Part shown: piece by piece, positions 1 to 64,000 of the stretch | Position numbering within the stretch: position 1 is the first letter of the stretch | How the letters are laid out: every line of letters starts with the position of its first letter | Origin: an alpha proteobacterium HIMB59 | Lineage (GTDB): Bacteria > Pseudomonadota > Alphaproteobacteria > HIMB59 | Length of the DNA stretch: 64,000 nt | Direction of reading: 5' to 3' | NCBI GenBank assembly: GCA_004321805.1 | Contig: SGZV01000001.1 | Span: 58,143 to 122,142, forward strand | The notes under the pieces: generated by a model | Told to the model about the DNA's origin: nothing | Databases searched by the model: none | The model's input: the letters and a program-made list of their open reading frames with translations, nothing else | Position numbers and translations under genes: made by a program

Positions 1-681
1 ATTTTTGATTAAAGTGGATATATTTCGAAATCTTTCAGCCTCTTTAGATTGTTTTTTTAAAATTGATAATTGTTCTTCATATGTGTCTATTACGTCTTCT
101 ACGCGTAATAAGTTATTATTCGCTGCTTTGAGTCTTAGCTCAGAGTCATGTCTTCTTGACTGAAGTCCAAGTATTCCTGCAGCCTCTTCTAGAACCATTT
201 TTCTGTCTTCAGGTTTGGCCTGAGTAATTGCTCCAATTCTACCTTGGCTAACTATTGATGTAGATCTGGCAGAAGTTGAAGCATCAGCAAAAAGCAATTG
301 AATATCTTTTAATCTTACTTCTTTACCATTTATAAATGAACTTGAACCTTCACCTCTATATATCTTCCTTGATATATCTAATTGTTTAGTTTGGAATTTA
401 TTTTCTAAATCACTTCCTTCAAGATTAATAAACAAACCAACTTCAGCTAAATTCCAAGAAGGTCTATTATCTGTTCCGTTAAAAATTAAGTCATCAATTT
501 CCTTACCTCTTAATTGTTTAGCGGAAACTTCTCCAAGTCCAAATCTTATTGCTTCAACAATATTAGATTTACCACAGCCGTTAGGGCCAACAATACCAGT
601 TAGCCCAGATTTAACTTCAAATTCTGTAGGTTCAACGAAGGACTTAAAACCTTTAATTGAGAGTTTATCTAAAGATAACAA
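1..681 (-). CDS. smc: Chromosome segregation protein SMC, N-terminal part (truncated by window edge)
   Basis: Minus-strand translation from a TTG start at 681: MLSLDKLSIKGFKSFVEPTEFEVKSGLTGIVGPNGCGKSNIVEAIRFGLGE... Walker A GPNGCGKSN; not in the supplied ORF track because it runs off the edge. Confidence 0.9.
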   Translation of the reverse strand, partial: MLSLDKLSIKGFKSFVEPTEFEVKSGLTGIVGPNGCGKSNIVEAIRFGLGEVSAKQLRGKEIDDLIFNGTDNRPSWNLAEVGLFINLEGSDLENKFQTKQLDISRKIYRGEGSSSFINGKEVRLKDIQLLFADASTSARSTSIVSQGRIGAITQAKPEDRKMVLEEAAGILGLQSRRHDSELRLKAANNNLLRVEDVIDTYEEQLSILKKQSKEAERFRNISTLIKN

Positions 682-682
682 A

Positions 683-1303
683 TTATTTATTTAATTCTTT
701 TTTGATTATTTTTAAAAACTCAGAAGCAGGTCTATTGCCTTGAATTTTTTCACCATTAATCAGAAAAGTAGGGGTGCTTTCAATGCCAAATGATTCTTGA
801 GACTCTACTTGAAGGCCCAATAATTTATTTTGTAGAGCTTCATTGCTCAAGCATGATTGCAATTGTTCATCTTCCAATCCCAATTGAAGTCCATAGCTAT
901 TGAGTAATTCAACAATTTTTTCACCAGATTCCGCTTTTGTCCATGTATCGTAGTTACTATAAACCGAGTCTATATAGCTTGGCCTTATTGATTGATCACA
1001 ACTAGCAATAATTGAAGCATAAAAAGCTGCCTGATTTAATGGAAAATCAACAACGTAATAATTTATATGTTCAAATAAACCACTTTCTTTGAGTTCATTA
1101 AGGGTTTCATTATGAAACGAAGCGCAATGAGAGCAGCTAAAGGAAGAAAATTCAATTATATCAACAGTGTTTGACGCGGTTGCCTGGTGTAAAGGAATTA
1201 ACTCATTATTTTTAATGAAATTCTCATATTTATATTCCTTAGAAATACAATTTCCTACGAGTAAAAATAACAGAGAAATAGTTAGATATTTGATTTTATT
1301 CAT
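683..1303 (-). CDS. DsbA-like thiol:disulfide interchange protein, exported
   Basis: N-terminal signal/lipobox-like segment, CSHC redox motif in FSSFSCSHCASFH, cis-Pro region STPTFLING. Confidence 0.85.
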   Translation of the reverse strand: MNKIKYLTISLLFLLVGNCISKEYKYENFIKNNELIPLHQATASNTVDIIEFSSFSCSHCASFHNETLNELKESGLFEHINYYVVDFPLNQAAFYASIIASCDQSIRPSYIDSVYSNYDTWTKAESGEKIVELLNSYGLQLGLEDEQLQSCLSNEALQNKLLGLQVESQESFGIESTPTFLINGEKIQGNRPASEFLKIIKKELNK

Positions 1304-1742
1304 GGGTTTTACTAAAGATATCTTTAAAAATTGCTCTCACTTCTGCATCTTTTATATCATTTAATTTTTGATTATTAACATCTTTTAATTTTTTTGTTGC
1401 AATTTTTTCGTTGTCAATTTTGTTAACATTCTTTTTTGATAAAAAATCATGAAAAAATAGGATTTTATTAATTTTTAAACCTAAGATTTCCTCACATTTT
1501 AAAATTATTTCACGTTGGATAGAATGAAGCTCAAAAGACTTCGATGAATTAATTTTAAATTCTAATTTTAAAGAATCTGACTGGCCTAGAATTGATACTT
1601 TTTTTAGCTCAATATCTTCAGAGTGCTCTCCAAAGATTATTTTCCAGTTTTTTGTAAGAAGTGTGTTTATCTTTAATTTTTTTTTATTTAATTTATTAAG
1701 TAAATGAAAAGCGACATCATTCAATTTGGAGATTTTCTTCAT
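1296..1742 (-). CDS. DUF721 / DciA-like protein
   Basis: LTKNWKIIFGEH... and LEFKINSSKSFELHSIQREIILKCEEILG pattern; located between mutY and dsbA/smc as in other alphaproteobacteria. Confidence 0.7.
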   Translation of the reverse strand: MKKISKLNDVAFHLLNKLNKKKLKINTLLTKNWKIIFGEHSEDIELKKVSILGQSDSLKLEFKINSSKSFELHSIQREIILKCEEILGLKINKILFFHDFLSKKNVNKIDNEKIATKKLKDVNNQKLNDIKDAEVRAIFKDIFSKTHE

Positions 1743-2702
1743 AAAAATAATTTTTATGATCTTATATTATCTTGGTTTAAAAAAAATCAAAGACACTTAT
1801 ATTGGCGTCAGAATAGAAGTATATATCTGACCTATTTGACGGAAATAATGCTTCAACAAACGACAGTAAAGACAGTTGAAAATAAACTAAAATCATTTTT
1901 AAAAGATTTTCCAGACTTTAATTCCTATAAAAATAAAAATTTAAGTGATGTATTAAATAGCTGGTCTGGACTGGGATACTATAAAAGAGCGGAAAACTTA
2001 TTTAACTCTGTAGAAATAATTAACAAAAAATACAATGGAAAGTTACCAAGTGAAATTTCACAATTGCTGACTTTACCTGGGATTGGTAATTACACAGCAA
2101 ACTCAGTGTTAGCGATTGCATTTAATAAAAAAGCCTTTCCAATTGATGTCAACATTAGAAGATTGTTAACAAGACTTACAGGAAGAGCATTTAATGATAA
2201 AGAGTTAGCAAAAATTTTAGAACTAATACTTAAAAATAAAAAAAGCTATCGAAATTTTACTGAGTCAATGATGGACTTTAGTTCATCTATATGTAAAAAA
2301 AATTCACCCTTGTGTGAGTCATGTACATTTAAGCTTTTTTGTGGATCTGCTTTTCAGGAATTTAAGGCTATAAGAAAGTCAAAACCTAATATAAAGAAAA
2401 TAGATTTTTTTATATTAAAAAACAAAACATCTTTTTGTTTTATTCAAAAGCCAAATTTTCAGTTTTATCAAAATTTTTTACACTTACCGTCAAATTTAGA
2501 TTCAATATTTATATCTGGAATTAATTTGAAGAAGAAAACTAAAATTAAAAAATTTAAATACTCAATTACAAATAATCGATATGAAGTTCAAGTATTTTTT
2601 GCAGAAATTAAAAAAATTAAAAATAAAAAAATTATTTGGATAGATGAAAGTAAATTACCAAAAATCGCATTACCATCTTTATTCAAAAAAATTTTAATTT
2701 AA
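1704..2702 (+). CDS. mutY: A/G-specific adenine glycosylase MutY
   Basis: LTEIMLQQTTVKTV, LPGIGNYTANSVLAIAFN, Fe-S cysteines CKKNSPLCESCTFKLFC. Confidence 0.93.
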   Translation: MKSDIIQFGDFLHKNNFYDLILSWFKKNQRHLYWRQNRSIYLTYLTEIMLQQTTVKTVENKLKSFLKDFPDFNSYKNKNLSDVLNSWSGLGYYKRAENLFNSVEIINKKYNGKLPSEISQLLTLPGIGNYTANSVLAIAFNKKAFPIDVNIRRLLTRLTGRAFNDKELAKILELILKNKKSYRNFTESMMDFSSSICKKNSPLCESCTFKLFCGSAFQEFKAIRKSKPNIKKIDFFILKNKTSFCFIQKPNFQFYQNFLHLPSNLDSIFISGINLKKKTKIKKFKYSITNNRYEVQVFFAEIKKIKNKKIIWIDESKLPKIALPSLFKKILI

Positions 2703-3763
2703 GATCTTATTTTTTTTCTAATTTCATCAATAGAGACAAGATTTTTCTTTTTATCTTCATAATGCCAGTAGTCCCATCCATTAAAGGAAGATGTATTATT
2801 AACTTTAGCAGCTATTTTATGAATTGATCCTCGATCATTATTATAAGTAATACTTCCATCAGGTAGTATTGTAGCTTTGTAATCTTTATTAATGTTGTAG
2901 AGCTTTGATCCAGGTTTTAGGTATCCAGTGTTAATAAGTGTTCCAAATGGAACTTTTTTTTGTGGCTTGTCTCTCTCATTGATTTCTAAAAGTTTTTCAT
3001 CAAGTGTTTTGATTGAATTCAATCTCTTATTTGCCAAAGATTGATATGCTTTATCTTTTTCAAACCCTATATATTTTCTACCTAGGTGCTTTGCAGCTGC
3101 GCAAAAGCTAGCTGTGCCAGCAAAAGGTTCTAAAACCAAATCACCTTTTATTGTTGATTGTAATAAAATTTTGTTCATTAGCGCTAATGGTTTTTGTGTT
3201 GGGTGTGCGGTTTCATTATCAACATTTTTTAATCTTTCTTTTCCTGAGCATATAGGAAAATTCCAAACACTTCTCTCTTGTTTATCTTCATTGCTAGTTT
3301 TTAGAGTATGGTAATTGAATTGATATTTTGATTTAGGGCTTTTAGAACACCAAATAAGTGTTTCATGAGCATTGGTGAGTCTAGTTGCTCTAAAATTTGG
3401 TAGCGGATTTGATTTGACCCAAATGACATCATTTAATATCCAAAAATTTAAATCTTGAAGAATTTTACCAATTCTAAAAATATTATGGTAAGAGCCAATA
3501 ATCCATAACCCACCATCATTTTTAAGAATTCTTTTACAATTTTTTAAGTAAGATAATGTAAATTCATCATAACTTGCGTAATTATCAAATTTATCCCAAT
3601 CTTGACTTACACCAGTTACAACAGAGTGGTTGGGCCTTGTGAGCTCTTTGTTTAGCTGTAAATTATATGGTGGATCTAAAAAAATAAGATCAATTGAGTT
3701 TTCATCAATTCTATTGATTAATTCTAAACAATCTCCTTGGTGAATTTTGTTAATCTTTAACAC
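2699..3763 (-). CDS. ccrM: Adenine-specific DNA methyltransferase, CcrM type (predicted GANTC)
   Basis: DPPYNL motif IV, FAGTASFCAAAKHLGR motif I, beta-class order, C-terminal RAMA-like domain (GTLINTGYLKPGSKLY); between rnhB and mutY. Confidence 0.92.
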   Translation of the reverse strand: MLKINKIHQGDCLELINRIDENSIDLIFLDPPYNLQLNKELTRPNHSVVTGVSQDWDKFDNYASYDEFTLSYLKNCKRILKNDGGLWIIGSYHNIFRIGKILQDLNFWILNDVIWVKSNPLPNFRATRLTNAHETLIWCSKSPKSKYQFNYHTLKTSNEDKQERSVWNFPICSGKERLKNVDNETAHPTQKPLALMNKILLQSTIKGDLVLEPFAGTASFCAAAKHLGRKYIGFEKDKAYQSLANKRLNSIKTLDEKLLEINERDKPQKKVPFGTLINTGYLKPGSKLYNINKDYKATILPDGSITYNNDRGSIHKIAAKVNNTSSFNGWDYWHYEDKKKNLVSIDEIRKKIRS

Positions 3764-3836
3764 TCAAGAATCTTAGTTTTTTTTTTGTTTTAAAGTTAGT
3801 TAATATGATTAAGACTGTTGATAACTAAGTAGATAA

Positions 3837-4427
3837 CTATTTGATAAGTCGACTAATGGGTTGATAAGTTTTTCGGTGAAAAGGACTTATACCATATTTA
3901 TCAATAGCATTGAGATGACTTTTTGTTCCATATCCTGCATTTTTGTTCCACTCATATCTACCTTCAAATTGATGTAATTTTAAAACTAGTTTATCTCGAA
4001 ATACCTTAGCCATTATTGAGGCAGCAGACACTTGATTAATTTTATCATCAGCTTTAATCAAAGATGAAACTTGAAACTTATTTAAGTCTTCAGGGATAAA
4101 CTTACCATCAATGATGATTTGATCAGAAGCTTTAGCAATAGTTTTAATAGCAATAGACATTGATTGTAAAACTACTTTATGGATATTTAATTTTTCAATA
4201 TCTCTCTTTTTCCCAAAAGTAATTTGATAAGAATAATTTGGATTTTTATTGCTCTTAAAATAGTTATAAATTTCTTCTCTTTGTTTTTTATTTATTTTTT
4301 TTGAGTCTTTGATTGAAAAAGGTAATAATTCAAATAAATCATCTCTAGATCTAAACGCACATATAATTACGCTTCCTACAAGAGAGCCTCTTCCAACTTC
4401 ATCTACTCCAACAATGAAATTACTCAT
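3837..4427 (-). CDS. rnhB: Ribonuclease HII
   Basis: GVDEVGRGSLVG, IIDGKF, AASIMAKVFRD. Confidence 0.95.
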   Translation of the reverse strand: MSNFIVGVDEVGRGSLVGSVIICAFRSRDDLFELLPFSIKDSKKINKKQREEIYNYFKSNKNPNYSYQITFGKKRDIEKLNIHKVVLQSMSIAIKTIAKASDQIIIDGKFIPEDLNKFQVSSLIKADDKINQVSAASIMAKVFRDKLVLKLHQFEGRYEWNKNAGYGTKSHLNAIDKYGISPFHRKTYQPISRLIK

Positions 4428-4941
4428 CGAGCCTAGGTATTAACTCAATGAAGTTACAGGGTTTATGCCTAATGTCTAATTGGTAAAATAAAATCTCTTT
4501 CCAGGCATCTTGAACGGCAGACTTGGATCCTGGTAAACAGAAAACGTATTTTTTATTTACTAGAAAAGAGCTACTCCTTGATTGTATTGCTGAGGTCCCA
4601 ATTTTTTGAAAACTTATTTGTCTAAATAACTCCCCAAAACCTGGAATTTCTAATTCTGATATAGATTTTACACAATCAATAGTATTATCCCTACCTGTTA
4701 AACCAGTACCACCAGTTGTAATTATAACTTGTATTTCATTTTTTAAGCTTAGATCTGTAACAGTATTTATTATTCCCTGAGCATCATCTTTAATTACCTC
4801 ATGATATAAACAAAAATGCCCTTTTTCATTTATAGCTTTAAATAAATATGTTCCAGATTTATCATTATCTTTATTTCTGGTATCAGAAATAGTTAGCACA
4901 GCTATGTTAATAGGTGAGAAAATTATCTTTTCATCAATCAT
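4420..4941 (-). CDS. moaB: Molybdenum cofactor biosynthesis protein MoaB/Mog family
   Basis: ISDTRNKDNDKSG, TTGGTGLTGRD, CLPGSKSAVQDAW. Confidence 0.9.
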   Translation of the reverse strand: MIDEKIIFSPINIAVLTISDTRNKDNDKSGTYLFKAINEKGHFCLYHEVIKDDAQGIINTVTDLSLKNEIQVIITTGGTGLTGRDNTIDCVKSISELEIPGFGELFRQISFQKIGTSAIQSRSSSFLVNKKYVFCLPGSKSAVQDAWKEILFYQLDIRHKPCNFIELIPRLDE

Positions 4942-6623
4942 TGTATCATAATAGTATTTTGTGCAATGAGCTCATCTGCATAATTAAATGAATTATGATT
5001 GATTAATTCATAAATCACAAGGTTGGTTAAAACCCTTTCTACAAATATTCTTGTTTCTCTTGATGGTATTGACTCAATAAGCAAAAAACTATCATTATTA
5101 AATGATGTTTTTTTCATCCATTTAGATAAATTTCCTGGCCCTGCGTTGTAAGATATTAAAGCTTTTAACAAATCACCATTAATACTTTTCATGTTTAATA
5201 AACTTTTGAGATAGAGACTTCCGGTATCAACATTTATTTGTGGATCGTAAAGATGTCTAGGGTTAGATTTGAAATTATATTTTTTATTTACCATCCTTGC
5301 TGTTGATGGAAGAATTTGCATAAGCCCATAAGCACTTTTTCCACTCCTAGCAAAAGCACTAAATTGTGACTCCTGCCTTATCATGCTTAAAATTAATATA
5401 GGGTCTACTTCATTGAATTCATAATTTTCTATCCATTGAGGGGTAGGGTACAAAAATTCTATAGGAGCATTTTCTTTAAATAAATATTTTGCAGTTTTAA
5501 TTTGAAGAGAGCTCAGGTCATTTTTTTTGGAAAAACCTAATAATGTCATTTTGAAACGGTCATTGGAGATACTTTGAATTCTATTTAATTCAATTTCTGC
5601 AATAGGAATTTCATCTATTTCAATTAAAGCTTGAATTCTTTCTCCTAAAACACTTTGAGTAAAAGAATTTAGGTCTTTTGATAATTCTAAATCGTTAAAT
5701 TCAAAGTCAATAATAGGTTTATCTAAAATTCTACAAGAAAGAAGAGAATAAATATTAAAGCTTGGATTACACGCAGCATTTAGTGAATCAAGGGAGGCTT
5801 CAAAAGTAATATTGTCTTTTGGGTCTTTAGTTGCCGATAGGAAAGACCAATAAGCTCCAGCATTCTTTAACCATTTGTTATTAGTAATTTTTGATAAAAT
5901 TAAAAATTGTCTTGATGCTTTCTGAAATTCTGCCTTTCTGTAATGGGCTAAGCCTTTTATCCAAAGGCCCTCAGAGTAGGGGTCTTTAATAAAAGATTCA
6001 TTTTTTAAAACATTGATTGCTTTATCGTCTAAATTAGCCAAGTAGTAACCATTAGCAATTTTTGATAATAGAAAAGACAATTCTTTGTCATTAAAATTCT
6101 TTTTATGGTGTTCTAAATATTCCAGAGCTCCAGTAGGCCACCCTCTACCAACTCTTGATCTTACAGTATTGTATATACTTATTTTTTTTGAGTAGTTATT
6201 ACTTGTAAAAATTTTTCTCAAAGGGCTAACCGTCTTTTCAATTGATTGTTTCTCAAGAAATATTTTATCTAATTCAGGAAATTTATTTTTTAAAGGCTTT
6301 TGTGATCCGGAGGGCATTCTTTTTATAGCAAGCTTATAAATTCTTTTAGCTTCATATTGATCATTATATTTACTAAGCCATATATCTAATTCACTGAAGC
6401 TTGAGCGATGTTTGGTTGGGTGAAGTAATTTAAGAGCCTCAACATGACCCATTAATATAAGGTCATTTAATTTTTCAATATTTTTGTCAGCTTGTTTAAA
6501 ATTACCATCCCTATAATCTTTGAAAATAGATTTGTATAATGCAACATCTTTATTACTTAACGCAGATAAATTTTGACAAAAACCAATTAATAAAATTATA
6601 AAAACATATTTCATTTTAACCAC
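4938..6623 (-). CDS. slt: Soluble lytic murein transglycosylase
   Basis: SLT domain: ILSMIRQESQFSAFARSGKSAYGLMQILPSTA...ALISYNAGPGN; helical repeats upstream. Confidence 0.9.
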   Translation of the reverse strand: MVKMKYVFIILLIGFCQNLSALSNKDVALYKSIFKDYRDGNFKQADKNIEKLNDLILMGHVEALKLLHPTKHRSSFSELDIWLSKYNDQYEAKRIYKLAIKRMPSGSQKPLKNKFPELDKIFLEKQSIEKTVSPLRKIFTSNNYSKKISIYNTVRSRVGRGWPTGALEYLEHHKKNFNDKELSFLLSKIANGYYLANLDDKAINVLKNESFIKDPYSEGLWIKGLAHYRKAEFQKASRQFLILSKITNNKWLKNAGAYWSFLSATKDPKDNITFEASLDSLNAACNPSFNIYSLLSCRILDKPIIDFEFNDLELSKDLNSFTQSVLGERIQALIEIDEIPIAEIELNRIQSISNDRFKMTLLGFSKKNDLSSLQIKTAKYLFKENAPIEFLYPTPQWIENYEFNEVDPILILSMIRQESQFSAFARSGKSAYGLMQILPSTARMVNKKYNFKSNPRHLYDPQINVDTGSLYLKSLLNMKSINGDLLKALISYNAGPGNLSKWMKKTSFNNDSFLLIESIPSRETRIFVERVLTNLVIYELINHNSFNYADELIAQNTIMIQ

Positions 6624-7287
6624 CCAATTGTCTTTTTATTTCTTTCAAATCTTCCCAAGCATCTTTTTTCAAGTCAGGGTTGTTAATTAAAATTTCTGGC
6701 TCATATAAAACTCTACACCTTTTTGGTGTTACATCGTTTGGTGTATTAAAGTCAAACCACTTTCCTCTTAAAGACATTGAAGATAAATCAGTAGCTAATA
6801 ACATTTTTATACAAAAATTTGACATGATGATTAGAAATTTTGGATTAATTAATTCAATTAATTTGTAGTTAAAAAGCTGTATTGTATTTAAGAAATTTTC
6901 ATCATCTGATAAGTTTTCCAATCCTCTTGGAATATATGATGAAAGACTTATCAAGTTACGATCTAATTTGATTGAAGAAAGCATTTTATCAAAGAGATCT
7001 CCCGTCAAACCATCTAATATTTTTTCATCATGATGGGCGCACTTACCATAAAAAAATAAAATATTTGAAGATGGCGCACCCTCAACAATTGAATTTTTGA
7101 AAGAAAAATTATCTCTAAGTTGTTTTTCCAACTCATCTAGAGATTTTATGTCATTAACACTAGGTTTTTTAGATTGACTATTTTGAATAACGTTCACATC
7201 TATTACATTGATGGGTTCATTTGATTTAAATTCATTCAAATTCATCAATTCCAAAAGAATATTTTTTTGATACTGTTTATTATCCAT
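6616..7287 (-). CDS. Uracil-DNA glycosylase family 4/5-like protein, apparently degenerate
   Basis: Retains GLTGDLFDKMLSSIKLDRN, NPKFLIIM, LRGKWF, NPDLKKDAWEDL of the UDG-4 fold but lacks GEAPG and the HP of the late motif (LYEPEILI). Confidence 0.65.
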   Translation of the reverse strand: MDNKQYQKNILLELMNLNEFKSNEPINVIDVNVIQNSQSKKPSVNDIKSLDELEKQLRDNFSFKNSIVEGAPSSNILFFYGKCAHHDEKILDGLTGDLFDKMLSSIKLDRNLISLSSYIPRGLENLSDDENFLNTIQLFNYKLIELINPKFLIIMSNFCIKMLLATDLSSMSLRGKWFDFNTPNDVTPKRCRVLYEPEILINNPDLKKDAWEDLKEIKRQLGG

Positions 7288-8866
7288 GTCTAAAATAGTT
7301 AATTATGTAGCGAATTTTATATGTTTTTTCTTGATAATTGTACATGCTAATGCGTCAAAGTTAGAATTTAATTATGATAACCAAATTTTAAGCTCTATCT
7401 ATTCAGAATATAACAATGACTATGAAACATGGAAAAATTTACCTAGTTATGATGAATATAAAGATAAAGAAATAAATTATTTAAATAAATTTATTATCAA
7501 TCAAAATAACACAAAAAATCAAAAGCACAATTTAGATAGTTATATTGCTGATTTGTTTAATTCTTTAACTCAAATAAGGTCTGGAAAATGTACTAATCTA
7601 AACTTAAATAATTTTAATTATATATTTGAGGAGTCTTTGTCTCTGACAATCAAATTTTGGAATAGTTATTGTCAAAATAATGTAAATTTTGAATATTTGG
7701 AAAAAATTGATAATAGATTTGAAAATTTAAAAGTATTAAACAAATTATATTTTTATCATTTAAGAGGAGATATTTTTAAAATTAGAGATATTTATAAAAA
7801 TATAAAAAATAATAGGGAGCTGCTTTCACAATTAAATTTTAAACAATTAAATTTAATAAATTACATCTTTTCTAAAAGTGATTTAGATTTTTCATTAGAT
7901 AATTTCATTGGAATTAAAGAGTCACTCAGTAAGCTCACTTTTGACTTAGACCGTGAATATCAGATTGACGATTACTTTGACTTTATTAGCATGCAAGTTT
8001 TACAAACTAGTACTTATTATTTTTATGCAAAAGATTACAAAAAATCTTTAGCCTTACTTTCTTATTTACAACAAAGAGACTCTAAAAATAAAGAATATTA
8101 TGATTACCAAAAAATTTCCTTTATTGCTCAATTAACACCAAATTCAAATACGTTGGAATTAATACAAAATTTTGAGTTTCAAAATAAAAATTTTGAATAC
8201 TTTAAAGATTATCTTTATTTAAAAACAGCTACTGACTTTGATTATAATTTAAATGAGATGGTTGACTATTTCAAAAGTATCAACTGGAGTACTGAATGGC
8301 AAAGAACAGAATTAGCCTTAATTATAGCTATGGAGTATTATAGTAAAAACTATAATTTGACTGCTTTAGAATTTTTGGATGATTGTTGTTTAAATAATTT
8401 TTCTAAATCCCAAGATCCTATTCAATTATTTAAATATGGCATTCTTTTAGAGCGAAATGATTATATTGATAAATCTGAAGATATAATTCAAAAAAGTATT
8501 GATATTTCAAATGGATCTTACCCATCAATTCTTAATTATCTTGCTTATCTTTGGGTGGAGAACGATCAAAATCTTGATAAGGCAGAGGAAATGTTAATTA
8601 AGGCTGTGGAAGAGTCAAATTACCAAGATGGAGCTATCCTTGACAGCCTTGGCTGGTTATATTTTAAAAAGAAAAAAATTGAACTTGCTAAAAAATGGAT
8701 CACACAAGCGTATATTATGGAACCCTCAGAACCTGAAATTATTGATCACTTATCTCAAATCTATCTTCAACTAAATCGAACAAAAGAGTCTAGATATTTA
8801 GATAATAAAATTATTTTATTTCACAAAGATTATTTTAAATACAATGAGGTATTAAATAGAAATTGA
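7286..8866 (+). CDS. Exported tetratricopeptide-repeat protein
   Basis: Signal peptide; C-terminal TPRs (AILDSLGWLYFKKKKIELAKKWITQAYIMEPSEPEIIDHLSQIY); precedes ispE. Confidence 0.8.
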   Translation: MSKIVNYVANFICFFLIIVHANASKLEFNYDNQILSSIYSEYNNDYETWKNLPSYDEYKDKEINYLNKFIINQNNTKNQKHNLDSYIADLFNSLTQIRSGKCTNLNLNNFNYIFEESLSLTIKFWNSYCQNNVNFEYLEKIDNRFENLKVLNKLYFYHLRGDIFKIRDIYKNIKNNRELLSQLNFKQLNLINYIFSKSDLDFSLDNFIGIKESLSKLTFDLDREYQIDDYFDFISMQVLQTSTYYFYAKDYKKSLALLSYLQQRDSKNKEYYDYQKISFIAQLTPNSNTLELIQNFEFQNKNFEYFKDYLYLKTATDFDYNLNEMVDYFKSINWSTEWQRTELALIIAMEYYSKNYNLTALEFLDDCCLNNFSKSQDPIQLFKYGILLERNDYIDKSEDIIQKSIDISNGSYPSILNYLAYLWVENDQNLDKAEEMLIKAVEESNYQDGAILDSLGWLYFKKKKIELAKKWITQAYIMEPSEPEIIDHLSQIYLQLNRTKESRYLDNKIILFHKDYFKYNEVLNRN

Positions 8867-9675
8867 ATAAAATTCAAATTTATTCTCCTGCAAAAATTAA
8901 TTTGAATTTAAAAGTTATAAAATTTGATAATAATTCTCGTAAACATAAATTAAAATCTAGAGTTTCTATATTAAAATTGTGTGATGTAATTCAAATCATT
9001 AAGTCAAAGTCATTAAATATCAAATATCATAAGTTAAATAAAAAAATCTATCTTGCTGATGATATAATAAAAAAAACAATATCTTATTTTGATAAAAAAT
9101 ATAAAAAAAAATCTTCTTTTAATATAAATGTAGAAAAAAAAATACCAGTTGGTTATGGTTTGGGAGGTGGTTCTTCTAATGCTGCATCTATTTTAAAATT
9201 TTTGTATAGCTATTATAAAATTAATCCAAATAACTTTTGGATTGATGCTCCAAATATTGGATCAGATGTTTTATTATTTATTGATCAAAATCCTAAGATG
9301 ATTGATGGTATTAAAAGTATAAAGAGGATTAAGCCCTCAAAACCAAGATGGAAAAAAATCTTTATAATTATTCCAAATCAAAAAAATTTAACAAAAGATA
9401 TTTTCTTAAATTTTAAAAAAAAACAGTATCATCATACAAATATTAAAACTAAAAATGATCTTACATATTCCTCTAGAGCGTTAAATCCTGAATTTACAAG
9501 GATTTATGACTTCTTATGTAATTTTCGAGATGATTTTAAACTATTTGATATGAGTGGGAGTGGATCTTCTATTTTTGTTTCATTTAAGTCCGCTTATGTC
9601 GAAAAATCTATAATTCATAATATTCATGAGAAATTTCCTCTACTTAGAATTGAAAAATCATATTATTTCAGTTAA
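8863..9675 (+). CDS. ispE: 4-diphosphocytidyl-2-C-methyl-D-erythritol kinase
   Basis: SPAKINLNLKV, PVGYGLGGGSSNAA, DMSGSGSSIF; TTG start. Confidence 0.93.
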   Translation: MNKIQIYSPAKINLNLKVIKFDNNSRKHKLKSRVSILKLCDVIQIIKSKSLNIKYHKLNKKIYLADDIIKKTISYFDKKYKKKSSFNINVEKKIPVGYGLGGGSSNAASILKFLYSYYKINPNNFWIDAPNIGSDVLLFIDQNPKMIDGIKSIKRIKPSKPRWKKIFIIIPNQKNLTKDIFLNFKKKQYHHTNIKTKNDLTYSSRALNPEFTRIYDFLCNFRDDFKLFDMSGSGSSIFVSFKSAYVEKSIIHNIHEKFPLLRIEKSYYFS

Positions 9676-9691
9676 GTTCTTAAAATCTTAA

Positions 9692-9766
9692 TGGGGCGTA
9701 GCCAAGCGGTAAGGCACCGGTTTTTGGTATCGGCATGCGTAGGTTCGAATCCTACCGCCCCAGCCA
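9692..9766 (+). tRNA. tRNA-Gln (anticodon TTG), CCA encoded
   Basis: Cloverleaf TGGGGCG...CGCCCCA-G-CCA, anticodon arm CCGGT-TTTTGGT-ATCGG, T-loop GTAGGTTCGAATCCTAC. Confidence 0.96.
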
Positions 9767-9784
9767 TATTAAATTTTATGTTCC

Positions 9785-11611
9785 ATGAGTAGCCAATTAT
9801 TATTCTCTCTTAAGGAGGCAATCATTAGTTACCATAAAAATGAATTATTTAATAATTTAGATCTTAATATTCACAGAAAAGATTTTATTGCACTTGTTGG
9901 TAAAAATGGTGCTGGTAAATCAACTTTAATGAATGTCATATCAGGAGTTCATGAAATAGATAATGGGGAAATATGGAAAATTGATAATTTTTCTTTTAAG
10001 TATTTTAATCAAAACTTTCAATTTATTAATGAAAATCAATCTATAGAGAAAGAAATTGCTTCCTCACTCATTAATCTTGAAGAGGAGTATCAGATAGACG
10101 TATTTTGTAATTATTTAAATATAAATAAAAACTTATATATCAAAAACTTATCAGGTGGCCAAAAAAAACGTGTTGGATTAATTAAAACATTAATTAACAA
10201 ATCTGATTTATTATTATTAGATGAGCCAACCAATCATTTAGATCTTGATACAATAATTTGGCTTGAAAATTACCTAAGACGATTAGACTGTGCAATTATT
10301 TGCGTTAGTCATGACAAACAATTTTTAAAAAATTTTACAAATAAAATCTTTTGGATAGACAGATCAAAAGTAAAAATTAATAGTAAGGGTTATAGTGACT
10401 TTGACCTTTGGTCCCAAACTCTTTTAGATCAGGAAGAAAGAGAACTTCAAAATAGAAAGCAGTCTGTAAATATAGAGGTAAATTGGGCTAACAAAGGAGT
10501 CAAAGCCAGGGTAAAAAGAAATATTAGAAGACTTGATCAAGCAAGAGAGCTTAAAGATAATCTAGATAAAGATATAAGTGCTTTTAAACAAGCGACAAAG
10601 AAAATTGATATAAAGTTAGTTAAAGATGAGAACCAAAACTTTAAGCATGTCGCCGAATTTCATAATGCTTTTTTTTATTATGAGGATCTTGATAAAAACC
10701 CGATAATTAAAGATTTTAATTTTAAAATTAATAAAAAAGATCGTATTGGTTTATTGGGTCCTAATGGCTCTGGAAAATCAACTTTTTTAAAACTTTTATT
10801 GCAAGAGTTAAATCTTAAAAAAGGTTCTCTAAAAATTAGAAAAGAATTAGAGTTTTCTTATTTTGACCAGTTGAGGAATGATTTAAAAGATAATTTGCCT
10901 ATAAGAAAAATCCTTGTCCCTTCAGGAGGAGATTACTTAAAAACCAATGGCCGAGAAAGGCATGTATGTAGCTATTTGAAGGACTTTCACTTTGACCCTT
11001 CTAAATCTAATGATCCTGTAGGAAGTCTTTCTGGGGGTATGAAAAATAGGCTTCTTTTATCTAAAGTTTTATCAAACCCAAAAACTGGTTTAATCTTAGA
11101 TGAGCCAACAAATGACCTAGATACTGACACCTTAGATTTGGTAGAGTCTATTTTATCTCAGTACAATGGAACTTTAATTGTGGTATCGCATAATCGAGAT
11201 TTTTTAGACAAATTAGTCAATAAAATTTTATATTTCAAAGGTAATGGTGATGTTGTTATTTTTAACGGTGGGTATCATGATTTTCTGTCACAAAAAGAAC
11301 AAATTATTTCAAGCAACACGAACATAGATGAAAAAAGATCAAATGTTAAAGATAGCGAGGCTAATTCTAATAAAAGTGGGAAAAAAAAACTTACTTTTAA
11401 ACTTAAATTTGAATTAGATAAAATACCTAAAGAAATAGATATGCTGAAAAATCAATTAGAGAAATTAGAACAAATCATCTCAGATCCATCGCTTTATGAA
11501 AAAGATAATAATTTGTTTATTGATACATCCAACAAGATAGGCTCAATTCAATTAAAACTTCAAGAAAAAGAGGAGAGGTGGTTGCAATTAATGGAGTTAG
11601 ATGAAAATTGA
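9785..11611 (+). CDS. ABC-F family ATPase (Uup-like)
   Basis: Two ATPase domains: GKNGAGKST / LSGGQKKRVGL / LLLDEPTNHLD and GPNGSGKST / LSGGMKNRLLL / LILDEPTNDLD; C-terminal coiled coil. Confidence 0.93.
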   Translation: MSSQLLFSLKEAIISYHKNELFNNLDLNIHRKDFIALVGKNGAGKSTLMNVISGVHEIDNGEIWKIDNFSFKYFNQNFQFINENQSIEKEIASSLINLEEEYQIDVFCNYLNINKNLYIKNLSGGQKKRVGLIKTLINKSDLLLLDEPTNHLDLDTIIWLENYLRRLDCAIICVSHDKQFLKNFTNKIFWIDRSKVKINSKGYSDFDLWSQTLLDQEERELQNRKQSVNIEVNWANKGVKARVKRNIRRLDQARELKDNLDKDISAFKQATKKIDIKLVKDENQNFKHVAEFHNAFFYYEDLDKNPIIKDFNFKINKKDRIGLLGPNGSGKSTFLKLLLQELNLKKGSLKIRKELEFSYFDQLRNDLKDNLPIRKILVPSGGDYLKTNGRERHVCSYLKDFHFDPSKSNDPVGSLSGGMKNRLLLSKVLSNPKTGLILDEPTNDLDTDTLDLVESILSQYNGTLIVVSHNRDFLDKLVNKILYFKGNGDVVIFNGGYHDFLSQKEQIISSNTNIDEKRSNVKDSEANSNKSGKKKLTFKLKFELDKIPKEIDMLKNQLEKLEQIISDPSLYEKDNNLFIDTSNKIGSIQLKLQEKEERWLQLMELDEN

Positions 11612-12336
11612 TGAATTATTATGAGAGAGCTCTAAGGGTTGTAAAAAATACTCATTTGGATGAAATAATAAATTTAATTCCAAATGATAATAAAGAAATT
11701 TATTTTATAGGTGGCATATCAAGGGCTATAATACTTGATGAATACTATTCAAAAGATGTTGATATTGTTATACCTGATTTTGATGAAAATTTAGTAGAGA
11801 GCTTATCTAAAAAATACGAAATTAATTATTTTCCAAGCTATAAAAGTATTGCCATAAAAACTGAAGAATTTGAATATCAAATTAATTCTTTTAGAAAAGA
11901 TATTCAGTCAACGGGTAGACATTCTAAGGTTGCTTCAACTCAAAGCCTAAAAGAGGACTCAGAAAGAAGAGATTTCACTTTTAACTGCATCTACATCAAT
12001 CTTTTAGGGGATGCTGTTGATTTTTATGGAGGTATCGACGACCTTCATAATTACTATTTAAGATTTATATTTGATCCAATAGATCAGATACAGCAAGATT
12101 ATCTTAGAGCCATTCGCTATATTCGATTTTTATCATTATTCAAAGAAACTAAAACCAAGCAGTATGATGTTGATAGTCTTATTTTATTATCTAAAAATAT
12201 AACTGAATTTGTTAAAATAAAAAAAATAACTCAGGAATTTAATAAAATTCATAAAATGCCATATCCTGAAAATACCCTGAATTTTTTAAAGTCACACAAG
12301 GAGTTAAATATTTTTTTGGACTATATAAAATTATAA
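11608..12336 (+). CDS. Short CCA-adding enzyme/poly(A) polymerase-like nucleotidyltransferase (head and neck only)
   Basis: YFIGGISRAIILDEYYSKDVDIVI (nucleotidyltransferase DxD), RRDFTFNCIYIN, GGIDDL, DYLRAIRYIRF; only 242 aa. Confidence 0.78.
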   Translation: MMNYYERALRVVKNTHLDEIINLIPNDNKEIYFIGGISRAIILDEYYSKDVDIVIPDFDENLVESLSKKYEINYFPSYKSIAIKTEEFEYQINSFRKDIQSTGRHSKVASTQSLKEDSERRDFTFNCIYINLLGDAVDFYGGIDDLHNYYLRFIFDPIDQIQQDYLRAIRYIRFLSLFKETKTKQYDVDSLILLSKNITEFVKIKKITQEFNKIHKMPYPENTLNFLKSHKELNIFLDYIKL

Positions 12337-12786
12337 TTGTGAAATTATCTTTGATGCTACTATTGCAACTGATGTAGCAAGATTTAAGGATCGAGTTTTT
12401 GTATTCATAGGTATGGTTATTTTTTCTTTTAAGGTTTTATGAATGTTTTCAGGTACCCCCGATGTCTCTTTGCCAAAAAGTACTACATCACCATACTTAA
12501 AATCATAATCATAAAAACTATTATTGGTTTTTGTTGTTGCTAAGATCAGTCTTTTGTTTTCATTTTTACAATAAATCATAAAATCTTCCCAGTCGTTATG
12601 AATATTCAGATCACAATGGCTCAGATAGTCCATAACTGCGCCTTTAAATCTTTTATCCGTCATTGAAAAAGACAAAGGCTTGATGATATGAAGAGGAAAC
12701 TCAAGGCAGGCAGCAGTTCTTATAATAACACCTACATTTTGCGGCATGTCGGGCATATAGAGACAAATTGCAAATTTATGCGTCAT
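12331..12786 (-). CDS. trmL: tRNA (cytidine(34)-2'-O)-methyltransferase
   Basis: SPOUT motifs YMPDMPQNVGVIIRTAACL, LFGKETSGVPE, IPMNTKTRSLNLATSVAI. Confidence 0.93.
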   Translation of the reverse strand: MTHKFAICLYMPDMPQNVGVIIRTAACLEFPLHIIKPLSFSMTDKRFKGAVMDYLSHCDLNIHNDWEDFMIYCKNENKRLILATTKTNNSFYDYDFKYGDVVLFGKETSGVPENIHKTLKEKITIPMNTKTRSLNLATSVAIVASKIISQL

Positions 12787-12844
12787 GATGACTACTACTT
12801 ATGCTACATCTTACTAATAAAATCTATAAACAAATATTTAAAAC

Positions 12845-13369
12845 ATGTCTGATAAAAAAACACCTAGAAGAGATTTTATAAAACTTTCTGCTATGACGTT
12901 GGGTGGGGTAGGCGCAGCAAGTTTAGCAATTCCTTTTATTTCCAGTATGAATCCTGGAAAGGATACGCTTGCCTTAGCATCTACAGAAATTGACCTTACC
13001 CCTCTTGAGGAGGGCCAAAGCTTAACAGTTATATGGAGAGGTAAACCTGTTTTTATCAAACATAGAACAAAAAAAGATATTGAAGATGCTAAAAATACCT
13101 CTCTTGCTGATTTGCCCGATGCAGAAGAGGACTCTGCGCGTGTTCAAAATGATAAATGGCTAGTCGTTTTAGGTGTATGTACTCATTTAGGATGTGTGCC
13201 ATTAGGTCAAAAAACTTCAGATACTAAAGGTGACTATGGCGGATGGTTTTGCCCATGTCATGGTTCTCACTATGATACCTCAGGTAGAATTAGAAAAGGT
13301 CCTGCTCCTACAAATCTCCCTGTACCTCCATATGTTTTTTTGACAGATAACAGAATAAAGATTGGATAA
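12845..13369 (+). CDS. petA: Ubiquinol-cytochrome c reductase Rieske iron-sulfur subunit
   Basis: Tat-like [17 protein letters not shown] and CPCHGSHYD. Confidence 0.96.
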
Positions 13370-13375
13370 TATTTT

Positions 13376-14620
13376 ATGAGTTCAAGTGACCCTCAAGGCT
13401 ATAAAAAAACATTAAACTCCCCTTATACTGGATTTAAAGGTTGGATCGACTCCCGACTCCCACTCGTTCGAATGATGGAAGCCGAATACCTTAAATTTCC
13501 AGTTCCTAAATCTTTAAATTATTTTTGGTCATTTGGTGGAATAGCAATGTTTTGTCTTATTGGTTTAATTTTAACCGGAATTTTTTTAGGTTTTCACTAT
13601 AAACCTTCTGCTGATGATGCATTTGACTCTGTTGAAAGAATTATGAGAGATGTGAGTTTTGGATGGCTGATAAGATATTTACATGCAAACCTAGTATCGT
13701 TCTTTTTTATTGCTACATTTATTCATATCTTTAGAGCCTTATATTTTGGATCATACAAAGCTCCGCGCGAACTAGTTTATATCTTTGGCTTAACTATGTT
13801 CATGTTAATGATGGCTACAGCATTTTTGGGTTATACTCTTCCTTGGGGGCAGATGTCATATTGGGGGGCTACTGTAATTACTAATTTATTTTCTGCAATT
13901 CCAGTAATTGGAGACGCCATATTAACATTACTTCTTGGTGACTTTACAGTTGGTGATGCAACCGTTAACCGTTTTTATGTATTGCATTGGCTTTTAGCCT
14001 TTGCGATTGTAGGCTTAGTTGTCTTTCACGTTATTACACTTCATATGACGGGTTCTAATAATCCAACTGGCTCAGAACCTCAAAGTTGGGATGAAACTGT
14101 TAGTTTCCACCCATATGTTACAATTAAGGATTTAAATGCAACAATATTCTTCTTTATAATTTTGGCTTTCATTCTTTTTTATTATCCAAATATTTTAGGA
14201 CATTCAGATAACTACATTAAAGCTAATCCCATGGTTACTCCTGCTCATATTGTCCCTGAATGGTATTTTTTGCCTTTCTACGCTATCTTGAGAGCCATTC
14301 CTGATAAGCTTGGAGGTGTTTTAGCAATGTTTGGTTCAATTCTTGCATTAGGATTGTTGCCTTGGTTAGACACATCTAAAGTAAGATCATGTCTTTTCAG
14401 ACCAGTTTGGAGATATTGTGTTTTATTATTTGCGATAAATTTTTTAGTCTTAATGTACATGGGAGGTAAACCCGCAGAGGGAATTTATGTTTTAATCTCA
14501 AGAATTGGAACAGCATATTGGTTTTTATTCATTTTTGTTTTAGCCCCCTTAGTCGGCTTTCTAGAAACCCCACGACAACCTTTGAGTATTAGTAATTATC
14601 TAAGAAGTAAAAAAGCTTAA
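13376..14620 (+). CDS. petB: Cytochrome b
   Basis: Multi-pass with haem histidines, GYTLPWGQMSYWGATVITN, PEWYFLPFYAILR. Confidence 0.97.
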   Translation: MSSSDPQGYKKTLNSPYTGFKGWIDSRLPLVRMMEAEYLKFPVPKSLNYFWSFGGIAMFCLIGLILTGIFLGFHYKPSADDAFDSVERIMRDVSFGWLIRYLHANLVSFFFIATFIHIFRALYFGSYKAPRELVYIFGLTMFMLMMATAFLGYTLPWGQMSYWGATVITNLFSAIPVIGDAILTLLLGDFTVGDATVNRFYVLHWLLAFAIVGLVVFHVITLHMTGSNNPTGSEPQSWDETVSFHPYVTIKDLNATIFFFIILAFILFYYPNILGHSDNYIKANPMVTPAHIVPEWYFLPFYAILRAIPDKLGGVLAMFGSILALGLLPWLDTSKVRSCLFRPVWRYCVLLFAINFLVLMYMGGKPAEGIYVLISRIGTAYWFLFIFVLAPLVGFLETPRQPLSISNYLRSKKA

Positions 14621-14621
14621 T

Positions 14622-15374
14622 ATGAAAAAATTATTTTTTATATTATTCTTTCTGTCTAGTTTTAATGTCTTTTCTGCTGGATCAAAGATAGATATCCCCA
14701 AATATGATTGGTCATGGAAAGGTTTTTTTGGAACTTATGACCGAGCCTCAGCTCAACGAGGTCTAAAGGTATATAGAGAAGTTTGTGCAGGCTGCCATTC
14801 TATGAATTATTTATCATATAGGAATTTAAGCGATCTAGGTTTTAGTGAAGATCATATCAAAGTCATTGCTGCTGAAAACCTAATTTTAGATGGTCCTAAT
14901 GATGAAGGAGAAATGTTTGAAAGAGATGGATTACCATCTGATAAATTTGCAAATCCATACGCTAATGATAAAGCTGCAAGGGCTGCTAATAATGGTGCTT
15001 ATCCTCCAGATTTATCTCTAATAGTCAAAGCTAGACCTAAAGGTGCTGATTATGTGAAATCGTTATTACTCGGCTATGTTGATCCACCAAAAGATATGAC
15101 TATTCCAAATGGTCAACACTACAATAAATATATGGCAGGTAATTTAATTGCGATGGCATCCCCTTTATCAGATGGCCTAGTTGATTATGATGATGGAACT
15201 CAAAATTCTATGGATCAAATGACTACTGATGTAACTACCTTTTTAGCTTGGGCCGCTGAGCCTAGTTTAGAAGATCGCAAAAGAATGGGATTTAAAGTTA
15301 TTCTATTTCTAGTGGTATTATTCATCCTTGCTTATATTTCAAAACAGCAAATTTGGAGAGACGTCAAATATTGA
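14622..15374 (+). CDS. petC: Cytochrome c1
   Basis: Signal peptide, VCAGCHSMNYLSYRNL, C-terminal TM anchor. Confidence 0.95.
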   Translation: MKKLFFILFFLSSFNVFSAGSKIDIPKYDWSWKGFFGTYDRASAQRGLKVYREVCAGCHSMNYLSYRNLSDLGFSEDHIKVIAAENLILDGPNDEGEMFERDGLPSDKFANPYANDKAARAANNGAYPPDLSLIVKARPKGADYVKSLLLGYVDPPKDMTIPNGQHYNKYMAGNLIAMASPLSDGLVDYDDGTQNSMDQMTTDVTTFLAWAAEPSLEDRKRMGFKVILFLVVLFILAYISKQQIWRDVKY

Positions 15375-15375
15375 G

Positions 15376-16461
15376 TTAGACGTTAAATAAGAAGTGCATG
15401 ATGTCCCCATCTTTTACTTCGTATTCTTTTCCCTCAAGTCTTAACTTTCCTTTTTCTTTTGCCCCAGCTTCTCCCTTATGAGAAAGATAGTCATTAAATG
15501 AAATTGTCTCAGCTCTAATAAAGCCTTTTTCCATATCACTGTGAATAGTCCCTGCAGCACTGGGAGCTAATGTTCCTTTGGTTATAGTCCAGGCTCTTAA
15601 TTCTTTTTCACCAGCAGTAAAATAATTTATGTAATTGAGGATCTCATATCCTTTTTTAATTACCCTTTTTAAACCTGTTTCTTTTAATCCCATACTTTCT
15701 AAGAAATCTTGTTTATCCTTAAAGTCCGTTATTTGAGATATTTCTGACTCAATCTTTGCACTAATCAAAAGCACTTCAGAGTTATTTTCTTTAGAATATG
15801 TATCTATTTTTTTTGTGAATTCATTTCCGGATAAAGCAGAATTTTCATCAACATTACAAATGTAAACTACAGGCTTTGTTGAAATCAATTGATAGGTATT
15901 TAAATAATTTATCTCTTCTTTATCTAAATTTCCTAAAATCTTTTTTTCATCAGAAATTAACTGGATAGCTTTTTCAATTATAGAAACTTTCTTTTTATCA
16001 TCATCGGTTTTTTGCATTTTTTTTAACTTTTGGTGATTTTTTTCCAATATATCTAGATCGGATAATGCTAGTTCGGCATTGATAATTTGAATATCCGATA
16101 GAGGGTCTATTCTATTTTCCACATGTTGAATGTCATCATCTTCAAAACAACGAACTATATGAAACAATGCATTAACAGATCTAATGTGCGATAAGAAGGC
16201 ATTACCAAGACCCTCTCCTTTTGAAGCCCCTTTTACAAGACCTGCTATATCAACTATCTCAAAAGCAGCAGGAATTATTTTTTGTGGATTGCAAATATTT
16301 GCTATTTGATCAAGTCTTTCATCAGGTACTTTAACTAAAGAACTGTTCGGATCGATAGTAGCAAAAGGGTAATTTGCAGCTAATGCTTGTTCATTTTCAC
16401 ACAGAGCATTAAACAATGTAGATTTTCCAACATTAGGAAGGCCAATAATTCCACACTTCAT
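15376..16461 (-). CDS. ychF: Redox-regulated ATPase YchF/OLA1 family
   Basis: [50 protein letters not shown]. Confidence 0.97.
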
Positions 16462-17010
16462 TTAGATGCCTAAATTTGATAGGTGTTTAGAGATAAATAT
16501 TTGTGAAAAATTTAGATAAATAATTTCAAAGAGTGAGAGTAAGTTTTTCTTTTCAACCTCTTTGAAATTTCCTAAAACATGTTTTGTAACTTTATTTTTA
16601 TCACCAGGATGATCAATTCCAATCCTTAACTTCCAATAATTATCACCAATTTTACTAGTAATACTTCTTAGGCCATTATGGCCAGCATTTCCACCAGAAT
16701 GCTTAATTTTTATCTCTCCTAATTTTAAATCTAATTCATCATAAAGAACAAAAAGTTCATCATTTTTATTCAATTTTGTTGTCTTTAAACTCAATACTCC
16801 TAGACCTGACTCATTCATGTAGTTCTCAGATAGGGCTATCTGACAGGAAGTTCCATCTATTTGAAAAGTGCTTGAGAGTTTATAGTTTTTAAATTTTTTT
16901 AAACTTAGGTTAAATTTTTTAACCAAAAAATCTCCCAAAAGGATACCAGCATTGTGTCTATTATTTTTATGTTTAAGGGTGGGGTTGCCTAGACAGTATA
17001 AAGTAAGCAT
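16462..17010 (-). CDS. pth: Peptidyl-tRNA hydrolase
   Basis: LGNPTLKHKNNRHNAGILLGD, YDELDLKLG, GGNAGHNGLRSI. Confidence 0.94.
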   Translation of the reverse strand: MLTLYCLGNPTLKHKNNRHNAGILLGDFLVKKFNLSLKKFKNYKLSSTFQIDGTSCQIALSENYMNESGLGVLSLKTTKLNKNDELFVLYDELDLKLGEIKIKHSGGNAGHNGLRSITSKIGDNYWKLRIGIDHPGDKNKVTKHVLGNFKEVEKKNLLSLFEIIYLNFSQIFISKHLSNLGI

Positions 17011-17024
17011 TAAGACAGACTATA

Positions 17025-17669
17025 TTATTCTGCTGCCTTTTCTTCTTTCTTTTCTTCTGCGTTTTCTTCTTCTTTGGTCTCTTCTTCGGCAGCTGGTTCA
17101 GGCTCTTTTTCAACTTTTGGTGCCTGGATAGTAGCAAGCATAAAATCTCTTCCAAGAATGGTAGGTTTCATTCCTTCACCTAGGGTAATAGAGCTTAAGC
17201 GAATATCGTCACCAATTTCTTTACCTTCCAACGAAATTACAAAGTTTTCAGGAATATTATTTGCAAGACAGCTTAGTTCCAATTCTCTTCTCACTACATT
17301 TAAAACACCACCTTGCTTTAAGCCAGGTGAGAGCTCTTGATTAGTAAACTCAACAGGAACAGAAATAATAATTCTGGTTTTTTCATCAACTCTTTGAAAA
17401 TCAACGTGGATGGGATTATTTTTGACTTTGTGTCTTTGTATGCTTTTAACAACCACAGCTTCTTTTTTGTCACCTATTTCAACCTCGAAAATTTTTGAGT
17501 AAAAACCACCTTCCTCAAATCTTTTTTTTAGCTGAATAGTCTCAACAGCAACCATTAATGGATCTGCGTTTCCTCCATAAATTATAGATGGAATAAATCC
17601 ATCTTTTAGGTAAGGATTCGTATTTCCTTTTTTTCGTTCTTTTGCGGGTATGTTTCCACTAATTTTCAT
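17025..17669 (-). CDS. rplY: 50S ribosomal protein bL25 with CTC domain
   Basis: PAKERKKGNTNPYLKDGFIPSIIYGG, HVDFQRVDE, acidic low-complexity C-terminus. Confidence 0.93.
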   Translation of the reverse strand: MKISGNIPAKERKKGNTNPYLKDGFIPSIIYGGNADPLMVAVETIQLKKRFEEGGFYSKIFEVEIGDKKEAVVVKSIQRHKVKNNPIHVDFQRVDEKTRIIISVPVEFTNQELSPGLKQGGVLNVVRRELELSCLANNIPENFVISLEGKEIGDDIRLSSITLGEGMKPTILGRDFMLATIQAPKVEKEPEPAAEEETKEEENAEEKKEEKAAE

Positions 17670-17698
17670 AGGCTGAGTTTATACAATAAATTATTTAA

Positions 17699-18625
17699 TT
17701 AATCAAATAGAGATGAGATAGAGGACTCACTATTTATACGCATAATTGCCTCACCAAATAAAGATGCTACAGAGATATATCGCATAGATTTTGGAACTTC
17801 AAAGGTTGGTTTAATTGAATTGGTACAAACCATCTCCTCTAAGGCAGAATCATTAATATTATCAAGGGCTTTTCCAGAGTAAACACCATGGGAACAGTAA
17901 CCATAAACATTAGTAGCACCTTTATCGATCAGTGCATTAGCGGCATTGCAAATAGTCCCTCCTGAGTCGACTAAATCATCAACAATAATACATTTTTTAC
18001 CTTCTACAGAACCAATAACATTCATAGCATTAGAAACACCTGGAGCGTCTCTTCTTTTATCAATAATTGCAAGATCAGCATCTAATTTTTTTGCAAAAGA
18101 CCTAGCTCTTAAAACACCGCCCACATCAGGAGAGACAAAAACCAGATTTTTATCTCTTTTATTTTTTTTTATGTCGTTAATAAAAAGATTGGAGGCATAA
18201 AGGTTGTCCAATGGTATATTAAAAAAACCTTGAATTTGACCTGCATGTAAATCCATTGTTAAAACTCTGTGAGCACCCGCAGTAGTTATTAAATCAGCTA
18301 CAAGTTTTGCAGATATAGGGGTTCTTGGACCTGTTTTTCTATCTTGCCTGGCATAACCAAAGTAAGGAAGAACGGCAGTAATTCTTTTAGCAGAGCCTCT
18401 TTTTAGAGCATCAATTGCAACCAATAATTCCATTAAATTATCATTAGCTGGAAAAGAGGTTGATTGGATTAAAAAAACATCTTCGCCTCTTACATTTTCA
18501 CCAATTTCTACAAAAATCTCTTTATCTGAGAATCTTGTCATATTAACATCTGAAAGAGCGTTTTTTGTATAAGAGGAAATTTCTTCAGATAGTTCTAAAT
18601 TACTATTGCCAGAAATTATTTTCAT
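17699..18625 (-). CDS. prs: Ribose-phosphate pyrophosphokinase
   Basis: [36 protein letters not shown]. Confidence 0.97.
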
Positions 18626-18666
18626 GGATTATTTGGTTATATATTAATTTGATTTTCAATCAAAAC

Positions 18667-19380
18667 TTAATTTATCGTAATCAAGCTTATATTTCTGCCA
18701 TAGTCATCCCAATTTTTTTTTTTACTTTCTCTAAAACTGAAATAATTGCTATCTAAAAATGTATTTTTTCTGACATCTTTTATTTTTTTAATACCTTGTT
18801 TAGATAATATGTATGAAGCTAACTTAGGTAAATCAAAGTAGAGCTTTGAATTATATAAAAAACTAAATTGTTTATAATTATCTGGTAGGTCTTTTATGAA
18901 GTTCTCTGTAACCTCATAAGACATTTTTCTTATACAAGGTCCAATAACAGCAGTAATCTTTATATTCTTAGATCCTAAATAGTTCATTTTATTAATTGTA
19001 TTTTCAATAATTCCTCTTATTAATCCTCTCCAACCTGCATGACAAATTCCAATATTATTTTCATTATTATCATAAAAAATAATCGGTAAACAATCGGCTG
19101 TCGTAATGCCTAAAATACAATTTAAATCGTTTGATACTAATGCATCACAATTATAATTTTTTTGATTATTTGATACAATAATACACTTATTGGAATGTGA
19201 CTGTGATGGTAAAATTAAATTTTTTGGAGTATTTGATATTTGTGTAACTGCTTTTGAAATATTTAATTGAATGAGATTAGAATTATCCTTAGATTTCAAT
19301 CCACAATTTAAAGATTTATATTTACCTTTAGAATAGCCATTATTCCTTGTAAAAAATTTAAATTTTATTTTTTTGGTCAT
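18667..19380 (-). CDS. pgeF: Polyphenol oxidase/laccase-domain family (YfiH/PgeF)
   Basis: LPSQSHSNKC, TADCLPIIFYD, ICHAGWRGLIRGI, GPCIRKMSYEV. Confidence 0.9.
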   Translation of the reverse strand: MTKKIKFKFFTRNNGYSKGKYKSLNCGLKSKDNSNLIQLNISKAVTQISNTPKNLILPSQSHSNKCIIVSNNQKNYNCDALVSNDLNCILGITTADCLPIIFYDNNENNIGICHAGWRGLIRGIIENTINKMNYLGSKNIKITAVIGPCIRKMSYEVTENFIKDLPDNYKQFSFLYNSKLYFDLPKLASYILSKQGIKKIKDVRKNTFLDSNYFSFRESKKKNWDDYGRNISLITIN

Positions 19381-19383
19381 TTT

Positions 19384-20394
19384 TTATTTTTTATAAAAGG
19401 AAATATTATAAAAAGAACCACCCATATCATCAAATTTTTTTCCTTTAATTAATTCTATAGCCTTCAAAGTTTCTTCATTGTTAGTATTTTGAAATTGTTT
19501 AGGTAAAAAATTATTTATCAAATCTTTTTGAGTTGAGATTATTGGTTTAAAATTTATGAAAAAACTATTTATTAATTCAAAATTTACTCCAAATGAATAA
19601 TCAACATTTTCAAATTGCTCAAAAAAATTTACTTTTTCATGATTAGAAATTAATCTGAGTGAATTTTTTTTTGAAATTTTCTTATACCCATAGTCTGTAG
19701 CGCTAAAAAAAAATGACCCATTAAGGTTAATCTTTATTTCTTCAAGAATATTTATAATTAGATTAGAATGTTCTAATATATCCCCATCCTTGAAATCATA
19801 TGAGCAATAATATTCTTTTAAAAAATCTGATAATAAAGAATGTTGATATATTAGTTTATATAGGTTTTGATCTTTAGTTATCGCTATTTCATAAAAAGCA
19901 CCTTTTTTATATATAAATTGTTTCGACCCTATGGCATCAAAAAATTCATTTGAGTAAATGAATAGTATTTCATCATTTTTTTGGTCTATCTGTGAAGGGC
20001 TCTCATAAATGTTCACTTTATTACTAAATTTAGCGGCTAATTTTTTTTGAAAATATATACTTTTTTCAATAAGTGTAATTTGACTAATACTGATGTGATG
20101 AGACCTAAGGAAATTTATAACATCTTGAGTTAAGGTTCCATTACCTGGTCCTAGCTCTAATAAATGTACTTTTTTTGGATTTGGAAATTTCTCAAGAAAT
20201 TGATTACAAACGGTATAACCAAATAATGGAGTAATCTCAGGAGAGGTAATAAAATGACCTTTAATAGATATTTTGTCATCATTTTCAGCATTATAAAAAC
20301 CTTCACTGTCAAAGTTAGAAATTTCAATAAAATCTTGAATGCTAATTGATCCTAGATTTTTTATAATTTGATCTACTTTTGTTTGAATTGACAT
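19384..20394 (-). CDS. Class I SAM-dependent methyltransferase, NDUFAF7/COG1565 family
   Basis: GHFITSPEITPLFGYTV, LLELGPGNGTLTQDV, FIYSNEFFDAIG. Confidence 0.88.
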   Translation of the reverse strand: MSIQTKVDQIIKNLGSISIQDFIEISNFDSEGFYNAENDDKISIKGHFITSPEITPLFGYTVCNQFLEKFPNPKKVHLLELGPGNGTLTQDVINFLRSHHISISQITLIEKSIYFQKKLAAKFSNKVNIYESPSQIDQKNDEILFIYSNEFFDAIGSKQFIYKKGAFYEIAITKDQNLYKLIYQHSLLSDFLKEYYCSYDFKDGDILEHSNLIINILEEIKINLNGSFFFSATDYGYKKISKKNSLRLISNHEKVNFFEQFENVDYSFGVNFELINSFFINFKPIISTQKDLINNFLPKQFQNTNNEETLKAIELIKGKKFDDMGGSFYNISFYKK

Positions 20395-21155
20395 TTATAA
20401 ATAAATAATAATCCCAAAAATAATATTGGAATTGAGAGTAATTGACCTTGTGAAAAAATTTCATTTTTCAATCCAATTTGACTATCTGGCTCTCTTATAA
20501 ATTCAATCATAAATCTACTTAAAGAGTAATTTAATAGAAATAGTCCTGTAATGACCCCCTGTTTTAGTCTCTTAGAATAAAATAAAATTATTAAAACAAT
20601 TGCTGGAACTAATCCCTCGAATATCGCTTCATATATTTGGGAAATATGACGATAAAATTCTTCATTAGGATATTTTATACTTATGAAAAAATTTGTCTGT
20701 CTTCCCACTAGTTCTTGATTCATAAAATTAGAAAGTCTTCCTAGAAAAATTCCTACAGGTGCACAAATGCTTAATAAATCTGAAATTAGCATAAGAGATA
20801 GTGATTTTATTTTACTGAATAGTATTGTTGTCATTATCACACCAAAAAGAGCACCGTGAAAAGACATGCCACCTTCCCACACTTTGAAAATTTCAACTGG
20901 ATTTGATATATAAAAATTAAAATTATAAAAAATTATATATCCAATTCTTCCACCAATAATTATCGATATGAATTGATAGAAAAAAAGATCATCTAATACC
21001 TTTTTATTTAAATTAAAGTATTGTAGATTTTTTTTTGCAAATAAATAAAAATAAATAAAACCAAATATATACGATAAACTATACCATCTAATGCCAAAGC
21101 CTAAAAAAGTAAAAGCCACAGGACTCAAGAAGTCTGGATATTCAAACACTCCCAA
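20373..21155 (-). CDS. lgt: Prolipoprotein diacylglyceryl transferase
   Basis: GGRIGYIIFYN, WEGGMSFHGALFGV, GRLSNFMNQELVGR, EFIREPD. Confidence 0.95.
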   Translation of the reverse strand: MGVFEYPDFLSPVAFTFLGFGIRWYSLSYIFGFIYFYLFAKKNLQYFNLNKKVLDDLFFYQFISIIIGGRIGYIIFYNFNFYISNPVEIFKVWEGGMSFHGALFGVIMTTILFSKIKSLSLMLISDLLSICAPVGIFLGRLSNFMNQELVGRQTNFFISIKYPNEEFYRHISQIYEAIFEGLVPAIVLIILFYSKRLKQGVITGLFLLNYSLSRFMIEFIREPDSQIGLKNEIFSQGQLLSIPILFLGLLFIYKCQFKQK

Positions 21156-21330
21156 AAGTAATAATACAAGTTATGTATCGAGCAAAGATAAACTTTATTC
21201 CAAGGCTTCTAATTTAGTTTATGGTTTCTTAAATATTTATGAATTATGTGGTTATTTAAAGTCTGATTTTAGTCGTTTAAAAAAATATTTTCCAAAAATC
21301 AATAAATAGGGGATAAATTACTCACAACTT

Positions 21331-21348
21331 TATACTATATATAGTATA
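21331..21348. promoter_or_regulatory. 18-bp perfect palindrome TATACTATATATAGTATA (candidate operator)
   Basis: Perfect dyad in the divergent lgt/YbjN-like region; related half-palindrome ATATATATAGTGTATG at about 21368-21383. Confidence 0.4.
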
Positions 21349-21380
21349 TTCAATATTAATGAATGTGATATATATAGTGT

Positions 21381-21836
21381 ATGTCTAAGAAAAACATTGA
21401 TTCTGGCCCAATTTCTCATTTAGAGGCAATTTTTAACGTTAAGCAAGAAAGTGCAAAAAATAAAGGATACGAAATTTCACTTCTAACTGAGATACATGAT
21501 CAAAAAGTAATAATGGACTTTCAATGGATCAAAGATCTCAATGTTTTAATCACCTCATTTAGTATTGATAATTATGAATATAGTTTTCTAACTCATCATA
21601 TTAATAAAATTAATAATAATTTGATAATCGGTACTCTTAAACAAAATACAAATAACAAAATTGTTTATAAACATAGCCTTCCCATTGCTGGTCAGTCCAC
21701 AACAGAAGATATTAGAATTTATCTTGAAAATATTCTTTCAGAATTTAATCACCTTGTATCTGTATTATTGAAGGGTGATAAAACTATTCAACAATCATAT
21801 AGTCTTATAAACCAAAAAATCGTTGGCCACGCGTAA
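21381..21836 (+). CDS. YbjN-domain protein
   Basis: ISLLTEIHDQKVIMDFQWIKDLNVLITSFSI, SQ..YLENILSEFNHLVSVLL; directly upstream of proC. Confidence 0.6.
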   Translation: MSKKNIDSGPISHLEAIFNVKQESAKNKGYEISLLTEIHDQKVIMDFQWIKDLNVLITSFSIDNYEYSFLTHHINKINNNLIIGTLKQNTNNKIVYKHSLPIAGQSTTEDIRIYLENILSEFNHLVSVLLKGDKTIQQSYSLINQKIVGHA

Positions 21837-22614
21837 GCCTCAAATACTTTTTATTGGCTATGGTCATTTAGCCAAATCTTTATTATCTTCAAATTTACTT
21901 AAGAACTACCATATTCACTACATAAATTCTAAAAATTCTATCTTTTACGTCAAAGATAAAAAAACTCCAAAAAAATTAGATTATAATTACGATTATATTT
22001 TTTTACTCATAAGGCCAGATGTCTTTAAAAAGATTGGAAAAGACTTTTTAATCTTTACTGAAAATAATCCTACTATTATTTCCTGTATGGCAGGTATTTC
22101 AATAAATTCTATTTCTCAAACACTTAATAGTAAAAAAGTAATAAGAATTATGCCAAATGTTATGGCAAAAAAATCTTTATCACAAACTTACGTATATTCT
22201 AAGAATAAAAAATTACTTAATAGTAATTTTAAAAATTTAATAAAGTCTTTTGGCTCTGTTATATTTGCTAATAATGAAGATGATATTAATGTAGCCACTG
22301 CAGTTTTTGGCAGCGGTCCTGCATTTATTGCACATATAATAAATTCTTACATGATTGCAGCTAAAAAAATATCACATAAGTCTAAAATTAAAGACATTGA
22401 ATTAATAGAATTATTTCAAAATGTCTTGGCATTAAATAATAATTCTAGAGAATTAGAAAAATTTGTAATGTCTATCGCAAGTAAAAAAGGGACTACACAA
22501 GCAGGAGTAAATTATTTAAAATCTCAAAATATAAATAAGATGATATCCACTACTTTGGATAGAGCTTATAAACGTGCTAAGGAAATAGGTAATGAAAAAA
22601 AAAGTCCTAAATAA
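21823..22614 (+). CDS. proC: Pyrroline-5-carboxylate reductase
   Basis: LFIGYGHLAKSLL, KVIRIMPNVMA, FGSGPAFIAHII, SKKGTTQAGVNYL; TTG start. Confidence 0.9.
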   Translation: MATRKPQILFIGYGHLAKSLLSSNLLKNYHIHYINSKNSIFYVKDKKTPKKLDYNYDYIFLLIRPDVFKKIGKDFLIFTENNPTIISCMAGISINSISQTLNSKKVIRIMPNVMAKKSLSQTYVYSKNKKLLNSNFKNLIKSFGSVIFANNEDDINVATAVFGSGPAFIAHIINSYMIAAKKISHKSKIKDIELIELFQNVLALNNNSRELEKFVMSIASKKGTTQAGVNYLKSQNINKMISTTLDRAYKRAKEIGNEKKSPK

Positions 22615-23083
22615 AGTCTTTTTGAGTCAAATCAATAAAATAGCTCATTCTAGTAAATTATTTACCCACTTAAAAAAATTTAATAAGGACTACTCTAATT
22701 TCGATATTTTTATTGACGATTTTGAGATTTTTCTTGCAGATAAGATTGACATTCCATCTAAGGATCTTTCCTCTAAAGATAGGATATTTGAAGGAATAAT
22801 TTTAAGACTAGATTATTTGCTAGAATATAAAAATCTTGTAATAAAAATTTATTTAGAATCTCAAAAAAATCCAAAATATTTTTTAACAATTAATAAGTAT
22901 TTAACTAAATATTTTAAAAATTATTTAAAATCACCTTTAGAGTATACAACTGCATACGCAATATATATATATGCTTTTAATATTTGGATCGAAGATACTA
23001 ACGAAATGGATAAAACAATGGCAGCTATTGGTAATTCCTTTGAAGGTTTTAATAAAATTAAGACTTTTTTAAATCATAAATGA
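22592..23083 (+). CDS. COQ9/TetR-C-terminal-like protein
   Basis: LSSKDRIFEGIILRLDYL ... AIYIYAFNIWIEDTNEMDKTMAAI matches the pattern seen in COQ9/TetR-like alphaproteobacterial proteins. Confidence 0.5.
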   Translation: MKKKVLNKVFLSQINKIAHSSKLFTHLKKFNKDYSNFDIFIDDFEIFLADKIDIPSKDLSSKDRIFEGIILRLDYLLEYKNLVIKIYLESQKNPKYFLTINKYLTKYFKNYLKSPLEYTTAYAIYIYAFNIWIEDTNEMDKTMAAIGNSFEGFNKIKTFLNHK

Positions 23084-23412
23084 TAACTTTTAATGATTTC
23101 GAAAAAATAGATATCAGAGTTGGCACAATAGTACAAACTAGTGTCAATGATAAAGCAAACAAAATAAGCATGCTTTTAGTTATTGATTTTGGTGAGTCAA
23201 TTGGGCTTAAAAAAACATCTGCTCAATTAATGCAAAATTATAATCCTGATGATTTGCTTGGTAAGCAAGTTGCAGCAGTAATAAATTTTCCTCCTAAGCA
23301 AATTGGAAAAATGATATCAGAGGTTTTAGTTTTAGGTTTTCCAAATGAAGAAAGAAATCCTATTTTAATTATGCCATCACAAAAAGTACCTAATGGTGGA
23401 AAGCTTTTTTAA
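23080..23412 (+). CDS. tRNA-binding domain protein (CsaA-like)
   Basis: FEKIDIRVGTIVQ, GKQVAAVINFPPKQIGKMISEVLVLG. Confidence 0.9.
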   Translation: MITFNDFEKIDIRVGTIVQTSVNDKANKISMLLVIDFGESIGLKKTSAQLMQNYNPDDLLGKQVAAVINFPPKQIGKMISEVLVLGFPNEERNPILIMPSQKVPNGGKLF

Positions 23413-23414
23413 TA

Positions 23415-24659
23415 TCAAGTTATTTCTAGAGAAATAATTACTTTTAGCCCACCGTAGGATGATTTTTCAAAATTTAACTCACCATTGTTAAGTTTGATCA
23501 ATTTTTGCACTATCGATAATCCTAATCCTGTTCCTTGATTGAGTTGTTCAGCTCCTTTGGTAAAGGGCTTGACCATTTGCTCCTGAGATAAGTTAGTACC
23601 AGGTCCATCGTCTTCTATAGTTATAATCCATTTAGTTTCAGCAAATGATGATTTTAAATATATATTTTCTGCAAATTTTTTAGCATTATCTAAAATATTG
23701 ATTAATGCACGTGATATTTGACTTTTTCTCACTAATACAACATTATTTTCATTTGTTAAAATCTTTAAATTTAAATAGTTTTTTGATAAATCCTCAATCA
23801 AAGTTTTAGTTAATACTTCATCTAGGTTTTCATTTTTTTCATTTTTTATGAAATCTAAATAGTGATTCAACATCAAATTCATCTCTGAAATATTTTTGTA
23901 AATAGAGTCTTTAAGTTCTAAATTTTCTAATTCTTCTATCATTAAATTAATACGAGTAAGGGGTGTTTTTAAATCATGGCTTATTCCCGCAAGCATATTT
24001 CTTTGATTGTCCAATGTGCTATTAATATTATTTTGCATATTATTAAAGTCACTTATCAAGCCTCTTACTTCTGATGACCCACTCGGCTTTAAATTTGGAG
24101 TCTCTACTCCTCTACCAAAACTTTTCGTAATAATTCCCAATCTTTTCAAAGGTTGTATTTGCTTTTTTATGAAAAAGTATGAAATTAGAGATAAAATAAG
24201 ACTAATAGCCAAAGTCCAAAGGAAAAAACCACCAACCGTTTTTGTTTCAACTCTTCTTTTAGGTATGAGATAAAAAATATCCTTAGTTAAAGTATCATAA
24301 AAAATAAAATATTGATCATTCTGAATGGATACAAATTTACCTGGAATTTGACCTAAGGATTGTCTTATTCGTTTTTTGAAAATCCAATTTGATATTTCAT
24401 AAGTACCTGAAAGGTCAAAATTATCTGTTTTAATAATTTCTAAGACATTGGCATATTCATTAATTGAATCTGAGTTTTTAGTGAGCTCTAAAATTTTTAT
24501 TTCATTTGAAATAGACTGAGCGCTTCTTTTTAGAACTAAGTCCCAGTGAAGCTCAAAGAATATAATTATTCCAATTATTTGTACTAGAACAATAGGTACA
24601 GTAATTAAATAAACAGAACGAACTAAAAGACTGCCTGAGAAATTACTCCATTTAAACAT
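23415..24659 (-). CDS. Sensor histidine kinase, EnvZ-like
   Basis: HAMP, H-box MLAGISHDLKTPLTRINLM, N-box NILDNAKKFA, G-box GTGLGLSIVQKL. Confidence 0.93.
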   Translation of the reverse strand: MFKWSNFSGSLLVRSVYLITVPIVLVQIIGIIIFFELHWDLVLKRSAQSISNEIKILELTKNSDSINEYANVLEIIKTDNFDLSGTYEISNWIFKKRIRQSLGQIPGKFVSIQNDQYFIFYDTLTKDIFYLIPKRRVETKTVGGFFLWTLAISLILSLISYFFIKKQIQPLKRLGIITKSFGRGVETPNLKPSGSSEVRGLISDFNNMQNNINSTLDNQRNMLAGISHDLKTPLTRINLMIEELENLELKDSIYKNISEMNLMLNHYLDFIKNEKNENLDEVLTKTLIEDLSKNYLNLKILTNENNVVLVRKSQISRALINILDNAKKFAENIYLKSSFAETKWIITIEDDGPGTNLSQEQMVKPFTKGAEQLNQGTGLGLSIVQKLIKLNNGELNFEKSSYGGLKVIISLEIT

Positions 24660-25330
24660 TATAGAAAAATTTTATATCCTTTTCCATGAACTGATCGAAT
24701 TAAATCATCTAAGTTGCATTCTTTTTTTAATTTAAGTCTTAGCCGAGAAATTTGCATATCACCACTCCTTGACAAAAAATCGAGACCTAATTCATTATTT
24801 AATAGGTCTCTGGTAAGAAATTGATGTGAGTTATTAATGAGAAGTTTGAGTATTTTAACTTCATTGCTTGATAGGCTTATTTTATTACCTTTGAATTGTA
24901 ACTGCTCTTTTTTTAAATCAAATTCTGTGTCTATTCCAAGTTTAACCGTATCAGCAGATTGTTTTTTGAGTATATTTTTTTTGATTTTTAATAACAGTTC
25001 TCTTGAGTCGAAAGGTTTACCTATATAGTCATCTGCGCCAAGCTCTAATCCTGTTACGCGATCATCAACATTACTTAGGGCTGAAAGAAAAATCACAGGA
25101 GTGTTAACTCTATCTTTAATATGATCTCTATAGAAATCTAAGCCAGTGCTATCTGGAAGCATTACATCTAAGATAATTAAATCGAATATAAATAATTTTA
25201 ATAGTTTTTCTGACTCACTAATATTATTCGCTTTTGAAACTATATAATTATTATTTTTAAGTAATTTTTCGATAAGAATTTGAAGGCTTTCATCATCTTC
25301 AACTAGTAATATATGTTGATCGTTAATCAA
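24659..25330 (-). CDS. OmpR-like response regulator
   Basis: REC domain (LVEDDESL, DLIILDVMLPDSTGL, GADDYIGKPF) plus winged helix. Confidence 0.93.
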   Translation of the reverse strand: MINDQHILLVEDDESLQILIEKLLKNNNYIVSKANNISESEKLLKLFIFDLIILDVMLPDSTGLDFYRDHIKDRVNTPVIFLSALSNVDDRVTGLELGADDYIGKPFDSRELLLKIKKNILKKQSADTVKLGIDTEFDLKKEQLQFKGNKISLSSNEVKILKLLINNSHQFLTRDLLNNELGLDFLSRSGDMQISRLRLKLKKECNLDDLIRSVHGKGYKIFL

Positions 25331-25743
25331 AGTGACTCAATTATGTTAATAAATCCTGCCATATTTTTAGGATCAGTTTTCTGAAAAATTTTTATAATTT
25401 TTTTATTAATACGGTTAATCGTTTTTTCAATAAGATCATTTCCATGATCCGTAATCATAATCTTTTTATCACTACTTTTGATGATATTTTTTTTGATTAG
25501 ATCTTTAATAATGAGATTAAGATTTTGTTTTTTGATATGAATTTTATTTGCAATATCAACTTTTTTATTAAAGCCCTTTCTAATTTCTAATAAGACTAAT
25601 AATTCATTGAATGTTAACTGATATATCTCACAGCATGTTTGAATTTCTCTTTGTAGTGATTTGTATGAGCGATGTAATCCTAGGATAATTTCTAGGATAT
25701 TTTCTTTTTTAAAATAAAGAGTATCAGCAAAACTTAAATTCAT
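25327..25743 (-). CDS. MarR-like winged-helix regulator
   Basis: ELLVLLEIRKGFNKKVDIANKIHIKKQNLNLIIKDLIKKNII; operon with ompR/envZ and divergent from ilvE. Confidence 0.78.
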   Translation of the reverse strand: MNLSFADTLYFKKENILEIILGLHRSYKSLQREIQTCCEIYQLTFNELLVLLEIRKGFNKKVDIANKIHIKKQNLNLIIKDLIKKNIIKSSDKKIMITDHGNDLIEKTINRINKKIIKIFQKTDPKNMAGFINIIESL

Positions 25744-25777
25744 TAGAAGCGATTATAATTATATTGTGAATTGAAAT

Positions 25778-25796
25778 AAATAATATTACATTATTT
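25778..25796. promoter_or_regulatory. Inverted repeat AAATAAT-ATTAC-ATTATTT (candidate MarR operator)
   Basis: 7-bp perfect arms, 5-nt spacer, directly between divergent marR-like and ilvE. Confidence 0.4.
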
Positions 25797-25802
25797 CGAA
25801 TT

Positions 25803-26687
25803 ATGGAAATAATCCCTTTTGATAAAAGAATTGGTTTCATTTGGTATAATGGAGAGTTTGTTGAATGGCAAAATGCAACTACTCATGTATTAAATCATGG
25901 CCTACACTACGCTAGCTGTGTTTTTGAAGGTTTAAGAGTATATGGTGAAAAAATTTTTAAATTAGAAGAACATACCGATCGTCTTTTTCATTCAGCCGAA
26001 AGAATGGGAATGATTATTCCTTATTCCAAAGAAGAATTAAATTTTGCTCAAGAAGAGACAATAAAAAAAATGAATATTAAATACGGTTATGTCCGCCCTG
26101 TCGCTTGGAGAGGTAGTGAGATGATGGCTGTATCTGCACAAAAAAATAAAATTAATGTTGCTGTTGCAACTTGGGAGTGGCCTAGTTATTTTTCTAAAGA
26201 AGATCGATTAAAGGGAATTGCTTTACAAACAGCAATATGGCGAAGACCATCACCTGATACAATACCCACTGATGCGAAAGCAGCAGGTTTATATATGATA
26301 TGCACTCTTAGTAAACATGAAGCAGAAAAGAATGGTTATAGTGATGCTTTAATGCTCGATTATAAAGGAAGGGTAAGCGAGTCAACAGGTTCGAATATTT
26401 TTTTTGTGATGAATGGAGAAATTCATACTCCTATCCCTGACTGTTTTCTAAATGGAATTACTAGAAAGACAGTTATTGATTTAGCCAAATCTCAAAATAT
26501 CAATGTTGTTGAGCGAGAAATTTATCCTGATGAGATAAAAAATGCTGATGAAATATTCCTAACCGGCTCTGCTGTCGAAGTCACACCAGTTGGAAAAATA
26601 GATGATCAAACATTTAATGTGGGCGATATTACGAAATCTATTTCTGAGCTCTATATGAAAACTGTAGATCCAAACTATGCTGATTAA
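25803..26687 (+). CDS. ilvE: Branched-chain amino acid aminotransferase
   Basis: HGLHYASCVFEGLRVY, GSNIFFVMNGEIHTPIPDCFLNGITRKTVIDLA. Confidence 0.95.
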   Translation: MEIIPFDKRIGFIWYNGEFVEWQNATTHVLNHGLHYASCVFEGLRVYGEKIFKLEEHTDRLFHSAERMGMIIPYSKEELNFAQEETIKKMNIKYGYVRPVAWRGSEMMAVSAQKNKINVAVATWEWPSYFSKEDRLKGIALQTAIWRRPSPDTIPTDAKAAGLYMICTLSKHEAEKNGYSDALMLDYKGRVSESTGSNIFFVMNGEIHTPIPDCFLNGITRKTVIDLAKSQNINVVEREIYPDEIKNADEIFLTGSAVEVTPVGKIDDQTFNVGDITKSISELYMKTVDPNYAD

Positions 26688-27151
26688 TTAGTTTTAACTA
26701 TATTTGACCACTGTAAAAATTTATCTAAATCTTTTTTTTTAAATTCAACAGCTTCCTGATTTTCACCAAAGATATTAAATTTCCAAAATGCTACATTTGC
26801 TTTTAAGTTATCAATGACATATTCACATGCGCTTATAGAATTGGCCCTGTGCTTTGATGAAGTGATAACCAAAACTATTTTTTCACCAAGACCTAAAGAT
26901 CCAATACGATGAACGATATTACATTCAGTAAGCTGCCATTGTTGAATTGCTTGATTGCGAATTTTTGTTAATTGTTGGTGGGCTAAATCTTGATAGCACT
27001 CTAAAAAGATACCATCAATTTTTTTTTTATTTTTAAGAATGTCATCTCTAACGGTCCCTAAAAAAAAACTATAGGCTCCATTTTTCTTTGAACTTATTTT
27101 TAAAAATTCTTCTTCAAGATTAAAGTCTTCATTAGTTATTTTAATCATCAC
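26684..27151 (-). CDS. moaE: Molybdopterin synthase catalytic subunit
   Basis: FFLGTVRDDI, IVHRIGSLGLGEKIVLV, SSKHRANSISACEYVIDNLKANVAFWK. Confidence 0.93.
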   Translation of the reverse strand: MMIKITNEDFNLEEEFLKISSKKNGAYSFFLGTVRDDILKNKKKIDGIFLECYQDLAHQQLTKIRNQAIQQWQLTECNIVHRIGSLGLGEKIVLVITSSKHRANSISACEYVIDNLKANVAFWKFNIFGENQEAVEFKKKDLDKFLQWSNIVKTN

Positions 27152-27402
27152 CCACCTGTTACAGGAGGTAATAAAGCAATAACATCACCATCTTTAAGAA
27201 TTATTTCATGATCCTCAATCTCACTAAGATTTAGAAAAAATTTGATACTTGAGTCATCAAATATCTCCTTAAAATAAGGATGTTTTTTTATCAAAATATT
27301 TGAAGCAGTTTTAAAAGAAGTATTTTTTTCAAAATCAAACTCTTCAGACCCTTTTTTCAATTTAACTCTAATCCAAGAAAAATATTTAATTGTAATTTTC
27401 AA
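27148..27402 (-). CDS. moaD: Molybdopterin synthase sulfur-carrier subunit
   Basis: Ubiquitin-like, C-terminal ALLPPVTGG. Confidence 0.92.
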   Translation of the reverse strand: MKITIKYFSWIRVKLKKGSEEFDFEKNTSFKTASNILIKKHPYFKEIFDDSSIKFFLNLSEIEDHEIILKDGDVIALLPPVTGG

Positions 27403-27953
27403 ATATGTTTAAGTCCTTTGGCCATATACTTATATCCAGATAATAATGTGATAATAGCTGCTATCCAAAGAGTTATAAGACCTAAATTCCATAAAAAGTC
27501 GTTGAGTTCAAAGCCCAGACTAATAATTAATATTGAAAGGCTAACCATTTGAAATGTTGTTTTATATTTAGCTAACTTACTGACAGGCATATCTGTGTTC
27601 ATTTTCGCTAGAAATTCTCTGAGTCCGGATATAGCAATTTCCCTAAGTAAAATTACGATAGCAGGAATAACATGTAAGTTTGAAATCACATTTGTGTCTA
27701 CTAATACAACTATAACAGAAGCAATTAATAATTTATCTGCAATGGGATCTAATAAAGCTCCTAGTTTTGAAGATTGATTCAATGCTCTTGCTAAGTAGCC
27801 ATCAAAATAATCAGATATAGATGAAATTATAAAAAGTCCACCGGCTAACAAGACAATATTTGGATTTTCAGAAAATAGGAGATAAAGAATTATGGGTATT
27901 AATACTATTCTGATGAATGTAATTATATTAGGTATCGTATAAATTTTAGCCAT
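27399..27953 (-). CDS. pgsA: CDP-diacylglycerol-glycerol-3-phosphate 3-phosphatidyltransferase
   Basis: SDYFDGYLARALNQSSKLGALLDPIADK CDP-alcohol phosphatidyltransferase motif. Confidence 0.95.
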   Translation of the reverse strand: MAKIYTIPNIITFIRIVLIPIILYLLFSENPNIVLLAGGLFIISSISDYFDGYLARALNQSSKLGALLDPIADKLLIASVIVVLVDTNVISNLHVIPAIVILLREIAISGLREFLAKMNTDMPVSKLAKYKTTFQMVSLSILIISLGFELNDFLWNLGLITLWIAAIITLLSGYKYMAKGLKHI

Positions 27954-29748
27954 TTATTTTATCTAATATATCCTGAATATTTTTCGAATTTAATCCTTTA
28001 ATTTGAATTAGTTCGTCGCGTGTAGCCTGCTTTAAATTTTGCACATTTCCAAAAAAATTTATTACCCTCATTTTTTTAATTTTCCCAATTCCTGAAATTC
28101 CATCAAGAAAACTTGTTTTAAGTGAATCAGACATTCTTTTCATACTATTTTTTTTTGATAAATTATGTGCTTTATCTCTCATTTTTTGAATAAATCCCTC
28201 AATTTGAGGAACTTCTTTTAAAGAGATATTTCGCTCCTTTGATGTGTGATATCGGTCAAAGCGAAAATCTCTTTTATAACCTTTACTTACTCCAATTAAA
28301 AAAATGTCTTCTTTAACGCCATTTTTTTGAATGATGTCATTACAAATCTTTAAATAAGGAAGACCCCCATCAATTATAATAATGTCAGGAAGGACCTTAT
28401 CATCTTTAGAGAATCTGGCTTCAAAGACTTTTCTCATTAGATCAGCATCCCCAAACTTTTTTAAATCGTAGTCTTTAAATTTGTAAGTCCTTGAGTCCTT
28501 TATACTAAACCCATCCTCATTGAAAACGACATAGGAAGAAACAGCATAATTATTGCCAAAGAAACTATTATCATACGCTTCAATTCTCTCAATAGGATAA
28601 TTAATTTTAAAACGATATTTTAACAATTCTAAAATTTCATTATTATTTTGATATTTTTGTTTTTGTAAAAGGACTTCTTTATCATTTTTCTTAAGAGCTA
28701 ATTTAGAAATTTGCTTCATACCGGGTATCGAGTTTTTTTTTATAATTGTGTCTATTTTATAATTATCATTCATAATTGATTTTAATTCAGAATATCCAAT
28801 TATTTTTTTTGATAATATAATCTTATTAGGCCTAAAACTTTTTAAATAAAATTGAATGATTAAAGATGTAGCATCAATATCATCTTCAACTTTCTCAGAA
28901 TAGTAAATCAAATTACCTCCTAAATATCGACCATAACGAATAAAGCCTATGAAAATAGAAAAGTAATCTTTATCATTAATATGAATGTAATCATAATTTG
29001 CATCTTGATTCCCAATCTTAACTTCTTCTCTTATAATATAATTTAATGACTGAAGACTATCTCTTATTTCTGCTGCTTTTTCATAATTTTCATTTTTGCT
29101 AAAAAAAATCATTTGTTTTTCTAGTTTGTTAAATATTGATTTCTGATTCCCCTGAAAAAACTTGATTGTATCATTTACTTGTTGTTCATAATCTTGTTGA
29201 TTGACATATTGCACACAAGGTGCTGAGCACTGCTTTAAATCAAAAAGCAGGCAAGGTCTTTTTCTATTTTTAAATTCTAAATCAGAACAGCTTCTTAATT
29301 TAAATGACTTTTGCAGTATTTTTATTACCTTATCTGTTTTCAGAGCAGAGGTAAAAGGACCAAAAACGCGATCATCTTGATGAAAATCATTTCTAAATCG
29401 AGTTAATCTTGGGAAATGACCATTTGTGATTTTGATAAGAGGAAATGATTTATCGTCCTTGAGCCGAATATTATATCGAGGCGAAAATTTTTTAATTAAT
29501 AAAGCCTCAAGAAGTAAAGCATTTCTCTCAGACTCGGTTAGCTCAAAGTCAATATTAACAGTTTGAGAGACCATTTTTTGAAGTCTTCTGGGAAGTTTTG
29601 GAAGATTCCCATAATTAGATAGTCTTCTTTTGATATTAATCGCTTTACCAATGTAAATTGGAATATCTTTTTTATTTTTGAAAAGATAGACACCTGATGT
29701 TTTTGGGGCTTCTTTTATTCTATTTTTGAGAATTTCCAAGCCAATCAT
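27946..29748 (-). CDS. uvrC: Excinuclease ABC subunit C
   Basis: GIY-YIG start PKTSGVYLFKNKKDIPIYIGKAINIKRRL, UVR motif, IIIDGGLPYL, C-terminal HhH. Confidence 0.96.
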   Translation of the reverse strand: MIGLEILKNRIKEAPKTSGVYLFKNKKDIPIYIGKAINIKRRLSNYGNLPKLPRRLQKMVSQTVNIDFELTESERNALLLEALLIKKFSPRYNIRLKDDKSFPLIKITNGHFPRLTRFRNDFHQDDRVFGPFTSALKTDKVIKILQKSFKLRSCSDLEFKNRKRPCLLFDLKQCSAPCVQYVNQQDYEQQVNDTIKFFQGNQKSIFNKLEKQMIFFSKNENYEKAAEIRDSLQSLNYIIREEVKIGNQDANYDYIHINDKDYFSIFIGFIRYGRYLGGNLIYYSEKVEDDIDATSLIIQFYLKSFRPNKIILSKKIIGYSELKSIMNDNYKIDTIIKKNSIPGMKQISKLALKKNDKEVLLQKQKYQNNNEILELLKYRFKINYPIERIEAYDNSFFGNNYAVSSYVVFNEDGFSIKDSRTYKFKDYDLKKFGDADLMRKVFEARFSKDDKVLPDIIIIDGGLPYLKICNDIIQKNGVKEDIFLIGVSKGYKRDFRFDRYHTSKERNISLKEVPQIEGFIQKMRDKAHNLSKKNSMKRMSDSLKTSFLDGISGIGKIKKMRVINFFGNVQNLKQATRDELIQIKGLNSKNIQDILDKING

Positions 29749-29870
29749 ATATGTATTTTACAGACATTTTAAGAATCACAAAAAAATTATTTTGTAAATT
29801 ACTTATAAAAATCTAATCGATCAAAAATAACTTTTGTGATAACCTTTACTTAGTCAGATAGTTATTCTCT

Positions 29871-29930
29871 GTAAACGAATACACAGGTAATGGTATTCCC
29901 TGAGACGAATACCTCTATTATAGGAGGTTA
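29871..29930 (+). promoter_or_regulatory. Candidate cis-regulatory RNA leader of the AdoMet decarboxylase gene
   Basis: GAATAC(29877-29882), GGTATTC(29892-29898), GAATACC(29907-29913) can form alternative helices; ACCTC(29911-29915) pairs GAGGT(29924-29928) of the Shine-Dalgarno. Confidence 0.45.
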
Positions 29931-29932
29931 GA

Positions 29933-30313
29933 ATGACTCAAAAACATAATCATTTAATCGTTAGAGCTGATATTGGTTGGTGTCCTAAAGAAGAGGATTT
30001 AAATAAGATCTCTGATTGGATCAGAGCCCTAATTAAAAAAATTGATATGAAATTATTAGCAGGTCCATACACTACTTACGTCAACGAAAAGGGTAATAAA
30101 GGCATGACTTCAGTTGCAATTATTGAAACTAGTCATATAGCATTACATATATGGGATGAAAGTAATCCAGGACTGATGCAATTAGATGTTTATTCTTGTG
30201 CTGATTTTTTACCTAATGATGTTTTTAATCAAGTTAATTTAATGTTTAAAACGATTAAAATGGAGTACAAGTTTCTTGATAGAGAAAAAGAATTAGTAGA
30301 GGTTAATTTGTGA
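29933..30313 (+). CDS. S-adenosylmethionine decarboxylase proenzyme-like
   Basis: IIETSHIALHIWDE resembles the ESH self-cleavage site, LDVYSCADF catalytic Cys region; size 126 aa. Confidence 0.8.
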   Translation: MTQKHNHLIVRADIGWCPKEEDLNKISDWIRALIKKIDMKLLAGPYTTYVNEKGNKGMTSVAIIETSHIALHIWDESNPGLMQLDVYSCADFLPNDVFNQVNLMFKTIKMEYKFLDREKELVEVNL

Positions 30314-31419
30314 TTATTGGTGTTCCAAAAGAAATTAAAAATAATGAGTTTAGAGTTGGTTTAACTCCTCAAAGTATCGAAACATTAATAGATAATGGTC
30401 ATGAAGTCATTGTGGAGTCTAATGCCGGTATTGGTTCAGGGTTTTCTGATGAAGATTATATTAATATTGGTGCAAAAATATTTAAAACACCCAATGATAT
30501 TTATGAAAAATCAGAACTCATAATCAAAGTCAAGGAGCCTCAATTAAGTGAAACTCAATTATTAAAACCCAATCAAATTCTTTTTACCTATCTTCATTTA
30601 GCTTCATCAAAAAATTTAACAGAACAGCTTTTAGAGAGTAAATGTACATCTATTGCTTACGAAACTATTACAAGTGACTCTCAGGGACTGCCATTGTTAA
30701 CACCTATGAGTGAAATTGCAGGACGTTTATCTATTCAAGCTGGAGCTAGGTGCTTGGAAAAACATTCAGGTGGAAGTGGAATTTTACTTGGGGGTTCTAG
30801 TTATAGCCCACCTGCAAATACTTTAGTCATTGGTGGAGGTGTAGTTGGGTACAATGCTGCATTAATTGCAGATGGAATGAAATCTCATTTGACTATTTTA
30901 GAAAAAAATAATGAAAGAATTGATTTTTTAAAAAATGAATTTCCAAAGGCTCAAATTCTAAATATTGATGATATTAATATGGAGGATATTGTTTCTGAAT
31001 ATGATCTTATTGTTGGAGCAGTATTAATACCAGGAGCTCAAGCACCTCAAATTATTCAAAAAAAACACCTTCAATTAATGAAACACTCTTGTGTTATGGT
31101 TGATGTTGCAATTGACCAGGGGGGATGTTTTGAGACAAGTAAGGCTACTACTCATGAAGATCCAACGTATGTAATTGATAATGTTATTCATTACTGTGTT
31201 GCAAATATGCCAGGAGCTGTTCCAAGAACTTCAACAATTTCTCTAAACACAGCAACATTACCCTATATTCAAAAATTAGCTAACTCAGGTATTGAAGCAT
31301 TTTGCAAAAATTCTGCTCATCACTTAAACGGACTAAGTACTTATAAAGGGATGTTGACATATAAACCTGTAGCAGATTTGTTTAAACTTACATATTCTTC
31401 TCCAATTGATATTTTTTGA
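30310..31419 (+). CDS. ald: Alanine dehydrogenase
   Basis: MIIGVPKEIKNNEFRVGLTP, GGGVVGYNAA, VDVAIDQGGCFETS, NMPGAVPRTST. Confidence 0.96.
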   Translation: MIIGVPKEIKNNEFRVGLTPQSIETLIDNGHEVIVESNAGIGSGFSDEDYINIGAKIFKTPNDIYEKSELIIKVKEPQLSETQLLKPNQILFTYLHLASSKNLTEQLLESKCTSIAYETITSDSQGLPLLTPMSEIAGRLSIQAGARCLEKHSGGSGILLGGSSYSPPANTLVIGGGVVGYNAALIADGMKSHLTILEKNNERIDFLKNEFPKAQILNIDDINMEDIVSEYDLIVGAVLIPGAQAPQIIQKKHLQLMKHSCVMVDVAIDQGGCFETSKATTHEDPTYVIDNVIHYCVANMPGAVPRTSTISLNTATLPYIQKLANSGIEAFCKNSAHHLNGLSTYKGMLTYKPVADLFKLTYSSPIDIF

Positions 31420-32798
31420 ATAAAAGCACTCTTCCAGAACTAATATCTCCATATTTTTTCTTAAATGAAAAATTTTATGATGAAGTTAAGCCTGCAAATT
31501 TTCCAAATACAATAATAAGATATAGAAATATCAATTTTAAAGAATTTTCAAATATTGACGATCAAGAGTGGATTAATTTTTTTGCTTTATTTGAACATAA
31601 AGAACTGCCATTAAAAAAGAATCTTGCCATGAAGTATCATGGACATCAATTTAGAGTATATAATCCTAATATTGGTGATGGCAGAGGCTTTACGATTGCT
31701 CAATTTTATAAGAATAAAAAACTTTATGATTTAGGAACTAAAGGGAGTGGTGTGACTCCATACTCTAGAGGTGGAGATGGACGATTGACGCTTAAAGGAG
31801 GTGTAAGAGAGGTATTGTGTAGTAATTACCTCGATGCTCAAGGTGTTAGCACTTCTCAATCATTATCATTAATTGAAACGGGTGAAAACCTCATTAGATC
31901 CGATGAACCTTCTCCAACAAGATCAAGTATTTTAGTTAGAGTTTCCCATTCACACATAAGAATAGGTACTTTTCAATATCATGCTTACCATCAAGATCAT
32001 GATAGTCTGGAATTATTAATAAAATCAGTGGGTAAACATTATCTATTCCTTGATGAAAAAAACAATAGTCCTCTAAACTTTTTCAAGAGTGTTGTTAAAA
32101 AATGCGCAAAACTTGCTGCATCTTATCATATTTGTGGTTTTGTTCATGGGGTTTTGAATACAGATAACATAAATATTAATGGAGAAAGCTTTGACTATGG
32201 GCCGTACCGATTTTTAGAAAAATATGACCCTCACAAAATAGCAGCATACTTTGATCACTCAGGTTTATATAAATTTTCTAATCAAACTGATGCAATTTTT
32301 TGGAACCTACAACAGTTAGCTTCAATAATGACTATTTTCTTAGAAGATAATCCAATTGTAAATGAGTTAAAAAAATATGTTAACTACTATAATGAAGAAG
32401 TTATTAAACTATTTTATGAAAAACTATCACTTCAACCTAGTGATGATTATGAGAGTAATCAATTATTTCTGAATAATTTTTATCAAATTTTAAGTCAGTA
32501 TCCATATATGTATGAAGAAATTTTTTTTGACTTTAGAGGTGGACGACAGAATCAAAGATTTAAAACTGAAATTAAGGAAAAGTATAAAAATCATGACTTA
32601 GAAAAGATTTTTAGTAATCAAGAGGCTATATCAAATTTTAATTCTCTTGAGTTCTACAAGCCAGAGACCTTACTTTATGAAGAAATTGAAAAAATTTGGT
32701 ATCAAATTGAAAAAAATGATGACTGGTCATTGTTTAATAAAAAAATCAATAGTATAAATGAATATAAGAGAATAGTTTCAAAAAATGGATTGGGATAA
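31416..32798 (+). CDS. selO: Protein adenylyltransferase SelO/YdiU family
   Basis: KYHGHQF, DLGTKGSGVTPYSRGGDGRLTLKGGVREVL, HGVLNTDNININGESFDYGPYRF. Confidence 0.92.
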   Translation: MNKSTLPELISPYFFLNEKFYDEVKPANFPNTIIRYRNINFKEFSNIDDQEWINFFALFEHKELPLKKNLAMKYHGHQFRVYNPNIGDGRGFTIAQFYKNKKLYDLGTKGSGVTPYSRGGDGRLTLKGGVREVLCSNYLDAQGVSTSQSLSLIETGENLIRSDEPSPTRSSILVRVSHSHIRIGTFQYHAYHQDHDSLELLIKSVGKHYLFLDEKNNSPLNFFKSVVKKCAKLAASYHICGFVHGVLNTDNININGESFDYGPYRFLEKYDPHKIAAYFDHSGLYKFSNQTDAIFWNLQQLASIMTIFLEDNPIVNELKKYVNYYNEEVIKLFYEKLSLQPSDDYESNQLFLNNFYQILSQYPYMYEEIFFDFRGGRQNQRFKTEIKEKYKNHDLEKIFSNQEAISNFNSLEFYKPETLLYEEIEKIWYQIEKNDDWSLFNKKINSINEYKRIVSKNGLG

Positions 32799-33672
32799 AT
32801 TAAAAATTTTTCATAATGTTGCTTTAGATTTAAATATATCTGAAGCTGCCCATAAAATGAATATAAGTCACTCCTCTATTAGTAGACAGATAAGTGCGCT
32901 AGAAAGAGAGCTCAGAGTTTCACTTTTTAAAAGACATGCACGAGGTTTGACATTAACTGAACAAGGAAAGATCCTATTTAAAACCGCACATGATATTTTT
33001 GGCAAAATTGCCCTAACAGAGGCTCAATTAACTGAGTCAAAAGAAAAACCCACCGGCCCTTTGACAATAGCTGCAACTGTAGCCTTCGGTACAACTTGGT
33101 TAGCTCCAAGAATTAATAAATTTACAAGTTCATACCCAGATATAGATGTCTCTATAAGAATTGAGAATAAATATACAGATTTATCACAGGGAGAAGCAGA
33201 CGTAGCTTTAAGACTAAATGAACCCAAACAGGTAGATTTAATTAGACTACCTTTATACGCTTTTCAATTTAGAATATATTCTTCACCAGAATATATTGAA
33301 AAACATGGCATTCCTAAAGATGATAGCGAACTAGTCAAACATAATATTATTGCTTTTGGCCATGATGTTGAACCATCTATCCCGGATGTAAATTGTATTT
33401 TAGATTTCCTCCCCAAAAATAAAAAATATAAAAAACTATTTATATCAAATATGTACGGTGTTATGCGTGCCATTAGTGGTGGTGCAGGCATCGGTGCTTT
33501 ACCAGAATACATGAAGACCTCTAAAAATAATTTAGTACCTATTTTGCCAAATTTGAAAACACCAAAAGCAACAATTTACTTCACTTACCCTCCTGAGTTA
33601 AAGGGTTCAAAAAAAATTGAAGCTTTAAGAGATTTTTTGGTTCGTGAAGTTAATAAAGAAAAAAAGAATTAA
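32785..33672 (+). CDS. LysR family transcriptional regulator
   Basis: N-terminal HTH SEAAHKMNISHSSISRQISALERELRVSLFKRHARGLTLTEQG. Confidence 0.95.
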   Translation: MDWDKLKIFHNVALDLNISEAAHKMNISHSSISRQISALERELRVSLFKRHARGLTLTEQGKILFKTAHDIFGKIALTEAQLTESKEKPTGPLTIAATVAFGTTWLAPRINKFTSSYPDIDVSIRIENKYTDLSQGEADVALRLNEPKQVDLIRLPLYAFQFRIYSSPEYIEKHGIPKDDSELVKHNIIAFGHDVEPSIPDVNCILDFLPKNKKYKKLFISNMYGVMRAISGGAGIGALPEYMKTSKNNLVPILPNLKTPKATIYFTYPPELKGSKKIEALRDFLVREVNKEKKN

Positions 33673-33845
33673 TCTCTTCTAATAAATTTTTTATTACAAT
33701 AGTTACAGACCACTTCCTGATTTTTATCAATTTTAAAATAAACAGCTGGATGACCTAATTCTTCGTTACCTCCATCACACATTACCTTATCTGTTTTTGG
33801 AGATACATATTCGACATCAATTTGATTTTTAGATTGATCGCTCAT
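33669..33845 (-). CDS. Zinc-finger (zf-CHCC, NDUFS6-like) small protein, 58 aa
   Basis: Own translation: MSDQSKNQIDVEYVSPKTDKVMCDGGNEELGHPAVYFKIDKNQEVVCNYCNKKFIRRD; C...GHP..Y..ID....V.C.YC.K.F pattern; missing from the supplied ORF track. Confidence 0.9.
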   Translation of the reverse strand: MSDQSKNQIDVEYVSPKTDKVMCDGGNEELGHPAVYFKIDKNQEVVCNYCNKKFIRRD

Positions 33846-35704
33846 AATGATACAAGTTCTGCAATAAGATTAGTATATTTTTTAGGATCATCAAGGTTTT
33901 CTCCTTCCATTAACTTTGCATGATCATATAGGATTTCACTAAATTTATCTTTTTGAGATTTTTCAAGAGATTTTACTTTGGATACTAGAGTGTGATTGAT
34001 ATTAATTTCTAATATTCTTTTTTCATCAGATATATTTTGATTATTAGCTGCCATTAACTTTTTTAAATGCATATCCATATCATTTTCATCAGCAACTAGG
34101 CAGGAAGCACTTGTTGTTAACCTTTTTGAAACTTTAACATCTTTTACTTTATCTTTAAGAAGATCTTTAAGATATGCAACAAAATCTAAATTCTCTTTAG
34201 GTTCTTTTATATCTTCAGATTTGTCAGACTTTTCTTCTATATCTACTTCACCTTTTGTAATGGAAGTGAATTCATATTCTTTAAACTTCATTTTCATAGG
34301 CATCCAGAATTCATCAACTGGATCTATAATTAAGAGGACATTAATATTTTTGTTTTTAAATAACTCCATTTGAGGAGAATTAATTAAATTTTCCTTATTT
34401 TCACCAGAGATATAGTAAATTTTCTTTTTCTCATTTGAAAAATCTGAAATGTATTCATCAAGAGAAATCATCTCATTTTTTTCAGAACAATGAAAAAGAG
34501 TGAATTCAAAAATTTGATCATGAAAGTCATTAAATTCATAAAGTCCTTCTTTAATAACCGGTCCAAAGTTTTTCCAAAATGAAAGAAATTCATCAGGTTT
34601 TTTTTTCTTTAATTCACTTATTTCTTTTAAAATTCTTTTTGTAATTGCATTTGAAATTTTATTAATAACAGCATTATTTTGTAATATTTCTCTTGAAATA
34701 TTAAGACTTAAATCCTCAGTATCAACAACTCCAGGAATGAATCTAAGCCAAGCTGGAATAAGAGACTCGAGTTTATCTGAAATAAAAACTTTGTTTACAT
34801 AGAGCTTTAATTTGTTCTTTCTATCAGGATGATATAAATCTTGTGGTTGGGACTTAGGCAAGTAAAGCAGGGCAGTATAGTTTACAACTCCCTCAGCTTT
34901 GAAATGAATAGTTTTCAGTGGATCATCATAAAAATTTGAAATTTGATTAAAAAAGTTTTTATAGTCCTCTTCTTTAATTTTTGATTTATCTTTTAACCAT
35001 ATTGCTTCTGCAGAATTAATTTGTGATTCAACTTCTTTTTTGTCTTTTTTTTCTTTATCGTCTTCTTCTGATGAGACAAAAATAGGGAAAGGGACAAAAT
35101 CAGAATATTTTTTAATTATTTCTTCAATACGATATTTACTTAAAAACTCACTCTCGTCTTTTTTTATAGATAAAACGATTTCAGTTCCGTTATTATTATA
35201 ATTTGTTTTTTCAATTGAGAATGTTCCTTTGCCATCTGAAGTCCATAAGAAACCCTCTTGACTATTATATTTTTTGGATCTTACTACTACTTGATCTGAA
35301 ACCATAAAAGAGGAATAAAAACCAACTCCAAATTTACCAATTTGATTAATGTCTCCTTTTTTATCACCCATCTTCTTAATAAAATCCTCTGTTCCAGATT
35401 TGGCAATGGTGCCTAAATTAGATTGCATATCTTTTTCATCCATTCCAATACCATTGTCTTTAATTGTAATTGTTTTGTTTTTTTCGTTTATATGAACTCG
35501 TATTTCAAATTGTTTGGTCTTTTCTACACTGGAGTCTGTCTGGCTTACATAACGAAGTTTTTCACAAGCATCAGATGAATTAGAAATTAATTCTCTTAAA
35601 AATATTTCTTTCTCTGTATAAAGTGAGTTAGCTACGATATCTAACAGTTTTGAAACTTCTGTTTCAAACTTAACAGTTTTCTTTTCCGCTTGTTGTTTAG
35701 TCAT
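33842..35704 (-). CDS. htpG: Molecular chaperone HtpG (Hsp90)
   Basis: FLRELISNSSDACEKLRY, DNGIGM, GKFGVGFYSSFMV. Confidence 0.97.
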   Translation of the reverse strand: MTKQQAEKKTVKFETEVSKLLDIVANSLYTEKEIFLRELISNSSDACEKLRYVSQTDSSVEKTKQFEIRVHINEKNKTITIKDNGIGMDEKDMQSNLGTIAKSGTEDFIKKMGDKKGDINQIGKFGVGFYSSFMVSDQVVVRSKKYNSQEGFLWTSDGKGTFSIEKTNYNNNGTEIVLSIKKDESEFLSKYRIEEIIKKYSDFVPFPIFVSSEEDDKEKKDKKEVESQINSAEAIWLKDKSKIKEEDYKNFFNQISNFYDDPLKTIHFKAEGVVNYTALLYLPKSQPQDLYHPDRKNKLKLYVNKVFISDKLESLIPAWLRFIPGVVDTEDLSLNISREILQNNAVINKISNAITKRILKEISELKKKKPDEFLSFWKNFGPVIKEGLYEFNDFHDQIFEFTLFHCSEKNEMISLDEYISDFSNEKKKIYYISGENKENLINSPQMELFKNKNINVLLIIDPVDEFWMPMKMKFKEYEFTSITKGEVDIEEKSDKSEDIKEPKENLDFVAYLKDLLKDKVKDVKVSKRLTTSASCLVADENDMDMHLKKLMAANNQNISDEKRILEININHTLVSKVKSLEKSQKDKFSEILYDHAKLMEGENLDDPKKYTNLIAELVSL

Positions 35705-35730
35705 TTTTTTCTAATATTCCTTTATAAGTT

Positions 35731-37083
35731 ATGTTTACCAATGATAACACTGAGTGTTCTACAAAAATTTCAATCATTTCACAAAATAAATTTGATCAAT
35801 GGTTAATAAAACAGTCAATATTTAATAAAAATTGGTGTTTATCAAATAATTTCAAGGGTGAAAAAGGAAAAATCCTAAAGATTCCATATGATGATGGCCG
35901 TTTAAAAGAGGTTGTAATTGGAGAGGGAAAAAATGCTGATTTATCAGGGATCAGTTCATTTTCTTCAACAAATATAGGTAATTATTTCAGCTTTCTTAAA
36001 TATTCTGATTCTTCTGAAACAGATGTTCAAAAAGCATGGATTTGGGGCCAACATCAATTAAGGCATAAAACTTCTCAAAATTCTTTATATGTAAAAGATA
36101 AGGATAAAATTAAATTTTTAAATCATTACTCAAAAGCAACAAAACTCTCATTGGACTTAATTAATATGCCAGCTAATGAACTCAATCCGTTAACATTTAA
36201 TAACATTGTCAAAAATCATAAGCTATTTTCAAAATTTTATTTTAAAAAATATACAGACTCTCAAATTAAAAAGCTCTTTCCTCTTACTTACGCAGTAGGA
36301 AAATCATCAAATATTCATCCACAATTTTTACAAGTCTCAAATAAAAAAATTAATAATAAAGATCAACCGATAGTTATTATTGGAAAAGGAGTTACTTTCG
36401 ATACAGGAGGAGTCAATATTAAACCCGGGAATTCAATGAGAAATATGAAAAAGGATATGGGGGGCGCCTCTATAGCCTTATCATTATTTTTATTATCGTC
36501 TTATTTATTAAAGAAAAGTAAAATTGTGCTTCTTATCCCTGCAGCAGAAAACTCTATTTCATCTAAGGCAATGAGGCCAGGAGATGTATACAACTCTCGA
36601 TCTGGAAAATCTATTGAGATCTCTCATACCGATGCTGAAGGAAGATTACTACTAGCAGATGCTATGGAATTGGCTAATGAATTAAATCCATCAATAATAA
36701 TTGATTTTGCTACTTTAACTGGTGCAGCTAGAGTGGCGTTAGGTGAGGATTTGCCTGCTTACTTCTGTAATCATGAGCCTACTATAAAAAAAATTGAAAT
36801 GTTAAATAGTAGAAAGTTAAGGTGTTGGAGATTACCTCTATTTAAAAATTATAAATCTAAACTTCAATCTAAAGTAGCTGATTTATGTAATGCATCGCTT
36901 GATGGAATGGCAGGTTCAATAACCGCAGCATTATTTATTGAGGAATTTATTTTATCACCTAAAACTCCATGGGTTCACTTTGATACTTATGCATGGTCAT
37001 CAGGATCGATGATTTCATCAAAAGGTGCAGCGCTCCAAGGCCTTGATATTATGAGTGATTTTTTAAATGAGAATTTCTCATGA
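35731..37083 (+). CDS. M17 leucyl aminopeptidase family
   Basis: GKGVTFDTGGVNIKP, KDMGGA, NTDAEGRLLLAD-like SHTDAEGRLLLADA. Confidence 0.94.
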   Translation: MFTNDNTECSTKISIISQNKFDQWLIKQSIFNKNWCLSNNFKGEKGKILKIPYDDGRLKEVVIGEGKNADLSGISSFSSTNIGNYFSFLKYSDSSETDVQKAWIWGQHQLRHKTSQNSLYVKDKDKIKFLNHYSKATKLSLDLINMPANELNPLTFNNIVKNHKLFSKFYFKKYTDSQIKKLFPLTYAVGKSSNIHPQFLQVSNKKINNKDQPIVIIGKGVTFDTGGVNIKPGNSMRNMKKDMGGASIALSLFLLSSYLLKKSKIVLLIPAAENSISSKAMRPGDVYNSRSGKSIEISHTDAEGRLLLADAMELANELNPSIIIDFATLTGAARVALGEDLPAYFCNHEPTIKKIEMLNSRKLRCWRLPLFKNYKSKLQSKVADLCNASLDGMAGSITAALFIEEFILSPKTPWVHFDTYAWSSGSMISSKGAALQGLDIMSDFLNENFS

Positions 37084-37664
37084 TAAAGTTTTTATTAATT
37101 TTTTTTCTTTTTTTAGCTGGTTGTGTTACTGATAGGTCATTTAATCAATCAAATATTTGCGATATTTTTAAAACAAACCCCAAATGGAAATTATACACTG
37201 AGAATACAAAAGAAAAATGGGGTGTTCCTGTCAGTCTACAATTAAGTTTTATCAAGCAAGAATCTTCATTTCAAAGGACAGCAAGACCACCAAGAAAAAA
37301 GGTTTTAGGCTTCATACCTGGTCTTAGGGCCTCAAGCGCTTATGGGTACAGCCAAGCACTTGATGGTACTTGGGAGGAATATAAAATTTCTACAGGTAAT
37401 TCAAATGCTGACAGAAAAAATTTTGAAGATGCTAGTGATTTTATAGGTTGGTACATTGATGGTTCATATAGACTTTTGAAACTCAATAAAAGTGATGTTT
37501 ATAATCATTATCTTGCTTACCATGAAGGCAGAGGCGGATATCAAAAAAAATCATTTAATAAGAAGAAATGGCTGTTGGATGTAGCAAAAAAAGTTGAAAG
37601 ACAAGCTAAAGAGTATTCAAGCCAAATTAAAAAATGTAACTTTCACAAGAATAGTGTTTTTTAA
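37080..37664 (+). CDS. Lipoprotein with transglycosylase SLT-like domain
   Basis: Lipobox FLAGC, SFIKQESSFQRTARP...SSAYGYSQALDGTWEEYK, HYLAYHEGRGGY. Confidence 0.82.
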   Translation: MIKFLLIFFLFLAGCVTDRSFNQSNICDIFKTNPKWKLYTENTKEKWGVPVSLQLSFIKQESSFQRTARPPRKKVLGFIPGLRASSAYGYSQALDGTWEEYKISTGNSNADRKNFEDASDFIGWYIDGSYRLLKLNKSDVYNHYLAYHEGRGGYQKKSFNKKKWLLDVAKKVERQAKEYSSQIKKCNFHKNSVF

Positions 37665-39002
37665 ATGTTACAAAAATCTGATCTTATAAATTATTTTCAT
37701 TCAAGCTTTACAGATAAAGATCACAAAGGAATAGGTACCGAGCATGAAAAATTTATCTTTCATTGTAAGAATAAAAAAAGAATTGAATTTGATGGCGAAG
37801 TAAGCATTCAAAACTTATTTAAATTTTTACTAAGTAAGGGCTGGCAAAAAAATGAATATAATGCTTACAATCAGTTAATTTCACTTTCTAAAAATGGAGC
37901 GAGCGTAACCCTTGAGCCTGGATGTCAATTAGAACTATCTGGGAAGATTTTAAAAAATGTCCATCAAACATGTACTGAAACCTATGAGCATCTAAATGAA
38001 TTACAAGAATATGCTGAGCAAAATAATCTATGTATTATTGGTATGGGATTTGATCCCATCAGTGATTTAGATAGCATTAATTTTATTCCTAAGGATAGGT
38101 ATAAAATTATGAAAAATTATATGCCAAAAGTAGGTACTAGAGGCCTAGATATGATGACAAGAACGTGCACAGTTCAGGCAAATTTTGATTATTTTGATAA
38201 TGAGGACTTAATAAAAAAATTTGTTGTTTCCAATAGAATACAACCAATTGTTATGTCTTTATTTTGCAATTCACCATTCAAAGAATCACAAAAAAATAAC
38301 TTGTTGAGTAACAGAATACATACTTGGCAAGATACAGATGGTGAAAGATGTGGAATAAAAACTAATTTCATAAATAAAAATTTCTCTATTGAAGAGTATG
38401 TAGATTATGTTTTGAGTGTTAAAAATTATTTCCTTAAAATCAATGGAAAGCATGTAGACACAACTCAATATAGTTTTTTAGAATTATTAAATAAATCTAC
38501 AAATGATAGTAACCTAAATGACTACAGTCTTTCAATAACCGACTGGATTAATCATCTTTCAACTATCTTTACAGAGGTGAGGTTAAAGTCTTATATGGAA
38601 GTTAGAGGAGCTGATGCTGGTAAATGGGAGATGATTTGTGCCTTACCAGCTTTTTGGACAGGAATTCTTTATGATGAAGAAAATCTAGAGACGTTATGGC
38701 AAGAAACACATAGTTGGTCTTATGATGAAATTTTAAACTTATATAACAATGTACCCAAATATGGACTTCAATGTGAATTCATGAAAAAGAAAGTATATAT
38801 CGAAGCACAAAGATTACTTGAAATTGCAATATCAGGTTTAAATAGAAGGGCATATCTTAATTCTAATGGTCAAGATGAAAGTATTCATTTGGATAAATTA
38901 AAAAATATTATTAAAGATCAAAAAACTCCTGCTGATGTCTTGATAGAGGAGTTTAATCAGTCCCAAAATCTTAATTCATTGTTAAATCAAAGGTATTATT
39001 AA
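37665..39002 (+). CDS. gshA: Glutamate-cysteine ligase, plant/alphaproteobacterial type
   Basis: GIGTEHEKFIF, LEPGCQLELSG, MTRTCTVQANFDY, YMEVRGADAG. Confidence 0.93.
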   Translation: MLQKSDLINYFHSSFTDKDHKGIGTEHEKFIFHCKNKKRIEFDGEVSIQNLFKFLLSKGWQKNEYNAYNQLISLSKNGASVTLEPGCQLELSGKILKNVHQTCTETYEHLNELQEYAEQNNLCIIGMGFDPISDLDSINFIPKDRYKIMKNYMPKVGTRGLDMMTRTCTVQANFDYFDNEDLIKKFVVSNRIQPIVMSLFCNSPFKESQKNNLLSNRIHTWQDTDGERCGIKTNFINKNFSIEEYVDYVLSVKNYFLKINGKHVDTTQYSFLELLNKSTNDSNLNDYSLSITDWINHLSTIFTEVRLKSYMEVRGADAGKWEMICALPAFWTGILYDEENLETLWQETHSWSYDEILNLYNNVPKYGLQCEFMKKKVYIEAQRLLEIAISGLNRRAYLNSNGQDESIHLDKLKNIIKDQKTPADVLIEEFNQSQNLNSLLNQRYY

Positions 39003-39005
39003 ATT

Positions 39006-39950
39006 ATGAAATTTTTATTTCAGATGGATGACCCCAAGAAGATAAATATATCCGAGGACTCTACATATATGATTATTAAAGAGTCTTTGAATAGAGGAAT
39101 AGAGTGTTTTTATAATGATCCTAATTGGGTTTATGCTGATATTAATCGTAAAAATAAAATCAAATCTCATATTTTTAGAATTTTTTTAAAAGACAATGGG
39201 ACACTTACTTATGATATAAAAAATAAAATAAATGTAGATCTAGAAAATTTTAGCGCAATATTTATCAGACAGGACCCTCCTTACGATATGAAATATATTT
39301 CTAATACATATTTGCTAGAAAAATTAAAAAAACCAATGGTTATTAACAATCCCTCAGAATTAAGAAATTTTCCAGAAAAACATATTATGATGAACTTCCC
39401 TGATTTAACTCCATCAACAATTATTTCCTCAGATGTGGAAGTATTAATAAAATTTATTGAAAAAAATAATGAGGTTATTCTCAAGCCTGCTTATGGTAAT
39501 GGAGGTTTAGGAATAGTAAAAGTAGACGCTAGTAAAAGAAATCTTACGAATTTTTTATCAAAGTATATAAATCAATTCTCAAATAACCCAATTATCGCAC
39601 AGCGATTTCTAAAAAATTACATAAGAGGGGATAAAAGAGTCATTTTAATCAATGGAAATGTTAAAGGTTCAGTTTTAAGAGTTCCAAAAAAAAATAGTAT
39701 TAAATCTAACTTCCATGCTGGTGGATCAGCAGTTAAAACATCATTAAACAAAAAAGAGAAATTGATATGTCAAAAAATAAAAAATTTTTTAATAAACAAA
39801 AAATTATATTTTGTTGGAATAGATATAATTGATGGTTTTCTGACCGAAATAAATATTACCTCTCCAACGGGTATTCAAGAAATTAATCGTTTGGATGGTG
39901 TAAATATAGAAAAAAGTATTATTAATTTTGTATTAAAATCATTGAAGTAA
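39006..39950 (+). CDS. gshB: Glutathione synthetase
   Basis: FLFQMDDPKKINISEDSTYMI, IRQDPPYDMKYI, LKPAYGNGGLGIV, EINITSPTGIQEINRLDG. Confidence 0.94.
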   Translation: MKFLFQMDDPKKINISEDSTYMIIKESLNRGIECFYNDPNWVYADINRKNKIKSHIFRIFLKDNGTLTYDIKNKINVDLENFSAIFIRQDPPYDMKYISNTYLLEKLKKPMVINNPSELRNFPEKHIMMNFPDLTPSTIISSDVEVLIKFIEKNNEVILKPAYGNGGLGIVKVDASKRNLTNFLSKYINQFSNNPIIAQRFLKNYIRGDKRVILINGNVKGSVLRVPKKNSIKSNFHAGGSAVKTSLNKKEKLICQKIKNFLINKKLYFVGIDIIDGFLTEINITSPTGIQEINRLDGVNIEKSIINFVLKSLK

Positions 39951-42134
39951 GTTTTCAAATAACTTATTTATATTTTTTTGAATTAATTCTTCCAAGGGTT
40001 TACGAACAGTCCCATCTGGTATGACTCTTTCGTAGGAATAACTCCCATTTTCATATTTAATTATGAAATCATCTTCATCAATTATATCAAATAAAGTAAT
40101 TTTGAAATTTGACTCCATGTATTCTATTTTTCCAAAAAGTACTTTGCCATCAGTAGATTTAAAAGATAGATCATTTAATACAATTTTATTTTTAGAGGGA
40201 TTTTCAATGTTTGAATTAATAATAATTTTTTTATTAATAAATGAATTTGATAGTGTGCTTAATAACTGATTAATTTGTTCTAAATCTTCAATATCTTGAG
40301 ATAATAATTGCATAAACAATACAAGTGCAAGTTCATCCTCTGAAATATTGATTTTAATCTCTCCATTTATTGAACCCTCTAAATCAGTGAAACTTTTATC
40401 AGATACGTAACTTGGAGATTTAATTATCAGATTCAAAAATCCATTTAGCCTTTCAGTTTTTAGAAAATTTTGATCAATACTTGATAAATTAATATTCTCT
40501 AAAATTATATCACCTGTGAATTTGTAATCTGAAATTCTTCCAACAATATTCCCAACTTCTTTATCTTCTTGGTGAATGATAATCTTATCAACTAAAATAG
40601 ATTTATCTTTGAAATCAAAGAAAAGATTACCAGATAGCTTATCGTAGCTGTAAGTGTCAAGATATTTTCTAAGACTTTGTTGATCTAAGTTATTTAAAAT
40701 AATTTCTAAATCAGAAGAGGTAATTTTTTCTATCTTAACATTAAGGAATGTTTCATTTAAGTTTTGTAAGTTTAAATCACCTGCAATTACTATTGAAGGT
40801 TCATCTTCTTTTAAGATTTCTAAATTTGAAATTTCTATATAAGATCCTGATATAAAACCATCAAAATTTATAATTTTTCCAGGAATTAGATTTATAGTAT
40901 CTGATAATTGAGGGAAAAATTGTAATAATTTTGACTTTTTTAAATTGAATAATTTTAAATCAAAATTTTGCTCATAATTATTGCTAAGATTTATACTACC
41001 TGAAGTCTCTAATACTGTTTCTTTATCATTTAAAGTTAGTGAATTTATAACAAAGTTATTATTTTCAATTGTGCCATCTAAATCAAATTGATCAAATTTA
41101 AAATTTGGAATATTGATATTAGGTAGGAGAGTTTGGGTAAAATTCATTATTTCTTTAGAGGATGGCGAGCTAACTTGAATTTTAAAAACACTATTATAAA
41201 TATCTAAGTTACTGATATCGCCAATTAAATTAATTTTAGTTAGAAGTTTAGATAAATATTCAATATTATTGATTTCAATTTTATTTCCTTGTAATGAAAT
41301 ATCAAATTTATTTATTGTACCTTCAGGTAATTCAGGAAATATATCTATTAAATCGAAATTTTTAACAATCTGTAATACAGTCTTTGAAGAGAGGTTGTCT
41401 GCAATTATATTCAAATCACTATTGAATATATTTTTTATATCGATTGAGCCCAAAATACTTAATTTTGCATCATCTTCGGTAATCAAATCAAATTTTTCAA
41501 ATACTAGATTGTCATAGGAATACTCACCTTTAATATTAAGAGTTGCAAAACTAATTTGTTTGAAAAATTTTTGATATTTTTTATCTAAAAGTAAAATTAA
41601 TTCATTAACATCAAGGCCATCAATTGAAAAAGATAACTTTTTTAATTTTTCATTTTGTAATTGAAAACTAAATTGAAATTCAGCCCCTTTATAAATAAAG
41701 TTATTCGATTTAATTTCAGTAAATTCTTTTTCACTTAAAATTTCTATTTTAAGGTTTTCAATTACATCCTCTAGTAAGACAGAATTATTAAAAAGGTCAG
41801 TTTCAATATTTTCTAAAGTTGTCTTAGAGGATGTAATGTGAATATTCTCATCATTAAAAAGGGATTTAGATAATTCTGTATATGAAGAAAAAATATCCAA
41901 CTTAATGGAAGGATGGGTTATAGAAAAAAAAGAGTCTAATAATTCAATTTTTGGAGTAGGAAGTAACAAAAGAGATTGCGCTTCTGCACCGTGAAAGGAT
42001 ATATAACCTTGGGTTTCTGATTGAATTCTTTCATTAGTTAAAGTTGAGATAGGAAGTTTTATAAAACTTAAAGAAATTAATACTACAATCAGTAGTAATG
42101 CTAAAATAGAGAGTAATTTTGTTCTTTTCATCAA
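39939..42134 (-). CDS. AsmA-like outer-membrane biogenesis protein
   Basis: Single N-terminal TM, long beta-rich repetitive architecture, late segment FKSTDGKVLFGKIEYMESNFKITLFDII. Confidence 0.7.
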   Translation of the reverse strand: MMKRTKLLSILALLLIVVLISLSFIKLPISTLTNERIQSETQGYISFHGAEAQSLLLLPTPKIELLDSFFSITHPSIKLDIFSSYTELSKSLFNDENIHITSSKTTLENIETDLFNNSVLLEDVIENLKIEILSEKEFTEIKSNNFIYKGAEFQFSFQLQNEKLKKLSFSIDGLDVNELILLLDKKYQKFFKQISFATLNIKGEYSYDNLVFEKFDLITEDDAKLSILGSIDIKNIFNSDLNIIADNLSSKTVLQIVKNFDLIDIFPELPEGTINKFDISLQGNKIEINNIEYLSKLLTKINLIGDISNLDIYNSVFKIQVSSPSSKEIMNFTQTLLPNINIPNFKFDQFDLDGTIENNNFVINSLTLNDKETVLETSGSINLSNNYEQNFDLKLFNLKKSKLLQFFPQLSDTINLIPGKIINFDGFISGSYIEISNLEILKEDEPSIVIAGDLNLQNLNETFLNVKIEKITSSDLEIILNNLDQQSLRKYLDTYSYDKLSGNLFFDFKDKSILVDKIIIHQEDKEVGNIVGRISDYKFTGDIILENINLSSIDQNFLKTERLNGFLNLIIKSPSYVSDKSFTDLEGSINGEIKINISEDELALVLFMQLLSQDIEDLEQINQLLSTLSNSFINKKIIINSNIENPSKNKIVLNDLSFKSTDGKVLFGKIEYMESNFKITLFDIIDEDDFIIKYENGSYSYERVIPDGTVRKPLEELIQKNINKLFENLLQ

Positions 42135-42143
42135 CTATCGATT

Positions 42144-43073
42144 TTACATATATAAATATGAGAAGTAAGTTAAGTAGCACAATATTAGTGCTATTGATAA
42201 GATTTTTCCAGCTAACCTAAGCATAATTATTGTGAAGAACATTAAAGATGTTAATAAAAATAGCCATTTGTCTATCATTGTTAAAAGAAAGAAGTAATTT
42301 ATTTCACTATTCAAAAACACAGCAATTAGCGTGATTCCAAATATATTGGCTATATTTGATCCCAAAATATTTCCAATAGCTAAATTATTTTGCTTTTTTA
42401 CTATTGAAATGATAGTTGCAATTACTTCAGGCAAAGAAGTTCCAAAAGCAACAACGGTAATTCCAATTGTTGTCTCTGCAACTCCAAATAATTCAGTTAA
42501 ATTTTTTGCAAATTCAATAAAATAACGTGAGCTAAAAAATAGAACTAAAAATGAGAAAATTATTTTAAGGGCCAGTAGATAAGAGGGTTGATTATTTACG
42601 ATCGTTGAAGAAATTTCTTCATCAATAGGTTTTTTAAGTTCATAATAAAAAAAAACAATTAATAAAAAAATAAATACAATTGCTAATTTGATATCAATTG
42701 TGATATCAAAAATTATCAAAAAAAAGAAAAATATTGAAAAAATTAAAAAAAATAAAAATGTACTCTTATCTTGATCTAGTATTTTTAATTTAGATATTGG
42801 AAATAACATTATACCTCCAACCAGTAAAATATTAGCTATATTACTCCCAATTAAATTACCTGCCACAATTCCTTCAGATTTAAATTGCAATGCTTGAAAT
42901 GTTGCAGCGAATTCAGGTAGTGATGTACCTATTGCAATAATGAAAATTCCTACAAATATATCTCGAATTTTGTATTTTTGAGCAATAGCTATTGAATTTT
43001 TGATTGCATAATTACATGACCAAATCAAGATGGCTAAGCTGAAAGCTATTCCTATAAAGTTCTGAATAATCAA
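42144..43073 (-). CDS. CaCA family sodium/calcium exchanger
   Basis: Two alpha repeats: AIGTSLPEFAATFQALQFKSEGIVAGNLIGSNIANILLVGG and AFGTSLPEVIATIISIVKKQNNLAIGNILGSNIANIFGI. Confidence 0.95.
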   Translation of the reverse strand: MIIQNFIGIAFSLAILIWSCNYAIKNSIAIAQKYKIRDIFVGIFIIAIGTSLPEFAATFQALQFKSEGIVAGNLIGSNIANILLVGGIMLFPISKLKILDQDKSTFLFFLIFSIFFFFLIIFDITIDIKLAIVFIFLLIVFFYYELKKPIDEEISSTIVNNQPSYLLALKIIFSFLVLFFSSRYFIEFAKNLTELFGVAETTIGITVVAFGTSLPEVIATIISIVKKQNNLAIGNILGSNIANIFGITLIAVFLNSEINYFFLLTMIDKWLFLLTSLMFFTIIMLRLAGKILSIALILCYLTYFSYLYM

Positions 43074-45052
43074 TTAATACCCATTTGATCTTTTTTAATT
43101 TTTCTTATTTCATCTCTATACATTGCTGCTTTTTCAAAATCTAAATTTTCTGCAGCTGATAGCATCTTTTTTTCTAATTTTTGCAAATGTTTTTCAAATT
43201 TTGATGGGCTCAAATCTTCTTTTTTAGTTAAACTTACAGTATATGTATCTTTTTCATAGATGCTTTCAATTATCTCTCCAATATTTCGTTTAACTGATTG
43301 AGGTGTGATATTATTAATCTTGTTATATTCGATTTGCTTTTGTTTTCTGTATTCTGTCTCCTCTAAAGCAGCTTGAATACTTTTAGTTTTTATATCTGCA
43401 TATAAGATAACTTTACCATCTACATTCCTAGCTGCCCTGCCAATAGTTTGAACAAGACTAGTCTTAGATCTAAGATATCCCTCTTTATCAGCATCTAATA
43501 TTGCAACGAGACCACATTCAGGTATGTCTAGTCCCTCCCTAAGTAAATTAATACCTACAATTATATCTATCTCCCCCATTCTAAGAGATCGAATGAGCTT
43601 AATTCTATCAATGGTATCAACATCAGAGTGCATATATTCAACTTTATAGTTCTGTTCTTTCAAATAGTTAGTGAGATCTTCAGAATTCTTTTTTGTTAAT
43701 GTGGTAATTAGAGCACGATTTTTTTTACTTAATGTTTTTTGGATTTCCCCCATCAAATCCTCAACTTGATTTACTGTTGATCTAATTTCACATTCAGGGT
43801 CAATTAAACCAGTTGGTCTTATAATTTGTTCGACATAATTATGCTCTACTTCTTCCAATTCCCAAGGACCAGGCGTAGCTGATAAAAATATTGTAGATGG
43901 TCTCATCATATCCCATTCTTCAAACTTTAAAGGTCTATTATCCAAGCATGAAGGTAGACGAAATCCATAATCTGATAATGTTGTCTTTCTTGAACGATCG
44001 CCTAAATACATGCCTTTAATTTGGGGAACAGTAACGTGTGATTCATCTATTATTAAAAGTGCATTTTCAGGAATAAATTCATATAAAGTTGGGGGAGCTT
44101 CTCCTGAGTTTCGTCCACTTAAATATCTAGAGTAATTCTCAATTCCTGAACAAGTACCCGTTGCTTGAATCATTTCTAAATCAAAATTCGTTCTTTCTTT
44201 TAATCTTTGATGCTCTAATAGTTTTTTTTCTTGATCAAATTCTTCTAACCTTTTCTTTAAATCATTTTTAATTTCTTTAATTGCTTTCTCTAATCTTGGT
44301 TTTGGAGTTATATAGTGACTATTGGCAAAAATTTTAACTTCATCAAATTCTTGAATGAATTCTCCAGTCAAAGGGTCGAATTCTTTTATTTCTTCAATCT
44401 CATCTCCAAAAAAACTAACTCTCCAAGCAATATCTTCCAGGTGCGCTGGAAATATATCAACTCTATCTCCCGTAACACGAAACATCCCCCTTCTAAAATC
44501 AATATTATTTCTTTTATATTGAAGGTCGACTAATTCTCTCAAAAAATTCATTAAATTAATTGATTGCCCTTTTTTTATTTCAAGAGTCATTTGAGAATAG
44601 GAGTCAACCGCACCAATTCCATAAATACACGATACACTTGCAACTATTATTACATCATCTCTTTCCACAAGTGATCTTGTTGCAGAGTGTCTGAATCTAT
44701 CTATCTGTTCATTGATCGATGACTCTTTTTCTATAAATGTATCTGATCTCGGTACGTAAGCTTCTGGCTGATAGTAGTCATAATAGCTAACGAAATACTC
44801 TACTGCATTTTCAGGAAACAAAACTTTTAATTCTTCATATAATTGTGCAGCTAATGTCTTGTTTGGCGCCATAATAAGCGTTGGTTTATTATATTTTTCA
44901 ATAACATTTGCGATAGTGAATGTTTTGCCAGAACCTGTAACTCCTAATAAAACTTGACTTCTTTTATTCTCACTCAATCCATCAACTAATTTTTTAATAG
45001 CTTGAGGCTGGTCACCCTTTGGTTGATTTTCACTGACTATTTTAAAAGGCAT
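43070..45052 (-). CDS. uvrB: Excinuclease ABC subunit B
   Basis: GVTGSGKTFT, YYDYYQPEAYVP, INLLREGLDIPE, C-terminal UVR motif. Confidence 0.98.
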   Translation of the reverse strand: MPFKIVSENQPKGDQPQAIKKLVDGLSENKRSQVLLGVTGSGKTFTIANVIEKYNKPTLIMAPNKTLAAQLYEELKVLFPENAVEYFVSYYDYYQPEAYVPRSDTFIEKESSINEQIDRFRHSATRSLVERDDVIIVASVSCIYGIGAVDSYSQMTLEIKKGQSINLMNFLRELVDLQYKRNNIDFRRGMFRVTGDRVDIFPAHLEDIAWRVSFFGDEIEEIKEFDPLTGEFIQEFDEVKIFANSHYITPKPRLEKAIKEIKNDLKKRLEEFDQEKKLLEHQRLKERTNFDLEMIQATGTCSGIENYSRYLSGRNSGEAPPTLYEFIPENALLIIDESHVTVPQIKGMYLGDRSRKTTLSDYGFRLPSCLDNRPLKFEEWDMMRPSTIFLSATPGPWELEEVEHNYVEQIIRPTGLIDPECEIRSTVNQVEDLMGEIQKTLSKKNRALITTLTKKNSEDLTNYLKEQNYKVEYMHSDVDTIDRIKLIRSLRMGEIDIIVGINLLREGLDIPECGLVAILDADKEGYLRSKTSLVQTIGRAARNVDGKVILYADIKTKSIQAALEETEYRKQKQIEYNKINNITPQSVKRNIGEIIESIYEKDTYTVSLTKKEDLSPSKFEKHLQKLEKKMLSAAENLDFEKAAMYRDEIRKIKKDQMGIN

Positions 45053-45101
45053 GCTTGTAGTTTTTTTTAAATAAGTTTATAGATATCTTGGTTAAAAAAA
45101 A

Positions 45102-46298
45102 ATGATTTCAAGCAGAGTAAACAATATAAAACCGTCTTTAACAATAGCTACCAATATGAAAGCGCAAGAATTAAAACGTGCAGGAAAAGATATTATTGTT
45201 TTGGCAGCTGGTGAACCAGATTTTGATACACCAGATCACATTAAAAATGCTGCTATTAAAGCTATTAATAATGGTTTTACTAAATATGTTCCTGGTAAAG
45301 GTACACCAGATTTACAAAAAGCAATTCAAAAAAAATTTAAAGAAGATAATGGTCTTGATTATGATATTTCAAACATCACAGTAGGGGTGGGTGGAAAGCA
45401 TATTATTTACAATGCTTTTTCTGCTACAGTTAATTCCGGCGATGAGGTAATTATTCCTGCGCCATATTGGGTTAGTTATCCAGATATAGTAATTCTTAAT
45501 GATGGTGTTCCTGTTGTGGTAGAGTGTGGGGAAGAAGCTGGGTTCAAGCTCAGTCCAGAGGATTTAGAAAAAAAAATTACCAAAAATACTAAATGGCTAA
45601 TGCTTAATAGCCCAAGCAATCCTACAGGTTCCTTGTACTCTAAAAGTGAACTCATTGCCTTAGGAGAAGTTTTAAAAAAACATGAACATGTTTACGTTCT
45701 CTCAGATGATATTTATGAAAAAATTGTATATGACGATCATACTTTTCATACATTTGCGGAAGCCTGCCCAGATTTAAAAGAGAGAACTCTTACTATGAAT
45801 GGTCTATCAAAATCTTATTGTATGACTGGATGGAGAGTTGGCTACGCAGCTGGCCCTTCAAATGTAATCAATGCAATGAATAAAGTTCAGTCACAAAATG
45901 TTTCTTCAACTGCCTCAATTTCAATGGCCGCTTCAGTAGAGGCGCTAAATGGTGATCAAAGCTTTATAAATTCTAATAATGAGTCTTTTCTTAGAAGAAG
46001 AAATTTGGTTGTGAAAAATTTAAATGAGACCCCAGGTTTATCATGTAGAACACCAGAGGGTGCCTTCTATGTCTTTGCTTCTTGTAAGGGCATTCTTGGA
46101 AAAAAAACAGAAACCGGGAAGGTTTTGGATACCGATGGAGATTTTATGGATTATCTTTTAGAAGAGGTAGGAGTAGCTGGAGTACAAGGTTCTGCTTTTG
46201 GTCTAGATGGTTTTTTTAGAATTTCATACGCTACATCAGACTCCATCCTTGAGGATGCTTGCCAAAGAATAAAAAAAGCGTGTTCTAAGTTAAGTTAA
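45102..46298 (+). CDS. Pyridoxal-phosphate aspartate aminotransferase family
   Basis: AGEPDFDTPDHIK, NSPSNPTGS, NGLSKSYCMTGWRVGYAAGP. Confidence 0.94.
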   Translation: MISSRVNNIKPSLTIATNMKAQELKRAGKDIIVLAAGEPDFDTPDHIKNAAIKAINNGFTKYVPGKGTPDLQKAIQKKFKEDNGLDYDISNITVGVGGKHIIYNAFSATVNSGDEVIIPAPYWVSYPDIVILNDGVPVVVECGEEAGFKLSPEDLEKKITKNTKWLMLNSPSNPTGSLYSKSELIALGEVLKKHEHVYVLSDDIYEKIVYDDHTFHTFAEACPDLKERTLTMNGLSKSYCMTGWRVGYAAGPSNVINAMNKVQSQNVSSTASISMAASVEALNGDQSFINSNNESFLRRRNLVVKNLNETPGLSCRTPEGAFYVFASCKGILGKKTETGKVLDTDGDFMDYLLEEVGVAGVQGSAFGLDGFFRISYATSDSILEDACQRIKKACSKLS

Positions 46299-47735
46299 TT
46301 TACTATCAGCAATAATTTTAGCGATACGAAGAGTATTAGTTGTTCCAACTTTACCGAATGGAACACCAGCAGTAATAATTATTTTATCACCATTTTTTAA
46401 TATTTTTCGAGACTTTGCTACTCTACAAGCTCGGTCTACCATTTCAGTTGAAGATGAAATTTTATCAACGACATCCATAAAAGTTCCCCAAGTTAAAACA
46501 TTTTGCCTTGCTACTTTTTTATTCGTTGTTAGTCCAATAAGAGTCACATCTGGTCTCATTCTTGCAACACGTAGAATTGATCTTCCTGTTCCAGAAAATG
46601 TCGCGATACATTGACATTCAGCAATTCCTGCAACTTCTAGTGCTGCTGTTGCTATTGCTTCCGTTGAAGTTTTAATATGATCCAAATTATAATTTTGAAT
46701 ATTTGATAAATATTTTGGGTCACATTCAACACGTTTAATAATTTTATCCATCATTTCAACTGCCTCTTTAGGATAATTTCCTGCAGCTGATTCAGCAGAT
46801 AACATTACAGCGTCAACACCCTGAAAAACAGCTGTTGCAACATCTGAAGCCTCAGCACGCGTAGGTGTCGGGGAGTCAATCATACTCTCAAGCATTTGAG
46901 TAGCTACGATACATGGTTTGCCAAATTTACGACATGCTGCTACCATTGTTCTTTGATGAATAGGGACATCTTCAGGATTAGTTTCAACACCAAGATCTCC
47001 TCTTGCAACCATAATTCCGTCGCTATTTTCAGTTATGGATTCAATTTCATCCATAGCTGATGGCTTTTCAACTTTAACCATAACTTTAAATTTTGAAGGT
47101 ATAAGTTTTTTAGCAGTAAGTAGATCCTTAGTTGTTTGGATAAAAGACAGAGCTATCCAATCAACGTCTAAGTTTATTGCCAATTCTAAATCTTTTTTAT
47201 CTTTGGGAGTAATTATTTTCAAATCAAGTTTAGTATCAGGAATGTTTAACCCTTTATTATTAGAAATTTCTCCACCAGCAGTAACTACACATTTAATTGC
47301 TTTTGGGGATTTGGATTTTACTTTTAAACGAACCTTACCATCGTTGACCAAAAGTCTTTGACCTATAGAAATAGATTTAAAAATCTCTTTATGAGGCAGA
47401 TAAACTCTTTTATTGTTTCCATCTTTTTTATCTTGATCAAATGTAAATTCCTGATTTGTTTTTAATTGCTCTTTGATATTTGTGAATTTCCCGACTCTGA
47501 ACTTAGGGCCTTGTAAATCACCTAAAATACAAATGTATCGATTATATTTTTTTTCTAATTTTCTAACAATTTTTACCTTATTTATATGGTCTTTATGATC
47601 TCCATGGCTAAAATTTAAACGGAATACATCCACGCCAGCTAAAAATAATTTTTCGATGTTTTTTTCTGTTTCGCAGGCTGGGCCTAGGGTAGCAACAATT
47701 TTTGCTTTTCTATTTCTTAATTTTATTTGATTCAT
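46290..47735 (-). CDS. pyk: Pyruvate kinase
   Basis: AKIVATLGPAC, FRLNFSHG, MVARGDLGVE, TPTRAEASDVATAVFQGVDAVMLSAESA. Confidence 0.97.
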   Translation of the reverse strand: MNQIKLRNRKAKIVATLGPACETEKNIEKLFLAGVDVFRLNFSHGDHKDHINKVKIVRKLEKKYNRYICILGDLQGPKFRVGKFTNIKEQLKTNQEFTFDQDKKDGNNKRVYLPHKEIFKSISIGQRLLVNDGKVRLKVKSKSPKAIKCVVTAGGEISNNKGLNIPDTKLDLKIITPKDKKDLELAINLDVDWIALSFIQTTKDLLTAKKLIPSKFKVMVKVEKPSAMDEIESITENSDGIMVARGDLGVETNPEDVPIHQRTMVAACRKFGKPCIVATQMLESMIDSPTPTRAEASDVATAVFQGVDAVMLSAESAAGNYPKEAVEMMDKIIKRVECDPKYLSNIQNYNLDHIKTSTEAIATAALEVAGIAECQCIATFSGTGRSILRVARMRPDVTLIGLTTNKKVARQNVLTWGTFMDVVDKISSSTEMVDRACRVAKSRKILKNGDKIIITAGVPFGKVGTTNTLRIAKIIADSKLT

Positions 47736-47748
47736 TTAGAAATAAATA

Positions 47749-47762
47749 AATATCATGATATT
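47749..47762. promoter_or_regulatory. 14-bp perfect palindrome AATATCATGATATT between divergent pyk and DUF1244 genes
   Basis: Perfect dyad within the 38-nt divergent spacer. Confidence 0.35.
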
Positions 47763-47773
47763 AGTAAATTACT

Positions 47774-48070
47774 ATGAGTAATATATCTAAAGAAAATGAA
47801 ATAATGATCAAAGCAAAAGTTTTAGATCATTTAATACAGCATTTGAGAGAGAGAACTGATGTTCAAAATATTGATTTGATGAACTTAGGTGGGTTTTGTC
47901 GAAACTGTCTATCAAAGTGGTATGCAAAATACGCAAATGAGTTGGATTATGATCTAGAATATGAAGATTCAAGAAAAATCATATATGGAATGCCGTATGC
48001 TGAATGGAAAGAAAAATATCAAACTGAAGCAACGAAAGATCAATTGAATAAATTTAATGAAAAGGAATAA
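47774..48070 (+). CDS. DUF1244 family protein
   Basis: LIQHLRERTDVQNIDLMNLGGFCRNCLSKWY...YGMPYAEWKEKYQ. Confidence 0.88.
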   Translation: MSNISKENEIMIKAKVLDHLIQHLRERTDVQNIDLMNLGGFCRNCLSKWYAKYANELDYDLEYEDSRKIIYGMPYAEWKEKYQTEATKDQLNKFNEKE

Positions 48071-49821
48071 TGTCTGAAACCCTACCTAATTGGAATTTAA
48101 AAGATTTTTATCTATCTATTGACGATAAACAAATAGAAAAAGACTTAGAGCTCTTTAAAAATTTTACCTTAAATTTTAGCAACAAGTATAAGGATAAGCT
48201 TTTAAGTTTTGCCTTAGATTTTGAAGAAATTGTCAAAGAATATGAGGATGGTAATGAATTAGGAGACAAACTTGGTAATTATGCTTTTCTAATTTATGCA
48301 ACAAATATGAATGATCAAAAAACTGTGCAATTTTACCAAGGTATTAATGAAAAACTAACTGAAATTTCTTCAAACCTAATTTTTTTTACAAATGAAATAA
48401 ATTCAAGTTCAGATAATGACTTCGAGGCTTTTAAAAATGGTTCTGGAAAATATAAAAATTGGTTAATCAATTTACGTCGCTTTAAAGATCATCAATTAGA
48501 TCAAAAAAGTGAGAAAATCTTTTTAGATAAAAACCTTACATCTAATTCATCATGGGTAAGGTTTTTTGAAGAGCAGATAAACGATTTAAAATTTGAAATT
48601 AATGGGAAAGAACATAATAGCTCTGATGCTCTTAACTTATTATCTGATCACGATGAAGAGATTAGAAAAAAAGCAGCATTGAGCATTGAGAGTGTATTTC
48701 AAACTAATGTTAAAACATTTACTTTTATCACTAATACTTTAGCCAAGGACAAAATAACAAATGATAAATGGAGAAATTATACATCCCCAGTTGAGTCTCG
48801 TAATCTTGCTAATAATGTAGAGGGAGAAGTAGTAGACGCTCTCACAAAAAGTGTAACGTCTAATTACAAAAATATTTCTCACAGATATTATGAAATCAAA
48901 TCAAAATTATTTAATAAGAAGCAACTTGATTACTGGGACCGTAATGCACCATATCCAAATTCACCAAAAAAATTAATTCAATGGGAAGAGGCCAAGGATA
49001 TTGTTCTTAGGTCCTATGAAAACTTTGATCAAAGTTTTAAAGATATCGTTTTACTTTTTTTTCAAAATAATTGGATTGATGCAGAGTTAAAATCAGGAAA
49101 ATCACCTGGTGCTTTTGCTGCTTCAACAATTCCATCGATACACCCTTATATCCTAACAAACTTCCATGGTAAAACTCGAGATGTAATGACTCTTGCCCAT
49201 GAATTAGGCCACGGTTGTCATCAATATTTATCTTCAAAACAAGGTTTATTACTATCCAGTACTCCACTGACTCTTGCTGAGACAGCAAGTGTTTTTGGAG
49301 AGATGATGACATTTCGAACCCTTCTTGATGAAAGTGATAAAGATACAAGAAAGTTTTTATTAGCATCTAAAATTGAAGACATGATTAATACCGTAGTAAG
49401 ACAAATCTCATTCTTTGAATTTGAAAAGTTAGTTCACAACGAAAGAAAAAATATTGAACTTTCCTCTGATCAGATATCAGATTTTTGGATGACAACTCAA
49501 TCTGAAAGTTTAGGACCTCATATTAAATTATCTGAAGGTTATAAATATTTTTGGACTTATATCCCACATTTCATTCATACTCCTTTTTATGTCTATGCTT
49601 ATGCTTTTGGTGATTGTTTAGTAAATATTCTTATTCAATTATATGATGAAGGGCTCCCTAACTTTAAAAATCATTATATAGATTTGTTAAAAAGTGGAGG
49701 ATCCAAACACTATAGTCAGGTTTTGAAGCCATTTAATGTTGATCTAACTAATCAGCAAAGCTGGCAAAAAGGTCTTTCTATGATCTCAGGATTAATTGAT
49801 GAATTTGAGAAATCTATTTAA
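48070..49821 (+). CDS. pepF: Oligoendopeptidase F, M3 family
   Basis: LAHELGHGCHQYL zinc motif, AETASVFGEMMTF. Confidence 0.95.
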   Translation: MSETLPNWNLKDFYLSIDDKQIEKDLELFKNFTLNFSNKYKDKLLSFALDFEEIVKEYEDGNELGDKLGNYAFLIYATNMNDQKTVQFYQGINEKLTEISSNLIFFTNEINSSSDNDFEAFKNGSGKYKNWLINLRRFKDHQLDQKSEKIFLDKNLTSNSSWVRFFEEQINDLKFEINGKEHNSSDALNLLSDHDEEIRKKAALSIESVFQTNVKTFTFITNTLAKDKITNDKWRNYTSPVESRNLANNVEGEVVDALTKSVTSNYKNISHRYYEIKSKLFNKKQLDYWDRNAPYPNSPKKLIQWEEAKDIVLRSYENFDQSFKDIVLLFFQNNWIDAELKSGKSPGAFAASTIPSIHPYILTNFHGKTRDVMTLAHELGHGCHQYLSSKQGLLLSSTPLTLAETASVFGEMMTFRTLLDESDKDTRKFLLASKIEDMINTVVRQISFFEFEKLVHNERKNIELSSDQISDFWMTTQSESLGPHIKLSEGYKYFWTYIPHFIHTPFYVYAYAFGDCLVNILIQLYDEGLPNFKNHYIDLLKSGGSKHYSQVLKPFNVDLTNQQSWQKGLSMISGLIDEFEKSI

Positions 49822-51155
49822 TGCCCATGAAAGAAGAAAATAATTTAGTTTCAAGAGTTAAGCGTTATTCTCAAGTTACTACATCACTTACCTCTCTCGC
49901 CACAAAATTTGCTGGTAAAAAATATTTAAATTTTGATTTAAGTGATCAAAAATATGCTGCACAAATAACAGAAATTCTTGGTAATTTAAAAGGCCCTTTG
50001 ATGAAAGTGGCACAATTAAGCGCAACTATTCCTGATTTATTACCTCAAGAATATGCTCAAAAATTAGCAGAACTCCAATCTAATGCCCCTCCTATGTCAT
50101 GGGTATTTGTCAGAAGAAGAATGAAAGCTGAACTTGGAGATAATTGGGAGAAAAACTTTTCTCAATTTGATAAAGAAGCAAGCTTTGCAGCATCTCTTGG
50201 TCAGGTTCATAAAGCAGTCTTACAAAACAAAGATAAAGTTGCATGTAAATTACAATATCCTGATATGTCGTCAGCAGTTGAAGCTGATTTAAGCCAACTC
50301 AAAATAATTTTCAAAATTTACTCAAGCTATAATAAGTCAATACAAATACGTGAAATTTATAAAGAAATTGAAGCAAGACTAAAAGAAGAACTAGATTATA
50401 GATTGGAATATAAACACCTAAAAGTTTTTAGAAAAATTCATGAAAAAAATTCTTATATCAGAATTCCTAATGTATATGAAAAAATTTCTACTAACAGATT
50501 ACTTGTGATGGAATTTTTGCATGGAAAAAAACTCATTGAATATAAGCAAGCTCCACAAAAATTAAGAAATGAGTTAGCAAAAAAATTATTTATGGCATGG
50601 TATTATCCTTTTTATAAATATGGAATTATTCATGGTGATCCACATTTAGGCAATTATTCAGTAGATAAAGAAAACAATATTAATCTTTTTGATTACGGGT
50701 GTGTGAGAATATTCCCAGCAAAATTTGTGAAGGGTGTGATTGACCTCTATTTTGCTCTGAAAGAAGATAATAACAAAAAGATTAAATTAGCATATGAAGC
50801 TTGGGGGTTTAAAGATATTGACGATAAATTAATGAATGTCTTAAATAAATGGGCCTTATTCCTCTACGATCCAATATTAAAAGATGAAGTTAGACGTATC
50901 CAAGACTCTGATAGTGGCATTTATGGGGCTAAAATTGCAGGTGAAGTCCATAAAGAGTTAAAAAAATATGGTGGTGTGAAACCTCCAAGAGAATTTGTTT
51001 TTATGGATAGAGCTGCCGTTGGTCTTGGTTCGATATTTATCCATTTAAAAGCTGAAATTAATTGGTATCAATTATTTCATGAGTTAATTCGCGATTTTTC
51101 TTTGAAAAAAGTTGAAAATGATCAAAAAAAAGCTCTCAAATCAGCTGGAATTTAA
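49821..51155 (+). CDS. ABC1/UbiB-family atypical kinase
   Basis: KGPLMKVAQL, ASLGQVHKAVL, ELDYRLE, GIIHGDPHLGNY, LFDYGCVR. Confidence 0.93.
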   Translation: MPMKEENNLVSRVKRYSQVTTSLTSLATKFAGKKYLNFDLSDQKYAAQITEILGNLKGPLMKVAQLSATIPDLLPQEYAQKLAELQSNAPPMSWVFVRRRMKAELGDNWEKNFSQFDKEASFAASLGQVHKAVLQNKDKVACKLQYPDMSSAVEADLSQLKIIFKIYSSYNKSIQIREIYKEIEARLKEELDYRLEYKHLKVFRKIHEKNSYIRIPNVYEKISTNRLLVMEFLHGKKLIEYKQAPQKLRNELAKKLFMAWYYPFYKYGIIHGDPHLGNYSVDKENNINLFDYGCVRIFPAKFVKGVIDLYFALKEDNNKKIKLAYEAWGFKDIDDKLMNVLNKWALFLYDPILKDEVRRIQDSDSGIYGAKIAGEVHKELKKYGGVKPPREFVFMDRAAVGLGSIFIHLKAEINWYQLFHELIRDFSLKKVENDQKKALKSAGI

Positions 51156-51218
51156 TCCTAATTACTTTATAACTCGTTTAAAAATCATACTTATTTAGTA
51201 ACAACTAGGAAATAACTT

Positions 51219-51235
51219 TGGTATACAATATACCA
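51219..51235. promoter_or_regulatory. Inverted repeat TGGTATA-CAA-TATACCA upstream of pntA
   Basis: 7-bp perfect arms, overlapping an extended -10-like TGGTATACAAT, 17 nt before the ATG. Confidence 0.45.
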
Positions 51236-51251
51236 CACAAGGAACTGAAAA

Positions 51252-52367
51252 ATGATAATCGGAACAATCAAAGAAAAAAAGAAATTCGAAAATAGAGTCT
51301 CTATCACTCCAGATGAGGTAAAAAATTATGTTAAATCTGGGCATCAAGTCTTCGTTGAAAAAAATGCAGGTATTTTATCTGGATTTACAGACAAATCTTA
51401 TAAAGAAGCAGGAGCTAGCATGGCATCTTCAAAAGATATTTTAAAAGCTGCTGATGTCTTAGTCAAAATTAACTGTCCATCTCCTGATGAAGCTAAACAA
51501 CTTAAATCGAAATGCATGGTTGTATCTCAGCTTAATATAAACAATGAAGCTGACTCAATAAAAGTTTTTAATTCAAAAAAAGTCTCTGCTTTTTCTTTAG
51601 AAAGAGTTCCTAGAATAACAAGAGCACAAGATATGGATATTTTATCATCTCAGGCAAACCTAGCAGGATATCATGCCGTTATTGATGCTGCGCAGGAGTT
51701 TAACAGAGTACTTCCTTTATTCATGACAGCGGCTGGAAAAGTAACACCTGCGAATGTTTTGGTTATTGGTGCAGGAGTAGCGGGTCTTCAAGCTATTGCG
51801 ACGGCAAAAAGACTCGGGGCAATTGTTTATGCTACTGATGTTCGTATTGCATCAAAAGAACAAGTTGAAAGTCTCGGTGGTAAATTTGTTATGGTTGAAG
51901 ATGATGAATCTAAGAATGCAGAAACTAAAGGCGGCTATGCTAAGGAGATGAGTGCTGAATATCAAAAAAAACAAGAAGCTTTATTAGCAGAAACTCTTAA
52001 AGAGATGGACATCGTAATATGTACAGCTCAAATTCCTGGAAGAAAGGCACCTCTTATTTTGAAAAAAGATATGCTTGATAATATGAAACAGGGATCCGTT
52101 ATTGTTGACTTAGCTGTTGAATCTGGAGGAAATTGTGAATATAGCCAATTAGGTAAAGTGGTTTCTAAAAACGGACTTAAAATTGTTGGTCATGCTAATG
52201 TTCCTGGAAGAGTTGCAAACAATGCATCAAGTCTCTTTTCAAAAAATGTTTCAAATTTTCTAAAATTAATGAATTTTGAAGATAAAAAGAAATCAGTTAT
52301 TAACAAGAATGATGAAATTATCAAAGCCACTTTGATTTGCTCAGCAGGAAAAAACTTAATCAAGTAA
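51252..52367 (+). CDS. pntA: NAD(P) transhydrogenase subunit alpha part 1
   Basis: [45 protein letters not shown]. Confidence 0.95.
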
Positions 52368-52377
52368 AGGAGAGATT

Positions 52378-52767
52378 ATGTCAGAAATTTCAAACCAATT
52401 AGAAAACTTATCTTATAAAGCTCAACAGCTTGCTGATCAGGCCAATCAATTAGCCTCCACTGTTGTTGAAACATCTGGAGGACATAGTGATTTCCTTATT
52501 TTTGGTATTACAGTTTTAGTGCTTGCCTGTTTTGTAGGCTACTATGTTGTTTGGTCAGTAACTCCAGCACTTCATAGTCCTTTAATGGGTGTTACAAATG
52601 CAATTTCATCTGTGATTATTGTCGGCGCTCTTTTAGCAGCGGGTCCTATTGACAGTACCATATCAAAATATTTCGGTTTGGTGGCTGTGGGATTAGCCTC
52701 AGTTAATATATTTGGCGGATTTGTTGTGACCAACAGAATGTTGTCAATGTTTAAAAAGAAAAGTTAA
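52378..52767 (+). CDS. NAD(P) transhydrogenase subunit alpha part 2 (membrane)
   Basis: Three TM helices, [29 protein letters not shown]. Confidence 0.95.
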
Positions 52768-52783
52768 TAGTAGGAGCTAATAC

Positions 52784-54175
52784 ATGTCAAATTTATCAAC
52801 AGTTGCTTATTTAATATCTTCAGTTTTATTTATTTTATCTTTAAGAGGCCTATCACACCCAACTACTGCTAGACGAGGAAATTTCTACGGAATAGTGGGA
52901 ATGGCTATTGCTATTGTCACTACTGTCGCTAACCCTGGTGTTTTAAGTTATAAAGAAATTGGTATAGCTTTCGTTATCGGTGGTTTAATAGGAAGTATTA
53001 TTGCTACTAGAATTCAAATGACTGCTCTCCCCCAGTTAGTTGCTGCTTTTCACAGTCTTGTGGGTTTAGCTGCGGTTTTTGTTGCAGCCTCAGCTTTTTA
53101 TAACCCCAGTGCTTTTAATATTGGTACTGAAGGTAATATTCCTCTTGGTAGTTTAGTTGAAATGGCAATTGGAACAGCAATTGGTGCTGTAACATTTACT
53201 GGCTCCATCATTGCTTTTGGAAAATTACAAGGTTTTGTCTCTGGTAATCCTTTAGTTTTTAAAGGCCAACACCTTTTGAATCTTTTACTAGGGTTAGCAA
53301 TAATCGGCCTAATTGCAAAATTTTGCATTGATCAAAACCCTCAATTCTTCTGGCTTATCGTTGCTGCTTCATTTTTAATTGGTGTTCTATTAATTGTTCC
53401 TATTGGAGGAGCGGATATGCCAGTAATCGTGTCTATGTTGAATTCCTATTCAGGTTGGGCAGCAGCTGGTATTGGTTTTACTCTATCAAATAATCTTTTG
53501 ATTATTACAGGTGCTCTCGTGGGATCATCGGGTGCGATTTTGAGTTATATCATGTGTAAGGGTATGAATAGATCATTCCTAAATGTATTACTTGGTGGTT
53601 TTGGTGGCGAGCAAGCTGCTAGCACCGGTGGCGTTAAAGATGATCGTCAAGCCAAACAGGGTAATGCAGCAGATGCAGCATTCATGATGAAGAATAGTAA
53701 AACTATTATAATCGTTCCAGGTTATGGTATGGCAGTGGCACAAGCCCAACATGCTCTAAGAGAGATGGGAGATCTTTTAAAAGCAGCAGGAGCTCAAGTA
53801 AGATATGCTATTCACCCAGTTGCTGGAAGAATGCCAGGACATATGAATGTTCTTCTTGCTGAGGCTAATGTTCCTTATGATGAGGTTTTGGAACTTGATG
53901 AGATTAATAGAGATTTCTCCGAAACTGATGTTGCATTTGTTATTGGCGCTAATGACGTTACTAATCCTGCAGCGAAAACTGATAAGACAAGTGCTATTTA
54001 TGGAATGCCTATCTTAGATGTAGAAAATGCAGGTCAAGTTTTCTTTGTAAAACGTGGAATGGCCAGCGGATATGCAGGAGTTCAGAACGAGTTATTTTTC
54101 CGTGATAATACTTTAATGCTATTTGGTGATGCCAAAAAAGTTTGCGAAGATATTATTAAGGGATTAGAAAATTAA
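52784..54175 (+). CDS. pntB: NAD(P) transhydrogenase subunit beta
   Basis: [57 protein letters not shown]. Confidence 0.97.
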
Positions 54176-54372
54176 TCGAACTTTTTTTTACGCATAAGCT
54201 TTTTGAACCTTTTGATTGATTCGGCTTTTTCACGAAGCTTTCTTTCAGAGGGTTTCTCGTAGTTTTTTCTGAGTTTTAATTCTTTGAAAATACCTTCTCT
54301 TAAAAGCTTTTTCTTTAATACGCGAATAGCAGCTTCTACGTTATTATCTCTAACTTGTACTTCTATAGTCAA
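54172..54372 (-). CDS. rpsU: 30S ribosomal protein bS21
   Basis: [42 protein letters not shown]. Confidence 0.97.
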
Positions 54373-54409
54373 TCTAGTAACCTCATAAAGGCGTAAGTTA
54401 TATATAAAT

Positions 54410-55039
54410 ATGAAATCAAAGCAAGAAAAATTAAGCTCCTTATTTATAGAACAAGTTCCTAAATATGGATGGTCTAGAGATACCCTCCTTCATTGTGCTA
54501 AAAAACTACGAATTTCAACACCTAATCTAGCACTTATGTTTCCTTCTTTTGAGTATGATGTCTTAAAATTCCTAATATCTCAAAATAATGATTTAGTTAC
54601 TAAAAATTATAATTCTTTTAACAACTCAAGATTAAATACAAGAGACAAGATTAAAACAATTTTAGAATTAAAATTTGATAGTAACGAATATCTCAAAAAA
54701 GCACTCCCTGAAATGTTAAAGTTTCTTCTTCGACCTGGTAACATATTAATGTCAATTAAAATGCTTCATGAAAATAGTGATTTTATATGGAAACTTTCTG
54801 GAGATAAATCCAATGACTTCAGTTATTATTCTAAAAGAGGTCTTTTATCTATTATTTATTTATCGACCTTAATTTATTGGCTAAATGATAAATCCACCAA
54901 AGGTATCGGAACTAAAAATTTCATTAGCAAGTCAGTTGATGGAATTGTGGATGGAGTTTCTCGTTTAAAACAATTAAGTATGCTTCAAACTTTAGCGCAA
55001 AATTTTTTTTCAAGATTTAGTAATTCTAAAACCTCTTAA
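54410..55039 (+). CDS. COQ9 family protein
   Basis: [28 protein letters not shown]...[10 protein letters not shown]; adjacent to rpsU. Confidence 0.85.
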
Positions 55040-55128
55040 ATAATTTCATTGATATCGTTTATGCAAAATGAGCATGAGTATATATTTACGATGTCTCTAT
55101 TGTGAAATCCAAACATGAAAGGTATTAA

Positions 55129-55560
55129 ATGAAAAAAATTTTATTTACTCTATTACTAATATTTTATGCAAATCTATCTTTTTCTGAGGGTCACATGCAA
55201 CCCAACTCATTTGCCGTAGTCCTAAAGGTTCCCGCAGACGAGGTTGCAAAAGTAGAAGCGTTAATTGATAGTCATCATGAGTTTATGCATAGTGATCATC
55301 CTCTCTCCGGAGACGACCGTCTAAATGCTTATTCGGTTATTAAAGGATATGAGGTAGTTGATATGAGAGATCCATCGAAAGGATACACGGGGAATGTTTT
55401 TTATTTTTTAAGTGAACACTATGAAACACCTATGGGTCTTCAAAAGCATGGTGAGGCTAGTCAAGGTTGGGCCGATTTAAAATCACTACAAGAAATGATG
55501 TACAAATATCAAGTTGCTTTGGCATTTCCTGGTGAAGTGATAGCGAAGATGAACAGATAA
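55129..55560 (+). CDS. Exported protein of unknown function
   Basis: Signal peptide MKKILFTLLLIFYANLSFSEG; compact 143-aa ORF with its own SD; no family recognised. Confidence 0.7.
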   Translation: MKKILFTLLLIFYANLSFSEGHMQPNSFAVVLKVPADEVAKVEALIDSHHEFMHSDHPLSGDDRLNAYSVIKGYEVVDMRDPSKGYTGNVFYFLSEHYETPMGLQKHGEASQGWADLKSLQEMMYKYQVALAFPGEVIAKMNR

Positions 55561-55573
55561 AATATTTAATTTC

Positions 55574-55598
55574 TGTGCGGTTTTTAGTAAGCCGCACA
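55574..55598. terminator. Bidirectional intrinsic-like terminator
   Basis: TGTGCGG(55574-55580)-11 nt-CCGCACA(55592-55598), GC-rich perfect stem followed by T-rich tract, between convergent genes. Confidence 0.75.
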
Positions 55599-55605
55599 TT
55601 TAAAT

Positions 55606-56043
55606 TTAAAACTTATCTTTCCAGCCTCTCATTATTTCAAGATGCTCAGTCAAGGCTTCAAATGAGACTGCTAATTCATAAACCAAAGTTACCAAAGCTG
55701 CTAGCACTAAAACTAAATATAGACCAAAAATTAAAGATGAAATGATGGCAAATTTCATAAGCAAAAATAGTAAACTTGCACATAAAGCTATTCCAGCAAA
55801 AAGAGAGAGATATAAAGTATACCTTAATAATTTAAGTCTTTTTTCATAATGTGATAAATGAAAAGAATACTCATCTTGATTGTTGAATTTTAATTTATCA
55901 TTTTCGATATTTGCTCTTGAGTCTCTGATCAGTTTTGCAAGAGTCGCATACCTTGCAATAACCAAGGTAATATAAATAGTAGAAGCAAAAAACATATTCC
56001 CATAAAGAGTTATATTATTGCTAAAAAGTTCGAAATTAGGCAT
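55606..56043 (-). CDS. DUF2721 membrane protein
   Basis: IARYATLAKLIRDSRA... with TM helices and charged middle segment. Confidence 0.7.
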   Translation of the reverse strand: MPNFELFSNNITLYGNMFFASTIYITLVIARYATLAKLIRDSRANIENDKLKFNNQDEYSFHLSHYEKRLKLLRYTLYLSLFAGIALCASLLFLLMKFAIISSLIFGLYLVLVLAALVTLVYELAVSFEALTEHLEIMRGWKDKF

Positions 56044-56055
56044 GATTAAATCTTT

Positions 56056-56808
56056 CTAAGGTCTTGCTGTTAAGCCTCCATCAATAATTAGTTCTGTACC
56101 AGTAATATACTCACTTTGATCACTAAGTAAAAAAAGAATTCCCTCCGCTATACCTTTGGGTTGAATGATTTTTTTGATCGGCATAAAATTTTTAAGGTTT
56201 TTTTTGGCTTTTGGTATTTTTTTCCATCGATTTTGCATAGGCGTTTCTACAGCACCCGGAAGTATACAATTACTTCTAATGTTATATCGTCCAAATTGAA
56301 TCGCTAAAGATTTAGACAGTCTTATCATTGCAGCTTTCGAAGCTCCATAAGCATCTTGAGGTTTATCATCCCCCGAAAGAGCATCAACTGATGAAATATG
56401 AACCATTGATCCAAACTTATTTTTTTTCATAACAGGTATAATTGCCTTTGATAACAAGACCATAGTTTTTAAATTAATATTAAAAACGGAGTCCCATATT
56501 TCTAGGTCTAGATCAACTGCAGAAATGTCTTTCCCAAACCATAAAACACCGGTTGTATTTACTAAGTAATCAATGCGTTTATGTTTTTTAACGAAATTCT
56601 TTATTATTTCATTGAGCTTTGTTTGATCAATTAAATTGATTTCATGATAAGTAATTCTTTTATTATTAAAAATCTTGTTAGTAGGTTTTTGTATATCGAG
56701 TGCAAGAATGTGAATATTGTATTTAAGCAATAATGAAATTGTTGCTAATCCCATACCACCAGCTGCACCAGTAATAACAGCTGTTTTACCTTTTAAGCTT
56801 AAATACAT
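56056..56808 (-). CDS. Short-chain dehydrogenase/reductase
   Basis: VITGAAGGMGLAT, YGASKAAMIRLSK, NCILPGAVETPM, YITGTELIIDGGL. Confidence 0.94.
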   Translation of the reverse strand: MYLSLKGKTAVITGAAGGMGLATISLLLKYNIHILALDIQKPTNKIFNNKRITYHEINLIDQTKLNEIIKNFVKKHKRIDYLVNTTGVLWFGKDISAVDLDLEIWDSVFNINLKTMVLLSKAIIPVMKKNKFGSMVHISSVDALSGDDKPQDAYGASKAAMIRLSKSLAIQFGRYNIRSNCILPGAVETPMQNRWKKIPKAKKNLKNFMPIKKIIQPKGIAEGILFLLSDQSEYITGTELIIDGGLTARP

Positions 56809-56918
56809 AGAAAAAACTTAAATAATTTATATATGATGTAAACATATCATTTAAAATAAACTCATTGACTTTTTTCACTCAAATTTTCATTATATTTTTA
56901 TTTTAAACGGGGGAATGT

Positions 56919-58307
56919 ATGACAATACAAAAAACAATTACACCAATTGATAATAGTGTTTATTTAGAGAGGCCTCTAGCATCAGACAATGAAATTAATG
57001 TAGTTTTAGAAAATTCCAAAAAAAGTTTTAATTCTTGGAGAGATACTACTATTGATGAGCGAATTATTATTATTAATAAATTTATTGATAATTTATTAAG
57101 CCTTAAAGAAGAAGTCTCTAAAGAAATATGTTGGCAAATTGGCAGACCAATATCTCAGTGTGGTAATGAACTTAGAGGCTTTGAAGAAAGATCTCGTCAT
57201 ATGGTAGATATCGCAAAGACATCACTTGAAAATATTCCTGCTAGAAAAAATGAAGAATTTGATAATTATATTTTCAAGTCACCATTAGGAGTAATATTTG
57301 TTATGGCTCCATGGAACTATCCAATTATTACAGCTACAAATACTATTGTACCTGCGTTATTAGCTGGCAACTCACTTGTACTTAAACATTCATCCCAAAC
57401 TCCAAGATGTGCAGAATTAATTCATAAAGCATTCGAGGGAACAGGCCTACCTGAGGGAGTTTTTCAATTTATTCATACCAATCACCAAGCTTGTGAAAAA
57501 ATTATAGCTGATCCTAGAGTTGCACATGTTGTTTTCACAGGTTCTGTCAGAGGTGGACAAGAAGTTAAAAAATATATTGGAACAAGATTTATCAATGTAG
57601 GATTAGAGCTTGGAGGTAAAGATCCTGCGTATGTAAGATCCGATGCTGATTTAAATCATGCAATTGAAAATCTTGTTGATGGTGCTTTATTTAATTCTGG
57701 TCAATCTTGCTGTGGTATTGAAAGAATTTATGTAGACCAGTCAATTTATAATGATTTTATTGATGGTTTTAAAGCTATCACTGAAAAATATAACTTAAAT
57801 GACCCGTCGTTAGAGGATACCAATCTTGGTCCTGTTGTTCGAATGTCTGCTGCAGAATTTATCAGAGCACAAATGAACGAAGCTGAAAAGCAAGGTGCCA
57901 AAAGATTAATTGATGAAAGTAAGTTTTCTATAGCCAGAGAAGATAGTTGCTATATTGCACCTCAAGTTATGATTAATGTAGACCACTCAATGAGATTTAT
58001 GATGGAGGAAACATTTGGCCCAACTGTGGGCATCATGCCAGTTCAAAACTCCGAAGAGGCTCAAAGATTAATGAATGATAGTCCATATGGATTAACTGCT
58101 TCGATATGGACGAAAGACCTAGATTTTGCAAAAGATTTTGGCAAAAATGTTGAGACTGGAACATTTTTTATGAATAGATGTGATTATCTAGATCCTGCAT
58201 TAGCATGGACAGGTGTTAAAGACACTGGAGTCGGTTGTTCTTTATCAACTCTTGCGTTTGATCAATTTACTAGACCTCAAAGTTTTCATTTAAGAAATGT
58301 TGGTTAA
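56919..58307 (+). CDS. Aldehyde dehydrogenase family protein
   Basis: APWNYPI, VVFTGSVRGGQEV, LELGGKDPAYV, FNSGQSCCGIERIYV. Confidence 0.95.
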   Translation: MTIQKTITPIDNSVYLERPLASDNEINVVLENSKKSFNSWRDTTIDERIIIINKFIDNLLSLKEEVSKEICWQIGRPISQCGNELRGFEERSRHMVDIAKTSLENIPARKNEEFDNYIFKSPLGVIFVMAPWNYPIITATNTIVPALLAGNSLVLKHSSQTPRCAELIHKAFEGTGLPEGVFQFIHTNHQACEKIIADPRVAHVVFTGSVRGGQEVKKYIGTRFINVGLELGGKDPAYVRSDADLNHAIENLVDGALFNSGQSCCGIERIYVDQSIYNDFIDGFKAITEKYNLNDPSLEDTNLGPVVRMSAAEFIRAQMNEAEKQGAKRLIDESKFSIAREDSCYIAPQVMINVDHSMRFMMEETFGPTVGIMPVQNSEEAQRLMNDSPYGLTASIWTKDLDFAKDFGKNVETGTFFMNRCDYLDPALAWTGVKDTGVGCSLSTLAFDQFTRPQSFHLRNVG

Positions 58308-58352
58308 GGAATCTCGTTAGACTTTATATAGTATTATGTTAGCTTAATCACA

Positions 58353-58862
58353 ATGCCTGTAATTTTCCTCTTGTATGTAAAAGTTATAGATAAAATAACT
58401 GATATTATTGGACGGATTACTATGTATACAGTTTTTGCCATGATGGGCATTTTAGTTTTATCATTTGTTACAAGAAATATTATCAATTTTCCTTTGCTTT
58501 GGATTATTGAAATGGCGCAATTTATTATGACAGGTTATTACCTTATGGGAGGCGCCTATTCGATGAAAGAGCATCAGCATGTTCGTATGGATTTAGTATA
58601 TGGAAATCTATCAGATAAAAATAAAGCGAGAATGGATCTTTTTACTAGCGTATTTTTAATATTTTATTTAGTGGTATTGCTTATAGGATCATATAACAGC
58701 CTAGTTTACACACTAGAAACAAAGAAAACTCTTTTCTCTGCCTGGAGACCTTATGTTTGGCCCATTAGTAGCATAATGTTCTTAGGGATTTTCTTGATGA
58801 TACTTCAGACTATTTCAATGGTTTTTAAAGATTATGCAAAAGTAAAAGGAATTAAAATTTAA
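58353..58862 (+). CDS. TRAP transporter small permease (DctQ)
   Basis: Four TM helices, WIIEMAQFIMTGYYLMGGAYSMKEHQHVRMDL. Confidence 0.92.
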   Translation: MPVIFLLYVKVIDKITDIIGRITMYTVFAMMGILVLSFVTRNIINFPLLWIIEMAQFIMTGYYLMGGAYSMKEHQHVRMDLVYGNLSDKNKARMDLFTSVFLIFYLVVLLIGSYNSLVYTLETKKTLFSAWRPYVWPISSIMFLGIFLMILQTISMVFKDYAKVKGIKI

Positions 58863-60196
58863 TGTTTGCTGAATATTTTAGTTATGAAGCAATAGCAATT
58901 TTAATGTTTTCTACAATGGTTCTAATGTTGCTTACAGGGCAGCGTGTTTTTGGCGCCATTGGATTTGTTGCTGCTGCTGCAGCTCTTTTGATATGGGGTA
59001 ATGGAGCAGTAGAAATGCCATTCACTGCATCGTGGAAATTATTCAAGTGGTATCCAATGCTCACTCTCCCATTATTTATTTATATGGGATATATGATTTC
59101 AGAGTCAGGAATAGCTAACGATCTATATAAAATGTTTCATGTCTATTTTGGTGGAACTAGGGGTGGTTTAGCGATTGGTACAATGTTTATGATGGTTGCA
59201 ATATCTGCGATGAATGGACTAAGTGTTGCGGGTATGGCAGTTGGCGCAACGATTGCATTGCCAGAAATGTTAAAACGTAATTATGACAAACGGATGATTA
59301 GTGGGGTAGTCCAAGCTGGTAGCTCGCTGGGTATATTAATTCCTCCAAGTGTAGTTTTAGTTTTATATGGAATGATAGCCCGACAACCAGTGAGTAAACT
59401 TTGGTTAGCTGGATTAATTCCAGGCTTAATCATGGCTACTCTTTTTATTCTATACATATATATAAGATGTAAATTACAACCAGAATTAGGTCCTGTACTT
59501 CCAGAAAAAGAGAGAAAAATTCCTTTAATTGAAAAAATTAAGTTATTAAGAGCGGGAATAATTCCGTTTGCCATTTTCTTCGTCATGACAGGACTATTTA
59601 TTATGGGCATAGCAAGCTTAGTTGAGTGTTCTGCGGTAGGTGCTTTAGCAGCAACGCTAGCTGCCTGGAGTAAGGGTAGACTTAGTTTTAGAGTAATAGA
59701 GGATGTTTGTAAAAAAACCTTAGGTGTTTCATGTATGTTCATGTGGATTATTTTAGCAGCACTTTGTTTTGGGGCGGTCTTTGATGGTATTGGCGCCACT
59801 AAAGCTATTGAGTCTTTGTTTATTGAAAGATGGAATTTAAGTCCTTGGGGAGTTTTAATTATGATGCAGTTATCATACATCCTTATGGGAATGTTTCTTG
59901 ATGATACTGCAATGTTAGTTATTGTAGCACCTCTTTATGTTCCTTTGATTATTGCTTTAGGATTTGATCCTATTTGGTACGGGGTTTTATATACTATAAC
60001 TTGTCAGATTGCATACATGACACCACCTTTCGGTTATAATTTATTTTTAATGCGAGCAATGGCTCCGAAAGAAATTACTCTTATAGATATTTATAGATCT
60101 ATCATACCTTTCGTTTTGGTCATGTTGTTTGGATTAATTATTATGATGATGTTTCCCCAAATAGCACTATGGCTACCCACAACTATATTGGGTTAA
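58862..60196 (+). CDS. TRAP transporter large permease (DctM)
   Basis: GSSLGILIPPSVVLVLYGMI, GMFLDDTAMLVIVAPLYVPL, QIAYMTPPFGYNLFLMRAMAP. Confidence 0.95.
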   Translation: MFAEYFSYEAIAILMFSTMVLMLLTGQRVFGAIGFVAAAAALLIWGNGAVEMPFTASWKLFKWYPMLTLPLFIYMGYMISESGIANDLYKMFHVYFGGTRGGLAIGTMFMMVAISAMNGLSVAGMAVGATIALPEMLKRNYDKRMISGVVQAGSSLGILIPPSVVLVLYGMIARQPVSKLWLAGLIPGLIMATLFILYIYIRCKLQPELGPVLPEKERKIPLIEKIKLLRAGIIPFAIFFVMTGLFIMGIASLVECSAVGALAATLAAWSKGRLSFRVIEDVCKKTLGVSCMFMWIILAALCFGAVFDGIGATKAIESLFIERWNLSPWGVLIMMQLSYILMGMFLDDTAMLVIVAPLYVPLIIALGFDPIWYGVLYTITCQIAYMTPPFGYNLFLMRAMAPKEITLIDIYRSIIPFVLVMLFGLIIMMMFPQIALWLPTTILG

Positions 60197-60258
60197 ATTA
60201 ATTTTAAACTTTAAAAAACATACGTTTTAAGACTATAATAGGTATTGGAGGTATCCTT

Positions 60259-61341
60259 ATGTCGACAAAAAATAAAAACAAAACATCTTCATCTTCTAGA
60301 AGAGGTTTTTTAAAAAAAGCAGGTTTAGTATCTGCAGCTGCTATAGGCGCAACAGCAGCAAAAGCTCCATACGTTTATGCAGCAACAAATCCAATCAAGT
60401 GGAGACTACAAACTTACTCAGGCGCTCCATTGGGAGCTCACGTTGTTCTTCCCCAAATTGAAGCTTTTAACAAAGCCGCTCATGGAGAAATGGAAATTGA
60501 ACTTTTCTATGCAGACCAATTAGTTCCAACTGATGAGTTATTCAGAGCTATGCAAGCTGGCACTATTGATGCAGTACAAAGTGATGATGCAACAATGGGA
60601 TCACCAGTAGACATCTCTGTTTTTGGTGGTTATTTCCCGTTTGCAACACGTTACAGCTTAGATGTCCCAGCGATGTTTAGATATTATGGTTTGGATAAAA
60701 TTTGGGCTGAGGCTTACGGTGAAGTAGATAATGTAACTTGGTTAAGCACAAGCGCTTGGGATCCATGTCACTTATTCACAGTTAACAAAAAAATTGAAAA
60801 GCTATCTGATATGAAGGGACTAAGAGTATTTGGTGTTCCTACAGCAGGTCGTTTCTTGGCTCAGTACGGTTTAATCCCTGTTACTGTCCCTTGGGATGAT
60901 GTTGAAGTTGCAATGCAAACTGGAGAACTAGATGGTGTTTGCTGGTGCGGATTTACTGAAGCCTACGAAGTTGGATGGGCTGATATTTGTAAATATGCAT
61001 TAACTAATTCAGTTACAGGTGCTTGGTTTGGTTCTTACTTTGCTAACTCTGAGAGTTGGAACAAACTATCTCCAAAACTTCAAGAATTATTTAAAATGTC
61101 TATTGATCAATCTCACTACTACAGACAAGTTTGGTATTGGGGTGGCGAAGCTGATCTTCGTGTTAATGGTAAGAAGATGGAATTAACAAGTCTTCCTGCT
61201 GATGAATGGGCTGGCGTTGTAAGTGATGCTGGAAAGTTCTGGGATGATGTAGCGGCCTCTTCTCCAAGAAGTGGCAAAGTTGTTGAAGCATTTAAATTAT
61301 ATGCTGACACAATGGAAAAAGCTGGATATCCATACAGATAA
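60259..61341 (+). CDS. TRAP transporter substrate-binding protein (DctP), Tat signal
   Basis: SSRRGFLKKAG twin-arginine signal; ADQLVPTDELFRAMQAGTIDAV, KGLRVFGVPTAGRFLAQYG. Confidence 0.94.
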   Translation: MSTKNKNKTSSSSRRGFLKKAGLVSAAAIGATAAKAPYVYAATNPIKWRLQTYSGAPLGAHVVLPQIEAFNKAAHGEMEIELFYADQLVPTDELFRAMQAGTIDAVQSDDATMGSPVDISVFGGYFPFATRYSLDVPAMFRYYGLDKIWAEAYGEVDNVTWLSTSAWDPCHLFTVNKKIEKLSDMKGLRVFGVPTAGRFLAQYGLIPVTVPWDDVEVAMQTGELDGVCWCGFTEAYEVGWADICKYALTNSVTGAWFGSYFANSESWNKLSPKLQELFKMSIDQSHYYRQVWYWGGEADLRVNGKKMELTSLPADEWAGVVSDAGKFWDDVAASSPRSGKVVEAFKLYADTMEKAGYPYR

Positions 61342-61348
61342 TTATTTT

Positions 61349-61385
61349 TTTCTTCACCCTATAATTATTTAGTAGGGTGAAGAAA
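61349..61385 (+). other. Intercistronic 13-bp hairpin between dctP and the GS-like gene
   Basis: TTTCTTCACCCTA(61349-61361)... TAGGGTGAAGAAA(61373-61385), perfect stem, 11-nt loop, no U-tract downstream. Confidence 0.75.
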
Positions 61386-61412
61386 CTAATCTAAAAATTT
61401 CAAATAAAATCA

Positions 61413-62774
61413 ATGAGCATTACTTTTAAAGAATTAGAAAAAAAAATTAAATCAAAAGAAATAGATACCATACTTGTATCTCTTTCTGATATGCAAGGAA
61501 GATTAGTTGGTAAAAGAGTTACAGGGAAGGCATTTTTAGATTATGTCCATAAAGAAACACATTTTTGCAATTACCTCTACACTGTTGATATGGATATGTA
61601 TACCGTTCCAGGATTTAAATCTTCTTCTTGGGAGACAGGCTATGGAGATATGACCGTAATACCTGACCAAAACACTTTAAAGGTTTTACCTTGGTTAGAA
61701 AATACGGCCATTGTTTTAGGGGATGCCTTTGAACATGATGGCAAAACTCCAGTCTCTCACTCTACTAGACAAGTTTTAAGAGAAGCAATAAAGAAAGCTA
61801 ATGGTATGGGCTTTGAGCCTATGCTTGGTTCTGAGCTTGAGTTTTTCTTATTTAAACAAACCTATGATGAAATTCATGCTAATCATTATAAAAATTTAAA
61901 AGAGACCTCTTGGTATATTGAAGACTATATGATTTTTCAAACCTCAAAAGAGGAGCCATTCAATCAAGAATTAAGGAATAGCTTATTAGATTCTGGAATA
62001 TATGTTGAATGCACCAAAGGAGAAGCCTCTCCTGGTCAGCAAGAAATAAATGTTGTTTTTACAGATGCTTTAAATATGGCTGATAATCATATTTTAATTA
62101 AAAATGCTGCAAAGGAAATTGCCTATAAGCATAACCGAGCAGCTAGTTTTATGGCTAAATACAATAAAGATGTATGTGGCAGCTCATGTCATATTCATAA
62201 TTCTTTATTTGATCGAAAAACTAAAAAAAATATTTTTGCTGATCCTAAGGATAAATATGGTATGTCAAAAATATTTAAAAGTTATGTCGCTGGGCAGATT
62301 TTATTTTTAAGAGACCTCTCTATATTTTTAGCGCCCAATGTTAATTCATATAAAAGATTCCAAGAAGGTTCGTTTGCCCCCACAACTGCAGCTTGGGGTA
62401 TTGATAATCGAACTGCAGGATTTCGTTTAGCAGGTCATGGAGGATCTATTAGAATTGAATGTCGAGTGCCGGGAGCAGATGTTAATCCTTATCTCGCTTT
62501 TGCTGGTCTTATTCAAGCGGGCTTATATGGAATCGAAAACAACCTACAACTTGAAGATCCTTTATCAGGAAATATCTATCAAAATAAAAAAGCTAAGAAT
62601 GTACCAGGAACTCTAAGAGAGGCTATAGACTTGGCAAAGAAATCAAAATTACTTCCTCAAATTTTTCAATCAGATGTTCTAGAGCACTATATCCATGCTG
62701 CTGAATGGGAGCAGTCGGAATACGATAAATCTGTAAATGATTGGGAACATCGACGTTACTTTGAGAGAGGATAA
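61413..62774 (+). CDS. Glutamine synthetase-like protein (predicted gamma-glutamyl ligase)
   Basis: SDMQGRLVGKR, GSELEFFLF, GEASPGQQEINVVF, CGSSCHIHNSLF, NRTAGFRL, RIECRVPGADVNPYLAFA. Confidence 0.9.
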   Translation: MSITFKELEKKIKSKEIDTILVSLSDMQGRLVGKRVTGKAFLDYVHKETHFCNYLYTVDMDMYTVPGFKSSSWETGYGDMTVIPDQNTLKVLPWLENTAIVLGDAFEHDGKTPVSHSTRQVLREAIKKANGMGFEPMLGSELEFFLFKQTYDEIHANHYKNLKETSWYIEDYMIFQTSKEEPFNQELRNSLLDSGIYVECTKGEASPGQQEINVVFTDALNMADNHILIKNAAKEIAYKHNRAASFMAKYNKDVCGSSCHIHNSLFDRKTKKNIFADPKDKYGMSKIFKSYVAGQILFLRDLSIFLAPNVNSYKRFQEGSFAPTTAAWGIDNRTAGFRLAGHGGSIRIECRVPGADVNPYLAFAGLIQAGLYGIENNLQLEDPLSGNIYQNKKAKNVPGTLREAIDLAKKSKLLPQIFQSDVLEHYIHAAEWEQSEYDKSVNDWEHRRYFERG

Positions 62775-62787
62775 ATAAGGAGAAATT

Positions 62788-63933
62788 ATGCAAAATATGA
62801 ACTGGAATTATCCAACCAATATCTGGTTTGGAATTGATAGAGCAAAACAAATTCAAGAAGCTTGTGATAGTCTTAGTATTAAAAATCCCTTAATTGTCAC
62901 TGATCCTGGTTTACTTCAAACTCCTATCATTGACCAAATAAACAATGATTTAACATCTAAAACTGCAGTGTATTCAGATGTTCAAGGAAACCCTACTGGA
63001 TCAAATGTTACAAATGGTGTGAAAGTTTTTCTTGAAGGTAGTCATGATGGCGTAATTGCTATTGGAGGAGGATCTGGGATGGATGCAGGAAAGGGTATTG
63101 CTTTTCTTGCGCATCAGTCAAGACCATTATGGGATTTTGAAGATATTGGCGACTGGTGGACTAGAGCTGACTCTTCATTAATCAAGCCTATAATCGCAAT
63201 TCCTACAACTGCTGGAACTGGATCGGAAGTAGGGCGAGCAGGTGTTTTCTTAAATGAGGAAACTTATAAAAAGAAAATTATTTTTCATCCTAAAATGCTT
63301 CCTCAAATTGCTATTCTAGATCCTTCGCTGACTCTTAATCTCCCTAAGGGAATTACTGCAGGAACAGGCATGGATGCTTTGGCACATTGCATAGAGGCCT
63401 ATTCCTCACCTTTTTATCATCCAATGGCAGAGGGAACGGCAGTAGAAGGTTTGAGATTAGTTAAGGAAAATATTCAAGAAGTTTATCATAATGGATCTAA
63501 TGTAGAGGCACGAGCTCATATGTTAGTTGCGTCAATGATGGGGGCTGCTGCTTTTCAAAAGGGCTTAGGAGCAATCCATTCAATTACCCATCCTGTAAAT
63601 TCCCTTTATCACACACATCATGGAACTACAAATGGGACTGTGATGCCTTTTGTTCTTAATTTTAATAGACAAGTAATTGAAAAGAAGTTTGATCGTCTAG
63701 CCAATTTTTTAAATATTTCAAATGGTTTTGAGGGCATAGTAAATTGGATAATTGATCTAAAAAAGGAAATGGAAATCCCAGAAACATTAAAAGACATTGG
63801 AGTCAATTCGGGAGATGAAGTGAAGTTAGCACCTTTAGCACAAGAAGACCCTAGCACTGGAGGTAATCCCTTGGAGATGGATGAGGGCAAATTTGAAGGG
63901 CTAATTAGAAATTGTATTGAGGGTAATTATTAA
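62788..63933 (+). CDS. Iron-containing alcohol dehydrogenase
   Basis: IAIGGGSGMDAGKGIAFL, PTTAGTGSEVGRAGVF, GMDALAHCIEAY, GLGAIHSITHPV, HHGTTNGTVMPFVL. Confidence 0.95.
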   Translation: MQNMNWNYPTNIWFGIDRAKQIQEACDSLSIKNPLIVTDPGLLQTPIIDQINNDLTSKTAVYSDVQGNPTGSNVTNGVKVFLEGSHDGVIAIGGGSGMDAGKGIAFLAHQSRPLWDFEDIGDWWTRADSSLIKPIIAIPTTAGTGSEVGRAGVFLNEETYKKKIIFHPKMLPQIAILDPSLTLNLPKGITAGTGMDALAHCIEAYSSPFYHPMAEGTAVEGLRLVKENIQEVYHNGSNVEARAHMLVASMMGAAAFQKGLGAIHSITHPVNSLYHTHHGTTNGTVMPFVLNFNRQVIEKKFDRLANFLNISNGFEGIVNWIIDLKKEMEIPETLKDIGVNSGDEVKLAPLAQEDPSTGGNPLEMDEGKFEGLIRNCIEGNY

Positions 63934-64000
63934 ATCTTTAAAAATTGTTTGTGTGCTTTTCTTGAAACACAAGCTACAACATCCCCATCAGATTTAAAGT
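63930..64000 (-). CDS. C-terminal end of a minus-strand CDS of unknown product, truncated by window edge
   Basis: Open minus frame ...FKSDGDVVACVSRKAHKQFLKI* ending in TAA that overlaps the ADH stop. Confidence 0.5.
   Translation of the reverse strand, partial: FKSDGDVVACVSRKAHKQFLKI

Follow-up and report, generated by a model that had tools for sequence, protein, structure and literature searches.

A leader of two predicted tandem pseudoknots upstream of a SpeD-family decarboxylase gene in HIMB59 alphaproteobacteria, a candidate riboswitch

Introduction

What is the conserved leader in front of a small decarboxylase gene in an alphaproteobacterium of the HIMB59 lineage, and to what might it respond? 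The gene lies in a stretch of 64,000 nucleotides (the window) from a 1.07-Mb draft genome of 28 contigs. An initial annotation of the window proposed a translational switch before an AdoMet decarboxylase gene. It pointed to a direct repeat ACGAATAC (29875-29882 and 29905-29912) on either side of GGTATTC (29892-29898), to ACCTC (29911-29915) as the complement of GAGGT (29924-29928) just before the ATG at 29933, and to a long-range pairing of AATAACT (29826-29832) with AGTTATT (29860-29866). All of these segments do lie at those positions. We have analyzed how far the element is conserved, what structure it could adopt and what the gene encodes.

Results

A conserved element that accompanies the decarboxylase gene

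The gene and its leader are placed as follows.

29933..30313, plus strand: controlled gene, a SpeD-family pyruvoyl decarboxylase (Pfam PF02675)
29855..29941, plus strand: whole conserved leader element, including the Shine-Dalgarno sequence, the start codon and the first codons, ATGACTCAA; 9 copies in 7 genomes, with the consensus CAGATAGYTATTCTCTGNNAAYGAATRNNCAGGTNNNGGTATTCCCTGNNANGARTACCTC

A query of 801 bases around the leader had, apart from itself, a single second match within its genome, at 83% identity over 91 nt and directly 5' of a gene for an EamA-type transporter. Positions 29855 to about 29941 have copies of 83-87% identity in its own genome and in genomes of the same genus, and a search of the family (52 genomes, one genus) added two copies, each preceding an orthologue of the window gene. 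A covariance model was built from these four copies (window, transporter and two from the same genus) and used to search 163 genomes of the order, which extended the element to a second family and brought the total to nine copies in seven genomes, from alphaproteobacteria with small genomes, the element having a length of about 80 nt (29855-29935). A second model, made from the eight distinct sequences, returned the same nine at 101-114 bits. Everything else scored below 24 bits and was judged from its context or score to be chance. Among 387 sampled genomes of the class nothing credible was found, the two weak matches (G462 and G291) likewise looking like chance by context or score, and a DNA search of known phages gave no match. 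Given its recurrence in its own genus and in a second family, with a clean gap in score, the layout of repeat and anti-Shine-Dalgarno segment exceeds what chance would give. One of the seven genomes, G056, holds two copies of leader plus decarboxylase in differing surroundings (C134 and C16), either a true duplication or a mixed assembly.

Conservation begins abruptly at CAGATAG (29855) and is preceded by unrelated A+T-rich DNA; the transcript probably starts near this point. The proposed pairing of AATAACT with AGTTATT does not survive, since one arm lies outside the element and the pair is not conserved. The most conserved part of the leader is its first half, CAGATAGYTATTCTCTG (29855-29871), which had escaped the initial annotation.

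The element travels with the decarboxylase gene. It is present in all eight close orthologues (81-100% identical), and when we looked for it before three more diverged homologues of the same genus (63-67%) we found none. In a tree the proteins whose genes carry the leader group into one supported clade. The genes adjoining leader and decarboxylase mostly differ between copies, and include alanine dehydrogenase (twice), a TauD-like dioxygenase, a flavin monooxygenase-like gene, a histone-deacetylase-family gene and one that we read as RecX-like. The histone-deacetylase-family gene (L024 2222-3079) resembles acetylpolyamine amidohydrolases, which is a further hint of polyamines. Beside one leader copy there is a different EamA transporter gene in divergent orientation (L023 1685-2551). 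We considered it as kin of the leader-carrying EamA gene, and rejected this on a similarity that is only distant (21% identity).

Two predicted tandem pseudoknots and an alternative pairing

From its sequence, the element reads as two tandem H-type pseudoknots, followed by a CCUC:GAGG stem that would mask the Shine-Dalgarno sequence. The predicted parts are these.

29855..29881, plus strand: pseudoknot 1, putative sensor; stem 1 pairs 29855-29858 with 29868-29871 (CAGA:UCUG), loop UAGY
29863-29867 with 29877-29881, plus strand: stem 2 of pseudoknot 1 (UAUUC:GAAUA/G), loop UNAAY
29882..29883, plus strand: linker of two variable bases, all four bases occurring at the second position
29884..29913, plus strand: pseudoknot 2, putative expression platform; stem 1 pairs 29884-29887 with 29899-29902 (CAGG:CCUG)
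29892-29898 with 29907-29913, plus strand: stem 2 of pseudoknot 2 (GGUAUUC:GARUACC), variable loops
29868..29898, plus strand: alternative middle pseudoknot, which excludes both others; UCUG 29868-29871 pairs with CAGG 29884-29887
29877-29882 with 29893-29898, plus strand: second helix of the middle pseudoknot (GAAUAC:GUAUUC)
29911..29915, plus strand: anti-Shine-Dalgarno segment ACCUC, with CCUC invariant
29924..29928, plus strand: Shine-Dalgarno sequence GAGGU, with GAGG invariant and in every copy 5 nt upstream of the start codon

The first 59 nt repeat one plan twice: CAGR, 4 nt, UAUUC (GGUAUUC in unit 2), YCUG, 4-5 nt, and GAAUR (GAAUACC). Each unit would form an H-type pseudoknot with 0 nt between the inner stem strands. 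The predicted structure goes beyond the two competing helices of the initial annotation. When the units are compared, stem 1 ends with A-U in the first and with G-C in the second, which is a compensatory difference.

The structure was proposed from complementarity in the window sequence alone and then checked in the eight distinct sequences. A mechanical search finds both pseudoknots and the overlapping middle one, and none of 20,000 dinucleotide shuffles contained the tandem arrangement. The 20 pairs are retained in each of the eight sequences (100% of 160 cells, compared with 27-51% when the structure is slid); 18 pairs never vary, and the other two vary on one side, to G-U. In pseudoknot 1 the pairs are retained throughout and the loops are nearly invariant too, while in pseudoknot 2 the sole change within pairs is from U-A to U-G and the loops vary. 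Among these eight closely similar sequences no pair has changed in a compensatory way from one genome to another, and sequences so few and so alike do not suffice to prove the helices by covariation. Of the 14 variable columns, 12 fall in predicted loops or the linker and the other two keep G-U pairs (Fisher p = 3e-6, to be taken as a guide, since the test assumes independent columns and one of the sequences had served to find the structure). No other circular shift of the structure matches this placement. A plain fold free of pseudoknots is no more stable than those of shuffles (z = -0.9).

The middle pseudoknot is pairable in all eight sequences with the help of G-U pairs, one form of it being that found mechanically in the window. 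The alternative partners proposed for GGUAUUC are supported. In the second family the pairing of its GUAUUC to the upstream repeat survives only through two G-U pairs, because the upstream ACGAATAC there ends in GT; wobble changes in that family make pseudoknot 1 as well as the middle pairing weaker. Of the competing hairpin suggested earlier, CAGG:CCTG is conserved and the AAT:ATT portion is a variable loop. We discarded the combination of GAAUAC:GUAUUC with CAGG:CCUG as a single pseudoknot, in which a connecting loop of 0 nt would have to cross a 6-bp helix.

At the 3' end, CCUC is retained in all eight distinct sequences and can pair with GAGG in each (mask hairpin -5.5 to -7.4 kcal/mol), in agreement with the earlier view of a cis element that ends at the Shine-Dalgarno sequence. 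As expected of a riboswitch, we find a conserved 5' leader with a putative expression platform on the Shine-Dalgarno sequence, a description supported by the conservation and by the variation in the loops.

The controlled gene

The leader was first supposed to serve a SAM-consuming AdoMet decarboxylase. The protein does match Pfam AdoMet_dc, but falls below the cut-off of the NCBIfam SpeD model (46 vs 76 bits). Its phage matches are pelagiphage SpeD homologues (42-53%), the nearest kin that bear a name. A leader was sought in front of these phage genes too, but there the adjoining genes overlap or abut them. It is about 42% identical to the SpeD homologue of pelagiphage HTVC201P, which decarboxylates arginine and fails to restore spermidine synthesis (PMC9992855). 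A proline is a mark conserved in all bona fide class 1b AdoMet decarboxylases (PMC10407285). We take the proline meant in the figure of that paper to be that of HTWPE in the solved AdoMet decarboxylase 2iii; the window protein has HIWDE at this place, and all nine aligned homologues have WDE.

Spermidine synthase (TIGR00417) was not found in any of 10 genomes searched, all drafts, and was found in 10 of 14 controls; the same 10 genomes gave no homospermidine synthase of the deoxyhypusine-synthase type. With genomes that are 64-99% complete a single absence means little, and ten together mean more. Genes of the arginase/agmatinase family were seen in the second family only. Because the diagnostic proline is missing, the kinship is with pelagiphage SpeD and spermidine synthase was not found, the gene probably encodes a decarboxylase of arginine (or ornithine) and not one of AdoMet. 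The same evidence tells against SAM and decarboxylated SAM as natural ligands, which are poor guesses for a gene that probably does not consume SAM.

A copy of the leader before a transporter gene

The ninth copy, in the genome of the window itself, precedes the EamA transporter gene and not a decarboxylase. Its locus is the following.

L002 1403-1600 (G000:C24, about 28586-28783): tRNA-Asn/EamA locus with the extra segment

Orthologues of this transporter are present in 40 of the 52 genomes of the family, and the proteins of the other genomes align from residue 4 or 5. In all 28 relatives with a readable start the EamA ATG lies a few nucleotides (about 6-10) after the tRNA-Asn; in the window genome about 120 bp separate the same tRNA-Asn from the same ATG. 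The extra segment, seen in this genome only, carries TATAAT, the element, the Shine-Dalgarno sequence and an in-frame 'ATG ACA CAA TCT'. This start agrees with the ATG AC(A/T) CAA at the decarboxylase leaders, so leader and start apparently arrived together. At 83% identity, this copy is not a fresh duplicate of that in the window. Across the genus (L040-L068) the start of the EamA gene only a few nucleotides past the tRNA-Asn leaves no space for a Shine-Dalgarno sequence, which suggests leaderless translation after 3' processing of the tRNA.

Discussion

Most likely the leader is an undescribed class of gene-control RNA. That it acts in cis as RNA on translation of the downstream gene, most likely as a small-molecule riboswitch of undescribed class, is in our judgement moderately probable. 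Conservation, linkage to the gene, the copy on a second gene and pairability are observed, whereas action as RNA, the transcription start, the direction of the switch and the ligand are inferred. In the proposed fold the likely sensor is a compact H-type pseudoknot of the first 27 nt, whose loops are conserved, and the likely expression platform is a second one, with variable loops, in the next 30 nt or so; we assign the roles in this way because loop sequence is nearly invariant in unit 1 and varies in unit 2. The two pseudoknots could coexist, in which case GAAUACC would be held in pseudoknot 2, CCUC could not pair fully and the Shine-Dalgarno sequence would be free. Alternatively the two 3' arms of pseudoknot 1 (UCUG and GAAUAC) could pair with CAGG and GUAUUC, whereby both pseudoknots would be lost, GAAUACCUC released and GAGG masked by CCUC. 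It is plausible that this alternative pairing of the middle segments is an on/off switch. If a ligand binds pseudoknot 1, translation would be turned on. A third state may exist, with pseudoknot 1 formed and the Shine-Dalgarno sequence masked. Sums of stacking energies, which leave out loops and pseudoknot penalties, favor pseudoknot 2 (-7.5 and -11.2 kcal/mol) over the middle pseudoknot (-5.2 and -7.9 kcal/mol, with -4.6 in the second family).

Other explanations can be weighed against a riboswitch. The leader might be a DNA operator just downstream of the promoter, where a transcription factor dimer would bind a pair of inverted repeats, TATTC-N9-GAATR and GGTATTC-N8-GAATACC. The perfect 7-8-7 dyad in the window and the distance of about 30 bp between centers, near three helical turns, are consistent with this, and a regulator site could likewise land before another gene. 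However, conservation in the spacer is one-sided, CCTG being invariant and NNAN variable, which a CAGG:CCTG helix explains and a symmetric dimer site does not; the conserved CAGA, CAGG and CCTC, the last complementary to the Shine-Dalgarno sequence, lie outside the dyads; and the arm GAGTACC of the transporter copy breaks the DNA symmetry while keeping a G-U pair in RNA. We think an operator of this kind unlikely. A translational operator, in which the tandem pseudoknots bind an RNA-binding protein and not a small molecule, is in our estimation a little less probable again. Dimeric proteins can bind tandem simple structures, as suggested for the pan motif (PMC2864571), and the loops of pseudoknot 2 vary; yet neither a decarboxylase nor a transporter offers a candidate for autoregulation, and the conserved loops of unit 1 look like a pocket.

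So narrow a distribution, just seven genomes, is unusual for a riboswitch, and its cassette-like character, together with a mask hairpin of such modest stability, would suit a constitutive leader, a fixed translation signal that moves with its gene and whose Shine-Dalgarno hairpin sets the level or senses temperature. We regard this as improbable, given that unit 1, which lies 5' of the mask, is conserved beyond what a fixed hairpin needs, and that the alternative pairing is retained between families through G-U pairs. A leader-peptide attenuator with a short upstream reading frame has a very slight chance of being correct: an ATG at 29890 in the window opens a frame of 13 codons ending at the Shine-Dalgarno sequence, but the eight leaders have no start codon, frame or length in common, and the transporter copy lacks this one.

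The small-molecule riboswitch, our preferred reading, can be set beside known systems. The segment 29740-30000 has no Rfam match at E values up to 10, and the whole window gives only a tRNA at the gathering score. The sections consulted of the Pelagibacter leader papers, a survey of 104 motifs, two genome-wide surveys and the spermidine riboswitch paper describe nothing alike. SAM-II and SAM-V are also small H-type pseudoknots just 5' of start codons in alphaproteobacteria, and the SAM-V motif was discovered in Pelagibacter, where it is a simple pseudoknot no more than ten nucleotides from the start codon (PMC2704228). The present element differs in having two tandem pseudoknots, in the lack of an Rfam match and in a gene outside methionine metabolism that probably does not use SAM. 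PreQ1-I riboswitches are likewise H-type pseudoknots, about 30 nt long, that act close to the Shine-Dalgarno sequence, whereas here there is no A-rich loop 3 (UNAAY or NNAN instead), no Rfam match and no relation of the gene to queuosine. The spermidine riboswitch, a SAM-I variant, shares polyamine-pathway targets including speD, but has a four-stem SAM-I architecture and acts by transcription termination (PMC10853860), unlike an element of about 80 nt with two pseudoknots and no Rfam match. The Salmonella speF leader also adopts alternative conformations before a polyamine-making decarboxylase (PMC6386406); our element has no conserved leader peptide and no sequence match to it. The STAXI motif has tandem repeated pseudoknots, usually in three copies and near DNA-handling genes (PMC2864571), and again the element has no Rfam match. 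By analogy the element would work like the small pseudoknot riboswitches SAM-II, SAM-V and preQ1-I, while belonging to none of them by the tests made.

It is a candidate new class. From the gene that is controlled, the ligand is likely to be arginine or ornithine, agmatine, or a polyamine. The literature searched offered no validated riboswitch that responds to arginine, agmatine or putrescine. The fullest form of the proposal, a new riboswitch class of two strand-exchanging tandem H-type pseudoknots that senses arginine, ornithine, agmatine or a polyamine and spreads between genes as a cassette with its own start codon, we put forward tentatively, as somewhat short of probable.

If the element does bind a ligand, it would constitute a new riboswitch class of unusual layout, in which a repeated pseudoknot swaps partners to build a switch within about 60 nt. 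As to the controlled gene, the analysis points to a probable decarboxylase of arginine or ornithine. The transporter copy is a natural rewiring, whereby a core gene that starts directly after a tRNA in its relatives has, in one lineage, a complete regulatory leader together with its own start codon.
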